Assembly: GCF_013423785.1 (NCBI RefSeq)
Contig: NZ_CP058952.1
Location: 1,577,665 to 1,641,664 of the forward strand
Direction of reading: 5' to 3'
Length of the DNA stretch: 64,000 nucleotides
Origin: Chitinibacter fontanus
GTDB taxonomy: Bacteria > Pseudomonadota > Gammaproteobacteria > Burkholderiales > Chitinibacteraceae
Part shown: positions 1 through 64,000 of the stretch, piece by piece
Layout: each line of letters begins with the position of its first letter
Position numbering within the stretch: the first letter of the stretch is position 1
The notes under the pieces: generated by a model
What the model was told of the DNA's origin: nothing
The model's database searches: none
The model's input: the letters and a program-made list of their open reading frames with translations, nothing else
Position numbers and translations under genes: made by a program

Positions 1-236
1 ATGCCGGACATATCGGTCGCCAGCGCCATCGCGCCACCTAGCGCGTCGACCTCCTTAACCAAGTGGCCTTTGCCGATACCACCAATCGATGGGTTACAGC
101 TCATCTGCCCTAAGGTCTCGATATTGTGCGTGAGCAGCAAAGTTTTGCGCCCCATCCGCGCGCTAGCCAGCGCAGCTTCGGTGCCAGCATGGCCACCACC
201 AACAACAATCACATCATAACGAGTAGGGTAAAGCAT
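1..236 (-). CDS. mnmG: tRNA uridine-5-carboxymethylaminomethyl(34) synthesis enzyme MnmG, N-terminal part
   Basis: The first 78 codons of MnmG (GidA), read on the minus strand and cut by the window edge. The product begins [18 protein letters not shown], with the FAD-binding Rossmann motif GGGHAG, then the family-typical [17 protein letters not shown] segment. MnmG works with MnmE to modify the wobble uridine of certain tRNAs in the cytoplasm. The start is the ATG at 234-236. The following ~300 bp upstream hold only terminators belonging to ppgK, so the mnmG promoter should lie between 237 and 447. Confidence 0.93.
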
Positions 237-447
237 GGCACACGGCCTCAAACAGCGGTAAAGGGGCAATATTCTACGCCAAAACAGGCACTTGGGTAAG
301 CAAGAATGTTTTCTATCACGCCCCGCAAAAACCAATACTTGCTGCAGTCTTGACGAGATGCCACGGTCATTATCTTCGTGATAACCCCCATGCTTAGCAA
401 TAAAATCATCACCAATTCAATATCTTAATTCGGCCCTGCTCCGACAT

Positions 448-477
448 AAAAACAAAAGCCCCGGCTTGGCCGAGGCT
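448..477 (-). terminator. rho-independent terminator, distal to ppgK
   Basis: Read on the minus strand this is an AGCCTCGGCC/GCCGGGGCT-type GC-rich hairpin followed by a TTTTGTTTTT run. It is the second hairpin downstream of ppgK. Confidence 0.75.
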
Positions 478-483
478 AGATGT

Positions 484-522
484 ATATTGATAAAAGCCAG
501 TCTTAGAAAGACTTAGCTGGCT
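484..522 (-). terminator. hairpin just after ppgK stop
   Basis: On the minus strand AGTCTT-TCT-AAGACT forms an inner stem flanked by GCC/GGC and followed by TTTTATC. This is a probable first terminator of ppgK, so the gene appears to end in two hairpins in tandem. Confidence 0.5.
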
Positions 523-531
523 ATACGTCAT

Positions 532-1341
532 TTAAACATTAAATTGTTTGGCTGCTTCCAGTGCTGCGCCCACAATGCCGGCTTCATTTTTGAGTGATGC
601 AGCAACCAACTCGAAACGTAGATTCTTCATTTCTGGAATGAATTTTTCGGCTTTCTTGCTCACGCCACCACCCACAATAACCAAATCAGGCGAGAACAAT
701 AGCTGTAGATGCTCCAAATAGGCATTCAGGCGCGGGTTATATTCTTTCCAGCTTAAGTCTTTATCTTCTTTCACTTTGGCCGAGCAGTATTTTTCGGCAA
801 TCATATCTTTCGGGAAAATAAGATGACCAAACTCGGTATTGGTGATCAACTTGCCATCCACGATCAAGGCACTACCAATCCCAGTACCCAAGGTAATCAC
901 AATAATCTTGCCACCCCGACCTTTGGCAGCGCCAAACATCACCTCGGCAGAGCCTGCGGCATCGGCATCATTGAGTACAATCAGCGGCAACCCTGTGGCA
1001 TCACCCAATATTTTCTGCGCCGGAGCATTAATCCAGCTTTGATCGACATTCGCGGCCGATAAGGTCACGCCATTGTGCACAATCGCCGGAAAGGTACAGC
1101 CAATCGGCCCTTTCCAGTCAAAATGCTCAACAATTTGCTTCACCACTTTACCCACGGCTTCCGGTGTCGCCGGTTGTGGGGTTTCAATACGGTGGCGTTC
1201 TGCCACTAATTCGCCGGTATCAACATTGACCGGGGCACCTTTAATCCCTGTACCACCGATATCAATTCCCAAAACAATACGTGGAGAGGCTGCAGTCGTC
1301 ATGATGTATTCGTCGAAAAAAGGGTGGGTGGAGTGTGCCAT
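532..1341 (-). CDS. ppgK: polyphosphate glucokinase, ROK family
   Basis: A 269-residue ROK-family sugar kinase. The phosphate-binding motif [13 protein letters not shown] lies near the N-terminus, followed by NDADAAG and [11 protein letters not shown]. The 250-270-residue size and these motifs match polyphosphate/ATP glucokinase, which phosphorylates glucose to glucose-6-phosphate in the cytoplasm using polyphosphate. The true start is uncertain. ATG at 1341 gives a 13-residue leader ([13 protein letters not shown]), and the ATG at 1302 ([10 protein letters not shown]) would fit the family better. Neither has a clear Shine-Dalgarno sequence. The gene stands alone between mnmG and the DUF4124 gene and is followed by two hairpins. 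Confidence 0.88.
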
Positions 1342-1382
1342 TAAGCGCTAGGCACACCAACAAGTTAAAACCCGTATAACGG

Positions 1383-1967
1383 CTAAGGTTTAACCTGACG
1401 CAATTGAATCAGGCGTGCTTTATCGGCTTCGGCTTTTTCTTTAATGCGGATCAGTTCCTGATCCTGCCGTGCTAATGATTCATTAATTGAATTAATTTCA
1501 TCTCGATTTAAATCAATTTCTGTCTGCAAATCATTTGGAATCGGCTTTTTCGATTTAGCCAAGCGCTCAGTTTGCTTATTGAGGCGGTTGAGGCGTTCCT
1601 GCAAGGTTTGCAGGCGCAAACGGTTGGTTTGTTGTGCAGCGCCCAAGGCCTCGATCTGCCGATCACGCAAGATATCCACTTCTTCAGGCGTTGAAAAAGA
1701 CTGGAGCAAAGCACGATCTTTCCGCCGTTGCTCAATTTCTTTCTGTTTTTGCGCCTGTAACGCAGCACGCTCGGCTTCGCTCATACTGCTGCTGGCATTG
1801 CGTACACGTCCAGATTTATCTAGCTCGGCCACACCACCTTTGGTTTGGCCGGCTGGCGGCTTATCGCTATATTGCACTTTACCCGTTTCGTCCACCCAGC
1901 GGTATAAACCAGCCTGTGCGGTCGAAAATGAAGCTGCAAATAAAATCAAGACCAGCCAGTCACGCAT
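1383..1967 (-). CDS. secreted DUF4124 coiled-coil protein
   Basis: A signal peptide (MRDWLVLILFAASFSTAQA) is followed by a short DUF4124 module (LYRWVDETGKVQYSDKPPAG). A long, charged, predicted coiled coil rich in Q, R, E and L covers roughly residues 60-190. DUF4124 proteins are periplasmic and of unknown function. A GTG at 1973 directly overlaps the pyrE stop, but the ATG at 1967 has AGGG nine bases upstream, so I prefer that start (194 residues). It is probably cotranscribed with pyrE, whose stop lies only a few bases upstream. Confidence 0.8.
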   Translation of the reverse strand: MRDWLVLILFAASFSTAQAGLYRWVDETGKVQYSDKPPAGQTKGGVAELDKSGRVRNASSSMSEAERAALQAQKQKEIEQRRKDRALLQSFSTPEEVDILRDRQIEALGAAQQTNRLRLQTLQERLNRLNKQTERLAKSKKPIPNDLQTEIDLNRDEINSINESLARQDQELIRIKEKAEADKARLIQLRQVKP

Positions 1968-1972
1968 AGACA

Positions 1973-2620
1973 CTAACCCTGTTGGATGCCGTATTGGGCA
2001 CGATAATTCTGAACTTTCGCCAGATTCTCAGTCATTCCTTCTTGGTCTGCAAGGAAACCTAACAAATCTTGCAAAGATGCAATAGGAATCACCGGAATAC
2101 CGAATTGCTGCTCGACTTCTTGCACCGCCGACAAGTCGCCTTGACCACGCTCCATCCGATCGAGCGCAATCAGCACACCAGCCGGTTCAGCGCCCGCAGC
2201 ACGAATCATATTCACAGATTCACGTACCGAAGTACCCGCCGAAATCACATCATCAATAATCATTACGCGGCCTTTGAGCGGGGCACCAACGAGTACACCA
2301 CCTTCGCCGTGATCTTTGGCTTCTTTACGGTTGAACACAAACGGTACGTTGTGGCCGGCGTTGGCTAATGCCACAGCCGTCGCTGAAGCCAACACAATGC
2401 CTTTATAGGCAGGCCCAAACAGCACATCAAACTCAACTTTAGACGCCAGTGCCGCTTGCGCATAGAAACGCGCCAACTCACCGACCGACGTTCCGTCGCT
2501 AAACAAACCTGCGTTGAAGAAGTACGGCGAGTTACGGCCAGCTTTGGTGATAAAATCGCCAAAACAGAGTACTTTCTGCTCAACGGCAAAGCGGATGAAA
2601 TCTTGACGGAAGTTGGTCAT
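1973..2620 (-). CDS. pyrE: orotate phosphoribosyltransferase
   Basis: 215 residues, the normal PyrE length. It transfers phosphoribose from PRPP to orotate to give OMP in pyrimidine synthesis. Visible features are the PRPP-binding motif [13 protein letters not shown] (residues 119-131), the flexible catalytic loop [11 protein letters not shown] (98-108) and [14 protein letters not shown] near the N-terminus. It is divergent from the exodeoxyribonuclease gene with about 70 bp between the starts, and runs into the DUF4124 gene downstream. Confidence 0.97.
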
Positions 2621-2688
2621 GGGATAGTCCTAAAGCTGAATTTCACAATAACCGTAAGCATAGCATTGATTGAACAAGGATTTGCCGC

Positions 2689-3462
2689 GTGCGCATTATT
2701 TCTGCCAATTTGAATGGGATTCGTTCCGCCACCACCAAAGGTTTTTTCAACTGGCTCGCCAGCCAAAACGCCGACGTGGTCGGGGTGCAAGAGTTAAAAG
2801 CGCAAGCGGCCGATATCAAGCCAGAGCATACGCCGACAGAGTTTCATGCTTATTTCCACTACGCAGAGAAAAAAGGCTATAGCGGCGTTGGCCTGTATTG
2901 CCGCCGCAAACCAGACGAAGTGATTACCGGGCTCGGCATTGAAGACATCGACGCCGAAGGTCGTTACCTCGAAGTTCGCTTTGGCAATTTATCCGTGGTC
3001 TCGCTGTATTTGCCATCGGGCTCGTCTTCGGAAGAGCGGCAAGACGTCAAATTTAGCTTTTTGGAGCGGTTCTGGCCGCGCCTCAATGAGCTACGCGAAT
3101 CAGGCCGTGATGTGATTATCATGGGCGACTGGAATATCGCGCACCATGAGATTGACCTAAAAAACTGGAAAGGCAATCTGAAAAACTCCGGTTTTCTGCC
3201 CGAAGAGCGCGCATGGATGACCCAATTACTCGGCAGTGGGTGGGTTGATACGTGGCGCACACTGTATCCAGATGTGCCGGGCTACACGTGGTGGAGCAAT
3301 CGCGGCCAGGCGTATGCCAAAGATGTCGGTTGGCGGATTGATTACCAAATTGCAACGCCAGCGCTAGCAGCAACCGCAAAGGCGGCGAGCATTTATAAAG
3401 ACGAAAAGTTTTCCGATCACGCGCCGTTAATCGTCGACTACGACTATCCGCTCGCGCCCTAA
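2689..3462 (+). CDS. xth: exodeoxyribonuclease III
   Basis: 257 residues of the ExoIII/AP-endonuclease fold (EEP family), acting in base-excision repair at abasic sites. Visible motifs are SANLNGIRSA at the N-terminus, the metal ligand glutamate in GVQELK (E35), GDWNIAH in the middle and the catalytic FSDHAPL near the C-terminus. The start codon is GTG with AAGGA (2676-2680) eight bases upstream. It is divergent from pyrE. Confidence 0.94.
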   Translation: MRIISANLNGIRSATTKGFFNWLASQNADVVGVQELKAQAADIKPEHTPTEFHAYFHYAEKKGYSGVGLYCRRKPDEVITGLGIEDIDAEGRYLEVRFGNLSVVSLYLPSGSSSEERQDVKFSFLERFWPRLNELRESGRDVIIMGDWNIAHHEIDLKNWKGNLKNSGFLPEERAWMTQLLGSGWVDTWRTLYPDVPGYTWWSNRGQAYAKDVGWRIDYQIATPALAATAKAASIYKDEKFSDHAPLIVDYDYPLAP

Positions 3463-3521
3463 TACACTAGCCATGTATTGCCACATATAACAATCATTAA
3501 AAGCTCTAGAGCAATATACCC

Positions 3522-4784
3522 ATGAATATCAATCACTATCTTGCGGTTTTTAATAATCGCCGCATCGCTGCGGCGATGTTTTTGGGTTTTGCCTCGGGCT
3601 TGCCGCTGGCGCTCACTGGCTCAACACTGCAGGCGTGGCTTTCAGATGCCGGTCTGGACATTAAAACCATCGCGTGGTTTACCTTGGTCGGCCAGCCGTA
3701 TACTTGGAAGTTTTTGTGGTCGCCGCTGATTGATCGTTTCCCGATGCCGTTTTTGGGGCGTCGCCGTGGCTGGATGCTGCTGGCACAATTGGCTTTGGCG
3801 GGCGCAATCGCCGCGATGGGCGGGCTCGATCCGCAAACGCATCTGGCGACGTTTGCCGTACTGGCGCTACTGGTGGCGTTTTTCTCCGCCACGCAAGACG
3901 TGGTGATTGACGCCTACCGTACCGAAACACTGCATCAAACCGAGCGTGGCGCGGGTGCTGCGGTAGGCGTATTTGGTTACCGTATGGCGATGCTCACCTC
4001 GGGTGCGCTGGCTCTGATTCTGGCCGATGGCATTTTGAGCTGGCAGCAAACTTATTGGGTAATGGCGGCGATTATGGCGGCCATGGCCTTGGTCACGTTA
4101 TTCTCACCCGAACCGGACGTTCAGCATCAAGCACCCAAATCGCTACGTGAAGCGATTATCGAGCCACTGCACGAGTTTTTCAGCCGCGATGGTGCGATTT
4201 TACTGTTGGTCTTGGTCGTGGCGTACAAATTGGGCGATGCGTTTGCCGGTAGCTTGTCGACCAAATTTTTACTCGACATGGGCTATGTGAAAACCCAAAT
4301 TGGCTCGGCCAATAAAGTGTTTGGCATGATCGCAACCATCGTCGGCGGCTTTGCCGGCGCGGTGCTGATGGTGCGCTGGGGGCTGTATCGTTCCTTACTG
4401 GTGTTTGGCGTGCTACAGGCGCTGACTAATCTAGGCTACTGGCTGATTGCGCTGCACGGCGCGCCGAGTTTGCCGCTGCTGTATTTTGCAATTGGCGGCG
4501 AAAATCTGGCGGGCGGCATGGGCACAACGGCAGCGGTCGCATTGCTGATGAGCTTGTGTAATCCGCGCTTTACCGCCACGCAATTTGCGCTACTGTCAGC
4601 GCTCGCTGCCTTTGGCCGTGTGTATGTCGGCCCTGCTTCGGGCTATTTGGTCGTCGCACTTGGTTGGGCGCATTTTTTTGTTTTCTCGGCGATTGTCGCC
4701 ATTCCCGGTTTACTGTTGGTGCTGTATTTACGCAAAACCATCACCGCACTGGATGCGCCACGTGACTTAATCGACTCCGACTGA
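3522..4784 (+). CDS. ampG: AmpG-like muropeptide/MFS permease
   Basis: A 420-residue integral membrane protein with about 12 hydrophobic segments. The N-terminal region (GFASGLPLALTGSTLQAWLSD, then LVGQPYTWKFLWSPLIDR and GRRRGWM) is characteristic of AmpG. AmpG imports GlcNAc-anhydroMurNAc peptides across the inner membrane for cell-wall recycling. The family has close MFS relatives, so exact substrate is an inference. It lies 60 bp after xth; an operon is possible but not shown. Confidence 0.85.
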   Translation: MNINHYLAVFNNRRIAAAMFLGFASGLPLALTGSTLQAWLSDAGLDIKTIAWFTLVGQPYTWKFLWSPLIDRFPMPFLGRRRGWMLLAQLALAGAIAAMGGLDPQTHLATFAVLALLVAFFSATQDVVIDAYRTETLHQTERGAGAAVGVFGYRMAMLTSGALALILADGILSWQQTYWVMAAIMAAMALVTLFSPEPDVQHQAPKSLREAIIEPLHEFFSRDGAILLLVLVVAYKLGDAFAGSLSTKFLLDMGYVKTQIGSANKVFGMIATIVGGFAGAVLMVRWGLYRSLLVFGVLQALTNLGYWLIALHGAPSLPLLYFAIGGENLAGGMGTTAAVALLMSLCNPRFTATQFALLSALAAFGRVYVGPASGYLVVALGWAHFFVFSAIVAIPGLLLVLYLRKTITALDAPRDLIDSD

Positions 4785-4879
4785 TTGATCCACACCCATG
4801 CAACACTAAGCCACGCAGCTGATTACAAAGTTGTCAGCATTTGCCATGATGTGGCCACCCAATTTATCTGGATCACATC

Positions 4880-5971
4880 ATGTTGCGCCCTATTGCTCTG
4901 TTTACCTTATTAATGGTCTCTGGCTTGTCTCAAGCAGCACAGCCTTGGGAAGGCGTTTGGCGCGGACAAATTGGCAGCTACCCCATCACCGCCTGCCTTC
5001 AGGCCGATGAATACAATTCGCGCGGCCTGTATTACTACCAAAAACATCTCACTCCAATTGGGCTATCGCTCAGCGATAAAGCCCCCAAAGCCATCAGTCA
5101 GTGGGAAGAAAATGGCAGTGCAGCCAAATGGGAAAATGTCTCAGTGGGTAAAGATGGTGTGCTGCAAGGCACTTGGCGGGATAAAGGTAAAAGCCTGTCG
5201 ATTAAGCTTAACCCTGTTCCAAGCACAGGCGATGCAGATCAGGCTTGCCTGAGTAATGAATTTCATCGTGCACTAGAAACACCGGCCAAAATCAAAAGTA
5301 AAGTCGAGCAATTCGATGGGCAAAATTATCTCGAAGCTTGGCTAGACACCTCGGACGAAGACAACCGGATCAGCCGAATTGTGGTGGCTGCCACCGCCTC
5401 AGAGCAGCCCAAACTGAACGCTGAAGTCGTCCGAGCGCTCAAAGCAGATCAGCAAGAACAATTTGAATGCTTGCGTAGCGCACTGGTGTATAGCGGTTAT
5501 GCGGGCAATCTGAGCCAACAGAGCAAGCTGAGCTTGCTCACCGCACATTGGTATGTCATTGAAACCAATAGCAATGAATTTTGCGGTGGTGCCCACCCCA
5601 ATTACGGCACCAACTACCAAACTTTCCAACGAGGCAAAGCCGAGGAAATCAATGTTTGGCAATGGTTTAACAGCACCGCGGTGACATTCGATGGCCAATT
5701 TGCCAAACCCAACAAACCATTGCGGCAGTTATTGGTGCAGGCTTGGGAAAAAAACGCCGATGATGAGTGCAAAAACATTGGCACAGATGAAGACGTATGG
5801 AATGTATCCCCCAGCAAAACTGGCCTGATGTTTATGCCATTTGTGTCACATGCTATGTTTGTGTGCAGCGATCAGGTTGAAATCACTTATAGCAAACTTG
5901 AAAAGCTGCTTAGCCCGCAAGGCAAAGCAGCCATTGCCAGCATTAAAGCTGATCTGAAACAACGACAATAG
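4880..5971 (+). CDS. secreted protein with DUF3298-like C-terminal region
   Basis: 363 residues with an N-terminal signal peptide (MLRPIALFTLLMVSGLSQA). The N-terminal half has a compact region around WEGVWRGQIGSYPITACL that I do not recognise. The C-terminal half contains FCGGAHPNYGTNYQTF, the HPN-type signature of DUF3298/RsiV/PdaC-like periplasmic domains. Function is unknown. Its TAG stop is part of a dispersed ~50-bp element that begins at 5970. The convergent GIY-YIG gene overlaps its last 29 bases. Confidence 0.7.
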   Translation: MLRPIALFTLLMVSGLSQAAQPWEGVWRGQIGSYPITACLQADEYNSRGLYYYQKHLTPIGLSLSDKAPKAISQWEENGSAAKWENVSVGKDGVLQGTWRDKGKSLSIKLNPVPSTGDADQACLSNEFHRALETPAKIKSKVEQFDGQNYLEAWLDTSDEDNRISRIVVAATASEQPKLNAEVVRALKADQQEQFECLRSALVYSGYAGNLSQQSKLSLLTAHWYVIETNSNEFCGGAHPNYGTNYQTFQRGKAEEINVWQWFNSTAVTFDGQFAKPNKPLRQLLVQAWEKNADDECKNIGTDEDVWNVSPSKTGLMFMPFVSHAMFVCSDQVEITYSKLEKLLSPQGKAAIASIKADLKQRQ

Positions 5972-6302
5972 GTATATCTTCAAAAACCAAACAAGGAGAA
6001 GGCTCTAGCCAAATACCCTTCTCATTTTGTGCAAACCGCCCAGCCAACTGCGTTAAATCGCCTGCAATCCAGCAGCGCTTTTGTTGCACACTAAGCTGCT
6101 TGATGGCGTATTCGATTTTTTGCGCCACGCTGCGATTAATACACGGCAGCGTGAGGGCAATAGACTCAGGGGGATGCGCGCGCGTGTATTTGGCGCCTTT
6201 GCCAGCCTGATGCGCCGCAAAACGCTTGGCCACATCAACGGCCACGCCGGTGTACAGACTGCCATCACGGCATTGCAAAATATAAACGAACCACGGCTGC
6301 AT
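5943..6302 (-). CDS. GIY-YIG nuclease superfamily protein
   Basis: 119 residues from the ATG at 6302; a TTG start at 6341 is possible but less likely. The GIY-YIG hallmark appears as FVYILQC then SLYTGVAVD, followed by the conserved arginine in AKRFAAHQAGKGAKYTR and a glutamate in KIEYAIKQLS. It belongs to the small UPF0213/YhbQ-like single-domain group, whose substrate is generally unknown. Its C-terminus (VFEDIPIVVVSDQL) is encoded by a dispersed repeat and by antisense of the neighbouring gene, which suggests this tail is recent and not conserved. Confidence 0.8.
   Translation of the reverse strand: MQPWFVYILQCRDGSLYTGVAVDVAKRFAAHQAGKGAKYTRAHPPESIALTLPCINRSVAQKIEYAIKQLSVQQKRCWIAGDLTQLAGRFAQNEKGIWLEPSPCLVFEDIPIVVVSDQL
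5970..6018 (+). repeat. GGTAT element, copy 1
   Basis: Begins AGGTATATCTTC and ends AAATACCC, 49 bp. The TAG stop of the upstream gene reads into it, and it is translated on the other strand as the end of the GIY-YIG protein. Confidence 0.5.
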
Positions 6303-6353
6303 ACTGCTTAACCCAAAGCCAATTTCACCCAGCCGCAACAATACCCCAAAATG

Positions 6354-6384
6354 ACAAAACCCCGCAGTGCGGGGTTTTGTTTTG
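6354..6384 (-). terminator. strong bidirectional terminator after the BON-domain gene
   Basis: AAAACCCCGC-AGT-GCGGGGTTTT is a perfect stem with T runs on both sides. It lies downstream of the minus-strand BON gene and upstream of the GIY-YIG start. Confidence 0.9.
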
Positions 6385-6399
6385 CATACATGCTAAGAC

Positions 6400-6690
6400 T
6401 TAGTTTTTTGGCATGATGTCATTAAAGACAAATTTGATGCCTTTGATTTGCTCGGCAATCATACCAGCCTGTGCCATTTGCTCACCTTCGTTCACTGAAC
6501 CACTCAGTTTCACGTCGTAGGTATCAACTGCTTTCACTTGAATATCGAACGGCTTCAGGCTTGGATCGGCGTCCAGCGCAGCTTTTGTTTTCATTGCCAA
6601 ACAACCCCAAACGCAGGCAACATCAGACGCTTGAGCAGTATTAAAAGTGGCAGCCGCGAGCAAAATCGCGATCAGGGCAGTACGTTTCAT
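6400..6690 (-). CDS. small periplasmic BON-domain protein
   Basis: 96 residues from the ATG at 6690 (a GTG at 6702 is also in frame). A signal peptide (MKRTALIAILLAAATFNTAQA) is followed by a short segment with two cysteines (CVWGC). A single BON-like domain follows (AALDADPSLKPFDIQVKAVDTYDVKLSGSVNEGEQM). BON domains bind membranes or partner proteins in the periplasm. Function in this organism is unknown. Followed by a strong terminator. Confidence 0.75.
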   Translation of the reverse strand: MKRTALIAILLAAATFNTAQASDVACVWGCLAMKTKAALDADPSLKPFDIQVKAVDTYDVKLSGSVNEGEQMAQAGMIAEQIKGIKFVFNDIMPKN

Positions 6691-6901
6691 CTTCAGTCTC
6701 ACTTGTTAGTATCGAGCCAATTAGGCAGGTATGACACTGATTCTAAAGGGCTAACATTACAGAATTGTTTAATTTACGCGACAAGCATAAAAACCATTCC
6801 AGTTGCACAAGTGCATTTCTGCTGCCAGATTCGCGGCAAAGCGTCTGGCTTGGTAAACTAGACCACTCCTGCTCGCTCCGAGCCCATCACGATGGCTGCC
6901 A

Positions 6902-7714
6902 ATGCTACCGAACGACTTCACCCCAGCCTATACCCCTATCCAGCATATTGACCCAAAAACCGTCATTATTGCCTTACACGGTAATACTCTGATATGCAAT
7001 TCAAGTGGGCTCGCTAATGCGGCGCAATTGGCAACCCTCCCCCCAGCAGAGCGCATGCTGATTATTGGCTACTGGCAAGGTCAAGCGGTGCAGCTAATGT
7101 ATTGGCCCACTGGCGTGCTCACGCTACCGGCAAGCTTGCAAGCGCTGGAGCTGCGCGCAAGTCATGCCCTCATTGGCGACACGCTATGGCTGCTGGCAGG
7201 CCGAGCCAGCCAGCTGGCAAGCTTTTATCAGACCCATCGCTTTTGTGGCGTTTGCGGCGCGGCTACCCGCTTGCTGGAGCACGAAGCCGCTTGCGAATGT
7301 ACCGCCTGCAGCCATCGCGTCTGGCCACGGCTATCTCCGGCCGTTATGGTACTCATCCGGCGCAGTGGTGCGGCCGGTGAAGAATTTCTGCTCGCACGCT
7401 CACCGCATTTTCGTGCCGGCATGTATAGCGCAGTCGCTGGCTTTGTTGAGCCAGGTGAATCACTGGAACAATGCGCCCATCGCGAAGTACTCGAAGAGGT
7501 TGGCGTGCAGATTACCAATCTGCGCTGGTTTGGTAGCCAGAGCTGGGCTTTTCCGCACTCATTGATGCTGGCTTTTATTGCTGATTATGTGGCGGGGGAC
7601 ATTGTCTGCCAGGCTGGTGAAATTGAAGATGCACAGTGGTTTTCAATCAATGCCTTACCAGAATTACCCAGCGAATACAGCTTAGCCTACCGCTTGATCT
7701 CGGCATATTGCTAG
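6902..7714 (+). CDS. nudC: NAD(+)/NADH diphosphatase NudC
   Basis: 270 residues. A zinc ribbon with C115/C118 and C133/C136 is followed by a Nudix box (GFVEPGESLEQCAHREVLEEVG, about residues 180-201, quoted here only as the GX5EX7REXXEEXG pattern). The NudC signature SQSWAFPHS lies at 212-220. The enzyme cleaves NADH/NAD to NMN and AMP, and in other bacteria decaps NAD-capped RNA. The gene appears monocistronic; about 130 bp follow before the next promoter. Confidence 0.93.
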   Translation: MLPNDFTPAYTPIQHIDPKTVIIALHGNTLICNSSGLANAAQLATLPPAERMLIIGYWQGQAVQLMYWPTGVLTLPASLQALELRASHALIGDTLWLLAGRASQLASFYQTHRFCGVCGAATRLLEHEAACECTACSHRVWPRLSPAVMVLIRRSGAAGEEFLLARSPHFRAGMYSAVAGFVEPGESLEQCAHREVLEEVGVQITNLRWFGSQSWAFPHSLMLAFIADYVAGDIVCQAGEIEDAQWFSINALPELPSEYSLAYRLISAYC

Positions 7715-7784
7715 TATCTTGCTCTGACAACAAAAATTCCATGTGAATTAGCCCACAATCCTTTCCAAAAAAGAAAGCATTCCA

Positions 7785-7812
7785 TTGTCATATTCGATTT
7801 ATTGCCTAAAAT
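7785..7812 (+). promoter_or_regulatory. sigma-70-like promoter of the PEP-CTERM gene
   Basis: TTGTCA at 7785-7790, a 16-bp spacer and TAAAAT at 7807-7812. Each hexamer matches five of six consensus positions. It lies 35 bp upstream of the ATG at 7847. Confidence 0.55.
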
Positions 7813-7846
7813 TTGAACCTTATTCTTATTAACAGGGTTTTAAAGT

Positions 7847-8473
7847 ATGAAACGAATTGCTTTCTCTTTGCTGATTTTATTGGCGGGACAAAGTCACGCC
7901 GCCGCATTTCAAAATGGCAGCTTTGAATTAGGCTCATTCAGTGGAACGCCGGCATTCGATACCATTGGCGCTGGCAGCTCGGCTATTACTGGCTGGCAAG
8001 TTCTTGGGCATAGCGTCGACTGGATTAATCAATCTTTCTGGCAATCTTCCAATGGTCGACTGTCTATTGATCTGAATGGCGCAGGGTTTGGCGGGTTAGC
8101 ACAAACATTCGACACCATCGCCGGCCAACGTTACACAGTGAATTTTGATCTGGCGGGAAATCCCGATCGACAATCTGTGAAAAGTGTTGCCGTTAACGCC
8201 GGTGACTTTAGTCAGACCTTCCTGTTCAATAGCGTAGGCCACTCTTTTGGCAATATGGGTTGGAGCAAACAAAGTTTTAGCTTTACTGCACAGGCAAATC
8301 AGACGACGCTGTCATTTGTCAGCCCAACGAACGATGGCAATACCTATTGGGGTGCGGCATTGGACAATGTGAGTGTGCAAGTAGCGCCCGTACCTGAACC
8401 AGAAACCTACGCGCTGATGGGCCTTGGCTTGTTAGGCCTAATCGCGTCTAGACGCCGTCGTATTCAGAACTAA
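7847..8473 (+). CDS. DUF642-type exported protein with PEP-CTERM anchor
   Basis: 208 residues: signal peptide, then a DUF642/choice-of-anchor-C-like beta domain (FQNGSFELGSFSGTPAF ... ITGWQVLGHSVDWI ... GQRYTVNFDLAGN). It ends in a textbook PEP-CTERM tail: PVPEPETYALMGLGLLGLIASRRRR. PEP-CTERM proteins are processed by exosortase and linked to exopolysaccharide or biofilm production. No exosortase gene lies in this window, so one should exist elsewhere in the genome. A terminator follows immediately. Confidence 0.9.
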   Translation: MKRIAFSLLILLAGQSHAAAFQNGSFELGSFSGTPAFDTIGAGSSAITGWQVLGHSVDWINQSFWQSSNGRLSIDLNGAGFGGLAQTFDTIAGQRYTVNFDLAGNPDRQSVKSVAVNAGDFSQTFLFNSVGHSFGNMGWSKQSFSFTAQANQTTLSFVSPTNDGNTYWGAALDNVSVQVAPVPEPETYALMGLGLLGLIASRRRRIQN

Positions 8474-8480
8474 AGTATCC

Positions 8481-8510
8481 ACAGCCCAGTAATCTGGGCT
8501 GTTATTTTTT
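8481..8510 (+). terminator. terminator after the PEP-CTERM gene
   Basis: ACAGCCCAG-TAAT-CTGGGCTGT followed by TATTTTTT. It overlaps the last codons of the convergent benE gene. Confidence 0.85.
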
Positions 8511-9659
8511 CAGCACCAGCGTCGCAATCCCACCCGCAATCAAACCCCAAAATGCAGCACCAATGCCAAACAGCGTCAAACCAGACGCAGTCACCACAAA
8601 AGTAATGATTGCCGCTTCGCGGTGCTGCTCGTCTCGCACCGCTAATGCCAAACCATTGCCAATAATATTCAGTAAAGCCAAACCCGCCACCACCATGACC
8701 AGCTCTTTGGGAAAAGCGGCAAATAGTGCGGCCACCGTGGCGCCAAAAATACCAACCAATAGATACATCAACCCAGCACAGACCGAAGCGACATAACGTT
8801 TATTTGCCTCTTCATGTGCATCTTTACCCATGCAGATAGCCGCGGTAATTGCGGCTAAATTAATCGCAAACGCCCCAAACGGCGCAAGCACGATGGTCGT
8901 CAGCCCGGTCCAGCTAATAATTGGAGATATCGGGGGGTTGTAGCCATTCGCGTGCAGCACGGTCACCCCAGGCACATTTTGCGATGCCATCGTCACCAAG
9001 AATAAGGGCAGCGCTACACTGGCCAGACTTTGCCAACTGAACTCGGGGCTCGTCCACTCCGGTTGCGCCAAGGCAAACGAAATACCCCCTAGATGTAATT
9101 GCCCCTGAATAGCGGCCAATAAAACCCCAACGAGTAATACCCCAACTATTGCGTAGCGTGGCTGCCAACGCCTTAATAGCAAATACACCATGATCATGCT
9201 CAAAGCCAAGAGCCATTGGCTTTGCAAGGCCGTAAATGCCCCAAAACCAAAGCGCAGTAACACCCCCGCCAGCATCGCGGAAGCCAGCCCCATGGGAATC
9301 CGCTGCATTGCACGCTCAAACCAGCCAGTTAACCCCATCAATAAAATCAGTGCACCCGATACAATAAATGCGCCGATGGCTTCGGGCATACTCACCCCCG
9401 CCACACTGGTCACCAATAGCGCGGCACCGGGGGTCGACCATGCTGTCACCACGGGAACGCGGTAACGCAGAGAAAGACCGATACACGTGAGCCCCATTGC
9501 CAAACCCAAGGCCCACATCCAAGACGCAGTCTGCGTGGGCGTGGCATGCAGCGCTTGCGCCGCCTGAAACACAATGACTGCCGAGCTGGTAAAGCCCACC
9601 AAGACCGTAACAAAACCCGCGACCAGCGCAGAAAGCGAAAAATCATTGAATAAGCGCAT
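8502..9659 (-). CDS. benE: BenE family benzoate/H+ symporter-like transporter
   Basis: A 385-residue inner-membrane protein with about 12 hydrophobic segments. It begins MRLFNDFSLSALVAGFVTVLVGFTSS and contains SQNVPGVTVLHANGY and APFGAFAINLAAITAAICMG, both typical of the BenE family. The start has AGGAG five bases upstream. No benzoate catabolic genes lie nearby, so the physiological substrate may not be benzoate. Confidence 0.88.
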   Translation of the reverse strand: MRLFNDFSLSALVAGFVTVLVGFTSSAVIVFQAAQALHATPTQTASWMWALGLAMGLTCIGLSLRYRVPVVTAWSTPGAALLVTSVAGVSMPEAIGAFIVSGALILLMGLTGWFERAMQRIPMGLASAMLAGVLLRFGFGAFTALQSQWLLALSMIMVYLLLRRWQPRYAIVGVLLVGVLLAAIQGQLHLGGISFALAQPEWTSPEFSWQSLASVALPLFLVTMASQNVPGVTVLHANGYNPPISPIISWTGLTTIVLAPFGAFAINLAAITAAICMGKDAHEEANKRYVASVCAGLMYLLVGIFGATVAALFAAFPKELVMVVAGLALLNIIGNGLALAVRDEQHREAAIITFVVTASGLTLFGIGAAFWGLIAGGIATLVLKK

Positions 9660-9957
9660 CTGTACTCCTAGCTATGCTGGCGACATTCTGGCGTTTTTAC
9701 TGAGCGATGACAAACACAGTCGATATGAGAACATTTGGTTACAGCAAGCCCAGTTGACGGCTTACAAAGAAGGAAGGCATGATCAAAGCATGAAAGCCCA
9801 TACCGATTACCTGATTGCCCTACATGCCCACGCTGCTGCGTGGAAGCTAGTCGCGCCTGCGCGCTAGCGTTTGCCTGTTTTGGCATCGTTACCGCGGATT
9901 CCTCACCGCGGCAGGCGATCCCTCCTCGGTGCTAATTCGTTCACCAAGGAGAAGCTG
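9660..9957. other. 298-bp intergenic region between benE and the EamA gene
   Basis: Divergent control region. It contains a pair of ACCGCGG motifs (near 9891 and 9909) able to fold as a hairpin. A plus-strand reading frame that ends at 9867 (...MKAHTDYLIALHAHAAAWK) has no good start of its own beyond 25 codons, so I do not call it a gene. Confidence 0.4.
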
Positions 9958-10860
9958 ATGTTACAACGTCTTTCTGCACGCTTTAATTCATTCCAAATAG
10001 GCGTTGCGCTTGCCATATTTGCGGCCACCGGTTTTGCTGCAAAAGCCATTTTCGTCAAACTCGCCTATCGGCATGGCGTTGATGCCATCACCTTGGTCAC
10101 AATGCGCATGATTGCCAGCTTGGCCTTGCTGCAGTTGATCCTATTTTGGCAACCTCGCCGCAGCGCGCCCCTTAACCGCCAGCAAAAATGGGCCTTATTG
10201 GGCTTGGGCCTGCTTGGATATTACTTATCAAGCACATTAGATTTTTTAGGCTTACAAACTGTGAGCGCTAGCTTGGAGCGGCTGATTTTATGCCTTTATC
10301 CAACCTTTACCGTACTATTTGGCGCACTGATTTTTGGCTTCCCAATTTCATCACGAATCAAAATTGCACTGCCAATTAGTTATTGTGGAATGGTACTAGT
10401 ATTGTGGCCCGACTTGCTCAACGCGAAAGCGGATTGGCTTGGCGTGACGTTAGTGGCCGCCAGCACTGTGAGTTTTGCGTTGTATATGGCGCTCAGCCCT
10501 AAAGTGATCCAGCAAGTAGGCTCAATGCGCTTTACGGAGTTAGCGCTGACGGTGTCTAGCCTAGCCATGTTTTTACAATATCTGGCCACTCGGCCTTTGG
10601 CTGTTTTATTTGCACAACCCAGCATCGTTTGGCTATACGCCTTACTTATGGCCGTGTTTTCGACTATTTTGCCAATTTATGCGACCAACGCCGCAATGCA
10701 AAGAATTGGTGCCAGCCGAACTGCATTGGTGGGCAGTTTTGGCCCCGTGCTGACCATCGTGTTTAGTCTGGGCTTATTGGGCGAAAGCTTGACGCCTATC
10801 CAGTGGCTGGGAGCGGGGATCGTCCTAACTGGAGTGTGGATTGTTAGTAAAAAAGGATAA
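9958..10860 (+). CDS. EamA/DMT family transporter
   Basis: 300 residues from the ATG at 9958, which has AAGGAG at 9946-9951. It has ten hydrophobic segments arranged as two EamA repeats (GFAAKAIFVKLAYRHGVDAITLVTMR in the first, ATNAAMQRIGASRTALVGSFGPVLTIVFS in the second). DMT exporters move small metabolites such as amino acids or nucleosides out of the cell; the substrate cannot be told from sequence. An in-frame upstream extension to 9871 lacks a ribosome site and has no family similarity. Confidence 0.85.
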   Translation: MLQRLSARFNSFQIGVALAIFAATGFAAKAIFVKLAYRHGVDAITLVTMRMIASLALLQLILFWQPRRSAPLNRQQKWALLGLGLLGYYLSSTLDFLGLQTVSASLERLILCLYPTFTVLFGALIFGFPISSRIKIALPISYCGMVLVLWPDLLNAKADWLGVTLVAASTVSFALYMALSPKVIQQVGSMRFTELALTVSSLAMFLQYLATRPLAVLFAQPSIVWLYALLMAVFSTILPIYATNAAMQRIGASRTALVGSFGPVLTIVFSLGLLGESLTPIQWLGAGIVLTGVWIVSKKG

Positions 10861-11053
10861 GCAATCAAATGTGCACCAGAGTTTGCTAGGCAGATCTGGT
10901 GCGCGTCTGCTATCACGATAAGTAAGCCATGTTGCCAAATTGATTCCGCTAAACAGAGACAAGCCACCAAGGAATAACCTCAATGCCGACGCCTCCAATC
11001 ACCGCGCCGCAGCGATTGCATACTGCCTGCACTGACTGCGCACGCCTCAGTAG

Positions 11054-11803
<750 letters not shown>

Positions 11804-11814
11804 GGCTACGTGCC

Positions 11815-11851
11815 ACAAAAAAATGGATCGCATCGCGATCCATTTTTTTGT
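11815..11851. terminator. bidirectional terminator between cheB-like and chemoreceptor genes
   Basis: AAAAAAATGGATCGC-AT-CGCGATCCATTTTTTT forms a stem with A/T runs on both sides and serves both convergent genes. Confidence 0.9.
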
Positions 11852-11867
11852 AACTACCGAACGTAAA

Positions 11868-13496
11868 TCAGCGCACTTTAAAACGCAAAACAGTTTGTGA
11901 GAGCTGGCCAGACATTGATTCAAGCCGCGAAATTGAATCAACCATATTACGTACCGCCAACGAATTCTCTTCCGCCATTTGCGCAATTTGCTCAACATTG
12001 ACCGCAATATCACGCGCAGCCATACGTTGCTCTTGCACCTGACCGGTAATCCCATACACCGATTGCATCACATCAGAGCTGCTAGCATTAATCCGGCCAA
12101 TACTGTCGCTGGCCTGATTAGCTAGCGTTAATCCTTCACCCACTCGACGACTGCCATTACTCATTTTAACAACCGCATCTTGGGCACTGCCCTGTATCGT
12201 GGCCACCATGGCGGTGATCTGCGAGGCGGATTGAGTTGTTCGCTCGGCAAGTTTTCGCACCTCATCAGCCACCACGGCAAAGCCGCGCCCCAAATCACCC
12301 GCACGAGCGGCTTCAATCGCGGCATTAAGTGCCAGCAAATTGGTCTGATCTGCAACATCTTTAATCACCACAACAATGCTGCCAATTTCTTCAATACTGC
12401 GCCCTAACTCGGTAATTTGTTGCGCTGCACTACCAACCTCACCCGAAATTGCCTGCATTTCATGCGCGGCAGCAATCACATCGCCACTGCCCGTTTTGGC
12501 TAGCTGCCCCGCATTACGGGCGAGCTCTTCGGCATCAACCGAGTTTTGGGCCACCTGATCCATACTGACACTCATTTCTTCCACTGCAGCCGCCATATTG
12601 CTGGCCGAAGCCGATTGCGCATCGGTACCAGCATGGATCTGCTGCGACGCCTGGCTCAAGGTACGCGCGGCGTGTGCCACATCATGCGAATTATCGCGAA
12701 TCTGCCCAATAATCTGCGTTAGGTTATCCTGCATTTTCTTTAACGAGGATAGCAACATTCCCAGCTCATCCTGCCCCAAAGTTTGGCCGCGCCAATCATG
12801 CGTTAAATCACCAGCCGCGATTTTTTCTGCGACCTCACCGGCTGACTGTAAGGAACGAATAACCTGATTGCCAATCACCCAAGCAAGCAACAGACCAACG
12901 ACCACCGCCACCGCAGCAACAATTAAGATCACGCTAAATGCGGCCGTCGCACTAGTGGCAACCACTTGTTTGCCGGTATCCATGACTGTGCCTTGATGTT
13001 GCACCAGTTTTCCTACGGCATCCCGATAAGCATTGCTGACGGGGGCATAGGTATTATTGATGAATGCGGCACCGGTTGTTCGATCGAGTTGTAACTGACG
13101 CAATAGTGCAGTTTTTTGCTGGTTGATGGCCAAACTCTGCCGCATTACATCTTGTAAATCTTGCGTAGATTGCGCATCTAACCGCATCGATTTAAGTTTG
13201 CCAATGAGTACTTCGGCTTTTTTATCTAGCGTATCGAGCTTTTTCAGCTCTTTATCCATTTCATCGTAATCATCTGCCAAAGTGGCATTGCGAAATAGCA
13301 AGTCCGTTTCGTAGGCCACGGTAATTAACTCATTGGCGGCAACTGCGGCTGGATAGCGCTCGCTGACTAGCTCATCAATTTTCTGATTTATCGTTCCCAA
13401 GCCCAATAATGCAGCAAGGGTTACCACTACCAATAGCACCAAGACCAAACCAAAACCCGCCATTAAACGAGTCTTCACGCCCCAATTTTTCATCAT
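11868..13496 (-). CDS. methyl-accepting chemotaxis protein
   Basis: 542 residues. TM1 covers about residues 10-32, a helical four-helix-bundle-type periplasmic ligand domain follows to about 180, and TM2 lies at about 185-210. A HAMP linker ([24 protein letters not shown]) leads to a long cytoplasmic signalling domain with the conserved hairpin tip ([37 protein letters not shown]). No C-terminal CheR-docking pentapeptide is seen. The ligand is unknown. GGAG lies nine bases before the ATG. Confidence 0.93.
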
Positions 13497-13605
13497 GCAA
13501 TTTGCTCCCCGGTGTTAAAAACACCAATCCTTACAATCACAGCTGGCATATACTGTGCGGATGGGTATTATACGCTGAATTAGCATTTGCTTATACGGAG
13601 CAGGT

Positions 13606-14175
13606 ATGTCAAGCCATATTCGGAAATTTGCATTTGAGGACATCGGCAAGCACGATAGGTCCACCGAGCACGAGCTGATCAATCGCTACAACTCGCTAGA
13701 TAACGAGCAGAAAGATGAACGTACAGCGCTACTCAAAGAAATATTTGCGCAAGCCGATGAAGTCATCATTAACGGTAAACTCAATATTGTCGGTGGCAAA
13801 TTAATTAGCCTTGGGCGCAAGGTGTTTATTAACGTCAATGTTGAAATTGCCGCAGCAGCCCCGATCAGCATTGGGCATCACACTCTGATTAGCCCCAATG
13901 TTCAAATTCAAACCGGTACGCACCCCGTCGACCCGACTGAACGCCAGCAATGGGCATTTTGGGCCAAACCCATCACGATTGGAGCCAATGTCTGGATTGG
14001 TGCGAATGCCATTATTTGCCCTGGCGTTACTATTGGTGACCACAGCGTGATTGGCGCTGGTAGCGTTGTTAGCCGTGACATCCCTGCGTGCTCACTGGCA
14101 GTAGGCAACCCCGCTCAAGTGGTTCGTCAATTGACGCCACCCGATGAATCGACGCTATACGCGAAAAACCCCTAA
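13606..14175 (+). CDS. LacA/Maa-type hexapeptide-repeat acetyltransferase
   Basis: 189 residues. An N-terminal helical Maa-like segment is followed by a left-handed beta-helix (ISIGHHTLISPNVQIQTG, ITIGANVWIGANAIICPGVTIG, SVIGAGSVVSRDIPA). The catalytic histidine sits in QTGTHPVD. These enzymes move acetyl from acetyl-CoA to sugars or related acceptors; the acceptor is unknown. GGAG precedes the ATG. The next gene starts three bases after its stop, so they form an operon. Confidence 0.88.
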   Translation: MSSHIRKFAFEDIGKHDRSTEHELINRYNSLDNEQKDERTALLKEIFAQADEVIINGKLNIVGGKLISLGRKVFINVNVEIAAAAPISIGHHTLISPNVQIQTGTHPVDPTERQQWAFWAKPITIGANVWIGANAIICPGVTIGDHSVIGAGSVVSRDIPACSLAVGNPAQVVRQLTPPDESTLYAKNP

Positions 14176-14178
14176 ATC

Positions 14179-15141
14179 ATGTTTGCCGCACTGAAAAATC
14201 TGTTCCAAAAAACACCCGCAACACCGAAAGCCGCCCCTGAATTAGTTGATATGCTGGTCGAAATTGCCAGCCCGACAATTAAGCTGGCTCGCAAATATCA
14301 GGAGCGGCTATCGCCTTATGTATATTGGGCAGAAAGCCATGCGGCACAATTCACCGCACGCTGGCCCGCTCCGATTGCGCTGACCACGGAGCAATGGCGG
14401 CAACAACGTATTTTGCAATTATTGTTTGCAACGCCAGCGCGGATGGGTGAATTATTGGGGCAGCATCCAATGCTGCATAGCTGGTTTGCTCATCATCCGT
14501 TTATAGACACTTGCTATGTCGCTTTCACAGCCGATTCACGCCAAAAAATGCGCTATGGAATGGTCGAAGATGGGGGACAAATCCGGCAGGATGTCCCGCA
14601 ACAAGTGCTGCAATTTAGCGGCTATCGTATCCATTCGCCAGCCGAAAGTGTTGCCGAGCTATTGCAGGTTGGCCCCAAACGTATTCTGGAATTAGTTGCG
14701 GCACAAACCAACCTGCATATCCAAACTCTAGAAGCCGAAAAAGCACAACTCGATGCCGAGCTACTGAATGCCCGCACTATGTTGCGCATGGCGCAGGCGC
14801 ATAGCCCAGAATATGCCCATCAACAAAACCGCATTAATACCCTGACTGAAGAGCTGCAACGCAGTAATATCGCCCGCGGCCCCGATGCGCTATGTGAGTT
14901 ATTCATCACCGAGCTGGCTGCAACCCCTGACATCCTCACCTTGGAGCAACAAACTGTAATCGTTGACGCCATGGGAGTCATTGGCAGTGGTCTGGGAGAT
15001 GAACAAAGCATTGAACTGAGTGAATTGGTATTACAAAATCAAAACCCCATTCGCAAATTGCTGCTGATTCTGGCTATCCCGCGAGATCTACTGCAAGCAC
15101 CATCAACACCGACCACCTTTACCGGCGAAGCGCAATTTTAG
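14179..15141 (+). CDS. conserved-looking protein of unknown function with coiled coil
   Basis: 320 residues that I do not recognise. There is no signal peptide or membrane segment. The N-terminal half is rich in W/Y/H (RLSPYVYWAESHAAQF, HPMLHSWFAHHPFIDTCYVAF). Residues about 190-230 form a coiled coil (LHIQTLEAEKAQLDAELL, NRINTLTEELQRSN), and the C-terminal part is helical and acidic. It sits between an acetyltransferase and a secreted MliC-like protein and looks translationally coupled to the former. Confidence 0.7.
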   Translation: MFAALKNLFQKTPATPKAAPELVDMLVEIASPTIKLARKYQERLSPYVYWAESHAAQFTARWPAPIALTTEQWRQQRILQLLFATPARMGELLGQHPMLHSWFAHHPFIDTCYVAFTADSRQKMRYGMVEDGGQIRQDVPQQVLQFSGYRIHSPAESVAELLQVGPKRILELVAAQTNLHIQTLEAEKAQLDAELLNARTMLRMAQAHSPEYAHQQNRINTLTEELQRSNIARGPDALCELFITELAATPDILTLEQQTVIVDAMGVIGSGLGDEQSIELSELVLQNQNPIRKLLLILAIPRDLLQAPSTPTTFTGEAQF

Positions 15142-15162
15142 CCTCGCCCACCTGGATTTAGC

Positions 15163-16200
15163 ATGAAACGACTGTTACTTACTTCCTGTCTACTCATTAG
15201 TTCTGCCGCTTGGGCCCAATTCAATGTCACTTTCCGCTGTGCCAGTGGCGAGATCTTCCAGGTGAGCAGCGTGGGGCAAGATCAAGTACTGCTGCAGCGT
15301 GGCCTATATCAGCCAGTCGATGGGCCGACCCGCCTGAAATTACCGCAAGTGATCAGCGCTTCTGGCGCTAAATATAGTAATGGGGAATACAGCGTCTGGC
15401 TCAAAGGCGATGATGCACAGCTATTACACGGTGAAAAGCCGATGGCGCAGGATTGCAGCGCTTCACGTGATAGCGAGCCCCTCACCCCAATCCGCGATGC
15501 ATCCAGCGGGATTGTGTTTATTCCACCAGAACGCTGGCTCGCCAAAGACGTCAAATTAACGGCCAAAGCAGGGACTGATATTCCGGTATATGGCAAGATC
15601 GCCTCGCATCAACTGGAATACGTGTACCAAGATGCGCAAGGCGTACAAGCGCCCCTGCTCACCTTGCTGGTGGTACCTAGCTCCCACTTTGCCAAAATGA
15701 CACCGCCAGCCAATAGCGTTGAATTAGGTCGCGATAGTCAGCGAGTGTATCTCGCCCAGCTTGCTAGCCAAAGCCCGTTTGCAGCCAACAGTGAGGCCGC
15801 GCAGCAATTTGCATTACTACGCACCAACTTGGATGAAGTGCGACAAAACTTCTCACTCTATGGCGTAGTAATTCATCAAGCCGTAGAAACTATCAGCGCC
15901 AAAGTAAGTTGGCTCGATCGCGCCTTAAGGCCGGGCACAGAGCAAGTAGTCGAGCTCTATGTGCAAGAAAACGACAAATTAGGCGAGTTAGTCGCACAAC
16001 AAAGTCAGATTTTAGAAAAAGGCAGCCCACGCGGTGCCGTTCTGCGTTTTGATCCTGCGGCGATCAACCCCAAACTGGATTACGTGGTCATCGCTAAGCT
16101 ACTTCAGGGCAACCGAGTACTTCTGAAAAGTGAACCACAGCCGGTGCTCACGAAAGGGCATGGCCGCGACGCCATGCTCATTATGAGCAAAAAACACTAG
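15163..16200 (+). CDS. secreted MliC-like / YbaY-like two-domain protein
   Basis: 345 residues. A signal peptide (MKRLLLTSCLLISSAAWA) is followed at about 20-100 by an MliC-like fold (VTFRCASGEIFQV ... ISASGAKYSNGEYSVWLKGDDAQLLHG, with C26 and C98 placed for a disulfide). MliC proteins inhibit C-type lysozyme. A linker follows, then about 240-330 resembles the YbaY/YscW beta-sandwich (SWLDRALRPGTEQVVELYVQ, VLRFDPAAINPKLDYVVIAKL). Lysozyme inhibition is an inference. The stop codon TAG is the first part of a dispersed repeat. Confidence 0.72.
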   Translation: MKRLLLTSCLLISSAAWAQFNVTFRCASGEIFQVSSVGQDQVLLQRGLYQPVDGPTRLKLPQVISASGAKYSNGEYSVWLKGDDAQLLHGEKPMAQDCSASRDSEPLTPIRDASSGIVFIPPERWLAKDVKLTAKAGTDIPVYGKIASHQLEYVYQDAQGVQAPLLTLLVVPSSHFAKMTPPANSVELGRDSQRVYLAQLASQSPFAANSEAAQQFALLRTNLDEVRQNFSLYGVVIHQAVETISAKVSWLDRALRPGTEQVVELYVQENDKLGELVAQQSQILEKGSPRGAVLRFDPAAINPKLDYVVIAKLLQGNRVLLKSEPQPVLTKGHGRDAMLIMSKKH

Positions 16201-16250
16201 GTATATATCAGAACGATAGATTTACATTAACATTCAGGCATATACATTGG
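16199..16250 (+). repeat. GGTAT element, copy 2
   Basis: Starts AGGTATATATCA inside the stop codon of the upstream gene and ends ATATACATTGG. It is joined to a long hairpin (16231-16268). Confidence 0.5.
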
Positions 16251-16538
16251 CATGTATATGCCTGAATGCTCCAGCAACACCCTCGCCCGTTCACCTTTGC
16301 TATTTAGCGCGCAGCTAGCCAAGTACGCAATCCCGGTCACACAATTCCGCCTATCCCAGCCAACCTGAGCTTTGCATTGCATGTCAGCTTGGAAACGCCT
16401 ATCTACTAAATGGCTCAGCCTAGCTTTTCTGCGCTAATACGTGCGGGATAACCCGAATGTCAGAGCGTAGCTGCTCCGTCTACGATTAACCAGTCCAACT
16501 CAATGTAAGAGTGCGTCGCACTCGTGTGGAGAAAAAAT
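16201..16538. other. 338-bp intergenic region upstream of dppA
   Basis: Holds GGTAT element copy 2, a perfect 17-bp hairpin (16231-16268) and, just before the dppA ribosome site, a second small palindrome GAGTGCG-T-CGCACTC (16509-16523) that could fold in the dppA leader. I saw no convincing promoter hexamers and no open reading frame. Confidence 0.5.
16231..16268. terminator. perfect 17-bp hairpin after the MliC-like gene
   Basis: CATTCAGGCATATACAT, loop TGGC, ATGTATATGCCTGAATG. The stem is perfect but AT-rich, with no T run after it, so termination is only a guess. It lies at the end of GGTAT element copy 2. Confidence 0.45.
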
Positions 16539-18134
16539 ATGACGTTGAAAATGCGCAATTTATTACTCGGCAGCACCATCGCCCTGATCGCTGGTACAGC
16601 CAGCGCGGCAGGCACTTTGATTTACTGCTCGGAAGGTAGTCCAGAAGGTTTTGACCCTGCACGTTATGTAACTGGCACCACATTCGATGCCTCTGCCGAA
16701 ACGATTTTCAATCGTCTGGTTGAATTCACTCCGGGTTCAACCCAAATTCGCCCGGGTTTGGCCGAAAAATGGGAAGTGAGCTCAGATAATCTGACCTACA
16801 CTTTTACGCTGCGCAAAGGCGTGAAATTCCACACCACACCATACTTCAAACCAACACGCGACTTTAATGCCGATGATGTGATTTTCACTTTCAGCCGTTT
16901 CACGGATAAAAATCACCCGTTTAATAAAGCCGCACCAACTGATTTCCCATACGCCTCCGATATGGGCATGGACAGCAATCTGGTTGCCATTGAAAAAGTT
17001 GATGCCAATACTGTACGCATGAAACTCAAATCAGTGGATGCTGCGTTCCTACAAAACTTGGCGATGTCATTTGCGTCTATCCAGTCTGCCGAGTACGCCG
17101 ACAGCCTGCTTAAAGCGGGTAAAGCAACACAATTGAATACTCAGCCAATCGGTACTGGCCCATTTGTCTTTAAGTCATACCAAAAAGACGCCAATATCCG
17201 CTATGACGCTAACAAAGAGTACTGGCGTAAAGGCGATGTCCAAGTTGATAAGCTAATTTTTGCGATCACCACGGATGCATCAGTACGCTACCAAAAGCTG
17301 CAAAAAGGCGAGTGCCATGTTATGGCCTATCCAAAACCAGCTGATTTGAAAGCTATGCAAACCAATCCTAAGCTCACGGTACCTACCCAAGCGGGCTTTA
17401 ACACTGGCTGGCTCAGCTACAACGTAAAACACAAGCCATTTGATAAGCTGGAAGTGCGCCAAGCTCTCGACATGGCGATTAATAAAAAATCGATTATTGA
17501 TGCCGTATTCCAAGGCGCAGGTCAGCCTGCGACCAGCCTTTTCCCGCCAACTCAGTGGTCGCACAATAAAACCCTGAAAGACGCTGCCTACAACACTGCC
17601 AAGGCCAAAGAGCTCTTGAAAAAGGCTGGCGTGGCAGAAGGCACGGAAATCGCACTGTGGGCGATGCCAGTACAGCGTCCGTATAATCCGAACGCTAAAT
17701 TGATGGCCGAAATGATCCAGAATGACTGGGCCAAAATCGGTATCAAAGCAAAAATCGTGACCTACGAATGGGGTGAATACATCAAACGTGCGAAAGCAGG
17801 TGAAGCGGATGCGATGTTGATTGGCTGGACCGGTGATAATGGGGATCCTGATAACTGGGTTGGCCCAAATATGAGCTGCGACGCTATCGGTGGTAGCAAC
17901 TATGCCCAATGGTGCCACAAAGAGTTTGATGGTTTGGTACTGAAAGGCCGCAATACCATTAACCAAGCTGAACGCGTGAAGATCTACGAAAAAGCGCAGG
18001 CGATTATTAAAGCGGAATTACCAATCACCACAATTGCACACTCAACGGTTTACCAACCAATGCGCAAAGAAGTGACCGGCTTTAAGATCAGCCCATTTGG
18101 CTTAAATTCGTTCTATGGCGTTGGCTTGAAATAA
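16539..18134 (+). CDS. dppA: periplasmic dipeptide-binding protein DppA-like
   Basis: 531 residues from the ATG at 16539, preceded by GGAGA (16528-16532). An in-frame GTG at 16524 overlaps that site and is unlikely. Signal peptide (MRNLLLGSTIALIAGTASA), then the SBP_bac_5 fold with DppA-typical LIYCSEGSPEGFDPARYVTG, NADDVIFTFSRF and GWTGDNGDPDNW. It binds dipeptides for the DppBCDF importer. The matching dppBCDF genes lie 9 kb downstream on the same strand, beyond a minus-strand opp operon. It has its own strong terminator. Confidence 0.9.
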   Translation: MTLKMRNLLLGSTIALIAGTASAAGTLIYCSEGSPEGFDPARYVTGTTFDASAETIFNRLVEFTPGSTQIRPGLAEKWEVSSDNLTYTFTLRKGVKFHTTPYFKPTRDFNADDVIFTFSRFTDKNHPFNKAAPTDFPYASDMGMDSNLVAIEKVDANTVRMKLKSVDAAFLQNLAMSFASIQSAEYADSLLKAGKATQLNTQPIGTGPFVFKSYQKDANIRYDANKEYWRKGDVQVDKLIFAITTDASVRYQKLQKGECHVMAYPKPADLKAMQTNPKLTVPTQAGFNTGWLSYNVKHKPFDKLEVRQALDMAINKKSIIDAVFQGAGQPATSLFPPTQWSHNKTLKDAAYNTAKAKELLKKAGVAEGTEIALWAMPVQRPYNPNAKLMAEMIQNDWAKIGIKAKIVTYEWGEYIKRAKAGEADAMLIGWTGDNGDPDNWVGPNMSCDAIGGSNYAQWCHKEFDGLVLKGRNTINQAERVKIYEKAQAIIKAELPITTIAHSTVYQPMRKEVTGFKISPFGLNSFYGVGLK

Positions 18135-18148
18135 ACCAGCAGCACTGT

Positions 18149-18179
18149 AAAAAACCGGCGTTAATCGCCGGTTTTTTTA
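18149..18179 (+). terminator. rho-independent terminator of dppA
   Basis: AAAAACCGGCG-TTAA-TCGCCGGTTTTTTT. Confidence 0.92.
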
Positions 18180-18247
18180 TGCCGGCAATACTGACACTCA
18201 CAAGCTTGTGTCTATAGTGGATTATTCCGCCACGATGGATATCCATT

Positions 18248-19540
18248 ATGCAAACGCAGTCCATTCACATTCTGCGGCATGCCATGGCAATACTAGTTGT
18301 ACTCTCGGTATCGCTTTTGCTATGGCAACACTACGGCATGACCAAGGTACTGCGTCTGGATGCCAGCACGCCGAATGCGTATCAGCCAGTGGATGATCGC
18401 AGCCAAGGCGGGCTTAGCCATGCCGAAGTAAGCCGTCAAAATAACGCCATGGTGCTGCAATGCGACATTCGCAAAAGCGCCTATCAGTGGCCCTACTGCC
18501 AGATCCGGATCACACTTGCCCCGATGCCCAATGGGATAAACCTAGCGGGCTATGATTACGTCATTTTTGATCTTAGCCGTTCAGGCCCGGGGCCAGAAAA
18601 GGTTCGCGTCTATCTGAATAATTTTGAAACGCAATCGAGCGTCAATGATTCCACCTCGCTGAAAGTTAATGAGCTACTGCTGGATATAAAAAACACTCAA
18701 TCAGCCATCCCGCTTAATCTATTTCGTGTCGCCTCGTGGTGGGTGGAATATAAAAATATTCCGCTGATTGATACCGATATGCGGATTAATAATGTACCGG
18801 TCATTGAAATCTCCACGCCCGGTTTTGCGCCGGAAGGTAAACATTCGATCACAATTCGCTCGATCGAGTTTTACGGTAAATGGATCAGCCAAACTCGGTT
18901 ATTGTTTGTCATCGTCGCAAGTTGGTTGGCGTTTGGCAGCGGCTGGCTAGGGTTTGAATTGTTCGCCTATCGCCAACGGTTGCAGCAGGAAAAAAAACAG
19001 CGGGATGACTTGGAAACCATCAATCGGGTATTAGAAATACAGGCCGAGGTACTGAGCACTAAAGCGCAGCTTGATCCACTAACCGGCGCATTAAATCGCG
19101 ATGGGCTCCGTGAATTACTGCAAAAAGAATGGCCGCATACCTTACCCGCCGATGCGCAACTGAGCATTCTGTTTGCTGATTTAGACCACTTCAAGCAAAT
19201 CAACGATCGCTACGGTCATGCAATTGGGGATGAAGTGCTCAAACAGTTTGCCAGTTTGGTTAAAAGCAAAATTCGTAAAACGGACGGCTTTGTGCGCTGG
19301 GGCGGCGAAGAGTTTCTGATTGCCTGCCCGCATATGCCGGCCGAATTGGCGATCGGGCTAGCAGAGAAAATCCGCAGTAGTATTTGCGAAGCACAATGGC
19401 CAGAATCAATTGCCGTTACTTGCTCTTGCGGTGTCGCCTCGCTGGTCGCTGGTGAGGACTTTGATGGTTTGATTGAGCGTGCGGATAAAGCACTTTATCA
19501 AGCTAAACGGGGCGGTCGCAACCGAGTTGAAGTTGGCTAA
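18248..19540 (+). CDS. membrane-bound GGDEF diguanylate cyclase
   Basis: 430 residues. TM1 lies at about 12-30, a periplasmic beta-rich sensor region covers about 35-215, TM2 about 220-240, then a coiled linker and a GGDEF domain. The active-site motif is GGEEF (352-356) and an intact inhibitory I-site RKTD lies at 343-346 with the usual five-residue spacing. It therefore probably makes c-di-GMP under product inhibition. c-di-GMP is the signal that protects LapA-type adhesins from cleavage in other bacteria; a link to the adhesin locus here is only conceptual. A CACAAGCTTGTG palindrome (18199-18210) lies upstream. Confidence 0.92.
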   Translation: MQTQSIHILRHAMAILVVLSVSLLLWQHYGMTKVLRLDASTPNAYQPVDDRSQGGLSHAEVSRQNNAMVLQCDIRKSAYQWPYCQIRITLAPMPNGINLAGYDYVIFDLSRSGPGPEKVRVYLNNFETQSSVNDSTSLKVNELLLDIKNTQSAIPLNLFRVASWWVEYKNIPLIDTDMRINNVPVIEISTPGFAPEGKHSITIRSIEFYGKWISQTRLLFVIVASWLAFGSGWLGFELFAYRQRLQQEKKQRDDLETINRVLEIQAEVLSTKAQLDPLTGALNRDGLRELLQKEWPHTLPADAQLSILFADLDHFKQINDRYGHAIGDEVLKQFASLVKSKIRKTDGFVRWGGEEFLIACPHMPAELAIGLAEKIRSSICEAQWPESIAVTCSCGVASLVAGEDFDGLIERADKALYQAKRGGRNRVEVG

Positions 19541-19547
19541 ATTACAC

Positions 19548-19596
19548 AGGTATTGTCATACAGGCCAATTGATATAATGGCTGCAACAACATACTC
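19548..19596 (+). repeat. GGTAT element, copy 8
   Basis: Starts AGGTATTGTCATAC and ends CAACATACTC. Close in sequence to the copy at 25497. It contains an extended -10 promoter motif TGATATAAT (19570-19578). Confidence 0.45.
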
Positions 19597-19601
19597 TAAC
19601 A

Positions 19602-19641
19602 CCCAATTAAAAGCCCGCGATAAACGCGGGCTTTTAATTGG
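19602..19641. terminator. bidirectional terminator between GGDEF gene and oppF
   Basis: CCAATTAAAAGCCCGCG-ATAAA-CGCGGGCTTTTAATTGG, a near-perfect symmetric stem with A/T runs. It ends both the plus-strand cyclase and the minus-strand opp operon. Confidence 0.92.
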
Positions 19642-19661
19642 CAAATCATAGCAAACCCGGC

Positions 19662-20651
19662 TTAATCTGCGATCAAGCAGCTCACTTGCGTGCGCGCATC
19701 CACCACCCGCAACTGTGGCACTTGTTCACTGCACAAAGTTTGCGCTTTCGGGCAACGCGTGCGGAACACGCAACCCGATGGTGGATTGATCGGCGATGGC
19801 AAATCACCATGCAGAATCTGGATTACTTTATTGCGTTCCAATTCTGGATCGGGAATCGGAATCGCCGACAACAAGGCTTTGGTATATGGATGGCGCGGGT
19901 GATCGTAGAGTGCGTGCTTTTCCGCCAGCTCCATTTCGCGGCCAAGATACATCACCAAAATACGGTCAGAAATATGCTTCACCACGGCCAGATCGTGCGC
20001 GATAAAAATCAGCGCCAGCCCCATCTCTTGCTGCAGCTCTTTCAGCAAATTGATGATCTGCGCCTGAATTGATACATCGAGCGCCGATACCGGCTCGTCA
20101 CAAATAATCAGTTTCGGCTGCAAAATCAACGCACGCGCAATGCCGATCCGCTGGCACTGGCCGCCGGAAAATTCGTGCGGATAGCGGTTAATCTGCTGTT
20201 CGGTCAGGCCGACGCGCTGCATCATCGCGCGCACGCGGTTCATCACTTCTTCTTTGCCCAGCTCTGGGTAATGCGTGTGCAATGGCTCGGCGATAATTTG
20301 CGCCACCGTCATGCGCGGGTCGAGTGAGGCCAGCGGGTCTTGGAAAATCATCTGGACTTCGCGGCGCACCGCTTGCCATTCTTTGGCACTGGCTTTGTGT
20401 AGCTCGCGGCCTAACCAGACGATTTCCCCCCCGGTGGCCGGAATCAGATTCAAAATGCCGCGCGACAGCGTAGATTTACCACAGCCAGATTCACCCACGA
20501 TGCCGAGCGTTTCACCGGCATGCAAATCAAATGAAATCCCATCAACAGCTTTCAGCGTACGTGTCGGCTGAAAAAAACCTTTGTCACTTTTTACCTTAAA
20601 GTGCACCTTCAAATCGCGCACCGACAGGATGGGGGTTTTATCAGCGGACAT
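19662..20651 (-). CDS. oppF: oligopeptide ABC transporter ATP-binding protein OppF
   Basis: 329 residues. Walker [10 protein letters not shown], signature SGGQCQRIGIARAL, Walker B LIICDEPVSALD and the OppF-type C-terminal cysteine motif (CVFRTRCPKAQTLC), which in relatives carries an iron-sulfur site. Hydrolyses ATP with OppD at the inner membrane to drive peptide uptake through OppBC. Last gene of the oppABCDF operon; it overlaps oppD by 11 bases. Confidence 0.94.
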   Translation of the reverse strand: MSADKTPILSVRDLKVHFKVKSDKGFFQPTRTLKAVDGISFDLHAGETLGIVGESGCGKSTLSRGILNLIPATGGEIVWLGRELHKASAKEWQAVRREVQMIFQDPLASLDPRMTVAQIIAEPLHTHYPELGKEEVMNRVRAMMQRVGLTEQQINRYPHEFSGGQCQRIGIARALILQPKLIICDEPVSALDVSIQAQIINLLKELQQEMGLALIFIAHDLAVVKHISDRILVMYLGREMELAEKHALYDHPRHPYTKALLSAIPIPDPELERNKVIQILHGDLPSPINPPSGCVFRTRCPKAQTLCSEQVPQLRVVDARTQVSCLIAD

Positions 20652-21636
20652 GGCTTAACTCCTTCAACTGGCGCACTTCATCCAGCGATTTATGGCAGGC
20701 GCGCTGCACGCCGCTATTCAATTGAATCAGACTTGGGCGTTCCTGATGACACTGCTCGCTCACCAGCGTACAGCGTTCACTAAATGCACAGCCCTTGGGC
20801 ATGTGCGCCATATTGGGTGGATTGCCCGGAATCGATACTAGCGTATCGCCGTCGTGATCAAGACGCGGCAAGGCGCCCAACAAGCCAACGGTGTAAGGAT
20901 GACTAGGCTGGTAAAAGACCTGATCGGCCGTGCCCTGTTCCATCACACGACCACCGTACATCACCATCACACGGTCACACAGACCGGCCACCACACCCAA
21001 ATCGTGCGTAATCATCACAATTGCGGTACCAAAATCACGCTGTAAATCACGCATCAGGGTAATAATTTGTGCTTGTACCGTCACATCAAGCGCCGTGGTT
21101 GGCTCGTCGGCGATCAGCACTTCAGGTTCGCACAATAGCGCCATCGCGATCATCACCCGCTGGCGCATACCACCCGAAAACTCGTGCGGGTACATATCAA
21201 CACGGCGTGCCGCCTCGGGGATTTTTACCGCTTCGAGCAATTCAATCGCGCGGGTTTTCGCCGCCCGACGCGTCATATTTTTGTGCAACTCCAACACTTC
21301 CGTCATCTGGCGCTCTACGGTCAGATACGGGTTGAGCGAGGTCATCGGGTCTTGGAAAATCATTGCGACGCGGTTGCCACGAATACGGTTCAGCTCGCGC
21401 GTTGGCATCGTGAGCAAGTTTTTGCCTTCAAACGATACGTCGCCAGTGGCTTTACCATTTTTGGCCAGCAAGCCCATCATCGCGAGGACAGTCTGGCTTT
21501 TACCCGAGCCAGATTCGCCTACAATACCCAAGGTCTGCCCACGATCAAGCTCAAACGAGACACCGTTAACCGCGCTGACCACGCCATCATGCGTGGCAAA
21601 ATCCACGCCTAGATTATTTACAGATAATAAAGTCAT
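20641..21636 (-). CDS. oppD: oligopeptide ABC transporter ATP-binding protein OppD
   Basis: 331 residues. Walker [11 protein letters not shown], signature [15 protein letters not shown], Walker [13 protein letters not shown] and the C-terminal CAFSERCTLVSEQC motif of the Opp/Dpp ATPases. Partner of OppF. It begins three bases after oppC. Confidence 0.94.
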   Translation of the reverse strand: MTLLSVNNLGVDFATHDGVVSAVNGVSFELDRGQTLGIVGESGSGKSQTVLAMMGLLAKNGKATGDVSFEGKNLLTMPTRELNRIRGNRVAMIFQDPMTSLNPYLTVERQMTEVLELHKNMTRRAAKTRAIELLEAVKIPEAARRVDMYPHEFSGGMRQRVMIAMALLCEPEVLIADEPTTALDVTVQAQIITLMRDLQRDFGTAIVMITHDLGVVAGLCDRVMVMYGGRVMEQGTADQVFYQPSHPYTVGLLGALPRLDHDGDTLVSIPGNPPNMAHMPKGCAFSERCTLVSEQCHQERPSLIQLNSGVQRACHKSLDEVRQLKELSHVR

Positions 21637-21639
21637 GGC

Positions 21640-22554
21640 TTATCTATCCTTTGGATCGAGCGCATCGCGCATACCGTCGCCGATATAATTCGCACAATAT
21701 AAAGTCAGGCTGAGCATGACACCGGGAAACAACAACATCCACGGCGTGTTTTCCATTACTGCGGCGCCGTCGTGAATCAACACACCCCAGCTGGTCATTG
21801 GCTCTTGCACGCCAAGGCCCAAGAAAGACAGCACCGATTCGGTCAAAATCACGCCCGGCACCGTGATCGTCGTGTAAATCACCACAATGCCCAACAAATT
21901 AGGCACGATATGACGCAAAATCAGCTTATGGGTTGGTACGCCAATACAGCGGGCTGCTTCAATGAATTCCTTGGATTTGAGCGACAGCGTCTGGCCACGT
22001 ACCACGCGCGCCATGTCCATCCAGCTAAATACCGTGATGGTCAGTACCACCAGATAAAACTCACGGCCCAGCAAGGTCACCATCAAGATGGCGATCAGCA
22101 GATAAGGCACGGCATACATCATGTCGACAATCCGCATCATGATGCTATCGACTTTACCGCCCAAGAACCCTGCCGTTGCACCCCACAAAATACCCAGCGT
22201 AACGGAGGCCAAGGTCGCCATCAGGCCAACAAACAAAGAGATACGCCCACCGATCAAGGTACGCACGAGTAAATCGCGCCCCATCTCGTCAGTACCAAAC
22301 AAATGCCAGTTTTGTAATGTCGGGCCCAGACCCATTGCATCCCAATCGGTCGCATCATAGTCATGTGGCAACACCATCGGGCCAATCACACAGGCCAAGG
22401 CAATAATAGCCAGCAATACCAAGCTAACCAGTGCTGCTTTATTCCGCAAGAACCGACGGCGCGCATCCGCCCACGGACTACGGCTGGCGATTTGTGGTGC
22501 TGCCATCACTTCGGCCGCTGCCTCAAGAATTTCTTTATTTTTATTCATCAACAT
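21640..22554 (-). CDS. oppC: oligopeptide ABC transporter permease OppC
   Basis: 304 residues. An N-terminal OppC_N membrane segment is followed by a BPD_transp_1 domain with the EAA loop (EAARCIGVPTHKLILRHIVPN). It has about six membrane helices and forms the inner-membrane channel with OppB. Ten bases separate it from oppB. Confidence 0.93.
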   Translation of the reverse strand: MLMNKNKEILEAAAEVMAAPQIASRSPWADARRRFLRNKAALVSLVLLAIIALACVIGPMVLPHDYDATDWDAMGLGPTLQNWHLFGTDEMGRDLLVRTLIGGRISLFVGLMATLASVTLGILWGATAGFLGGKVDSIMMRIVDMMYAVPYLLIAILMVTLLGREFYLVVLTITVFSWMDMARVVRGQTLSLKSKEFIEAARCIGVPTHKLILRHIVPNLLGIVVIYTTITVPGVILTESVLSFLGLGVQEPMTSWGVLIHDGAAVMENTPWMLLFPGVMLSLTLYCANYIGDGMRDALDPKDR

Positions 22555-22564
22555 AAGCCAGCCC

Positions 22565-23485
22565 TTAATAGCGAATTTTCGGGTCGAGCATTGCGTAAAT
22601 CAGATCGACAATCAGATTAAGCAAGACCGCAAACACGGTGACCAACACCACCAAACCCAGCACCAAGGTGTAATCACGGTTTGATGCGCCATTCACAATC
22701 AGTTTGCCCAAACCCGGTAACGAGAACACGGTCTCGGTCACAACGGCTGACGCAATGGACGAAATCGTTAATGGGCCCATCACTGACACCACGGGCAGCA
22801 TCGCAGGCTTCAATGCATGGCGCATAATCACAGTACGTAGCGGCAAGCCTTTGGCACGCGCAGTACGGATGAAGTTGCTATTGAGTACTTCGATCAAACT
22901 GCCGCGCATCACCCGACCAATCGTCGCCATATTAATTACTGTCAGCAGCGCAATCGGCAAGATCATGTACTGCACTTGGAAATGCTGCCAACCACCCGCG
23001 GGTAGCCATTTGAGCCAGACGCCAAAAATCAGCGCCATCACCGGGCCAATCACAAACGAAGGCACCGCACTCCCCAGATTACCGAGGAACATTACAAAGT
23101 AATCAATGATGCTGTTCTGGCGCAGCGCGGCGGTGATGCCGAGCAAAGTACCCACCAACAGCGCTAAGCCCATGGCGATGCCGCCGATGGTTAATGACAC
23201 CGGTAATGCCTCTGCGACCAAGTCATTAACCGACCAGTCGGAGTAACGGAATGAGGCCCCCAGATCACCCTGCAGCAAGCCCTTGAGGTAGTACAGATAT
23301 TGCTGCCACAGCGGTAAATCCAGATGGTATTTGGCGTTGAGATTGGCCAATACCGCTTCGGAAATCTTGCGCTCCGTATCAAATGGGCCACCCGGCGTGG
23401 CGTGCAATAACAAATAACAGACGGTAATCACCGCCAGCATGGTCGGAATCGTCGCCAAAAGGCGGCGTAGCGCATAAGACCACAT
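22565..23485 (-). CDS. oppB: oligopeptide ABC transporter permease OppB
   Basis: 306 residues. The N-terminus MWSYALRRLLATIPTMLAVI is typical of OppB, and the EAA loop reads RTARAKGLPLRTVIMRHALKP. It is separated from oppA by 363 bp that contain a terminator-like hairpin and a dispersed repeat, which would lower expression of oppBCDF relative to oppA. Confidence 0.94.
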   Translation of the reverse strand: MWSYALRRLLATIPTMLAVITVCYLLLHATPGGPFDTERKISEAVLANLNAKYHLDLPLWQQYLYYLKGLLQGDLGASFRYSDWSVNDLVAEALPVSLTIGGIAMGLALLVGTLLGITAALRQNSIIDYFVMFLGNLGSAVPSFVIGPVMALIFGVWLKWLPAGGWQHFQVQYMILPIALLTVINMATIGRVMRGSLIEVLNSNFIRTARAKGLPLRTVIMRHALKPAMLPVVSVMGPLTISSIASAVVTETVFSLPGLGKLIVNGASNRDYTLVLGLVVLVTVFAVLLNLIVDLIYAMLDPKIRY

Positions 23486-23699
23486 GTTGATACTCCGAAA
23501 AAAACGGTTTACTTATTGTGCTCGGTAGTGGCACTGACGCCATCCGAACACGTCTGCACGAGTCAACTTCGCTGATGCGAAACCACTGCACAGGCTGAAT
23601 TAACTTTGTACTGTTTAGTGCAAAAAATGATATTGCGCAGGATTAAAGTCTTTGCAAAATCAGAGGCTTTTCTGCACTTCTTTTGCCTAAGACACTACA

Positions 23700-23749
23700 G
23701 GGTATAGGCCGCAATGCAAATTGCGACGTTTCCGATTGGGGAATACTCC
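23700..23749 (+). repeat. GGTAT element, copy 6
   Basis: Starts GGGTATAGGCC and ends GAATACTCC, 50 bp, followed by TAAGTAGTATCCCC, which folds back on GGGGAATACT. Confidence 0.45.
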
Positions 23750-23793
23750 TAAGTAGTATCCCCAACCTCTAGCCGGTTTACGCCGCGGACAAA

Positions 23794-23829
23794 AACAAAC
23801 CCCGACTGCATTAGCAGCCGGGGTTTGTT
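23794..23829 (-). terminator. hairpin after oppA (attenuator or terminator)
   Basis: AACAAACCCCG.CTGC-ATTA-GCAG.CGGGGTTTGTT with T-rich flank on the minus strand, lying between oppA and oppB. Confidence 0.8.
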
Positions 23830-23848
23830 ACACCTAAAACGGCAGTGT

Positions 23849-25456
23849 TTAGTGCTTGATAATGTAGTGATCTTGCGTACGACGACGCTCGGTCACGTTC
23901 TTCTCGTCATAACCGCCCACATAGGCTTTCACCAAGCGTGGGTAGGTGTATTGCAGCAATGGGATGATTGGGTAATCGTCCATCACCATGCGCGTACCTT
24001 CGGTCAGCAATTGGCTGCGTTTCGCCATATCTGTGGTCGTAGCAGCTTGTTTGAACAACTCCTGCGCTTTTTGATTGCAGTTTTTATTGTCGTTCTGGTC
24101 CGAACCACACTCGATCAACGTGGTGAACGAAGTCGCATCGTTGTAATCGGCAGACCAGCCATTACGCGCGATTTGATAATCGGCATCGTGACGTTTTTTC
24201 ACCAGTACTTTGAACTCCAGGTTTTCCAACTGGGTATCCAGACCCAATTTAGACTTCCATTCTGAAGCCGCCCAGATCGCCATTTTCTTATGGTATTCAT
24301 TGGTGTTGTAGACGAAGCTCAATTTGGTACCCGGTTTCACGCCAGCTTCAGCCATTAGTTTCTTGGCTTCTTCAACGCGTTTTGCCATTGGCCATTTCAC
24401 CCAGTCATACGGTACCGCTTTAGCGCCAGCGACACCATTGACCATCACGCTGTATGCCGCAGGTTGACCATCTGCCGTTACTTTATTGGCCAGCAAGTCA
24501 CGATCTAGAACCAGATTCAAAGCTTTACGCACGCGCACGTCTTTGAGCAATGGATCAGTATTGTTCAGGCTGTAATAGCGCAAACCCAAGCCCAATGAAT
24601 TGCGCAACTCTTTCGGGAAATCGGTTTTGAGTTTAGCAAAGCTGTTAGGCGTGATTTCCAACGTCCAATCCGCTTCACCAGAGAGATACAGTTTTTGTGC
24701 CGCATCTTGTGATTCGATTGGCAGATAGCTCACTTTAGTGATCTGCACATTTTTCGCATTCCAGTAATTCGGGTTCTTTTCCGCTACCAGTTTGCTGTTT
24801 ACTTTCCACTCTTTCAGGATGTAAGCACCGTTGCCAACCATATTGCCTGGTTTCACCCAGTCTTTACCAAACTTCTCAACTGTCGCGCGGTGTACTGGCG
24901 CAAAGTTAGGGTTAGCCAGCAATTCCGGCAGGAATGCCACGGGGCCGTTGGTTTTCACTTCAAAGGTGTTTTTATCAATCGCACGAACGCCCAACTTATC
25001 TGTTGGCATTTTGCCTTCAGCGGCTTCTTTACCGTTTACAAAAAACACACCGAATGCAGTGCTATAGTTTGATGCTTGTTTTGGATCGATGAAACGGCGG
25101 AAAGCGTAGACAAAATCATCCGCAGTAATCGCTTGGCCATTGCTGAACTTGGCATCTTTACGAATCTTGAATGTCCAAGTCGTGTCGTCGACACGTTTCC
25201 AGCTTTCAGCAACACCAGGCACCACTTTGCCAGAAGCATTAATGGCGGTCAGGCCTTCAAACAGATCGATGGCAATATTGGCACCGGGTACGGTTTCAAC
25301 GTTAGCAGGATCGAGCGTTTCTGGCTCCGAACCATTGGTGCGAGTCAATTCTTGCGTTGGGTGCAGTTGCACCCCGTTAGGTACATTGGCAGCGAATGCA
25401 GCACCACCGAGCGCAAGCGCTACGGCGAACGTCATTGATTTCATAGTCCAGGTCAT
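23849..25456 (-). CDS. oppA: periplasmic oligopeptide-binding protein OppA
   Basis: 535 residues. Signal peptide (MKSMTFAVALALGGAAFA), then an SBP_bac_5 fold with the OppA/MppA-typical NGSEPETLDPANVE, ITADDFVYAFRR and GWSADYNDATSF. It binds oligopeptides in the periplasm for OppBCDF. AGAGG lies six bases before the ATG. First gene of the opp operon; a hairpin downstream suggests it is made in excess over the membrane parts, as is usual for binding proteins. Confidence 0.94.
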   Translation of the reverse strand: MTWTMKSMTFAVALALGGAAFAANVPNGVQLHPTQELTRTNGSEPETLDPANVETVPGANIAIDLFEGLTAINASGKVVPGVAESWKRVDDTTWTFKIRKDAKFSNGQAITADDFVYAFRRFIDPKQASNYSTAFGVFFVNGKEAAEGKMPTDKLGVRAIDKNTFEVKTNGPVAFLPELLANPNFAPVHRATVEKFGKDWVKPGNMVGNGAYILKEWKVNSKLVAEKNPNYWNAKNVQITKVSYLPIESQDAAQKLYLSGEADWTLEITPNSFAKLKTDFPKELRNSLGLGLRYYSLNNTDPLLKDVRVRKALNLVLDRDLLANKVTADGQPAAYSVMVNGVAGAKAVPYDWVKWPMAKRVEEAKKLMAEAGVKPGTKLSFVYNTNEYHKKMAIWAASEWKSKLGLDTQLENLEFKVLVKKRHDADYQIARNGWSADYNDATSFTTLIECGSDQNDNKNCNQKAQELFKQAATTTDMAKRSQLLTEGTRMVMDDYPIIPLLQYTYPRLVKAYVGGYDEKNVTERRRTQDHYIIKH

Positions 25457-25496
25457 TTTTGCCTCTCAATTCATTTTGCGAATTTAATTAAGCAAG

Positions 25497-25544
25497 GGTA
25501 TTGCTATACAAGTCATTCGAATTAATGGCTCAACAGCAATACCC
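25497..25544 (+). repeat. GGTAT element, copy 7, in the oppA leader
   Basis: GGGTATTGCT ... AGCAATACCC is a perfect 10-bp inverted repeat, 48 bp end to end. Its internal sequence resembles the copy at 19548. Confidence 0.5.
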
Positions 25545-25616
25545 TAAGCAGCCAACCCACATTCATCTGATACTAGCGGGTAGACAATCCAAGCAGGCGG
25601 ATAAATCCGCCGCATA

Positions 25617-26624
25617 TTAGAAGTTAGTCACGAGACCAACAGCCAATGTAGTTGAGTTATCGCCCAACGCTGGTTGCAGGCTATTGCCGGCTTCACCAAA
25701 ATTCTGCTTATTAGCACCGTTGATGAAACTAGTCAGCTCAGTATAGATATATGACTGTTTAGACAGGTTGTAGGTATAACCCAAGAGTGCCAGTTGTGTT
25801 TCCATACCGTCTTGAGATTTGTCACCTGAGTTGTATACATAACCAACGCGGAATGAATTTTTACCAGCGGTGTATGACAATGTACCGCCAGCAGCCCAAG
25901 CTTTCACTTCTGGATCAGCAGCAGATGCTTTGGTCATGTAATCAGAGTAACGCAGACCATAGGCAAAACCATCCGCGAATTCGCCGTTGATACCCGCAGC
26001 AATCGTTTCACGTTTTTTGCCGTTGAACACGCCACCATTGCGAATATCTGAATCATGGCTAAACGCTACGTCCAGATTAATCAGATCGCTAAATTTGTAG
26101 TCCAGAGCTGCTGCGTAACCTTCTTCAGGTTCACCATCTTTAGATGGGTGCAAGAGCACGCCAGCAGAGGCAACCAAACCTGCTACGCGTGGTGATACGT
26201 ATTTTATTTGATTGGTTGGGCGGCTAGCTGCGCCACGCTCTAGTACGTTACCGAGAGACGTGTAACCTTCAAAAATGTCGTATTTATTTACAGCCATACG
26301 CATGATCGAGTCATCACGACCAAAAGTGAATTTACCCAAATCAGTTGCGTAGCTAATGTAGGCTTTGCGGCTACCGAAAGTGCCGTTATCGCTCACACCG
26401 AGGAATGAAGACAATTCCCAGCCCAAGGTACTGCCATTGTCGAGCTTGTCTTGACCTTTGAAGTTGATAATAGAGCCATTATCAATCAGGTTGATGGTGC
26501 CTTTATCGCCGTTGTAGTTGTAGCCCAGCTCAAAATCGATAGTACCGCTTACACTTACTTCTGCTTGTGCAAAGCCAGCGATCAGGGCTGTCGCCAAAAA
26601 GCCGATTAGTGGTTTCATACGCAT
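25617..26624 (-). CDS. Gram-negative general porin
   Basis: 335 residues from the ATG at 26624, which has GAGAG about eight bases upstream. A further in-frame 48-codon extension to 26768 lacks a signal peptide and is rejected. Signal peptide MKPLIGFLATALIAGFAQA, then a Neisseria/Burkholderia-type 16-strand barrel (VSVSGTIDFELGYNY at the start, ending in ...TTLAVGLVTNF with terminal Phe). It makes an outer-membrane diffusion pore. Its position between two peptide importers may reflect a shared nutrient role. Confidence 0.9.
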   Translation of the reverse strand: MRMKPLIGFLATALIAGFAQAEVSVSGTIDFELGYNYNGDKGTINLIDNGSIINFKGQDKLDNGSTLGWELSSFLGVSDNGTFGSRKAYISYATDLGKFTFGRDDSIMRMAVNKYDIFEGYTSLGNVLERGAASRPTNQIKYVSPRVAGLVASAGVLLHPSKDGEPEEGYAAALDYKFSDLINLDVAFSHDSDIRNGGVFNGKKRETIAAGINGEFADGFAYGLRYSDYMTKASAADPEVKAWAAGGTLSYTAGKNSFRVGYVYNSGDKSQDGMETQLALLGYTYNLSKQSYIYTELTSFINGANKQNFGEAGNSLQPALGDNSTTLAVGLVTNF

Positions 26625-27322
26625 TCCGAAGTCTCTCTTATCAGTATTAAAAAATGCTGCGTTGGCAATATTCACGCTTTCTGTGATGCATTTTTTCACT
26701 GGAAACTGTTTTTTCGGCATTAGGGTAATCGGCAGTAGCCGGGCAAAAACCTTGTAAGAAAACTCCAAAAAATGCGCGAAAACCTTTGCGCAATCAAGAC
26801 CTTTTACAATTTCATGACCAGTAGGCTAAAACTGATAAACGGTAGGTTCACACCGTACCGCATTTGCAACACCTTGTTTCATTTGAGAAATTTATGCCGG
26901 AAAAATATTGCGCCGAATCAAATGTATTTTTTTGCAAACTGATACGGGAAAATCCGAATAACACTGTTATGGTACAAGCCCCTAGGATTGTAAGACTTTA
27001 GATTGGATTATCACGGCTCATGTGTCTGACATAATTCAAGATTAAGCGCAGTGAATTAGGTTATTACCCGGCCCTATTCAGATGCCAGCTATTGAATGAG
27101 CCCACCCTAATTCATTCAAATCAACAATAAAAAATGCGGAGCCCGAAAACTAAGCAAGGGCGACCAACGCATAGGCGACAAGCCCGTTCTGACCTCAGTT
27201 TTTCAAAATTACTCGGGCAAACCCGAGCGACATCCAAAATTGAACGCTAGTATGATTTCTGCGCAATCAGTGTGATCGCAGGCAGCGGGCGCGAAGTTCA
27301 GGAATGGAGGAAATGCAAAACC
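26625..27322. other. 698-bp divergent intergenic region, porin to dppB
   Basis: No gene or known RNA recognised. It is AT-rich, as expected of a control region, and holds a small hairpin CTCGGG-CAAA-CCCGAG near 27213-27228 in addition to a possible dppB promoter. The porin leader should be on the 26625-26900 side. Confidence 0.5.
27227..27256 (+). promoter_or_regulatory. possible promoter of dppBCDF
   Basis: GCGACA (27227-27232), an 18-bp spacer and TATGAT (27251-27256), about 65 bp before the dppB start. The -10 is good and the -35 is weak. Confidence 0.3.
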
Positions 27323-28333
27323 ATGTTTAATTTTATTTTGCGCCGTATTGCGGTCGTGATCCCGACTTTTCTGGGGGTGACACTACTGGCGTTTGCGCTA
27401 ATTCACATGATTCCGGGCGATCCGGTGTTGGTAATGATGGGCGAGCGGCAAATCGACCCCGAGTTTTACAAAGCCGCTTTGCAACGCATGGGCTTGGATC
27501 AGCCACTCTATGTGCAGTACGGCCATTATTTACTCAATTTGCTACAAGGGAATTTTGGGGAATCGATCGTTACCCATGAACCTGTGCTGAGCGAGTTTCT
27601 CAAATTATTTCCTGCTACTGTCGAATTATCGATTTGCGCCATGATTTTCGCCTGTTTGATCGGCCTACCGGCTGGCATGCTGGCGGCAACACGTCGTGGC
27701 ACCGTGATCGACCACGTAACGATGGGTGGCGCCCTCACCGGCTATTCAATGCCGATTTTCTGGTGGGGCTTGATTCTTATCATGCTGTTTTCAGTGCATT
27801 TGGGTTGGACGCCAGTATCTGGCCGTATCGCGCTGGAATTTGACATCACGCCTGTCACCGGTTTCATGCTGATCGACACGCTGCTTTCGGGCGAGGAAGG
27901 CGCATTTAATTCTGCGCTGCATCATTTGGTACTACCCGCGATTGTGCTTGGCACGATTCCGATGGCCGTGATTGCGCGGATGACGCGCTCCGCAATGCTA
28001 GAAGTTTTGCGCGAAGACTACATCCGGACTGCGCGCGCCAAAGGCTTAGGTCGCACGCGGATTGTCATTGTGCATGCACTACGTAATGCGCTGATGCCAG
28101 TCGTGACCGTCATTGGTTTGCAAATTGGTACACTGCTCGCGGGCGCCGTGCTGACCGAAACAATTTTCTCATGGCCCGGCATTGGCAAATGGCTGATCGA
28201 TTCGATCTCGCGCCGTGATTACCCCGTCGTACAAGGCGGTATTTTGCTGATCGCCACTTTGGTTATTTCCGTTAACTTGCTGGTGGACATCCTCTACGGA
28301 GTGATCAACCCACGCATCCGCCACGCGAGGTAA
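27323..28333 (+). CDS. dppB: dipeptide ABC transporter permease DppB-like
   Basis: 336 residues from the ATG at 27323, with GGAGG at 27306-27310. The N-terminus MFNFILRRIAVVIPTFLGVTLL and the insertion between helices (GWTPVSGRIALEFDITPVTGF, LLSGEEGAF) match DppB rather than OppB. EAA loop: RTARAKGLGRTRIVIVHALRN. First gene of dppBCDF; dppC begins two bases after its stop. Confidence 0.92.
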   Translation: MFNFILRRIAVVIPTFLGVTLLAFALIHMIPGDPVLVMMGERQIDPEFYKAALQRMGLDQPLYVQYGHYLLNLLQGNFGESIVTHEPVLSEFLKLFPATVELSICAMIFACLIGLPAGMLAATRRGTVIDHVTMGGALTGYSMPIFWWGLILIMLFSVHLGWTPVSGRIALEFDITPVTGFMLIDTLLSGEEGAFNSALHHLVLPAIVLGTIPMAVIARMTRSAMLEVLREDYIRTARAKGLGRTRIVIVHALRNALMPVVTVIGLQIGTLLAGAVLTETIFSWPGIGKWLIDSISRRDYPVVQGGILLIATLVISVNLLVDILYGVINPRIRHAR

Positions 28334-28335
28334 GT

Positions 28336-29262
28336 ATGAATACAAGCATTCCATCTACACCAAATCTAGACCAAGACGCTGGCGGAGCACTCAGCTATCC
28401 GTCGCCATTAAAAGAGTTTTGGCAATCCTTTAGCAGCAATCGAGGTGCGCTCGTTGCGTTGATATTTTTTCTGGCCTTGGTGCTGGCAGCACTTTTTGCA
28501 CCGTGGTTAGCGCCACACTCACCTATCGAACAATATCGTGATGCCTTGCTCACCCCACCAGCGTGGGTACACGGTGGCTCATGGCAATATATTTTGGGTA
28601 CTGATGAACTGGGCCGCGATATTTTGTCGCGCCTGATGCACGGCGCACGGCTGAGCTTAATGATTGGTGTCGTATCGGTGGTGCTGTCCCTGCTACCCGG
28701 GATTGTGCTGGGCTTACTCGCGGCCTTTTATCCCAAACTACTCGGCAATGGGATTATGCGCTTAATGGACATCATGCTCGCGCTGCCGTCTTTATTGCTG
28801 GCGGTGGCCGTAGTAGCCGTACTGGGGCCGGGGCTGATCAACACCATGCTGGCCATCGCGATTGTGTCGCTGCCTTCGTATGTGCGCTTGGCACGCGCCT
28901 CAGCGATGACCGAGTTGAATAAAGACTATGTTGTGGCCAGCAGGCTGGCTGGGGCCGGTAAATTGCGCTTGATGTTCAATACCGTGCTGCCCAACTGCAT
29001 GGCGCCGCTGATTGTGCAGGGCACGCTGGGCTTTTCTTCGGCCATTCTGGATGCGGCAGCGCTGGGCTTTCTGGGCTTGGGCGCTCAACCGCCACTACCT
29101 GAATGGGGCACGATGCTGGCCTCCGCGCGTGATTACATCGACAGTGCCTGGTGGGTTGTCACCATGCCCGGCGTCACGATTTTACTGACCGTTGTGGCTC
29201 TGAATCTATTAGGTGATGGCCTACGTGACGCGCTAGACCCGAAACTGAAAAAACTGGCCTAA
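28336..29262 (+). CDS. dppC: dipeptide ABC transporter permease DppC-like
   Basis: 308 residues. OppC_N segment with [41 protein letters not shown] and the EAA loop ([20 protein letters not shown]). Forms the inner-membrane channel with DppB. Confidence 0.92.
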
Positions 29263-29278
29263 GGATGAGGATACAAGC

Positions 29279-30262
29279 ATGAGTTTATTAGAGATCCGCA
29301 ACCTGAATGTGAGCTTTGGCAGTACCGCCCACCCCTTCCATGCCGTGTCAGGGCTAGATTTAACGGTAAACCGCGGTGAAATTGTCGGGATTGTGGGCGA
29401 ATCAGGTTCGGGTAAATCCGTCACGATGCTGGCAATGATGGGCTTGATTGATGCGCCAGGCCGCGTCACCGCCGATCAGTTGCAATTTAATGGGCAAGAC
29501 CTGCTCAATATGAAGCCTGCGCAAAAACGCCAGATTATTGGTAAAGATATTGCGATGATTTTTCAGGATGCGCTGACTAGCCTTAACCCAGCGTATACCG
29601 TGGGATACCAGCTGATGGAGACCCTGCGGCTACATACCCCCCTGCGTGGTGCGGCATTGAAACGCCGAGCCCTTGAGCTACTTGAGCAAGTAGAAATCCC
29701 GGATGCCAAATCGCGGCTCGATGCTTATCCGCATCAACTATCCGGCGGGATGAGCCAGCGGGTGATGATCGCGATGGCCATTGCCTGTGAGCCCAAGCTG
29801 CTAATCGCCGATGAACCGACGACTGCACTGGATGTCACGGTGCAAGCGCAGATTATGGAATTGCTGGTAAATCTGCAAAAACAAAATGACATGGCGCTGA
29901 TTTTAATCACCCATGATCTGGCCGTGGTGGCTGAAGTCGCGCAGCGTATGGTGGTCATGTACGCAGGTGAAGTCGTTGAAAGCAGCGCAACGGAAACCTT
30001 GTTCGCCTGTCCGCGCCATCCGTATACCCAAGCTTTGCTGTCATCCATTCCTGAGCACAGCAAAGGTGCGCGTCGACTGTCTACGCTAGCAGGCGTGGTG
30101 CCAGGTCAATACGACCGCCCGCAAGGCTGTTTACTCAGCCCGCGCTGCCCTTATGCCAAAGAAAGCTGCCACACGAGCAAGCCTGCACTATTACCCCTAG
30201 CAGGTACTAACGTGCGATGCTTTACCCCATTGGACGCCAACGGGATACCTACCCATGAATAA
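29279..30262 (+). CDS. dppD: dipeptide ABC transporter ATP-binding protein DppD-like
   Basis: 327 residues. Walker [11 protein letters not shown], signature [15 protein letters not shown], Walker [13 protein letters not shown] and the C-terminal [14 protein letters not shown] motif. Its end overlaps the dppF start by eight bases. Confidence 0.93.
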
Positions 30263-31247
30263 TCCAAATCTAGCTACCGAGAATATTATTCTGGAAGCCA
30301 AAGCGCTCTCGCGCCACTATGCGGTGAGTAAAGGCTTTTTGAAAGGCCATGCCACAGTCAAAGCCTTGAACGATGTCTCATTCAAACTCGCGGCAGGCAA
30401 AACACTGGCCGTCGTTGGTGAATCGGGCTGTGGTAAATCCACGCTGGCACGTCAGCTTACCTTGATTGAAGAGCCCAGCTCTGGGCACTTGGTGATTGAT
30501 GGAGTTGATATTGCAACAGCCAACACCACATCGCTAAAAGCACTGCGCCCCAAAGTGCAGATGGTATTTCAGAACCCTTTTGCCAGCCTCAACCCACGCA
30601 AACAAATTGGCACGATGTTGGCCGAGCCCTTGCTACTGAATACCGATTTAAATGCAGAGCAACGCGAAGCGCGCGTGCGCGAAATGCTTAAAATCGTCGG
30701 CTTGCGCCCTGAGCATTATCACCGCTACCCGCATATGTTCTCCGGCGGGCAACGCCAGCGGATCGCCATTGCACGCGCGATGATGCTTAAACCAGCCGTG
30801 CTGGTTGCGGATGAACCCACTTCGGCGCTCGACGTGTCAATTCAGGCGCAAATTTTGAATCTGTTTATGGATTTGCAAGACGAGCTAGGCACTGCCTATG
30901 TGTTTGTCAGCCACAATCTAGCGGTGGTTGAGCACATCGCCGATGATGTGATGGTGATGTATTTTGGCAGCACGGTGGAATATGGCGATAAGAAAACCAT
31001 TTTTGATCAGCCACTACATCCCTATACCCGTGCGCTGATGTCCGCTACGCCGGCTATTCGCCAGGAAGATCGCCGGGTCAAAATTAAATTAACCGGCGAA
31101 TTGCCGTCGCCACTTAACCCACCAACTGGCTGCGCCTTTAGCACCCGGTGCCCGCACGCAAATGAGCGTTGCCAGAGCGAAACCCCGGTCTTGCGCCCCT
31201 TGGCAAACCGAATGATCGCCTGCCACCACGTGGAAACCATTGTGTAA
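30255..31247 (+). CDS. dppF: dipeptide ABC transporter ATP-binding protein DppF-like
   Basis: 330 residues. Walker [10 protein letters not shown], signature [15 protein letters not shown], Walker [13 protein letters not shown] and C-terminal [14 protein letters not shown]. Forms the ATPase pair with DppD. A GC-rich hairpin (31257-31281) follows, without a T run. Confidence 0.93.
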
Positions 31248-31256
31248 GTGCAATCC

Positions 31257-31281
31257 TTGCTGCGGCCGTGCGCCGCAGCAA
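31257..31281 (+). terminator. GC-rich hairpin after dppF
   Basis: TTGCTGCGGC-CGTGC-GCCGCAGCAA, perfect 10-bp stem, no following T run. It may be a weak terminator or an mRNA-end stabiliser. Confidence 0.45.
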
Positions 31282-31362
31282 TGCCACTGTCACGAAAGCA
31301 TATTGGTACTCAGACGCTGAATTGACTATGCTTAAGAAGTCGCCCGCCTTAGTTTGAACATC

Positions 31363-32229
31363 ATGTCTATCCTGCAATTTGCCCACAAAACCGCAGATCA
31401 GCTCAACGAAGAGCGCCTTGCCATGCTGATCGACATCGCCAAAGAACTCGAAGGCGAAGTGATTTTCCCCATCTGTTTTGACGCGTCGGTGCAAATTAGC
31501 ACCGTTATGAAAAGTAAAACCGCCTCAATTCAACGCATTGCGCATGAAATTCAGAAAGACCCGCTGATTACGGCCAAAATCCTGAAACTGAGCAATTCGG
31601 TCGTTTATAACCCAATGGGCAAAATGATCGCGGAGCTCAATTCGGCCCTCACACGGGTTGGCATGGAAACCGCACGCTCAGTTGCACTCGCCTGTGCGAT
31701 GCAGCAATTGATCCGCTCACGTGACCTCACCGCTTTTGATGAGCTTTCATCACGGCTATGGATTCATAGCCTGAAAACCTCGATGATTGCTCGGGTGATT
31801 GCCCGGCGCCTGACGCGCGTCAACCCAGAAGTTGCGATGCTCGCGGGGCTGGTACATGACTTAGGGGCTTTTTTCATGCTCGATCGCGCCGGACGCTATC
31901 CTGAGCTGATCGAACGCCCCAAAACGGTGGAATATCTGGTTGCCCAATGGCATGAAAGTGTGGGCAATATCCTGCTCGACTCGTTAGGCTTACCCGAAGA
32001 AATCGTCGCGGCAGTCAATGAACTTGACCAACCACGCAATTTCATTGAAACACCGCGCACACTCAGCGACGTGGTGTATATCGCCAATTTGTTTGCGGGT
32101 GGCTTTGAGGAAATGCGGAAACTGGATATCCCCAATTTGCAGGAACCCAAAGAGCTTAGCTACGCCAAGTACACCGATTTAAGTGCTGAAATGGAAGAAG
32201 CCTGCCAGGAAATGATTAGCCTATTCTGA
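31363..32229 (+). CDS. HDOD-domain protein
   Basis: 288 residues from the ATG at 31363; a TTG at 31354 is in frame. HDOD domain from about residue 25 to 220 (ICFDASVQISTVMKSKTA, AKILKLSNSVVYNP, the degenerate HD site in LVHDLGAFF). HDOD proteins are non-catalytic HD relatives used as scaffolds in bacterial signalling, often of c-di-GMP or chemotaxis. It has no attached output domain. Convergent with ctaB, with only 8 bp between the stops. Confidence 0.88.
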   Translation: MSILQFAHKTADQLNEERLAMLIDIAKELEGEVIFPICFDASVQISTVMKSKTASIQRIAHEIQKDPLITAKILKLSNSVVYNPMGKMIAELNSALTRVGMETARSVALACAMQQLIRSRDLTAFDELSSRLWIHSLKTSMIARVIARRLTRVNPEVAMLAGLVHDLGAFFMLDRAGRYPELIERPKTVEYLVAQWHESVGNILLDSLGLPEEIVAAVNELDQPRNFIETPRTLSDVVYIANLFAGGFEEMRKLDIPNLQEPKELSYAKYTDLSAEMEEACQEMISLF

Positions 32230-32237
32230 GGCATCAC

Positions 32238-33146
32238 TTAGAACAGCATGCGTGACAGGTAGTGGTCCAGCAGCAAGGCCAAAAACAAATATCCCAGATA
32301 AGCTATCGAAATACGGAATAAGCGCTGCGCCATCAGATCAGCCAGCGCCTCGCTGTGTGCACGATAAACACGCCATGCCCCCTGTACAAACCATAGATTT
32401 AACCCCAAAGCAGCGCATAGATAGAGCGTACTACTAAATTGCAGCGCCACAGGCAGTAGGGTTGTCGCCACCAAAATCCAGCTATACAACCAAATGGCTA
32501 AGCGCGTAAATGCTCGACCATGCGTCACTGGCAGCATTGGCAACCCGACCTTGCGGTACTCTTCCATCCGGTATAAAGCCAGCGCCCAGAAATGCGGTGG
32601 TGTCCAAGCATAAATAATCAGAAACAGCGCAGCCGCTTCGGCTGAAATACTGCCGGTCATTGCCGCCCAGCCTAAAATCGGCGGCATCGCCCCAGCTGCG
32701 CCACCAATCACAATATTCTGCGGACTAGCCGGTTTTAGCCAACGGGTATAGACCACGGCATAAGCAATAAAGGTGGCTAGCGTCAAATACAGCGTAAGGG
32801 TATTAACAAATAACGCTAAACAGAGCGTGCCAGCCATGGTCAGCACCATGGCGTACAAAGCAGCCCATTCGGCACTGAGTGCCCCGCGTGCGAGCGGGCG
32901 CAAATGCGTGCGCAGCATTTGTGCATCACGCTTCGCCTCAAACAGACAATTGGCCGCCGCCGCCCCACTTGCTATCAGACCAATACCCGCGAGTGCCGCC
33001 AGCATGGTGGCCCACGCAGGAGCACCATCGCTAGCCAGCAACATGCCAATCCAGGCGCAAAATACAATCAGCGCCACCACTCGAGGTTTACCCAGCCGAT
33101 ATAGCTCGCGCCAGTGCGGGGGGTTTTGCAGGCTTATCGCAATCAT
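32238..33146 (-). CDS. ctaB: protoheme IX farnesyltransferase (heme O synthase)
   Basis: 302 residues from the ATG at 33146, with GAGG eight bases upstream. A longer frame to 33281 would overlap ctaA by 125 bp and is rejected. UbiA-type prenyltransferase with LGKPRVVALIVFCAWIGM, the Asp-rich NCLFEAKRDAQMLRT and a second motif near YRMEEYRKVGLPMLPV. It has about nine membrane helices. Makes heme O for the cox-encoded oxidase; last gene of the cox cluster. Confidence 0.92.
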   Translation of the reverse strand: MIAISLQNPPHWRELYRLGKPRVVALIVFCAWIGMLLASDGAPAWATMLAALAGIGLIASGAAAANCLFEAKRDAQMLRTHLRPLARGALSAEWAALYAMVLTMAGTLCLALFVNTLTLYLTLATFIAYAVVYTRWLKPASPQNIVIGGAAGAMPPILGWAAMTGSISAEAAALFLIIYAWTPPHFWALALYRMEEYRKVGLPMLPVTHGRAFTRLAIWLYSWILVATTLLPVALQFSSTLYLCAALGLNLWFVQGAWRVYRAHSEALADLMAQRLFRISIAYLGYLFLALLLDHYLSRMLF

Positions 33147-33156
33147 GGCACACACC

Positions 33157-34203
33157 TCAGGGTTGAGAGTCGAGCAGTGAAACGGTGGCTTGCTGAGCCA
33201 CAACCAGTGATCTGACCGCTGGTTTATTGAGTTCTGCGGTTGCAATCGGCGCTGCCCGTACCCAGCCATATACCAGCACACCGAGTAAGGCCGCGGCCCC
33301 GCTATGATGGGCTAGCGCCAAGAACAACGGCAAACCAAGCCAAACATTGGCAATGCCCAAAGCAATTTGTAGCAGAAGCAGGAAACCAAGGGCTGCGGCA
33401 TAGCGCGGCAGCAAACGCCATAACTGCCATACCAAGCTCAGCACCAAAACCAGCACCAGCAAAGCACCCAAGCGATGTAAATAATGAATCGCAGCCAGAT
33501 GCGTCAGGTTTAAGGCGCTGCCGTCCGCAGCCAAGCCTAACGCCCGATCAGGCCGTAGTGCGGCCCCCAGCCCGGCAGGTAACTGCCAGCTATCCAAGCA
33601 TTGCGGAAAACCATCGCAGGCGAGCCCTGCGTAATTACTAGAAACCCAGCCACCCAAGATTATCTGCCCAGCCACCGCCAACACCGACAGTCGCCATAGC
33701 CAGTTCAGATCGCGTCCCAAGTACCAGCGCTCAGCATTACGGGCAAATATCACCAACAAAGTCATCAGCAAGGTCATACCGCCAACTAAATGCCCTGTCA
33801 CCACCGCAGGCATTAATTTCAGCGTCACCGTCCACATCCCAAATGCGCCTTGCAACACAATCACCAGCAGGGGAAGCAGCGCCAGCCACGGGTTTAGCCC
33901 CGCATGTCGCCGATCGCGCCACAGACTAAAGCTTAGCCCAATCATCAATACTCCCAGCCCACTGGCTGCATAGCGATGGATCATTTCTTTCCAGCCTTTA
34001 CCTACATCGACCGACATACCAAAATGCCGCTCGGCGTGGCTGATTTCATGAGGCTCATCTGGCACGCTAAAATGCCCATAACAGCCTGGCCAATCAGGGC
34101 ACCCCAGCCCTGCATCTTGCAAACGCACATAGGCGCCCAAGCTCATTAACAAGAACGTCCAAATAAGCGCAAGCAGTAACAAACGGCGGCTAATCACACT
34201 CAT
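33157..34203 (-). CDS. ctaA: heme A synthase
   Basis: 348 residues of the COX15/CtaA family with eight membrane helices and heme-ligand histidines (ERHFGMSVDVGKGWKEMIHRYAA, VVTGHLVGGM, THLAAIHYLHRLGA, ALAHHSGAA). Oxidises heme O to heme A. Its ATG directly follows the stop of the upstream small gene. Confidence 0.94.
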   Translation of the reverse strand: MSVISRRLLLLALIWTFLLMSLGAYVRLQDAGLGCPDWPGCYGHFSVPDEPHEISHAERHFGMSVDVGKGWKEMIHRYAASGLGVLMIGLSFSLWRDRRHAGLNPWLALLPLLVIVLQGAFGMWTVTLKLMPAVVTGHLVGGMTLLMTLLVIFARNAERWYLGRDLNWLWRLSVLAVAGQIILGGWVSSNYAGLACDGFPQCLDSWQLPAGLGAALRPDRALGLAADGSALNLTHLAAIHYLHRLGALLVLVLVLSLVWQLWRLLPRYAAALGFLLLLQIALGIANVWLGLPLFLALAHHSGAAALLGVLVYGWVRAAPIATAELNKPAVRSLVVAQQATVSLLDSQP

Positions 34204-34674
34204 TTAACCCAAACCCTGATTATTTTTCAGCACTTTGCCAATTTCACGCAGCACCGACTGCCGCCCTGCCGCATCTTGCAGTTGCTGCGGTAAATACCGC
34301 AGCACGGCATTACCATGGGGGTCGATCAAATACAGTCCACTGGGCATCACTCGATCAGGCGGCAAACAGGCCGTCACCGCGAGGCGTTGCTGATCTCGCC
34401 CCTGCGCCAGTCGCAATTGCCGCGCCGACTGCAACAGCGGGGCCAAATCAGCATTCGCAGCGCCAGCCGAGGTGCATTGCGATTCAATATGCGCCAACAA
34501 TTGCCAAGTACGTTGTGCGCTAGGAGCAACCATTGGCTGCGCTAATAATTGGCCATAGGTGTCACCCCCTTGCGGGCGCGCATAGTGCCAAGCCCATTGC
34601 GCAAGCCCTAGCGGCGCAATACATAGACCCAGTATCACCATTAGAACCAATCTGGATTTAGCTTTAGCCAACAT
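34204..34674 (-). CDS. cox-cluster membrane-anchored protein, Sco/thioredoxin-like remnant
   Basis: 156 residues with an N-terminal membrane anchor (LVLMVILGLCIAPLGLAQWAW). The C-terminal part has YLIDPHGNAVLRYLPQ, as in the last strands of SCO/thioredoxin folds, but no CxxxC metal site is present. Proteins of this kind sit between surf1 and ctaA in many beta- and gammaproteobacteria and are assumed to help oxidase assembly. Function unproven. Stop and start codons are nearly contiguous with both neighbours. Confidence 0.75.
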   Translation of the reverse strand: MLAKAKSRLVLMVILGLCIAPLGLAQWAWHYARPQGGDTYGQLLAQPMVAPSAQRTWQLLAHIESQCTSAGAANADLAPLLQSARQLRLAQGRDQQRLAVTACLPPDRVMPSGLYLIDPHGNAVLRYLPQQLQDAAGRQSVLREIGKVLKNNQGLG

Positions 34675-34677
34675 ACT

Positions 34678-35388
34678 CTAGCCTCTTAAATAGTGGCGAC
34701 GGAACAAATAGGTGCCAATCAGCGCCAACAACCCCCAAGTCAGCGCATACGCCCAATGCCTAGCAACCCCAAAAGGCCGCTCAGGCTCAATGGCCAACAA
34801 GCCTGAGCTGGCCTGATCTGCCAGCGCATAGGCCTCTGGCAGCGGCAAATAGGCCCAGGCAGCAAAACGACCAGGGTCAAGATTTTGAAAAACCCGGCCT
34901 TCAACTGTGTTGCCTCCTAGCTCCATATACCGTGGCCAGGCCTGCGCTACCACTTTGGGAGCGGCTTTTGGAGTGGGTGGAATGCCTTGCTCCTGCACAT
35001 TCCACCAGCCACGATTGACCATCACGATGACCCCATCCTGTAACTGAAATGGCGTAATGATGTGATAACCCACCTTCCCCGCACGGACACGGTGATCGAG
35101 CCAAATTTCATATTGCGGCAACCACTGACCTTGCAATTGCACTGGGCGCCATAAGGGCGGGCTCCCCCTGCTCCAATGCATCATCGGCAAACTTTGTAAG
35201 CGAGCAATCTCGGCGAGTTGCAGCTGTTTTTCATGCGCCCGCCATATTTGCCAAACACACAATAGGCTGGTCAATATAATCATGGCCACCAGCATGATCG
35301 CACCCTGCCATTGTTTCCCGCGCAAAGTAGCCTTGGTTTGCCTAGGCTGAAGCTGAGGAGGATTTGGAATGAAAATTGTCGCCATCAT
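34678..35388 (-). CDS. surf1: SURF1 family oxidase assembly protein
   Basis: 236 residues from the tandem ATG ATG at 35383-35388, with AGGAG just upstream. Two membrane helices (about 30-50 and 205-225) flank the SURF1 soluble part (WRPVQLQGQWLPQYEIWLDHR, GYHIITPFQL, VMVNRGWW). Needed for heme a insertion in cytochrome oxidase. A longer frame to 35592 lies entirely antisense to the DUF2909 gene and has no SURF1 character. Its 5' end overlaps the divergent DUF2909 gene by about 20 bp. Confidence 0.88.
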   Translation of the reverse strand: MMATIFIPNPPQLQPRQTKATLRGKQWQGAIMLVAMIILTSLLCVWQIWRAHEKQLQLAEIARLQSLPMMHWSRGSPPLWRPVQLQGQWLPQYEIWLDHRVRAGKVGYHIITPFQLQDGVIVMVNRGWWNVQEQGIPPTPKAAPKVVAQAWPRYMELGGNTVEGRVFQNLDPGRFAAWAYLPLPEAYALADQASSGLLAIEPERPFGVARHWAYALTWGLLALIGTYLFRRHYLRG

Positions 35389-35545
35389 GCTGCTCCTTGC
35401 TATCTTGCTCTCGCTGGGGCAGGCCTTACTGCGTTTGATTCGCGGCGCATCTGGCCCGATGTGGCGGATGCTCGCTTGGCGCGTCGGTCTGTCGTTGGGC
35501 TTATATTTCTTGCTGCTGCTTGCGCACTGGCAGGCTTGGCTGTAG
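35369..35545 (+). CDS. DUF2909 twin-transmembrane protein
   Basis: 58 residues, beginning MKIVAIMLLLAILLSLGQAL and ending HWQAWL. It has two membrane helices joined by a basic loop (RLIRGASGPMWRMLAWR). GAGGAGG lies seven bases before the ATG. DUF2909 genes commonly sit between coxC and surf1. Here it is on the opposite strand to the whole cox cluster, so the cox mRNA is antisense to it, and its start overlaps that of surf1 head to head. Confidence 0.8.
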   Translation: MKIVAIMLLLAILLSLGQALLRLIRGASGPMWRMLAWRVGLSLGLYFLLLLAHWQAWL

Positions 35546-35661
35546 CACGCAGATGCTCTGTTTATAGCCTGCAAGCGCGCGCCGCTGATCACCTAAAGAC
35601 TAAGGTAAAAACCCTACACAAACTGCACTCAACTGGCTGGCAACATCACGACCAGCACCGC

Positions 35662-36528
35662 CTAGAGCACATAAACAAATACAAATAACCCTAACCACAC
35701 CACATCGACAAAATGCCAATACCACGCGGCGGCTTCAAAACCAAAGTGCTGTAACGGCGTAAAGTGCCCCCGCTGTACCCGCAACCACATGGTAGTTAAG
35801 ATCAATGTTCCGACCAGCACATGCATCCCATGAAACCCAGTCAGTAAATAGAAGGTCGCGCCGTATGCACCTGATGCCAAGGTCAGCTTAAGCTCACTCC
35901 AGGCATGCTGATATTCGTACGCTTGCAAACACAGAAATAACACTCCAAGCACGATCGTGAGACCCAAGCCTAGGCTTAAAACTCGGCGTTGCTGTTGCAA
36001 CAAGCCCCAATGCGCCCAAGTTAGGGTGACACCGGAGGTCAACAATAATGCCGTATTGATTGCTGGCAGACCAAACGGATGCATAGCTTGGTAAGCCGCC
36101 GATTTAGGCCCCGTCGCCATCGGCCAATCGGCCTGAAAATTTGGCCATAACATTCGTTGCGTTTCACTAAAAAAGCCCAGCTCCGGAACCGAAATAGTGC
36201 GGGTATAAAACAAGGCGCCAAAAAAGGCGGCAAAGAACATGACTTCAGAAAAAATAAACCAGCTCATTCCCCACCGAAAGGAATAATCCACCTGCTGGCC
36301 ATAGCTACCACTTTCAGACTCGTGCACCACATCACCGAACCAACCGATCAACATCCACAGCAAAACACCAGCCCCAATCAATAGCACCCATCGCCCACTC
36401 GCTACCTGATTGATCGCTAAGGCCGCGCCAAGCCCCAAACAAAATAGTGCCACCGCACCGACGATGGGCCACCGTGAAGGTGATGGCACAAAATAATGTG
36501 CATCATGAACTGCGTTCTCTACATTCAT
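35662..36528 (-). CDS. coxC: cytochrome c oxidase subunit III
   Basis: 288 residues with seven membrane helices. Visible are HYFVPSPSRWPIVGA at the start, the long SGVTLTWAHWGLL segment, YLLTGFHGMHVLVGT and AAWYWHFVDVVWLGLF at the end. It is a structural subunit of the aa3-type oxidase. A 28-bp gap separates it from the DUF2970 gene. Confidence 0.95.
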   Translation of the reverse strand: MNVENAVHDAHYFVPSPSRWPIVGAVALFCLGLGAALAINQVASGRWVLLIGAGVLLWMLIGWFGDVVHESESGSYGQQVDYSFRWGMSWFIFSEVMFFAAFFGALFYTRTISVPELGFFSETQRMLWPNFQADWPMATGPKSAAYQAMHPFGLPAINTALLLTSGVTLTWAHWGLLQQQRRVLSLGLGLTIVLGVLFLCLQAYEYQHAWSELKLTLASGAYGATFYLLTGFHGMHVLVGTLILTTMWLRVQRGHFTPLQHFGFEAAAWYWHFVDVVWLGLFVFVYVL

Positions 36529-36556
36529 TGCTCACCTCCTACCTTGTGCCGTTGGC

Positions 36557-36730
36557 CTACTGTTGCGTAGTCACCAGCGTATGTACCAAGCCCCACACCA
36601 ACAGCGCCAAGAGCAAACCGCACAACAATCCGGCCACCAATAGCTGCCAAATCTGAACTGGCCGCCGTGATTTTTCCCTGCTGCGAACGCCAAAAAAAGC
36701 GGCCAATACTGCTTTGATGGCCGTCCACAT
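36557..36730 (-). CDS. DUF2970 small membrane protein
   Basis: 57 residues, beginning MWTAIKAVLAAFFGVRSREK and ending LVHTLVTTQQ. It has an N-terminal amphipathic part, the DUF2970 basic motif and one C-terminal membrane helix (LLVAGLLCGLLLALLVWGL). It lies in the usual place between ctaG and coxC. Its ATG starts one base after the ctaG stop. Probably an assembly or stability factor of the oxidase; function not established. Confidence 0.85.
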   Translation of the reverse strand: MWTAIKAVLAAFFGVRSREKSRRPVQIWQLLVAGLLCGLLLALLVWGLVHTLVTTQQ

Positions 36731-36731
36731 C

Positions 36732-37274
36732 TCAGCTCTCCCTCACTTTGTGTGTAAAAGCTGGGATGGCTTGCAAGCTATACGACAAAGTTGCCGCGCC
36801 CATTTCAGCGGGCAATGATTTGGCCACCAGCAAAACCACCGTGACCTCGCGCTGCTCATTGCCCGCCAAACTCATCGCGTTAAAGCAAAAACATTCAAGC
36901 TTTTGCAGCACACCGGCCGCACGTACTGGTGCAAAACTCGGTACGGCACGTAAATACACGGGTTGATCTGATTCGTTGCGCAGCACAAAGCGCGCCTTCA
37001 CCTGCCCGCCAGCTTGCGCAACTTGCACGCCATCCAAAGCCTGCATCGTTACGGGTAAATCGGCGGCAACATTGACATCAAACTCAACTCGCAACGCGCT
37101 ACCCGCTTGTGTGAGGCTGGCGTTGGCCCGATCAATGCCTAAAAATTGGCAAAACGAGGCGTAAAACGGCGCTAAGGCATAGCCAAATCCAAACATCAGC
37201 GCAGCGACCAAGGCTAATTTAATCGCCAATCGCTGGTTTTGTTTCGTGATGATACTTACATCAATCGCAGCCAT
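36732..37274 (-). CDS. ctaG: cytochrome c oxidase assembly protein CtaG/Cox11
   Basis: 180 residues from the ATG at 37274; an upstream TTG at 37298 is in frame. One N-terminal membrane helix (LALVAALMFGFGYALAPFYASFC) is followed by the Cox11 periplasmic copper-binding domain with the C-F-C motif KLECFCFNAMSL. Delivers copper to CuB of subunit I. Confidence 0.94.
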   Translation of the reverse strand: MAAIDVSIITKQNQRLAIKLALVAALMFGFGYALAPFYASFCQFLGIDRANASLTQAGSALRVEFDVNVAADLPVTMQALDGVQVAQAGGQVKARFVLRNESDQPVYLRAVPSFAPVRAAGVLQKLECFCFNAMSLAGNEQREVTVVLLVAKSLPAEMGAATLSYSLQAIPAFTHKVRES

Positions 37275-37319
37275 ATACCCACCAATGTATTCAGCCAAAG
37301 CGCTTATTTAAAAAGAGCT

Positions 37320-37415
37320 TTAACTAGATACCCATAGTTGACGTGCAATAGCGACCAGAAAAAACAGCAACGCCAGCAGTAGTAGTTTTAATGCCGTTTT
37401 CAGATTGGCACTCAT
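37320..37415 (-). CDS. 31-residue cytochrome oxidase small assembly protein
   Basis: The frame begins [20 protein letters not shown] and ends IARQLWVSS: a short basic start and one membrane helix. The ATG overlaps the coxA stop codon (ATGA), a sign of translational coupling. Beta-proteobacterial cox clusters often have such a tiny membrane protein between coxA and ctaG, annotated as a small assembly protein. Confidence 0.7.
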
Positions 37416-39067
37416 GCCTCATCCTCCCCCTCGTGATACACCGCCTGAGCAATCAAGCCACGGCGCACCATGGCAATATCGGGTGGGCTTTCCCAAGTGT
37501 GATGCGGTGCGGGCGAGGGCACCTCCCACTCCAAAGTATTGCCGCCCTCCCAAGGCTGCGCAGGCGCAGGGCCCACCCCACCACGGATGGTGTGCAAGAC
37601 ATTGAATAAAAACAGTAATTGGCCCAAGCCAAAACAGAAGGCTCCTACCGTAGCTAAGGAATTAAACTGGGTGAATTGCAAGGCGTAATCAGGAATCCGC
37701 CGCGGCATACCCGCCAGCCCTAAAAAGTGCATCGGAAAGAAAGTCACATTGAACCAGATCATCGACCACCAGAAATGCAGCTTGCCGCGCCCCTCGTGGT
37801 ACATATAACCCGTCCATTTGGGGAGCCAGTAATACACGGCGGCAAACAGGCTAAATAGCGCACCCGCAACCAGCACATAGTGAAAATGTGCCACAACGTA
37901 ATAGGTATCCTGCATTTGGGTATCAATCGGCGCAATCGACAGCACCAGCCCGGAAAAACCACCGACGGTAAACAGGCAAACAAAGCCAATCGCAAACAGC
38001 ATCGGCGTTTCAAACGTCATGCTGCCCTGCCACATCGTCGCGATCCAGTTAAACACTTTCACCCCGGTCGGTACGGCGATCAACATCGTCAGGAACATAA
38101 AAAACAACTGCGCGGTGGCGGGCATGCCCACGGCAAACATGTGATGGCCCCAGACCATAAACGACAAGATCGCGATTGAGCACGTTGCATAGACCATCGA
38201 CACATAGCCAAATAGCGGTTTACGGGCAAAAGTCGGAATAATCTGGCTGACGATGCCAAAGGCGGGCAGCGCCATGATGTAAACCTCAGGGTGCCCGAAA
38301 AACCAGAAAATATGCTGGAACAGCACCGGGTCGCCACCACCCGCCGCGTTAAAGAAATGCGTACCAAAATGTCGATCGGTCAACAACATCGTCACCGCCC
38401 CCGCCAGCACCGGAGCCACCGCAATCAACAGATAAGCAGTCACCAGCGAAGTCCACGCAAACAGCGGCATGCGCAGCAAAGTCATGCCGGGCGCGCGCAT
38501 ATTTAAGATGGTGGTGATGATATTGATCGAGCCCATGATCGACGACAGCCCGAGCAGATGGATGCTGAAAATCGCCAGATCCATCCCCATGCCCGCTTGC
38601 GCCGACAGCGGTGGGTACAAAGTCCAGCCGCCTGCTGGCGCACCACCAGGGACAAACAGCGAAATCAGCAGCAGAGCGGCGGCGGGCGGCAACAGCCAGA
38701 AACTCCAGTTATTCATCCGCGCAAATGCCATATCTGGCGCGCCGAGCATCAGCGGCAACATCCAGTTCGCCAAGCCAGTAAACGCCGGCATGATGGCACC
38801 AAACACCATAATGATGCCGTGCAAAGTGGTGAGCTGATTAAAAAACTCCGGCTGCCAAAATTGAAGCCCCGGCTGAAATAGTTCAGCGCGGATGCAAAGC
38901 GCCATCACGCCGCCCGTGATAAACATGGCAAAGGCAAACCATAAATACAGCGTGCCAATATCTTTATGATTGGTGGCATAGAGCCAGCGCGCCCAACCTG
39001 TCTGGTGTTCAGCATGATGCTCACCGGGGGTATGCAAATGAGTGGAAGCAATCGAAGGGCTATGCAT
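37412..39067 (-). CDS. coxA: cytochrome c oxidase subunit I
   Basis: 551 residues with 12 membrane helices of heme-copper oxidase subunit I. Metal and heme ligands are visible: [12 protein letters not shown] (low-spin heme), [15 protein letters not shown] (CuB His and cross-linked Tyr), VWGHHMF (CuB His pair) and [10 protein letters not shown] (heme a3 and heme a). The GHPEVY motif marks an A-type oxidase. The start codon overlaps the coxB stop by one base. Confidence 0.97.
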
Positions 39068-40197
39068 TATTTGGCTCCTCGCGCAGTTTTAACTTCACTA
39101 GGCTGCAGTATTCCGGCTTGATTACCCCAGCTGTTGCGCTCGTAGCTGATGACTGCGGCGATTTCTACATCGGATAAGCTAGACCAAGCTGGCATCGCAT
39201 TTTTGCCATTAAGCACAATGTGCACATGATCAGCTTTCGCACCCGTTGCCACTTTCGACCCTGCCAATGCGGGAAATGGGCCACCGCCCTTACCGTTTGG
39301 CTGATGACAAGTTTGGCAATTGGCCTCGTATACCTGCCGCCCGCGAGCGATCAGCTCAACGGCGCTCCACACTTTATTCGGATCATCTTGCATGGCTTTG
39401 GCATGCGCCTGTTGATCGGCGATCCAACGCTTGAAGTCTGGCTCACTCAGTACCTTAACCACAATCGGCATAAACGCATGCCCTTTGCCACACAGCTCAA
39501 CACACTGCCCCCGATACGTGCCCACTTTTTCGGCTTTGAACCAGGTATCGCGAATAAACCCAGGAATGGCATCTTGTTTAACGCCCAAAGCGGGCACACC
39601 CCAGCTATGAATCACATCGTTAGCCGTGGTTAGAATGCGGATTTTTTGTCCAACAGGCACCACCAACTCGCGGTCGACTTCCAGCAAATAATGCGGATTT
39701 TTGCTTTCGCCACCGGTGTGATGATTATCGATTTGTGCTTGCGGCGTAGCGAGTTTGCTTTTAAATCCAAAACCGAAATCAAGGTACTCGTAAGCCCAAA
39801 ACCACTGAAACCCCGTGGCTTTAATGGTCATTACCGCCCCACGGCTGTCTTTTTGCGCTAGAACGACGCTGGCCGCAGGCCACGCCATTCCCAGCAAAAT
39901 CAGCGCGGGGATCAAGGTCCATAAGATTTCGATCGTGGTATTTTCATGAAATGGCTTAGCGGTATGCCCGAGCGATTTACGGTGACGCACAATGGCATAA
40001 AACATCACACCAAACACGGCAAAAAAGATGATCAGAATGATGATCATCAGATAGCTATGCAGCCCTTCTATTTGCCGGGCAATCTGACTCGCGGGTGGGG
40101 TAAAAGTCCAAAACTCACCCGCAGCCATGACCTTGGAGGCACACAAGCTAAGTAGTAATACGGGCAATTCCCGCCTTTGTCGTCTCACCACCTTCAT
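39067..40197 (-). CDS. coxB: cytochrome c oxidase subunit II with C-terminal cytochrome c domain
   Basis: 376 residues from the ATG at 40197, with GAGG seven bases upstream. Signal/anchor, two membrane helices, then the CuA cupredoxin domain with VIHSWGVP and the CuA motif [15 protein letters not shown] fused cytochrome c domain follows, with the heme motif CQTCH at 294-298 and a distal Met in NAMPAW. This makes it a caa3-type oxidase, in which the heme domain feeds electrons to CuA. First gene of the cox operon. Confidence 0.94.
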
Positions 40198-40227
40198 CAC
40201 GGCACCTCGCATGCAAGCGTGTTGCTT

Positions 40228-40305
40228 CACGCTAGCAAACTTTACCGTCTTCGCAAGTTATTGATTTAAATGATTTTTCTTGTGCATCGCAACAAAGCCG
40301 TCCAT
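40228..40305 (-). promoter_or_regulatory. candidate cox promoter with FNR-like site
   Basis: On the minus strand TTGCGA, 17 bp, TTAAAT could be -35 and -10. The -10 lies inside TTGATTTAAATGAT (40261-40274, plus strand), an imperfect match to the FNR box TTGATNNNNATCAA (8 of 10 positions). Binding there would repress the oxidase without oxygen. The site and its role are inferred. Confidence 0.3.
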
Positions 40306-40376
40306 CGGATAATACAAACACTTCAGACAAAAACAGTCTAACAAGAATCATTACCACTCGCGCAGGGAGAAGGATC

Positions 40377-41144
40377 ATGGACATGCATCTTTCCGAATTA
40401 GATCAACACTTTACCTTGCCAAAAACGCGTAAAGTGGGCGCTGATCGGCCCATCGCTTGGTTAAAAATGGGTCTGGCTGATCTACTACAACACCCCGGGC
40501 CTAGCTTGACCTATGGTGGCATTATTACTGCAGTGGGCTGGCTCTTATTATCATTGGTTGATCAGCACGGGCATTTCTTTGCCACGCTGATTACAGGTTT
40601 TCTATTGCTATCACCACTGGCTGCTGCTGGAATCTACGAGCTCACCAGCGAACGGGAAGAAGGGCGTGAAACTTCTTTCATGCAGTCACTGCACGATGCG
40701 GGTAAAAACCTAAGCCAAGTTGCCTTTCTGGGGGTGATTCTGGGCATGGTGGCTATCGCATGGGAGCGCGTGTCAGCGATACTGTTTGCCCTACTATACG
40801 GTGGGCAGGTACCTGCTGGTATGCCACTCATTGAGGCCTTTACCGGCGAATACCTTAATTTCACTCTGGTATGGGGCGCGGCTGGATTTTTATTAGCCTG
40901 CTTTGTATTTGCCTTCACGGCAGTATCCATCCCAATGCTGGCAGACCGCGAGGTCGATAGCGTAACGGCCATGATGACTAGCCTGCGCGCTGTGGCTGAA
41001 AATATCAGCACAATGGCAATCTGGGCGGCACTCATCGTGATACTCACTGCGATTGGCTTTGCCACCTATCTAGTGGGGTTGATTGTCATCTTCCCATTAC
41101 TGGGTCACGCTACGTGGTACGCCTACAAAGAGATGGTTGAATAG
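40377..41144 (+). CDS. DUF2189 integral membrane protein
   Basis: 255 residues with about six membrane helices. The N-terminal soluble segment (TRKVGADRPIAWLKMGLADLLQHPGPSLTYG) is the DUF2189 signature. The family occurs near cox genes in several proteobacteria, and its function is unknown. It is divergent from coxB and ends at a strong terminator. Confidence 0.85.
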   Translation: MDMHLSELDQHFTLPKTRKVGADRPIAWLKMGLADLLQHPGPSLTYGGIITAVGWLLLSLVDQHGHFFATLITGFLLLSPLAAAGIYELTSEREEGRETSFMQSLHDAGKNLSQVAFLGVILGMVAIAWERVSAILFALLYGGQVPAGMPLIEAFTGEYLNFTLVWGAAGFLLACFVFAFTAVSIPMLADREVDSVTAMMTSLRAVAENISTMAIWAALIVILTAIGFATYLVGLIVIFPLLGHATWYAYKEMVE

Positions 41145-41170
41145 TCGCAACCCCTGTTCAAGTCATCTCC

Positions 41171-41209
41171 AAAAGCCAGACAGCGCACGGTGTGCCTTGT
41201 CTGGCTTTT
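41171..41209. terminator. bidirectional terminator after the DUF2189 gene
   Basis: AAAAGCCAGACA ... TGTCTGGCTTTT, a perfect 12-bp stem with a smaller inner stem (GCAC/GTGC). It also faces the minus-strand LysR gene end. Confidence 0.9.
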
Positions 41210-41239
41210 GTCTATCTGGCACAGCCGCCTGCATAGGCT

Positions 41240-42172
41240 TTAGCTCAATAGCTGCGCTTGGGCAGGAGCCGCAAACCACCGCGCCAGAAAATCAACTAAG
41301 GCCCTGACCTTCGCTGGCTGCGGTAAACGCTGCGGGTAAATCATATACATCGCCAATCCCCGTAATTGATAATCGGGCAAGACCCGAATCAGACGGCCTG
41401 CCGCCACATCAGCGCCCACCAGATAACCGGGCAAGCGTGCTACACCGGCACCGAGCAAAGCAAAATTTCGAATCAGCGCATAATCATTGGCCTGAAACGG
41501 CGCTTGCACCGTCACATGCTGCAATTGTCCAGCGCGGCTCAACTCCCAAATTTGGGCTTGAGGAAAATGCATGTTTAATAAACACGGCACCTGTGCCAAA
41601 TCTTGTGGCTGGGTTATCGCCGCCTGCTGCGCCAAACATTCGGGCGAAGCCACCAGCCAATCATGCACAAGTGCCAGCGGCCGACAAATCAGCCGCTCTG
41701 GAGGTGGTAAATTGGCCCGTATCGCCAAATCATAGCCTTCGGCCTCTAAATCACGCGGTACCGTGGATAGATCCAGCTCGACGGTAATCTGCGGGTATTG
41801 CTGGCGAAATGCCATTAATGCGGTGGCCATAAATACCCCACCAAAGCTCGTAGGCACCGTCAGCCGCAAATGACCACTCACCTGTTGGCCTTGCTCAGCT
41901 AGCTCGACATTAGCCGCCTGCAAGCGGGTTTGCCAATCACGACAATGCGCCAGATACAGCTGACCGGCCTCGGTGAGATGCAGCTTGCGGGTGGTACGGT
42001 ACAACAGCTGCGTACCCAGACTGCGCTCGAGTTGCTGAACTTGTTTGCTGAGTAAAGCCTTCGACACACCCAAGACCTTGGCTGCAGCAGTAAAACCACC
42101 GTGTTCCACCACCGCCGCATAAGCCATTGCCCACGGCCATTGTTGCTGCAGATCACCCCACATCGGCTGCAT
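41240..42172 (-). CDS. LysR family transcriptional regulator
   Basis: 310 residues. N-terminal winged helix-turn-helix (AAVVEHGGFTAAAKVLGVSKALLSKQVQQLERSLGTQLLYRTTRKLHLTEAG, given by pattern only), then a LysR substrate-binding domain. It is divergent from a short-chain dehydrogenase gene with about 105 bp between starts. By the usual LysR arrangement it probably controls that gene. Effector unknown. Confidence 0.9.
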   Translation of the reverse strand: MQPMWGDLQQQWPWAMAYAAVVEHGGFTAAAKVLGVSKALLSKQVQQLERSLGTQLLYRTTRKLHLTEAGQLYLAHCRDWQTRLQAANVELAEQGQQVSGHLRLTVPTSFGGVFMATALMAFRQQYPQITVELDLSTVPRDLEAEGYDLAIRANLPPPERLICRPLALVHDWLVASPECLAQQAAITQPQDLAQVPCLLNMHFPQAQIWELSRAGQLQHVTVQAPFQANDYALIRNFALLGAGVARLPGYLVGADVAAGRLIRVLPDYQLRGLAMYMIYPQRLPQPAKVRALVDFLARWFAAPAQAQLLS

Positions 42173-42278
42173 TTTGTTTCCAAAAAGTAAACAATCAATC
42201 CATTTTAGCCTAGTTTATCAGGTCATTGTCGCGGCGTAATATGGCTTCATTGCTTGCAAACTACCTGGAGTACTTAAA

Positions 42279-42881
42279 ATGAAAATTCTACTAATCGGCG
42301 CTAACGGTACCATTGGCCAGGCCATCACCCAAGAGCTCGCCCCACGTCACGACATCATCACCGCCGGTCGCAATAGCGGCGATGTGCGGGTCGATCTGAA
42401 AGACTTTAGCAGCGTACAAGCCATGTATGCACAAGTGGGCGCTGTAGACGCGGTGATTTCGGCTGCCGGCAATGTGCACTTTGGCGCGCTGGCCGAGATG
42501 ACGCCCGAATTAATGGGCATCGGGCTAGCCGACAAATTAATGGGGCAGATTAATCTGGTATTGGCGGGGCAACATGTACTGAATGACGGCGGCAGCTTTA
42601 CCTTAACCAGTGGCATTCTGTCGCACGATCCGATTGTGTACGGTAGCAGCGCCAGTATGGTCAATGCCGGTATTGATGGCTTTGTGATTAGCGCTGCGAT
42701 CGAACTAACACGGAGCCTGCGCATCAATGCCGTAAGCCCAACCGTACTGACCGAATCATTAGCCAGTTACGGCCCCTTCTTCCGTGGTTTTGAATCCGTC
42801 GCCGCAACCAAAGTCGCCCGCGCGTTTAGCAAAAGCGTCGAAGGCAAACAAACTGGACAGGTGTATCGCGTTACAGGCTAA
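42279..42881 (+). CDS. short SDR family protein
   Basis: 200 residues with a Rossmann start (MKILLIGANGTIGQAI, AAG in VISAAGNVHFG). The usual YxxxK active site is not intact: the region reads VYGSSASMVNAGIDGF. This matches a subgroup of ~200-residue SDR proteins known from many proteobacteria (IRINVVSPTVLTESL-type C-terminus), whose catalytic status is unclear. Probably regulated by the divergent LysR protein. Confidence 0.85.
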   Translation: MKILLIGANGTIGQAITQELAPRHDIITAGRNSGDVRVDLKDFSSVQAMYAQVGAVDAVISAAGNVHFGALAEMTPELMGIGLADKLMGQINLVLAGQHVLNDGGSFTLTSGILSHDPIVYGSSASMVNAGIDGFVISAAIELTRSLRINAVSPTVLTESLASYGPFFRGFESVAATKVARAFSKSVEGKQTGQVYRVTG

Positions 42882-42930
42882 TTGAAACATCGTTTTTACA
42901 AAAATATCCTGTATTTAAAAGCAGAATCAC

Positions 42931-42958
42931 AAGCTAGCCAGCCGCGATTGGCTAGCTT
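42931..42958 (+). terminator. hairpin after the SDR gene
   Basis: AAGCTAGCCA-GCCGCGAT-TGGCTAGCTT, perfect 10-bp stem with no clear T run. Confidence 0.45.
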
Positions 42959-43119
42959 GCTGCTATTTGAGCAGTATTATTGCCCCACCAAACTGTGCCT
43001 GCCACTAAAAAGCCACCAAATTGGCGTGATCAATTGAATCTGCAAACCTACATTGCTGAAATCATTAAACCCGATAAAATATCTGAGCAATCTTAATGAC
43101 AGCCAAAGAGCCTTTGCCG

Positions 43120-44616
43120 ATGAAGCCCTTCCGTATTGCCAGTGCATTTGCTCTTCTGTGCGCACACACCAGCTTTGCCGCATCCCTCGATCATGTCAGC
43201 CCAGAAAGCGAAGGGCTCAGCTCGGCCAAATTGGCCAATATGATGAAGTATTTGCAAACACCGGGCACCAATGTCGATAGCGTGATCGTCGCCCGCAATG
43301 GCCAGATCGTGCTCGAAGCCTACGCCGCGCCCAATCGCAGCGACATCGTGCATCAGGTTAATTCCGCGACCAAAAGCGTCGTTTCGGCCTTACTCGGCAT
43401 CGCGATTGGCGAAGGCAAAATCAAACTGAACAACACCGTCGCCGACATCCTGCCGCAGTACGCTGACTTGCCAAACGCCAACATCCTAACGGTTGAAAAA
43501 TTAGCCAGCATGTCGACCGGCGTTGAATGGAAAAGCGAGTACTTTGGTAGCGCCCTCAATGATTGGAACAAAGTACGTCAGGCCGATGATTGGATCAAAG
43601 CGTATTTAAGCTATCCAATCAACCCCGACAAAGTAGGCCAATTTACCTACAACAGCGCCGAATCAGATTTGCTCGGCGCATTGATTAGCGCGGCCACTGG
43701 TATGCCATTAGCGGATTACGCCGAACTCAAATTATTTAAGCCGCTGGCGATTCAAAACACCCGTTGGGTGCAAAACAAAGATGGCCAATATGGTGGCGGC
43801 CGTGGTCTGTATATTTTGCCGCACGATATGCTCAAATTTGGCGAACTGTTTCGCCAACAAGGAAAGTGGCAAGGCCAGCAAATCATTCCTCAACAGTGGA
43901 TTACCTACAGTACGCAACCGCGAGTAGCCACGGTGGGTAAATTTTCTAACATCCCGGCCTACGGCGCACAGTGGTGGGTCGGCAAGGGCTGGTATGCTGC
44001 ACTCGGCTGGGGTGGCCAAACGATTGCGGTCTTCCCCAAAGAAAACATCACGATGGTGATGACGGCCAAAAATTCACTCTCCGAAATGGACGCGATCGGG
44101 CTTGATCAGCTGCATCAGCGCTTTTTACAAAGCGACTCATCCGCTGCCAGCGATCCAGCCGCAACGCAACAATTAGCAGCGCAGATCAGCCAATTTGAAA
44201 AAGGTGTGGCGGCAAGCACTTTGCACTCACCCCTGGAAAAGACGCTACACAATAAATCGATTCGTTTTAATGATTTTTGGCTCTCCAAACTCAAATTCAG
44301 TCTCGATAAAGAACAAATGACGATTGAATTTCGGCCCAAAGATACACCTCAATTTACCGAAAAAATTCCGACTGGTTTTGCGGGGGAATGGAAATATTCT
44401 ACGTTTCAATATCCGATCAACGATGAATGGCGCAAATCGGCGCCAGACAGCTTGGTCGCATCGCGCATGCAATGGCTAGATAAAACAACGCTGTTGATCG
44501 AAAGCTTCCCGCCCGAAGAATTTGTGCATTACAGCTTGAAGCTGAAGTTTAAAGGGCAAAAGGTCTTTGTTGAAGATAGCCCGTGGGGTACTGTGGCCGA
44601 AGGGATACTGGAATAG
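43120..44616 (+). CDS. secreted serine hydrolase, class C beta-lactamase/esterase family
   Basis: 498 residues from the ATG at 43120, which places the signal peptide (MKPFRIASAFALLCAHTSFA) at the start; an upstream ATG at 43096 is in frame. The nucleophile motif SxxK appears as SATKS, the second motif as YNS (FTYNSAESDLLGALI), and a GWGGQT segment stands for the HxG/KTG motif. A C-terminal domain of about 140 residues follows the hydrolase. Could be a peptidase, esterase or beta-lactamase; the substrate cannot be told. Its TAG stop is part of a dispersed repeat. Confidence 0.85.
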   Translation: MKPFRIASAFALLCAHTSFAASLDHVSPESEGLSSAKLANMMKYLQTPGTNVDSVIVARNGQIVLEAYAAPNRSDIVHQVNSATKSVVSALLGIAIGEGKIKLNNTVADILPQYADLPNANILTVEKLASMSTGVEWKSEYFGSALNDWNKVRQADDWIKAYLSYPINPDKVGQFTYNSAESDLLGALISAATGMPLADYAELKLFKPLAIQNTRWVQNKDGQYGGGRGLYILPHDMLKFGELFRQQGKWQGQQIIPQQWITYSTQPRVATVGKFSNIPAYGAQWWVGKGWYAALGWGGQTIAVFPKENITMVMTAKNSLSEMDAIGLDQLHQRFLQSDSSAASDPAATQQLAAQISQFEKGVAASTLHSPLEKTLHNKSIRFNDFWLSKLKFSLDKEQMTIEFRPKDTPQFTEKIPTGFAGEWKYSTFQYPINDEWRKSAPDSLVASRMQWLDKTTLLIESFPPEEFVHYSLKLKFKGQKVFVEDSPWGTVAEGILE

Positions 44617-44664
44617 GTATACATTCAAAACCGATATTTATTAAAGTTCAAAATCAAATACCCC
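44615..44664 (+). repeat. GGTAT element, copy 3
   Basis: Starts AGGTATACATTC in the stop codon of the hydrolase gene and ends CAAATACCCC, 50 bp. Its end forms the left arm of the terminator at 44657. Confidence 0.5.
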
Positions 44665-44694
44665 AGTCACTCAATAGTTACTGGGGTATTGTTA
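44657..44694. terminator. terminator after the serine hydrolase gene
   Basis: AATACCCCAGT ... ACTGGGGTATT followed by GTTATT; serves the hydrolase gene and possibly the convergent SPFH gene. Confidence 0.8.
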
Positions 44695-44711
44695 TTGCGG
44701 CCTTAAGGTAC

Positions 44712-45602
44712 TTAGTTCACATTAACCATCGCATTGGTATTGGCACCTAAGCTGGTCGTTGGCAATTTACCGTCCCACTTCTCGATCCACAGCGTCTGGT
44801 TTTTCACCTGCGCCGCTTGTGCGCCGTATTTCTTGATCGCCTCACCGACCACTTCCAGTGCCTTGGCATCGCCCTCGGCTTCGGCGATTTTCGCTTCAGC
44901 TTTACCTTTCGCGACCGCGACCGCATTGGCTGCATCGGCTTGGTTTTTGCGCAGCAAAGCTTCTGATTGCAGCGCCTCTTGCGTGGCTTGAATCTTGGCA
45001 TTGATCGCGTTTTGAATATTGGGCGGTAAGCGCATTTCGTTCACAAAACCAAATTGCTCAACCACGATACCGTATTGATTCATTTCCTGATTAATCTTGG
45101 CGCGAACTTGTTCCGCAAGACGAATCTTGCCGCCAGCCAGCAGGCCTTCCGCATCGTAAGCCGTACCGTAGCTATTGAGCGCATTACGAATCGCGTTGCG
45201 GATAATCTGGCTGGTGATTTCCTCATAACCGCGTTTGTATTTCTGGTACAGCACGGGTGCTTTGCTCGAATCAATACTGTATGAAATGCTGATGTCGGCA
45301 TTGATCACCACCCCGGATGCCACTTGGAAATTCATCGACTCATCCGCACCCGATCCTTCGGTTTTAGATTGTGTCCACGTGTAGGTTTGCGTAAAGGTCG
45401 GAAACTCAACCACGCTAGTGCCAATGCCAATAATATGCCAACCGCTGGATAATGGGGTCGGCTCGACCTTGCCATCAATACGATTGAACTCAACCCCAAC
45501 GTGATTAGCCGCCACCGAAGCCACAAAAGTATTCAGCGCAAAGCCCATACCGATCAATATCGCCACACCACCAACGAATCGAATATCACGCAATCCATTC
45601 AT
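44712..45602 (-). CDS. SPFH/prohibitin-like membrane protein
   Basis: 296 residues. One N-terminal membrane helix (FVGGVAILIGMGFALNTFVASVAA), an SPFH (band 7) domain (about 30-200) and an alanine/glutamate/lysine-rich coiled coil (about 205-265: KIQATQEALQSEALLRKNQA, AKGKAEAKIAEAEGDAKALE). Such proteins form oligomeric membrane microdomain scaffolds, often with FtsH-type proteases. AAGGAG precedes the ATG. A small hairpin CGCCGTGA-TCGT-TCACGGCG (45633-45652) lies in its leader. Confidence 0.9.
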   Translation of the reverse strand: MNGLRDIRFVGGVAILIGMGFALNTFVASVAANHVGVEFNRIDGKVEPTPLSSGWHIIGIGTSVVEFPTFTQTYTWTQSKTEGSGADESMNFQVASGVVINADISISYSIDSSKAPVLYQKYKRGYEEITSQIIRNAIRNALNSYGTAYDAEGLLAGGKIRLAEQVRAKINQEMNQYGIVVEQFGFVNEMRLPPNIQNAINAKIQATQEALQSEALLRKNQADAANAVAVAKGKAEAKIAEAEGDAKALEVVGEAIKKYGAQAAQVKNQTLWIEKWDGKLPTTSLGANTNAMVNVN

Positions 45603-45786
45603 TTCCCTCTCCTTGCTTTCGTTTTATATTTTCGCCGTGATCGTTCACGGCGATTACGATGCTTAGTGTAGGTGAGAGATACCGGAAGGAATATTCGGCT
45701 TACTCGAAGTAATCGTCAGAATTTTCTATGCGTGCTCACAAAATGTAATCTACTAGCAAGTCAAGCTGGCCAAATTAAGCAAACAA

Positions 45787-46005
45787 TTAGGCCGCCACTA
45801 CAGAAATAGTCTCCCCCATCACACTCACGACCATACCCACGCGAATTTTGGCGGTTTTGCGGGTATCAACTTGGCCGTCCACTTGCACATCACCCGCGGC
45901 GATCATCATTTTGGCGATGCCACCGGATGGCGCAATTGATACGGCTTTAAGTAAATCGCAGAGTGCAATGTGTTCGTTACGCAATTCAAAAACATGGTTA
46001 GCCAT
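45787..46005 (-). CDS. small S4 RNA-binding protein, YbcJ-like
   Basis: 72 residues from the ATG at 46005; AAGGA sits six bases upstream of it but directly abuts the earlier ATG at 46011. The whole protein is one S4 domain (ALCDLLKAVSIAPSGGIAKM, AGDVQVDGQVDTRKTAKIR), similar in length and pattern to E. coli YbcJ. It presumably binds structured RNA; target unknown. GGTAT element copy 4 lies just upstream. Confidence 0.88.
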   Translation of the reverse strand: MANHVFELRNEHIALCDLLKAVSIAPSGGIAKMMIAAGDVQVDGQVDTRKTAKIRVGMVVSVMGETISVVAA

Positions 46006-46019
46006 GATCATTCCTTATT

Positions 46020-46069
46020 AGGTATATCGTTAATAGTTAGTATTTAAAAGCTTCACAAGCATATACGCC
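46020..46069 (+). repeat. GGTAT element, copy 4
   Basis: Starts AGGTATATCG and ends ATATACGCC, 50 bp, then AGTATGTATATG. CATATAC-N8-GTATATG folds as a hairpin right after the maf stop. It fills the maf-ybcJ gap. Confidence 0.5.
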
Positions 46070-46090
46070 AGTATGTATATGACAAAACAC

Positions 46091-46681
46091 TTAGGCTGCC
46101 ATAAAACCCAAGCCTTGCTTTGCAAGCAATTGCGCCGTTTCATACAATGGCAAGCCCATCACGCCGGTATAGCTGCCATCTAAATGCGCCACAAACAAAC
46201 CACCCACACCTTGAATACCATAGGCACCGGCTTTATCCATCGGCTCGCCACTGGCGACATACGCAGCGATTTGCGCATCGGTCAGAGCTGCAAATGTTAC
46301 GCGGCTCACGTTCAGCATGGTTTCTACGCCACCTTCGGTGCGCAGTGCCAAGCTCGTCAGCACTTCGTGCGTGGAACCCGATAGTTTTTTCAGCATCGCA
46401 GTAGCATCGGCTGCATCGAGCGGCTTGCCTAAAATTTCATCGCCCAATACCACCGAGGTGTCGGACGCCAGTACCGGTTTCAGCGCCAAGCCCATCTGCA
46501 GTAAATGCCGCCAACCCGATTCTGCTTTTTCGACCGCCATGCGGATCACATAGTCGCGCGGGTTTTCGTTCGGTAACGGGGTTTCATCGATCGGCGCGGC
46601 AATGCGCTCGAAAATCACGCCAGTTTGCGCCAGCAATTCTTTACGGCGTGGGCTGCCGGAAGCCAGATAGAGTTGGGTCAT
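46091..46681 (-). CDS. maf: Maf family nucleoside triphosphate pyrophosphatase (YhdE type)
   Basis: 196 residues. N-terminal YLASGSPRRKELLAQ, then ASDTSVVLGDEILGKP and the YhdE-like KAGAYGIQGVGGLFVAHLDGSY. This subgroup hydrolyses dTTP, UTP and modified pyrimidine nucleotides. Its ATG overlaps the rlmH stop (TAATG), so the two are cotranslated. Followed by GGTAT element copy 4. Confidence 0.93.
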   Translation of the reverse strand: MTQLYLASGSPRRKELLAQTGVIFERIAAPIDETPLPNENPRDYVIRMAVEKAESGWRHLLQMGLALKPVLASDTSVVLGDEILGKPLDAADATAMLKKLSGSTHEVLTSLALRTEGGVETMLNVSRVTFAALTDAQIAAYVASGEPMDKAGAYGIQGVGGLFVAHLDGSYTGVMGLPLYETAQLLAKQGLGFMAA

Positions 46682-47151
46682 TATTCGCGGTGATAAGGAT
46701 GATTATTCAAAATGGATACGGCGCGGTACAGCTGCTCGGCCAGCATCACGCGCACCATGCCGTGCGGCAGCGTCATCGCCGACAGCTGGAGTAATTGATC
46801 GGCGCGTTGCTTGATTTTTGGATCAAGGCCGTCGGTGCCACCGATGATAAACACCGTTTCGCGGCCGTCGATTTGCCATTGCTTCATATTTTCAGCCAGC
46901 TTCATCGTCGTCCAATTCGCGCCGCGTTCGTCCATCGCCAGCACGCGTGCGTCGTTCGGAATCGCAGCCAAAATACGCTCGGCCTCCTCGGCCATTACCT
47001 GCTGCGGCGTGCGCGCACTGATGCGCTTATCGGGCTTGAGTTCAGTTAGCGTCAGCGCGAAGTCGCGCGGCATGCGCTTGGCAAATTCGTTGTAGCCTTC
47101 ACTAATCCAATCCGGCATTTTGTGGCCGACGGCGATGATATTCAGTTTCAT
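46681..47151 (-). CDS. rlmH: 23S rRNA (pseudouridine1915-N3)-methyltransferase RlmH
   Basis: 156 residues from the ATG at 47151, the normal RlmH length; an in-frame extension to 47235 runs through the tolC terminator and is rejected. SPOUT fold with [15 protein letters not shown] at the start, [10 protein letters not shown] (SAM knot) and [21 protein letters not shown] at the end. Methylates helix 69 of 23S rRNA. In many relatives rsfS lies upstream; here it is tolC. Confidence 0.95.
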
Positions 47152-47203
47152 AAGCCAATATCTTGATGCAATTGCCGCGATGGTAACAGATTGCATTGGT
47201 GAC

Positions 47204-47236
47204 AATAAAAATGGCTCACCAATTTGGTGAGCCATT
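47204..47236 (-). terminator. terminator downstream of tolC-like gene
   Basis: On the minus strand AATGGCTCACCAA-ATTGGTGAGCCATT followed by TTTTATTG. It separates the adhesin locus from rlmH-maf. Confidence 0.92.
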
Positions 47237-47239
47237 CAA

Positions 47240-47290
47240 GGGTATAGCCTCTAAACCAATAAATTAAATAGCTTTTAGACAAATACAACC
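47240..47290 (+). repeat. GGTAT element, copy 5
   Basis: Starts GGGTATAGCC and ends AAATACAACC, 51 bp, followed by CGTATGTATATTA whose last bases are the reverse complement of the tolC stop codon. Confidence 0.5.
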
Positions 47291-47300
47291 CGTATGTATA

Positions 47301-49118
47301 TTACTCAGTACGCCCGCTGGTCACACGCTCACGGCTGATCTTCCATTTGCCGCCTTCTTGTACCAGCTCCAGTGTTTTCTGCACGGTATCGCTGTAGTCT
47401 TTTGAGCTGTAGTTCTGTGTAAAGGTCACTTCGCCTCGCTCTTTGCCGCTCATCGTGCAAGTCTGGTTGTCCAGCTTGAGCGTAATGCTGCCCTCTTTGC
47501 TCACGCGAGCACGGCGTTTGGCTTCCCAATCAGCACGCGTGCGGCCACCGCTGGCTTCAAATTTCTGGGCGTAGAAGCTCAGGTAGGTATCGAGCTGCTT
47601 GCCTGACCATGCGGCGGACCAGTTGCCGACCAGGTCGGTGATGGCTTTGTCGCAAGTGGCGGCGCCAGTGGCTGGCTTGGCTTCCGGTGTCGGTACGGGT
47701 GTGGCGGCGCGCGGGGGACGTGCGGCCATCACGGCGTCGCGATCCAGTTTCACGCTTTCAATCATCGCGCCCGAGCAGGCAATGCGCTCGTCGTCGGTGA
47801 CGTTGTCACCCAAATTATCTTCAGGGCCAGTGCTTTCCAGTGGCGAGAGTTGCAACGCGGCGAGCAATTGGTGAGTTTGTGCCAGTACGCGCGCGTGCGA
47901 GAGCTGATAATCGTAATCGCCTTTCACCAACGCAATTTTGGCTTCGAACAATTCGTTTTCAGTATCGAGAACGTCGAGCAATGAACGCTGGCCGATATCA
48001 AATTGACGACGGAAGGCGTCACGCGATTTTTCTGTGGCCAAGGCGTGCTGGTCAAGGTAACCCAGCTGCTCTTTCAAGCGGAAGGTGTCGTTCCACGCGA
48101 TTTGTGTGGTTTGACGAATATCGCGGCAGGTTTTGTCACGCAATTCGTAGGCAATATTGAGCTGCTCGGCATATTGGCTGGCACGGGCTTGGGTGGCACC
48201 GCCGCGGAACAGGTTGTAATTCATCACCAATTGCACCACGCCATCTTTGTAAGTGCCGTCGATGTTGTCGCGGTTTTTATCAAGGCCTTGGCTGGCGCGT
48301 AGTTCGAAGGTCGGGTAGTAATCGCTCTTCTTGTTTTCTGCATCCGCACGCGCCGCGCGAATGTTGTAAACCGCCGCTTTGAATTGCGGATTGTTGCCCA
48401 GCAGAGCTTTCAAGGCATTCACATCACCGGGCAAAGCATTGGCGAGGTTGCTGGGTTTGGGCATATCTGCCTCAGGTGGCAGGCCCGTTAGGCGCTCATA
48501 GCGCGTAGACACATCGTGTAGATTCGATGCTTGCGTTAGCCAATTGGATTCAGCCAGTGCCAAACGGCCTGTCGCGGTTTCCAGATCGACGCGACGACCC
48601 ACGCCGGCATTTACCCGCTCGGCAATTTGATCGTAGGTTTCTTTGTGAATGGCGTAGTTTTCTTTAGCCAACTCCACCAGTTCCCGATAGCGCAGCACAT
48701 CGAGATAAGCGTTGACGGTTTCCAGCGCCGCCATATCGCTGGCGGCGAGTAATTCGTAATAACGGGTCAGTTTGCCATAGCCGAGGCGACGCACTTCGGT
48801 TTGGGTGGCAAAGCCATCAAACAGCATCTGGCGTAGTTCGAGGCTGACGCCATAGTGGTTAAAGGCGCTATCGCCCTTATTGGCATAAGGACGTTCTTGC
48901 TTTTCGTAGCCGGTGTAGGCGTTCAGATCAACGCGGGGATAGTAATTACCCTTGGCGACATTTTGTTCTTCGCCAGAGGCTTTGTAGCTGAGCCATTTAG
49001 CGCGTACTTCGGGGTTTTTAAGGACAGTTTGCTCGACGGCGTCTTTGAGGCTGCTGGCGGCAAAGCTAGCTGGAGTAATGGCAGTTATCACCATCGCGGC
49101 AATCAGTTTAAATTTCAT
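47301..49118 (-). CDS. TolC/LapE-like outer-membrane protein with C-terminal NTF2-like domain
   Basis: 605 residues. Signal peptide (MKFKLIAAMVITAITPASFA), two OEP repeats of the TolC fold (about 25-440), a proline/alanine-rich linker (VMAARPPRAATPVPTPEAKP), then a ~115-residue domain at 489-605 (CDKAITDLVGNWSAAW, DTYLSFYAQKFEASGG, WEAKRRARV, VQKTLELVQEGGKWKI). That tail resembles the NTF2/SnoaL-like Cds6 family and would face the periplasm or cell surface. It is the outer-membrane part of the type I system that exports the adjacent adhesin. GAAGGG precedes the ATG. Confidence 0.88.
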   Translation of the reverse strand: MKFKLIAAMVITAITPASFAASSLKDAVEQTVLKNPEVRAKWLSYKASGEEQNVAKGNYYPRVDLNAYTGYEKQERPYANKGDSAFNHYGVSLELRQMLFDGFATQTEVRRLGYGKLTRYYELLAASDMAALETVNAYLDVLRYRELVELAKENYAIHKETYDQIAERVNAGVGRRVDLETATGRLALAESNWLTQASNLHDVSTRYERLTGLPPEADMPKPSNLANALPGDVNALKALLGNNPQFKAAVYNIRAARADAENKKSDYYPTFELRASQGLDKNRDNIDGTYKDGVVQLVMNYNLFRGGATQARASQYAEQLNIAYELRDKTCRDIRQTTQIAWNDTFRLKEQLGYLDQHALATEKSRDAFRRQFDIGQRSLLDVLDTENELFEAKIALVKGDYDYQLSHARVLAQTHQLLAALQLSPLESTGPEDNLGDNVTDDERIACSGAMIESVKLDRDAVMAARPPRAATPVPTPEAKPATGAATCDKAITDLVGNWSAAWSGKQLDTYLSFYAQKFEASGGRTRADWEAKRRARVSKEGSITLKLDNQTCTMSGKERGEVTFTQNYSSKDYSDTVQKTLELVQEGGKWKISRERVTSGRTE

Positions 49119-49343
49119 CCTAAACCCTTCATTAATAATGCGCTTATTGGTATATAAGCCAGAAAATGTGTAAACACCATGCTGGATAGCCCTAGTTTAA
49201 CTGCTTCAGCCGGAAATACACCAATTAGCCAATCAAACGCACAGCTTATTTACGGAACGCTCGCGACATTTACGCAGCTAGCCATAAGCACCGCTCGGTG
49301 CATCCAATATATCGTCGATTAACTCTTTCGCTGTCAGGTAATC

Positions 49344-49373
49344 AAATAGGCCAACGAAACCGTTGGCCTATTT
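49344..49373 (-). terminator. terminator of the adhesin gene
   Basis: AAATAGGCCAACG-AAAC-CGTTGGCCTATTT, perfect 13-bp stem 25 bp past the adhesin stop. Confidence 0.88.
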
Positions 49374-49397
49374 AAAATACGGGTGCAGCACTGGCAA

Positions 49398-52300
49398 TTA
49401 ATCAGTGATTAACTTACCGTTTTTCAACAAGTCATTAATGATCGCCTGATCATTACCTGCCGTGGTCAAATCGACCCCCTGCAAGGTAATAATCTGATCT
49501 TCTTTAACAGCCCAGTTGCTACCGCTAAATTCACCTTTGCTACTTACGTGCACAATGGTGTCACTACCTGACTTCTCGAAATGCAGATATTGCGTCAAGG
49601 TGCCGCTGTTTTCGCCTTGCAGCAGATCACGCAGATCCAGCTTATCAACATCACCAGCAACATTACCGGATTTGGCATTATTAAAGTCCATAATGATGTC
49701 ACGGGCTGGCGCGCCAGCCGTGCCTTGATCACCTAGATTCCATTTAAATACATCCGATCCAACGTCGCCGCGCAGGACGTCGTCCCCCTGGCCTCCGACC
49801 AATAAATCATTGCCTTCACCACCACGCAAACCATCTGCAGAAACACCACCAAACAATTTATCGTTACCGGTACCGCCAAATAGCATATCAGTACCGCCTT
49901 GACCATAAATTGTGTCGTCACCCGCACCACCGTGGGCAATATCAGCCCATTCGGCAGATGTTTTAGCGGCCGATGACAATTCATGTTTAGTGGTCAACAT
50001 CAGTTGATTTGAGTTGTCAGCCCCAAGCGCGACATTCATCAGCCCATCGGCAAGAATAAAGCTTTGTGATTTATCACTCGTATTATTTGGTTGAGTCTCG
50101 CCAAGGAAAATAACATCATTACCAGCCCCAGCATCAATATAATCATTTGATGAGCCTGAACTGAATACCTGATCAATTCCAGCGGTTGTTTTCACCTGTT
50201 GAGATGATCCAACTGGCAAGCCGTTCTGGTCGAAGTATGCACCTAACATTAAATCTACGGTCGTACCAGCTCCGGTATCGCCATCACGCACCGTAATTTG
50301 GTCATTACCACCACCACCTTGGACAATATCAAGATTATCAAGCACATTGATATTAATCTGCCCCACAGTACTAGCCTTGCCATCATTTACGCTATACGTA
50401 AATTGCCCAACATTAACGTTAGCGGTAATACCCGGTGGCATCAGATAGTTAAGTGATGTTAACTGACTAATAGTCAGCGTCATTCCATTGCTGACAGGGG
50501 TGCCATCAGCTAACAAAACGGATCCTTGCGTTGGCAAACCAGTGATCGTCACGGTCATCGCATCACCATCTGGATCAACGGGTGCGACAATCGTTAACGC
50601 AGTCGGCACGCCTTCTTTGGCTGTGATGGCATGTGAATCAACGACCGGAGGACGGTTAGGTTCATCCAAGCCATCCACATTCACCGTAATCGTTTTGCTG
50701 GTGCCATCCACCGATTGCACGGTGAATGTCTCAACTTTGTGATCACTCGTATTCAAGGCCTGTACATTTGAAGCATTATTATTGAGGGTATACGTCCACT
50801 TACCAGTTGCATCCATAGTTAGCGAGCCATACGTACCTGCAACAGGCGTAGTAATCGCTTTGAAGGCTTGCTGAGCCGTGCCATCCACATCACTGATGGT
50901 CAGCTGGCCGCCCGTGGTGATCTGGCCATTTACAAAATTAGTATCTTCTTGCACCTGACCAGTATCTTTACCACCAATCACCGCCGGATCATTTGCCGCC
51001 AGTACGGTAACTGGCAGATTGATCGTCTGACTAGCTTGCTGACCATTAGCGATCTCGGTAGAGGTTGCAGTTACCGTCAAATTGAATTGGCCATTGAAAT
51101 CCTGTGGAGGCAGAATTTTCAAGGAGGCCAGATTCCAACCCGCTGCGTTGAAACTAGTTAAGCCAGCAGTGGCAGTAAAGGTATGCGTACCGTCGCTTAA
51201 TTGAGCACCAACCGGAACTCCACCCAAAGATACGCTCAGGGTTTCCGAGCCATCAGTATCACGCAATTGGGCGTTAATCTTGTTCAGATTGATCCAGTTA
51301 TCCTCAACCCCCACGTTATCCGGCACTTTCACCAACTGCAGGTTATCCAGCACACCGCCAGTTGAGTTTTGATCTGCGGCTTTAAACTCCAGACGCGCAG
51401 TACCATCTTTGCTAGCAACAAAGTTGTAGGTAAAGGTTTGGAACCCTGGCGACACACTATCGAGTGTTGCCACCTTCACACCTTCCCAGTAGACATCAAT
51501 TTGTGACCCAGCTGCATTCAAGCGCGATGAATAATCCAGTGTGAGCTCGTAAACCTCATTCGCTTTCACGGTTAAATCGGTAAACAGATTCGACGCATCA
51601 CCAGAATTGCGCTCTAGCTCAATCACCTTATTGCTGGTGTTACTGTTGCCCAAATAAGTGGCCTCAGTACCCACTTCGATCTGGCCACTTGCATTCGAGG
51701 TCTGCCATTTCACGCCACCTGTGGAGGTCAGGTTGCCAGCGGAAGCGGTCGAAGTCCAACCTGCACCACCCAGATTCACTTCCTGGAAGTTAGTTTGCAT
51801 CACGATATTGTTGCTGCTTAGCGTCAGCAAAGGCGTATCTGCTACCGGAGTAATATCGATCTTCATCGTAGCGGTAGCGCTGTTCGCGGCACCATCCGTG
51901 GCCTGATAGGTGAAGCGCGTATAATCCGATTGCAGATTACCCGCAGCAGAGCCGCCATTTGCGTCAACACCAGACTCATTCACATCTGGCACAAACCGCA
52001 ATTTACCGCCATCAATGTCGGCTTTGCTAATCACTTGATTAGTAGCGACATCCTGCCAGGTCGTACCATTCAAATACTGCAGTTTGCCATCGGCTGGCAG
52101 ACCAATAATTTTGATCCCCAAGCTGCTTGTGGCGCTATCAATATCGCTGACATTAAAGCTTGCCCAATTCAACGCGGCCCCGCCAGAAACCAGCGCCGTA
52201 TCCTCAACCCCAGTCACCGCACCACCGGTGGTAGTTGGTGCATCGTTAAGGGCAGTTACATTGATGGTTGCTGTTGCAGGGGTCAGGTCCACCAAGCCCT

Positions 52301-55300
52301 GATTATCTTTAGCCGCATATTGGAAATTGCTTACGCCGTTCCAATCGGCATTAGGCTTAAAGTACAAAGTCAGTTGATTACCAGAGGCTGCCAGATCAGA
52401 GCCAGCGGTCACCAACTGCGTCATCGCCGCATCTTTATACAGCAAACCATTCGCAGGCAGATTACTCAGGCTAAAGCTGCTAACCGTACCATCCGTATCA
52501 GTACCCTTCAGCACAATTGCAATTGAAGTAGCATCTTCCAATCCTGTCGCCGTTACATCTTGCGTATCAGGACGGAAATCATTATCGATGATGTTGCCGT
52601 TCACTGGCGTGGTGAAGGCGCTGTCATATTGGCCTTTCACCGCCAGGGTGATGTTTTCTGTACCTTCGACCAGAGCGTCGTCGGTGACCGCCACACGCAC
52701 CAGAACATCGGTGGTATTGGCTGGCACGCTAATGCTGTTGCCGCTCACTGGCACATACGTCTTGCCGCCGTCGTAGCTGACTTCCACTGCGCCGGTGTCG
52801 GTGCCCAAGGTGGCGCTGCCGTTTTTAAGGTCGAGTGTCACCGTAGTGGCGGTGGTGCTGGCGTGGTCGAGGTGCAGGCTGTACACAATGCCGACTGCGC
52901 CCGCTTCTTTACCATCCGTCACACCGGCAATGCTCACGTGCGGACGGTCGTCGTCTGGCGTGCCAGTTGGTGGCGTTGGGCCGGTGCGGCCGTCGTCGAC
53001 GATCGTGCCCGTACCGCTTGCACTGCCTACGCCAGTCACATTGGCGTTGAGCGTGAAGTTTTCTGGGCCTTCAAATACGCTGTCCACCGTGGTCGGTACG
53101 CGCACTTGAACGCTGGTACTGCCAGCTGGAATCGTCACTTGACCATTCACTACGGGGGTCCAGCTGCTGCCGTTGAAGTATTCCAAGCTGCCCACGTCGC
53201 CAGCGCTGGCTTGGCCTGCGCCACCGGTGGTGGTCAGGCTCAGTTTCACGGTGGTGTCGCTGCTGGCGGCTGCATCGAGTTTCACTGTGAAGACGGCGGC
53301 GCTGCCTTCATACACGACGGTGTCACCGGTGCCCGCGCCATTGCCGGCGCCCACAATGGTGATGCCTTGTGTGTCGTTGTCGATGATGTTGCCGTTCACT
53401 GGCGTGGTGAAGGCGCTGTCATATTGGCCTTTCACCGCCAGGGTGATGTTTTCTGTACCTTCGACCAGGGCGTCGTCGGTGACCGCCACACGCACCAGAA
53501 CATCGGTGGTATTGGCTGGCACGCTAATGCTGTTGCCGCTCACTGGCACATACGTCTTGCCGCCGTCGTAGCTGACTTCCACTGCGCCGGTGTCGGTGCC
53601 CAAGGTGGCGCTGCCGTTTTTAAGGTCGAGTGTCACCGTAGTGGCGGTGGTGCTGGCGTGGTCGAGGTGCAGGCTGTACACAATGCCGACTGCGCCCGCT
53701 TCTTTACCATCCGTCACACCGGCAATGCTCACGTGCGGACGGTCGTCGTCTGGCGTGCCAGTTGGTGGCGTTGGGCCGGTGCGGCCGTCGTCGACGATCG
53801 TGCCCGTACCGCTTGCACTGCCTACGCCAGTCACATTGGCGTTGAGCGTGAAGTTTTCTGGGCCTTCAAATACGCTGTCCACCGTGGTCGGTACGCGCAC
53901 TTGAACGCTGGTACTGCCAGCTGGAATCGTCACTTGACCATTCACTACGGGGGTCCAGCTGCTGCCGTTGAAGTATTCCAAGCTGCCCACGTCGCCAGCG
54001 CTGGCTTGGCCTGCGCCACCGGTGGTGGTCAGGCTCAGTTTCACGGTGGTGTCGCTGCTGGCGGCTGCATCGAGTTTCACTGTGAAGACGGCGGCGCTGC
54101 CTTCATACACGACGGTGTCACCGGTGCCCGCGCCATTGCCGGCGCCCACAATGGTGATGCCTTGTGTGTCGTTGTCGATGATGTTGCCGTTCACTGGCGT
54201 GGTGAAGGCGCTGTCATATTGGCCTTTCACCGCCAGGGTGATGTTTTCTGTACCTTCGACCAGAGCGTCGTCGGTGACCGCCACACGCACCAGAACATCG
54301 GTGGTATTGGCTGGCACGCTAATGCTGTTGCCGCTCACTGGCACATACGTCTTGCCGCCGTCGTAGCTGACTTCCACTGCGCCGGTGTCGGTGCCCAAGG
54401 TGGCGCTGCCGTTTTTAAGGTCGAGTGTCACCGTAGTGGCGGTGGTGCTGGCGTGGTCGAGGTGCAGGCTGTACACAATGCCGACTGCGCCCGCTTCTTT
54501 ACCATCCGTCACACCGGCAATGCTCACGTGCGGACGGTCGTCGTCTGGCGTGCCAGTTGGTGGCGTTGGGCCGGTGCGGCCGTCGTCGACGATCGTGCCC
54601 GTACCGCTTGCACTGCCTACGCCAGTCACATTGGCGTTGAGCGTGAAGTTTTCTGGGCCTTCAAATACGCTGTCCACCGTGGTCGGTACGCGCACTTGAA
54701 CGCTGGTACTGCCAGCTGGAATCGTCACTTGACCATTCACTACGGGGGTCCAGCTGCTGCCGTTGAAGTATTCCAAGCTGCCCACGTCGCCAGCGCTGGC
54801 TTGGCCTGCGCCACCGGTGGTGGTCAGGCTCAGTTTCACGGTGGTGTCGCTGCTGGCGGCTGCATCGAGTTTCACTGTGAAGACGGCGGCGCTGCCTTCA
54901 TACACGACGGTGTCACCGGTGCCCGCGCCATTGCCGGCGCCCACAATGGTGATGCCTTGTGTGTCGTTGTCGATGATGTTGCCGTTCACTGGCGTGGTGA
55001 AGGCGCTGTCATATTGGCCTTTCACCGCCAGGGTGATGTTTTCTGTACCTTCGACCAGAGCGTCGTCGGTGACCGCCACACGCACCAGAACATCGGTGGT
55101 ATTGGCTGGCACGCTAATGCTGTTGCCGCTCACTGGCACATACGTCTTGCCGCCGTCGTAGCTGACTTCCACTGCGCCGGTGTCGGTGCCCAAGGTGGCG
55201 CTGCCGTTTTTAAGGTCGAGTGTCACCGTAGTGGCGGTGGTGCTGGCGTGGTCGAGGTGCAGGCTGTACACAATGCCGACTGCGCCCGCTTCTTTACCAT

Positions 55301-58300
55301 CCGTCACACCGGCAATGCTCACGTGCGGACGGTCGTCGTCTGGCGTGCCAGTTGGTGGCGTTGGGCCGGTGCGGCCGTCGTCGACGATCGTGCCCGTACC
55401 GCTTGCACTGCCTACGCCAGTCACATTGGCGTTGAGCGTGAAGTTTTCTGGGCCTTCAAATACGCTGTCCACCGTGGTCGGTACGCGCACTTGAACGCTG
55501 GTACTGCCAGCTGGAATCGTCACTTGACCATTCACTACGGGGGTCCAGCTGCTGCCGTTGAAGTATTCCAAGCTGCCCACGTCGCCAGCGCTGGCTTGGC
55601 CTGCGCCACCGGTGGTGGTCAGGCTCAGTTTCACGGTGGTGTCGCTGCTGGCGGCTGCATCGAGTTTCACTGTGAAGACGGCGGCGCTGCCTTCATACAC
55701 GACGGTGTCACCGGTGCCCGCGCCATTGCCGGCGCCCACAATGGTGATGCCTTGTGTGTCGTTGTCGATGATGTTGCCGTTCACTGGCGTGGTGAAGGCG
55801 CTGTCATATTGGCCTTTCACCGCCAGGGTGATGTTTTCTGTACCTTCGACCAGAGCGTCGTCGGTGACCGCCACACGCACCAGAACATCGGTGGTATTGG
55901 CTGGCACGCTAATGCTGTTGCCGCTCACTGGCACATACGTCTTGCCGCCGTCGTAGCTGACTTCCACTGCGCCGGTGTCGGTGCCCAAGGTGGCGCTGCC
56001 GTTTTTAAGGTCGAGTGTCACCGTAGTGGCGGTGGTGCTGGCGTGGTCGAGGTGCAGGCTGTACACAATGCCGACTGCGCCCGCTTCTTTACCATCCGTC
56101 ACACCGGCAATGCTCACGTGCGGACGGTCGTCGTCTGGCGTGCCAGTTGGTGGCGTTGGGCCGGTGCGGCCGTCGTCGACGATCGTGCCCGTACCGCTTG
56201 CACTGCCTACGCCAGTCACATTGGCGTTGAGCGTGAAGTTTTCTGGGCCTTCAAATACGCTGTCCACCGTGGTCGGTACGCGCACTTGAACGCTGGTACT
56301 GCCAGCTGGAATCGTCACTTGACCATTCACTACGGGGGTCCAGCTGCTGCCGTTGAAGTATTCCAAGCTGCCCACGTCGCCAGCGCTGGCTTGGCCTGCG
56401 CCACCGGTGGTGGTCAGGCTCAGTTTCACGGTGGTGTCGCTGCTGGCGGCTGCATCGAGTTTCACTGTGAAGACGGCGGCGCTGCCTTCATACACGACGG
56501 TGTCACCGGTGCCCGCGCCATTGCCGGCGCCCACAATGGTGATGCCTTGTGTGTCGTTGTCGATGATGTTGCCGTTCACTGGCGTGGTGAAGGCGCTGTC
56601 ATATTGGCCTTTCACCGCCAGGGTGATGTTTTCTGTACCTTCGACCAGAGCGTCGTCGGTGACCGCCACACGCACCAGAACATCGGTGGTATTGGCTGGC
56701 ACGCTAATGCTGTTGCCGCTCACTGGCACATACGTCTTGCCACCGTCGTAGCTAACTTCGACTGCGCCAGTGTCGGTGCCCAAGGTGGCGCTGCCGTTTT
56801 TAAGGTCGAGTGTCACCGTAGTGGCGGTGGTGCTGGCGTGGTCGAGGTGCAGGCTGTACACAATGCCGACTGCGCCTGCTTCTTTACCATCCGTCACACC
56901 GGCAATGCTCACGTGCGGACGGTCGTCGTCTGGCGTGCCAGTTGGTGGCGTTGGGCCGGTGCGGCCGTCGTCGACGATCGTGCCCGTACCGCTTGCACTG
57001 CCTACGCCAGTCACATTGGCGTTGAGCGTGAAGTTTTCTGGGCCTTCAAATACGCTGTCCACCGTGGTCGGTACGCGCACTTGAACGCTGGTACTGCCAG
57101 CTGGAATCGTCACTTGACCATTCACTACGGGGGTCCAGCTGCTGCCGTTGAAGTATTCCAAGCTGCCCACGTCGCCAGCGCTGGCTTGGCCTGCGCCACC
57201 GGTGGTGGTCAGGCTCAGTTTCACGGTGGTGTCGCTGCTGGCGGCTGCATCGAGTTTCACTGTGAAGACGGCGGCGCTGCCTTCATACACGACGGTGTCA
57301 CCGGTGCCCGCGCCATTGCCGGCGCCCACAATGGTGATGCCTTGTGTGTCGTTGTCGATGATGTTGCCGTTCACTGGCGTGGTGAAGGCGCTGTCATATT
57401 GGCCTTTCACCGCCAGGGTGATGTTTTCTGTACCTTCGACCAGAGCGTCGTCGGTGACCGCCACACGCACCAGAACATCGGTGGTATTGGCTGGCACGCT
57501 AATGCTGTTGCCGCTCACTGGCACATACGTCTTGCCACCGTCGTAGCTAACTTCGACTGCGCCAGTGTCGGTGCCCAAGGTGGCGCTGCCGTTTTTAAGG
57601 TCGAGTGTCACCGTAGTGGCGGTGGTGCTGGCGTGGTCGAGGTGCAGGCTGTACACAATGCCGACTGCGCCTGCTTCTTTACCATCCGTCACACCGGCAA
57701 TGCTCACGTGCGGACGGTCGTCGTCTGGCGTGCCAGTTGGTGGCGTTGGGCCGGTGCGGCCGTCGTCGACGATCGTGCCCGTACCGCTTGCACTGCCTAC
57801 GCCAGTCACATTGGCGTTGAGCGTGAAGTTTTCTGGGCCTTCAAATACGCTGTCCACCGTGGTCGGTACGCGCACTTGAACGCTGGTACTGCCAGCTGGA
57901 ATCGTCACTTGACCATTCACTACGGGGGTCCAGCTGCTGCCGTTGAAGTATTCCAAGCTGCCCACGTCGCCAGCGCTGGCTTGGCCTGCGCCACCGGTGG
58001 TGGTCAGGCTCAGTTTCACGGTGGTGTCGCTGCTGGCGGCTGCATCGAGTTTCACTGTGAAGACGGCGGCGCTGCCTTCATACACGACGGTGTCACCGGT
58101 GCCCGCGCCATTGCCGGCGCCCACAATGGTGATGCCTTGTGTGTCGTTGTCGATGATGTTGCCAGTGGCGCTGACACCGCCAATATTCAGCGGTACGCTT
58201 TCGCTACTTTCAACCAGTTTGTCGTCGACCGTCGGCAACGTCACACTAAAGGTGGTCACACCAGCAGGCACCGTAATTTTGCCGCTTGCCGCATCATAAG

Positions 58301-59621
58301 TGACGCCATTGCTAAAGCTCAGATTGCCGCGTTCGAAATCAGCCTCTGCTGCAGTGCCACCACCAAGTTTGAAGCTGTAGGTTTCAACTTTCGGGCTGGC
58401 TGCGCTAATGGTGACATTGAAGACCAGTTTATTGCCTTCCACCACGCTATCGTCTTGCGGGCCAGGCTGACCCACTTCGATTTTCGAAATCGGAGGAGTT
58501 GGAACATCGCTGACATTCACGGTGAGCTGGGCGGTATCGGTGCCGCCTTTGCCGTCGCTGATGGTGTAGGTGATGACCACCGGGCCAAGCACATTGGTAG
58601 CCGGAACGAAATTGAGCGTACCATCTGCGTTGATGGTGACGCTGCCTTTGCTTGGATCTTGCAACTCGGCACGGGTTACGGTTAGGGTATCGCCGTCTAG
58701 GTCTTTATCATTGCCGAGTACATTGATATTCACCACAGGGGTATTGATGTTGGTGCTGGCGGTGTCGTCAATCGCATCGGGCGCATCATTTACGGGGGTT
58801 ACGCCCACGTTGACCGTTAGCGTATCGGTACCGCCTTTGCCATCTGAAACTGTAACTTGGAAGCTATCTGGGCCGTTGTAGTCTTTGTTCGGCGTATAAG
58901 TCCAACTACCATCTGGCTGGACCACAACGGAGCCATGCGTAGGGTCGCTGATTTTGCCGAAAGTCAGGGCATCGCCATCGGGGTCGACCGCCGCCAAACG
59001 CCCGCTCACAGGCGTATCTTCTGGTGTGGTGACGCTAACATTATCACCCAATGGATTACCATTGCCGCCCACGAAGTCGGGTTTTTTATTGACTACTGGC
59101 TCATCGATTTGTGGCGCAGCTTCGGCAACCACTGGCACGACTAAATCATTGGCAGCTGGCGTGCCGGCAAAATCAAAGCTCACCGGATCAACATTTTCGG
59201 CAATCCGTAGCAGGCGCACAAAGCCGCTGCCTTCGCCTTCACCACCAGCACCATTCAAACCAGCCGCAGTAGCTTCTAGCTCATCGGAAAGGTCTTTACC
59301 TTGATTGAGCGCGTTGATGATTTGATCTGCGCTAGCATCCGCATTGGCAACTTTGGCCTCGGTAGCATCAGTCGGTTGGGTATCAGCCAAATCGCCATCG
59401 AGCAGCAGGCTGCGATCAGCGCCCAGCTCGATCACTTGACCATTAGGTAGCAATAACGTGACGTGGCCGCTGGCCGAGGTGAAGATAACTTGGCCTTCCT
59501 GCAGTTGATCGCCCGCAGCAATCGGTGTGGTTTTACCGCTGGCATCACGAATAAACGCTTCGCCTTCTACTACCACAATCGTTTTTGCGCTCTTGCTGCT
59601 GCTGATGACTGTTTCGGCCAT
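49398..59621 (-). CDS. giant LapA-type biofilm adhesin (retention module, Calx-beta repeats, RTX)
   Basis: 3407 residues. An N-terminal LapA-like retention module (about 1-130: VVVVEGEAFIRDASGK, GHVTLLLPNGQVIELGADRS) ends in a TAAG LapG-type cleavage site (118-121). Two tandem-95/cadherin-like domains follow (about 190-380: PEDTPVSGRLAAVDPDGDAL). Seven identical 265-residue units cover about 488-2343, each two Calx-beta-like domains. More cadherin/VCBS-like domains follow to about 3100. RTX nonapeptides lie near 3222-3286 (GGAGDDTIYGQGGTDMLFGG), and the type I secretion tail covers the last ~120 residues. By analogy with Pseudomonas LapA the module plugs the TolC-like pore, holding the adhesin at the surface until LapG cuts it. 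GGAG lies seven bases before the ATG. Confidence 0.92.
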   Translation of the reverse strand: MAETVISSSKSAKTIVVVEGEAFIRDASGKTTPIAAGDQLQEGQVIFTSASGHVTLLLPNGQVIELGADRSLLLDGDLADTQPTDATEAKVANADASADQIINALNQGKDLSDELEATAAGLNGAGGEGEGSGFVRLLRIAENVDPVSFDFAGTPAANDLVVPVVAEAAPQIDEPVVNKKPDFVGGNGNPLGDNVSVTTPEDTPVSGRLAAVDPDGDALTFGKISDPTHGSVVVQPDGSWTYTPNKDYNGPDSFQVTVSDGKGGTDTLTVNVGVTPVNDAPDAIDDTASTNINTPVVNINVLGNDKDLDGDTLTVTRAELQDPSKGSVTINADGTLNFVPATNVLGPVVITYTISDGKGGTDTAQLTVNVSDVPTPPISKIEVGQPGPQDDSVVEGNKLVFNVTISAASPKVETYSFKLGGGTAAEADFERGNLSFSNGVTYDAASGKITVPAGVTTFSVTLPTVDDKLVESSESVPLNIGGVSATGNIIDNDTQGITIVGAGNGAGTGDTVVYEGSAAVFTVKLDAAASSDTTVKLSLTTTGGAGQASAGDVGSLEYFNGSSWTPVVNGQVTIPAGSTSVQVRVPTTVDSVFEGPENFTLNANVTGVGSASGTGTIVDDGRTGPTPPTGTPDDDRPHVSIAGVTDGKEAGAVGIVYSLHLDHASTTATTVTLDLKNGSATLGTDTGAVEVSYDGGKTYVPVSGNSISVPANTTDVLVRVAVTDDALVEGTENITLAVKGQYDSAFTTPVNGNIIDNDTQGITIVGAGNGAGTGDTVVYEGSAAVFTVKLDAAASSDTTVKLSLTTTGGAGQASAGDVGSLEYFNGSSWTPVVNGQVTIPAGSTSVQVRVPTTVDSVFEGPENFTLNANVTGVGSASGTGTIVDDGRTGPTPPTGTPDDDRPHVSIAGVTDGKEAGAVGIVYSLHLDHASTTATTVTLDLKNGSATLGTDTGAVEVSYDGGKTYVPVSGNSISVPANTTDVLVRVAVTDDALVEGTENITLAVKGQYDSAFTTPVNGNIIDNDTQGITIVGAGNGAGTGDTVVYEGSAAVFTVKLDAAASSDTTVKLSLTTTGGAGQASAGDVGSLEYFNGSSWTPVVNGQVTIPAGSTSVQVRVPTTVDSVFEGPENFTLNANVTGVGSASGTGTIVDDGRTGPTPPTGTPDDDRPHVSIAGVTDGKEAGAVGIVYSLHLDHASTTATTVTLDLKNGSATLGTDTGAVEVSYDGGKTYVPVSGNSISVPANTTDVLVRVAVTDDALVEGTENITLAVKGQYDSAFTTPVNGNIIDNDTQGITIVGAGNGAGTGDTVVYEGSAAVFTVKLDAAASSDTTVKLSLTTTGGAGQASAGDVGSLEYFNGSSWTPVVNGQVTIPAGSTSVQVRVPTTVDSVFEGPENFTLNANVTGVGSASGTGTIVDDGRTGPTPPTGTPDDDRPHVSIAGVTDGKEAGAVGIVYSLHLDHASTTATTVTLDLKNGSATLGTDTGAVEVSYDGGKTYVPVSGNSISVPANTTDVLVRVAVTDDALVEGTENITLAVKGQYDSAFTTPVNGNIIDNDTQGITIVGAGNGAGTGDTVVYEGSAAVFTVKLDAAASSDTTVKLSLTTTGGAGQASAGDVGSLEYFNGSSWTPVVNGQVTIPAGSTSVQVRVPTTVDSVFEGPENFTLNANVTGVGSASGTGTIVDDGRTGPTPPTGTPDDDRPHVSIAGVTDGKEAGAVGIVYSLHLDHASTTATTVTLDLKNGSATLGTDTGAVEVSYDGGKTYVPVSGNSISVPANTTDVLVRVAVTDDALVEGTENITLAVKGQYDSAFTTPVNGNIIDNDTQGITIVGAGNGAGTGDTVVYEGSAAVFTVKLDAAASSDTTVKLSLTTTGGAGQASAGDVGSLEYFNGSSWTPVVNGQVTIPAGSTSVQVRVPTTVDSVFEGPENFTLNANVTGVGSASGTGTIVDDGRTGPTPPTGTPDDDRPHVSIAGVTDGKEAGAVGIVYSLHLDHASTTATTVTLDLKNGSATLGTDTGAVEVSYDGGKTYVPVSGNSISVPANTTDVLVRVAVTDDALVEGTENITLAVKGQYDSAFTTPVNGNIIDNDTQGITIVGAGNGAGTGDTVVYEGSAAVFTVKLDAAASSDTTVKLSLTTTGGAGQASAGDVGSLEYFNGSSWTPVVNGQVTIPAGSTSVQVRVPTTVDSVFEGPENFTLNANVTGVGSASGTGTIVDDGRTGPTPPTGTPDDDRPHVSIAGVTDGKEAGAVGIVYSLHLDHASTTATTVTLDLKNGSATLGTDTGAVEVSYDGGKTYVPVSGNSISVPANTTDVLVRVAVTDDALVEGTENITLAVKGQYDSAFTTPVNGNIIDNDFRPDTQDVTATGLEDATSIAIVLKGTDTDGTVSSFSLSNLPANGLLYKDAAMTQLVTAGSDLAASGNQLTLYFKPNADWNGVSNFQYAAKDNQGLVDLTPATATINVTALNDAPTTTGGAVTGVEDTALVSGGAALNWASFNVSDIDSATSSLGIKIIGLPADGKLQYLNGTTWQDVATNQVISKADIDGGKLRFVPDVNESGVDANGGSAAGNLQSDYTRFTYQATDGAANSATATMKIDITPVADTPLLTLSSNNIVMQTNFQEVNLGGAGWTSTASAGNLTSTGGVKWQTSNASGQIEVGTEATYLGNSNTSNKVIELERNSGDASNLFTDLTVKANEVYELTLDYSSRLNAAGSQIDVYWEGVKVATLDSVSPGFQTFTYNFVASKDGTARLEFKAADQNSTGGVLDNLQLVKVPDNVGVEDNWINLNKINAQLRDTDGSETLSVSLGGVPVGAQLSDGTHTFTATAGLTSFNAAGWNLASLKILPPQDFNGQFNLTVTATSTEIANGQQASQTINLPVTVLAANDPAVIGGKDTGQVQEDTNFVNGQITTGGQLTISDVDGTAQQAFKAITTPVAGTYGSLTMDATGKWTYTLNNNASNVQALNTSDHKVETFTVQSVDGTSKTITVNVDGLDEPNRPPVVDSHAITAKEGVPTALTIVAPVDPDGDAMTVTITGLPTQGSVLLADGTPVSNGMTLTISQLTSLNYLMPPGITANVNVGQFTYSVNDGKASTVGQININVLDNLDIVQGGGGNDQITVRDGDTGAGTTVDLMLGAYFDQNGLPVGSSQQVKTTAGIDQVFSSGSSNDYIDAGAGNDVIFLGETQPNNTSDKSQSFILADGLMNVALGADNSNQLMLTTKHELSSAAKTSAEWADIAHGGAGDDTIYGQGGTDMLFGGTGNDKLFGGVSADGLRGGEGNDLLVGGQGDDVLRGDVGSDVFKWNLGDQGTAGAPARDIIMDFNNAKSGNVAGDVDKLDLRDLLQGENSGTLTQYLHFEKSGSDTIVHVSSKGEFSGSNWAVKEDQIITLQGVDLTTAGNDQAIINDLLKNGKLITD
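52588..58152 (-). repeat. seven tandem 795-bp repeats in the adhesin gene
   Basis: Exact period 795 bp (265 codons): the same sequence recurs at 52588, 53383, 54178, 54973, 55768, 56563 and 57358. Copies differ only by a few synonymous bases. The two units nearest the N-terminus (56563-58152) share five variants near 56740-56880 and 57535-57675 that the others lack. The unit at 53383-54177 has a single private G. Such high identity means recent expansion or conversion, and copy number is likely to vary. Confidence 0.97.
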
Positions 59622-59682
59622 GTCAGTACTCCAGATTAGATTTTCCTAATGATGGAATTTACTTGAATGACATAAGGCTGGC

Positions 59683-59702
59683 GACTGTACTGAAGTACAG
59701 TC
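59683..59702. promoter_or_regulatory. 20-bp LuxR-type palindrome upstream of the adhesin gene
   Basis: GACTGTACTGAAGTACAGTC: a perfect 9-bp inverted repeat around GA. The core CTGTA-N6-TACAG has the spacing of lux-type boxes bound by LuxR-family helix-turn-helix dimers. It lies between the LuxR-type gene and the adhesin gene, about 60 bp before the adhesin ATG. Role inferred. Confidence 0.5.
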
Positions 59703-59732
59703 GATGCGATCAAATGATCAACGGCGGGTTGC

Positions 59733-59755
59733 GGCTGCGATAAGCATGCGCAGCC
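59733..59755 (-). terminator. hairpin after the LuxR-type gene
   Basis: GGCTGCG-N9-CGCAGCC directly after the regulator stop, without a T run. Possible partial terminator between the secretion operon and the adhesin. Confidence 0.4.
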
Positions 59756-60346
59756 TTAGGCCAAACCATTGACGCGCAACACTAACTGCACGCGATCATT
59801 GACCTGTAGTTTTTCAAAAATTTGTGTGAGATGCGCTTTCACTGTGCGCTCGGTGATCGCAAGCTGGCGTGCGATTTCTTTATTGCTGAGGCCTTTGGCG
59901 GTTAGCTGTGCGACTTGCACTTCACGCTCGGACAAGCCCTGCAAAACCTGCTGTTGTGCAGGTAAGCGATTAAGTGCCCCCACTAATCGCTGCACCAAGG
60001 AGCGACCCGCCCAGATCTCGCCCGCAGCGACGACGTCAATGATCTGCTTTAACAACTCAGCAGGAGTATAGGCATGACAATAAGCACTAAACCCCGCTTT
60101 TAATGCTTGATAGCCTTCTTCATCATTGGGTAGCGAGCTAGCTAATAGCACATACTGATTCAGCGACTGCGCTGACTGCAATACACTCGGCCACACATAG
60201 CGGGTGGATTGAGCATCCAACAACACCAAAGCGGCAGGTGAAGTAGGCCATTGCGTGGCGATCTGGCTCGACCTGGGTGCCAAGGCCTGCTGCCAATACG
60301 CGAGCAGGCTAACATCGTCCGATATTAAAAAGATCGGCAAACTCAT
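59756..60346 (-). CDS. LuxR/NarL-type regulator with degenerate receiver domain
   Basis: 196 residues. The N-terminal half resembles a response-regulator receiver (acidic DD in [11 protein letters not shown]49 in LVLLDAQS), but the conserved lysine is missing: the expected site reads [14 protein letters not shown]. The C-terminal half is a standard LuxR helix-turn-helix ([41 protein letters not shown]). It overlaps the end of the secretion fusion-protein gene by four bases, and no histidine kinase gene is adjacent. Likely controls the adhesin locus, perhaps independently of phosphorylation. Confidence 0.85.
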
Positions 60347-61779
60347 CGTTCGGTTAATGCACTCGACTTGGCACGCAGCACCGGTTTGAGCAGATAGGAC
60401 AATACCGTTTTCTTGCCCGTGAGCACATCTACTTCGGCCACCATCCCCGGAATAATCGGAAGGCGTTTGCCGTCTTTTTCCAAGAACCCTTCGGTGGTGC
60501 GTACCCGCACCAGATAGAACACATTGCCTTTTTCATCTTTCACGGTGTCAGCACCAATCTGCACCACTTCAGCCTCCAGGCCACCGTAGATCGAGAAATC
60601 ATAAGCAGTAAATTTTACGGTTGCCTTCTGTTTTGGGCTCAGGAAGGCAATATCACGTGGCTGAATTTTCACTTCCAGCACCAAGCTATCGCCTGACGGC
60701 ACAATCTCAATGATGTCTTTGCCGGGTTGCACCACACCACCGACCGTATTGGCAAAGAGCTGTTTAACCGTACCATCCATTGGCGAGCGAATTTCAGATT
60801 GTTTAACCCGATCTTGCAAACCCACGCTACCCGCCGAAATCGAATTCAGTTTCCCGCTGGTTTCAGCTAGCTCGGTACGAGCCTGATTACGGAATACCAG
60901 CTCGACTTCCTGAATTTTACGATTGGCTTCGGCGATGGCGGCCTGAACGCGTGGAATTTGTGCCCCCGCACTATCGCGCTCGCCCAAATAGCGTGAAACA
61001 TCGCGCTCCAGACGCAATACTTCCACATCAGATACCGCGCCTGATTTGAGTAATGGCCGTGTGGCATCAAGCTCTTTCTTGGTTAACTCGTAACCTTGCG
61101 CTGCTTGTTCACGGCGCGCACGGATTTCGTTGAGTTCTTGCGTGCGCTGATTGAGCTGTTGCCGTGCAATGCCCACCGAAGCATCCAGCTCTGAGCGCTT
61201 GGATTGATACAGCATTTCTTCCTGCGCAGCGATTTGCGGCGCTTGGCTAACCACCTCAGCTGGCATATTCAAGCTAGTTCCGTTGGCCAGCGCATCAAGT
61301 CGTGCGGCTTTGGCCTGCAAAGACAGCGCCTGCGCATTGCTCTCTTTCAAGGTCGACACAAAGCGGGTTGGATCAATCTTCAAAAGCAACTGGCCTTTTT
61401 TTACTTGCTGGCCTTCGCGCACCAGAATCTCCTGCACGCTACCGCCGTCCAAGCTTTGAATAACCTGCAGTTGGCGGGATGGGATGACCTTACCCTCGCC
61501 TTTAGTCACCTCATCGAGCTTGGCAAATGCCGCCCAAATCAGCAGCACGAAAACCGCCAGCGCCGCCACACGAATCAAAACCCGTGCACCGTGAGGGCTT
61601 TGCTCAACAATCGTGAGGTTAGCATCGGCGATGTAATCGCTATCGTCGATCAGATCTTTTTCTTCGGCAAAAAAGATATAGCGATCGAAAAATGCATCGA
61701 ACAGCTGACTAATACGCGACCAAGTACGCTTAAACCAATTAGGTTTGACCATCACAGGTGAATTCACAGGCGTCTGCAT
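60343..61779 (-). CDS. type I secretion membrane-fusion protein, HlyD/LapC family
   Basis: 478 residues from the ATG at 61779, with a GGGGGG run upstream; ATG at 61752 is an alternative, and a frame to 61848 is less likely. One membrane helix near residue 70-90 ([21 protein letters not shown]), a biotinyl-lipoyl-like hairpin ([25 protein letters not shown]), a long coiled coil and a C-terminal beta-barrel ([16 protein letters not shown]). It bridges the ABC pump and the TolC-like pore. It overlaps the ABC gene by 41 bases. Confidence 0.92.
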
Positions 61780-63964
61780 TATGCCGCCCCCCTGCTTTAC
61801 CAATCCGGCCTTGTTGCAAGGCCTCAACCACCTGCGCTTTCGGACCATCTGCCATCAACTGACCTTGATCAATCACGATCAAGCGATCAACTAACTCAAG
61901 CAAAGACGTACGATGCGTTACCAATAACATGGATTTACCTGCCAAATAACTCCGCAAGCGTTGCTTCAAACGCTCTTCGCTTTGATGATCCATCGCACTG
62001 CTTGGCTCATCCAGAATCAACATAGGAGGATCATTCAAAATCGCCCGCGCAATCGACACCGCTTGTCGTTGGCCGCCTGACAGCGAATCGCCACGCTCAC
62101 CAATTGGCATATCAAATCCGCGCGGATTGGCATTCACAAACTCGGCAATGCCTGCCAATTCAGCGGCAGCCAATACCTGCGCATCGTCGGCGGCAGCATT
62201 GCCAAGCGCGATATTCTGTTTGAGCGTGCCATAAAACAGCAGCGGGTCTTGCGGCACAAACCCAATCGCACGGCGCAATTCGGCAGGATCAATTTGACGG
62301 GTATCGATCCCATCGACAAGCACTGCGCCCTCGGTAGGCTGATACAGCCCCAGAATTAGTTTTTCGATCGTGGTTTTGCCAGAGCCAACTCTACCGATCA
62401 CGCCCACTTTCTCGCCAGCCAACATTTTGAAGCTGACATTTTTTAACGCAATATCGTCACGATCGGGATATTTGAACGTCACGTTGCGAAACTCGATCTC
62501 GCCACGGAATGATTCACGGTGCAAAAATGAGCTATTGGCTGGGCGCTCAATCGGCAACTTCATGTGGCTTTCTACTGCCCCGAGCGAGGTTTTGGCATTC
62601 TGATATTGCATCAATAAACCCGCGACTTGCCCCAAAGGCGCCATCGCCCGCCCGGCCAGCATGGAAGCGGCAATAATCGCCCCCATCGTAATCTGACCAT
62701 CAACCAACAGATACACGCCAACAATCACAATCACAATCGACACGAGCTGCGTAATTGCCTGCGCAAAATTAACCGTAGTGGTTGATAGCAGTTTTAAACG
62801 GCCACCAATTTGCGCCAGAAAACGGGTTGCCCGCTCATAGCGCCGCTGCATTTCACCTTCGGCGCCCATAATTTTGATGGTTTCCAGCCCCACCATACTT
62901 TCCACCAACGTAGCATTGCGCTGGGCACTCGCCCGCTGGGTTAGCTCGACCATTTGATTCATCTTGGCCTGTGCCAACCAGGAAAAAGCCACGATTAAAA
63001 TCGCACCAATCAAAGGCGGCAGCACCAGCCAAGGTGAAATCCAGACCAATACCAAAAAGAAGATCAGTACAAACGGCAAATCGACCAAGGTGGTAATCGA
63101 CGCCGAGGCAATAAAGTCTCGCACCGATTCAAACGCACGCAAATTAGCGGTAAACGAGCCCACTGAAGCAGGTTTGGCGCTCATTTTTACGCCCAAAACC
63201 CGCTCCATAATCAAGGCCGACAGCAATACGTCGATCCGCTTGGATGCCACATCGAGGATATAACCCCGTGCAGTGCGCAGCACAAAATCAAAGCCCAAGA
63301 TCAAACCTGCACCCAAGGCCAGTACCCACAGCGTTTCAATCGCATGATTGGGTACCACACGGTCATAGACATTCATTGAAAACAGCGGCATTGCCAACGC
63401 AAAAATATTGATCAACAAAGCCGCGATCAAGGCGTCGCGATAAATCCGCCAGTTGTCATACATTGCCCCCCAAAACCAATGCCGTTCGCGAATTTGGCCC
63501 AATTCAGGGGTCCGCAAATCAAAACGAAAACGCGGGCGAACAATAATCGCAATCCCTGCGTACAGTGCCGATAACTCAGCTTCGGTAAAAGTTTCTACGG
63601 CTTCACCGGTTTCTGGCATGCGTACGCGAAAACGGCCATCTGGCAATTTTTCCAGCAGCACGCAAGCACGCTGATCGTGCAGCAGAATAATTGTTGGGTA
63701 GAGCCGTGTGGGAATTTCATTGAGCCCTTGGCGCAGCACGCGGGATGACAGACCCGCGCGAGCTGCAGCCCGTGGCAGCAAAGATGGTGTTAGACGATTT
63801 TCAACCAAGGGCAAACCGGCAGCTAAGGCTTGCGCGGTCCACGGATCGCCGTGCAAACGGGTCAACTCAACCAGACAATCGAGCAGCGGGTCAAAATGCG
63901 CCTGACTTTCAGACACATGCCAGCCAAATTCATGCCCTGCGGTGGTGGAGTTCGTTTGTGTCAT
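61739..63964 (-). CDS. type I secretion ABC transporter/permease, LapB-like
   Basis: 741 residues. An N-terminal C39-like peptidase domain (DPLLDCLVELTRLHGDPWTAQ) occurs in a transporter whose substrate has no double-glycine leader, so it is probably a non-cutting substrate-docking domain as in LapB. A six-helix membrane domain follows, then the nucleotide-binding domain with GRVGSGKTT, LSGGQRQAVSIARAI, LILDEPSSAMD and the H-loop LLVTHRTS. AAGG lies six bases before the ATG. First gene of the adhesin locus within the window. Confidence 0.93.
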   Translation of the reverse strand: MTQTNSTTAGHEFGWHVSESQAHFDPLLDCLVELTRLHGDPWTAQALAAGLPLVENRLTPSLLPRAAARAGLSSRVLRQGLNEIPTRLYPTIILLHDQRACVLLEKLPDGRFRVRMPETGEAVETFTEAELSALYAGIAIIVRPRFRFDLRTPELGQIRERHWFWGAMYDNWRIYRDALIAALLINIFALAMPLFSMNVYDRVVPNHAIETLWVLALGAGLILGFDFVLRTARGYILDVASKRIDVLLSALIMERVLGVKMSAKPASVGSFTANLRAFESVRDFIASASITTLVDLPFVLIFFLVLVWISPWLVLPPLIGAILIVAFSWLAQAKMNQMVELTQRASAQRNATLVESMVGLETIKIMGAEGEMQRRYERATRFLAQIGGRLKLLSTTTVNFAQAITQLVSIVIVIVGVYLLVDGQITMGAIIAASMLAGRAMAPLGQVAGLLMQYQNAKTSLGAVESHMKLPIERPANSSFLHRESFRGEIEFRNVTFKYPDRDDIALKNVSFKMLAGEKVGVIGRVGSGKTTIEKLILGLYQPTEGAVLVDGIDTRQIDPAELRRAIGFVPQDPLLFYGTLKQNIALGNAAADDAQVLAAAELAGIAEFVNANPRGFDMPIGERGDSLSGGQRQAVSIARAILNDPPMLILDEPSSAMDHQSEERLKQRLRSYLAGKSMLLVTHRTSLLELVDRLIVIDQGQLMADGPKAQVVEALQQGRIGKAGGRHNADACEFTCDGQT

Positions 63965-64000
63965 CAGAAGCCTTAACCATCAGAAGTTGCGCGGCAAGCA

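Follow-up and report, generated by a model that had tools for sequence, protein, structure and literature searches.

The overlap between the DUF2909 gene and surf1 in the 64,000-nucleotide stretch of Chitinibacter fontanus DNA analysed here (the window) is the most compressed form of a conserved arrangement in which a small gene associated with the cytochrome oxidase (cox) genes is kept reversed, and we consider it likely that the two genes are a divergent pair, unusually compact, that borders the cox operon. Across most of the class relatives sampled, this operon appears to stop at coxC, in many cases at a terminator that the convergent DUF2909 gene uses as well, and DUF2909 would then have a promoter of its own, situated in the roughly 64 bp that separate it from surf1. 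Within the window's family (Chitinibacteraceae) these bases are mostly gone, so that the starts overlap by 2 to 17 bp, and in the window's genus and its sister genus both Shine-Dalgarno (SD) sequences are retained inside the opposite gene, with surf1 initiation restricting the choice of codons in DUF2909. The DUF2909 protein would be made independently of the long cox mRNA; we infer that the two genes are transcribed separately in the window organism, with no dedicated switch between them. Read-through from cox, as proposed in the first-pass annotation, may occur here, is not required and is apparently not the general rule.

The cox cluster of the window occupies the reverse strand and contains coxB (with a cytochrome c at the C-terminal end of its product), coxA, ctaG/cox11, a DUF2970 gene, coxC, surf1, a PA0111-like gene, ctaA and ctaB, with the 58-codon DUF2909 gene on the forward strand between coxC and surf1 (Table 1). 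The DUF2970 gene (57 residues; 36557-36730, reverse strand; PF11174, 40.1 bits) lies between ctaG/cox11 and coxC, and DUF2970 family readings were obtained in 74 of 80 CoxA loci. DUF2909 begins at the ATG at 35369-35371 and surf1 offers tandem ATG codons at 35388 and 35385, giving a head-to-head overlap of 20 bp from the former and 17 bp from the latter. The DUF2909 SD is spaced 7 bases from its ATG, that of surf1 4 bases from ATG 35388 and 7 from ATG 35385. The head-to-head overlap at 35369-35388 described in the first-pass annotation, with each ribosome site embedded in the opposite gene, is borne out, both by the sequence and by the 17-bp start being kept in all ten genomes of the window's genus and sister genus that carry the pair. 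With starts and SDs conserved and coding regions overlapping, the two have the features of 5'-overlapping genes and, as judged from sequence, the overlap is under constraint and both genes are genuine. The surf1 reading frame is open back to 35592, so its start is called from SD and conservation rather than from a stop codon.

Table 1. Features at and around the DUF2909/surf1 junction (positions in the window).
Feature	Position	Strand	Remarks
DUF2909 gene, 58 aa, two predicted helices	35369..35545	+	PF11137 51.6 bits (cut-off 31.4), profile 1-60 of 60; reversed with respect to cox genes
DUF2909 SD AGGAGG	35356..35361	+	Antisense to surf1 codons Pro-Pro
surf1 from favoured second ATG	34678..35385	-	PF02104 88.6 bits (cut-off 23.4); start at 17-bp overlap kept in 10/10
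surf1 SD AAGGAG	35393..35398	-	Antisense to DUF2909 codons 9-10 (CTC CTT)
17-bp head-to-head overlap	35369..35385	.	Extends to 35388 with first ATG
Candidate weak -10 TAGGCT for DUF2909, within surf1	35343..35348	+	Read by eye
Convergent gap, DUF2909 stop to coxC stop	35546..35661	.	Without convincing terminator
coxC (subunit III), cox gene preceding DUF2909	35662..36528	-	PF00510 208.5 bits
PA0111-like redox protein gene, downstream of surf1	34204..34674	-	NF058629 35.8 bits, E 7.2e-9, below cut-off 230

The reversed strand of DUF2909 is a trait of the class (in the GTDB sense, i.e. with betaproteobacteria included), and what had been noted for the window, a DUF2909 gene running against its cox cluster, is conserved across the class sample. 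PF11137 was detected in 50 of the 61 relatives, in 219 of the 369 genomes of the class and in 64 of the 299 of the phylum, 61 of these 64 belonging to the window's class. The relatives search led to 52 places, of which 51 were read, the remaining one (L081) being a weak second hit; for the 219 genomes matched in the class search 90 places were read, mostly top-ranked, and weaker members outside the family are under-sampled. Of the 135 distinct loci that contain both genes, 133 have DUF2909 diverging from surf1, the exceptions being L091 (opposite strand, with domain bounds outside the rule used) and L093 from genome G084, the sole locus with both genes on one strand, SURF1 being downstream of DUF2909. 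Where coxC is present (123 of 141 loci) it is invariably on the strand opposite to DUF2909 and adjoins it; the other 18 loci have no coxC in the stretch examined. A set of 80 named records fetched through CoxA, partly independent of the other loci (L146/L025, L147/L022 and L213/L124 are the same loci under different ids), gave the order coxC, reversed DUF2909, surf1 in all 68 loci having the three genes. The remainder comprises one locus with DUF2909 and coxC only and 11 without DUF2909, seven of which, all titled Nitrosomonas (L185-L188, L204-L206), keep coxC and surf1 in order with no DUF2909 between them.

DUF2909 can also exist outside the cox cluster, since in L030, L089 and L099 the 1.5-2 kb read to either side of it contains no coxC and no recognisable surf1; the gene opposite it in L099, head to head, appears PA0111-like by eye. 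On the Burkholderia multivorans plasmid NZ_CP143553.1 (L263:4492-4704) a DUF2909 (twin transmembrane helix) gene is found in a stretch with no cox gene, its neighbours being hydrogenase-4/formate hydrogenlyase genes and a Tn3 transposase, and a similar protein is encoded on six Burkholderia plasmid records. Genome G042 has two SURF1 genes (L005, L142), of which one adjoins DUF2909 and the other lies behind an oxidase subunit III gene, with a small same-strand ORF, CyoD-like by eye, between them.

Unlike the class-wide orientation, the overlap is local to the window's family. With starts picked by SD, the two genes overlap in 29 of 33 family loci vs 1 of 98 elsewhere (n = 131, after removal of the duplicates L000 and L145, six loci without SURF1, three without DUF2909, L049, L050 and L091, which have no callable start, and the same-strand L093). 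The family overlaps measure 17 bp in 13 loci, 8 bp in one and 2 bp in 15; in these last 15 of the 29 the surf1 start lacks an SD, and the 2-bp value arises because the rule favours the more downstream ATG. The median gap between DUF2909 and surf1 in loci outside the family is 64 bp.

That the cox mRNA must cover the DUF2909 gene in antisense, as the first-pass annotation had it, is unsupported as stated, given the terminators found after coxC in related loci. Intrinsic terminators were sought in 160 of 191 coxC-DUF2909 gaps (25-700 nt) at a threshold of -9 kcal/mol, and one in the cox direction was detected between the two stop codons in 107 of the 160 loci vs 16 of 106 shuffles (every third locus, two each). 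The corresponding figures for the DUF2909 direction are 67 of 160 vs 17 of 106; terminators in both directions are present in 64 of the 160, and 53 have none over threshold in the cox direction. These predictions suggest that in many relatives cox transcription probably stops short of DUF2909. In the window, the best cox-direction hairpin of this gap is long and irregular (-8.0 kcal/mol), none is found in the DUF2909 direction, and a consensus scan of 34600-37400 returned three terminator-like sites; all three lie within coxC, and shuffled sequence gave more. Within the window's genus, G003 (L080) has a strong two-way terminator (-15.2 and -19.2 kcal/mol), which is absent in the other three genus genomes with the pair. 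Amongst the seven Nitrosomonas loci, L185 and L187 show a hairpin and T-run after coxC by eye, and the other five something weaker or nothing.

Obligatory read-through is weakened further by the promoter-like element that DUF2909 possesses outside the family; with a terminator before it and such an element of its own, the cox mRNA need not cross the gene. Upstream of DUF2909 in 102 loci outside the family, sigma-70-like sites score a mean z of 0.95 (sem 0.10) vs -0.02 on the reverse strand. The signal comes largely from TATAAT/TATACT hexamers 40-59 nt upstream (41 strong -10 hexamers sense, 12 antisense), and the -10 element lies inside or at the edge of the gap, crowding the surf1 start. For surf1, no promoter enrichment was found in relatives (z 0.07, 101 loci), and strong -10 hexamers number 3.6 per kb of gap in its direction vs 7.25 in that of DUF2909, i.e. 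a surf1 signal is weak at best. Neither gene shows promoter enrichment within the family (DUF2909 z 0.19, surf1 z -0.49), and the consensus scan of 34600-37400 in the window gave no promoter-like site of sigma-70 type for either. As to individual candidates in the window, the putative -10 TAGGCT, missed by both the promoter scan and the -10 scoring, is matched by TAnnnT at that spot in 8 of the 10 genomes of the two genera, and TATAAT at 35275-35280 is unconserved; both are matches to a consensus only.

The principal alternative is a non-contiguous operon or excludon, in which a coxB-coxC transcript would cross DUF2909 in antisense to reach surf1-ctaA-ctaB, and pairing with the DUF2909 mRNA would make the two outputs reciprocal. 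The layout matches the definition given, in the portion of PMC7154746 available, for menE-menC-MW1733-ytkD-MW1731 of S. aureus, and the strikingly conserved orientation of DUF2909 speaks for it, as does the window's coxC, which lacks a good terminator. The want of a clear surf1 promoter, in relatives and window alike, appears to be the main remaining point for read-through from cox. Against this stand the terminators after coxC in relatives and in G003, the hairpins that L185 and L187 keep between coxC and surf1 even where no DUF2909 intervenes, and the prediction for P. aeruginosa, in an extract of PMC5436846, of a four-gene operon coxBA-PA0107-coxC. Read-through into surf1 is possible in the window organism, because neither a good terminator nor a sigma-70-type site is found there, but we regard the non-contiguous operon as an unlikely description of the system.

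A function for DUF2909 is suggested by its likeness to HIG1/Rcf (PF04588), cytochrome oxidase factors that, like DUF2909, have two helices of similar length. The DUF2909 model has helices at 2-26 and 30-55 (mean pLDDT 74.7, pTM 0.39). A DUF2909 profile (58 of 82 non-redundant proteins; 137 callable) aligned with a HIG1 profile, built from proteins of proteobacteria outside the window's class (21 of 27 readings, 30 loci), with an hhalign probability of 91.7 and an E-value of 7.9e-7 over 58 columns covering both helices. DUF2970, a small membrane family of cox clusters used as control (25 of 74 readings), reached a probability of 0.7 against DUF2909 and 0.4 against HIG1. One locus (G558 C16:179707) passes both Pfam cut-offs, for DUF2909 (34.4 vs 31.4) and for HIG_1_N (44.8 vs 22.4). 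The window protein itself stays below the PF04588 cut-off, its only Pfam match being to DUF2909, and in single-sequence HMM searches 2 of 58 DUF2909 proteins touched HIG_1_N (E <= 1; best E 0.0049), and unrelated membrane families in that list scored at least as well. The QRRQ motif of type 2 HIG1 (as defined in the accessible part of PMC7762129) is absent from DUF2909, whose only invariant columns are L35, R38 and S42; of the motif the central Arg (R38) alone survives, with S42 aligned to a motif Gln. Given the missing motif and the weak single-sequence matches, we do not file DUF2909 as a HIG1 member.

A search of solved structures with the DUF2909 profile gave one chance match (E 1.3) and Foldseek with the model a best E of 5.0. 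VIA-align over six chains, none of them HIG1, gave Z scores of 6.1-7.4 to YnaI and EncB, which are in the range of common helical arrangements and so uninformative on family. DUF2909 is said to bear COX4 signatures in the part seen of a paper treating SURF1 with DUF2909, and, in an excerpt of PMC13137333, a DUF2909 gene of Ca. Thiodiazotropha endolucinida is among 36 genes in the top 100 transcribed in three hosts. In view of the HIG1 similarity and the cox context, an accessory role in the oxidase appears likeliest, and DUF2909 is probably a small two-helix, HIG1-like accessory or assembly protein.

A further reading would combine this likeness with the layout, making DUF2909 both the gamma/betaproteobacterial counterpart of HIG1 and a class-wide antisense attenuator. 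Transcription from cox would leak past the coxC terminator and supply surf1 and the heme A genes, transcription of DUF2909 from a promoter of its own would stop the leak through collision and antisense pairing, and the window's genus, with its terminator mostly undetected and its starts overlapping, would represent the tightest form. If true, a subunit-like protein would set the supply of assembly factors; we hold this quite improbable.

Returning to the divergent pair, the register of its overlap was examined in the window's genus (6 genomes) and the sister genus (5), where the pair is present in 10 of 11 genomes, G004 having no match to either PF11137 or PF02104. In all ten, surf1 has a start that makes the overlap precisely 17 bp (GTG in G002 and G003, ATG in the other eight), preceded at 6-7 nt by AAGGAG or AGGAG, and the first ATG, at the 20-bp position, is found in just four. 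The constancy of the 17-bp start, with which the GTG cases and the spacing agree, favours 35385 over 35388 as the likelier surf1 start. Codons 9-10 of DUF2909 read CTC followed by CTT or CTA in all ten, whilst flanking residues and other Leu codons vary. With one representative for each of six lineages, which are related, so that p values are indicative, CTC occupies codon 9 in 6/6 vs 8/82 of the Leu codons beyond codon 12 (p 5.5e-6), CTT/CTA occupies codon 10 in 6/6 vs 16/82 (p 1.4e-4), and the third base of codon 5, which completes the antisense surf1 start codon, is C in 6/6 vs 48/164 fourfold sites (p 8e-4). These figures are evidence that surf1 initiation constrains DUF2909 codons 5, 9 and 10 in the two genera. 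Conservation of the SURF1 peptide TIFIPNPP cannot be counted as separate support, since its residues are for the most part imposed by the start and SD of DUF2909.

It is for that reason no proof of translation either, which leaves some room for a surf1 start further downstream, e.g. at TTG 35325, with the overlap an annotation artefact and the genes merely abutting. An in-frame TTG is present at the equivalent place in 8 of the 10 genomes, in the window with AAGG 5 bases upstream; the other seven, however, have an SD match of at most 3 nt there, and the ATG or GTG with SD at the 17-bp position in every genome, together with the codon constraint, makes such a start highly improbable. Least probable of all is chance compaction without constraint, in which a C before the start codon gives CATG and hence a free antisense ATG: although 15 of 33 family loci show just a 2-bp overlap without surf1 SD, it is disfavoured for the two genera, where start codon, SD and spacing are kept while nearby DUF2909 residues change, and the register is retained though DUF2909 of G002 and G003 is 6-7 codons longer near its N-terminus.

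A small gene kept reversed between coxC and surf1 throughout a class offers a natural test of regulatory layout against frozen gene order, and the codon-level signature shows how a ribosome site can persist within an oppositely oriented gene; the HIG1-like similarity, in turn, suggests a function for a family that usually adjoins coxC. Among the matches listed in the literature on DUF2909/PF11137, PA0109 and SURF1, we found none describing the reversed strand or the overlap. The P. aeruginosa cox cluster PA0105-PA0114 is similar in gene content, and we take PA0109 to be its DUF2909 gene, an assumption that extends to its strand. PA0105-PA0108 and PA0112-PA0114 are as described in the extract of PMC5436846. 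The non-contiguous operon of S. aureus (PMC7154746, in part) likewise has one gene reversed in a functionally linked cluster, as DUF2909 is here; in contrast to menE-menC-MW1733-ytkD-MW1731, a predicted terminator lies between coxC and the reversed gene in 107 of 160 relatives. Divergent gene pairs with a 5' overlap share the embedded ribosome sites and overlapping first codons, so that the DUF2909/surf1 pair is nothing categorically different; what is specific to this lineage, compared with ordinary divergent pairs, is the exact 17-bp register and the constraint on SD and codons.
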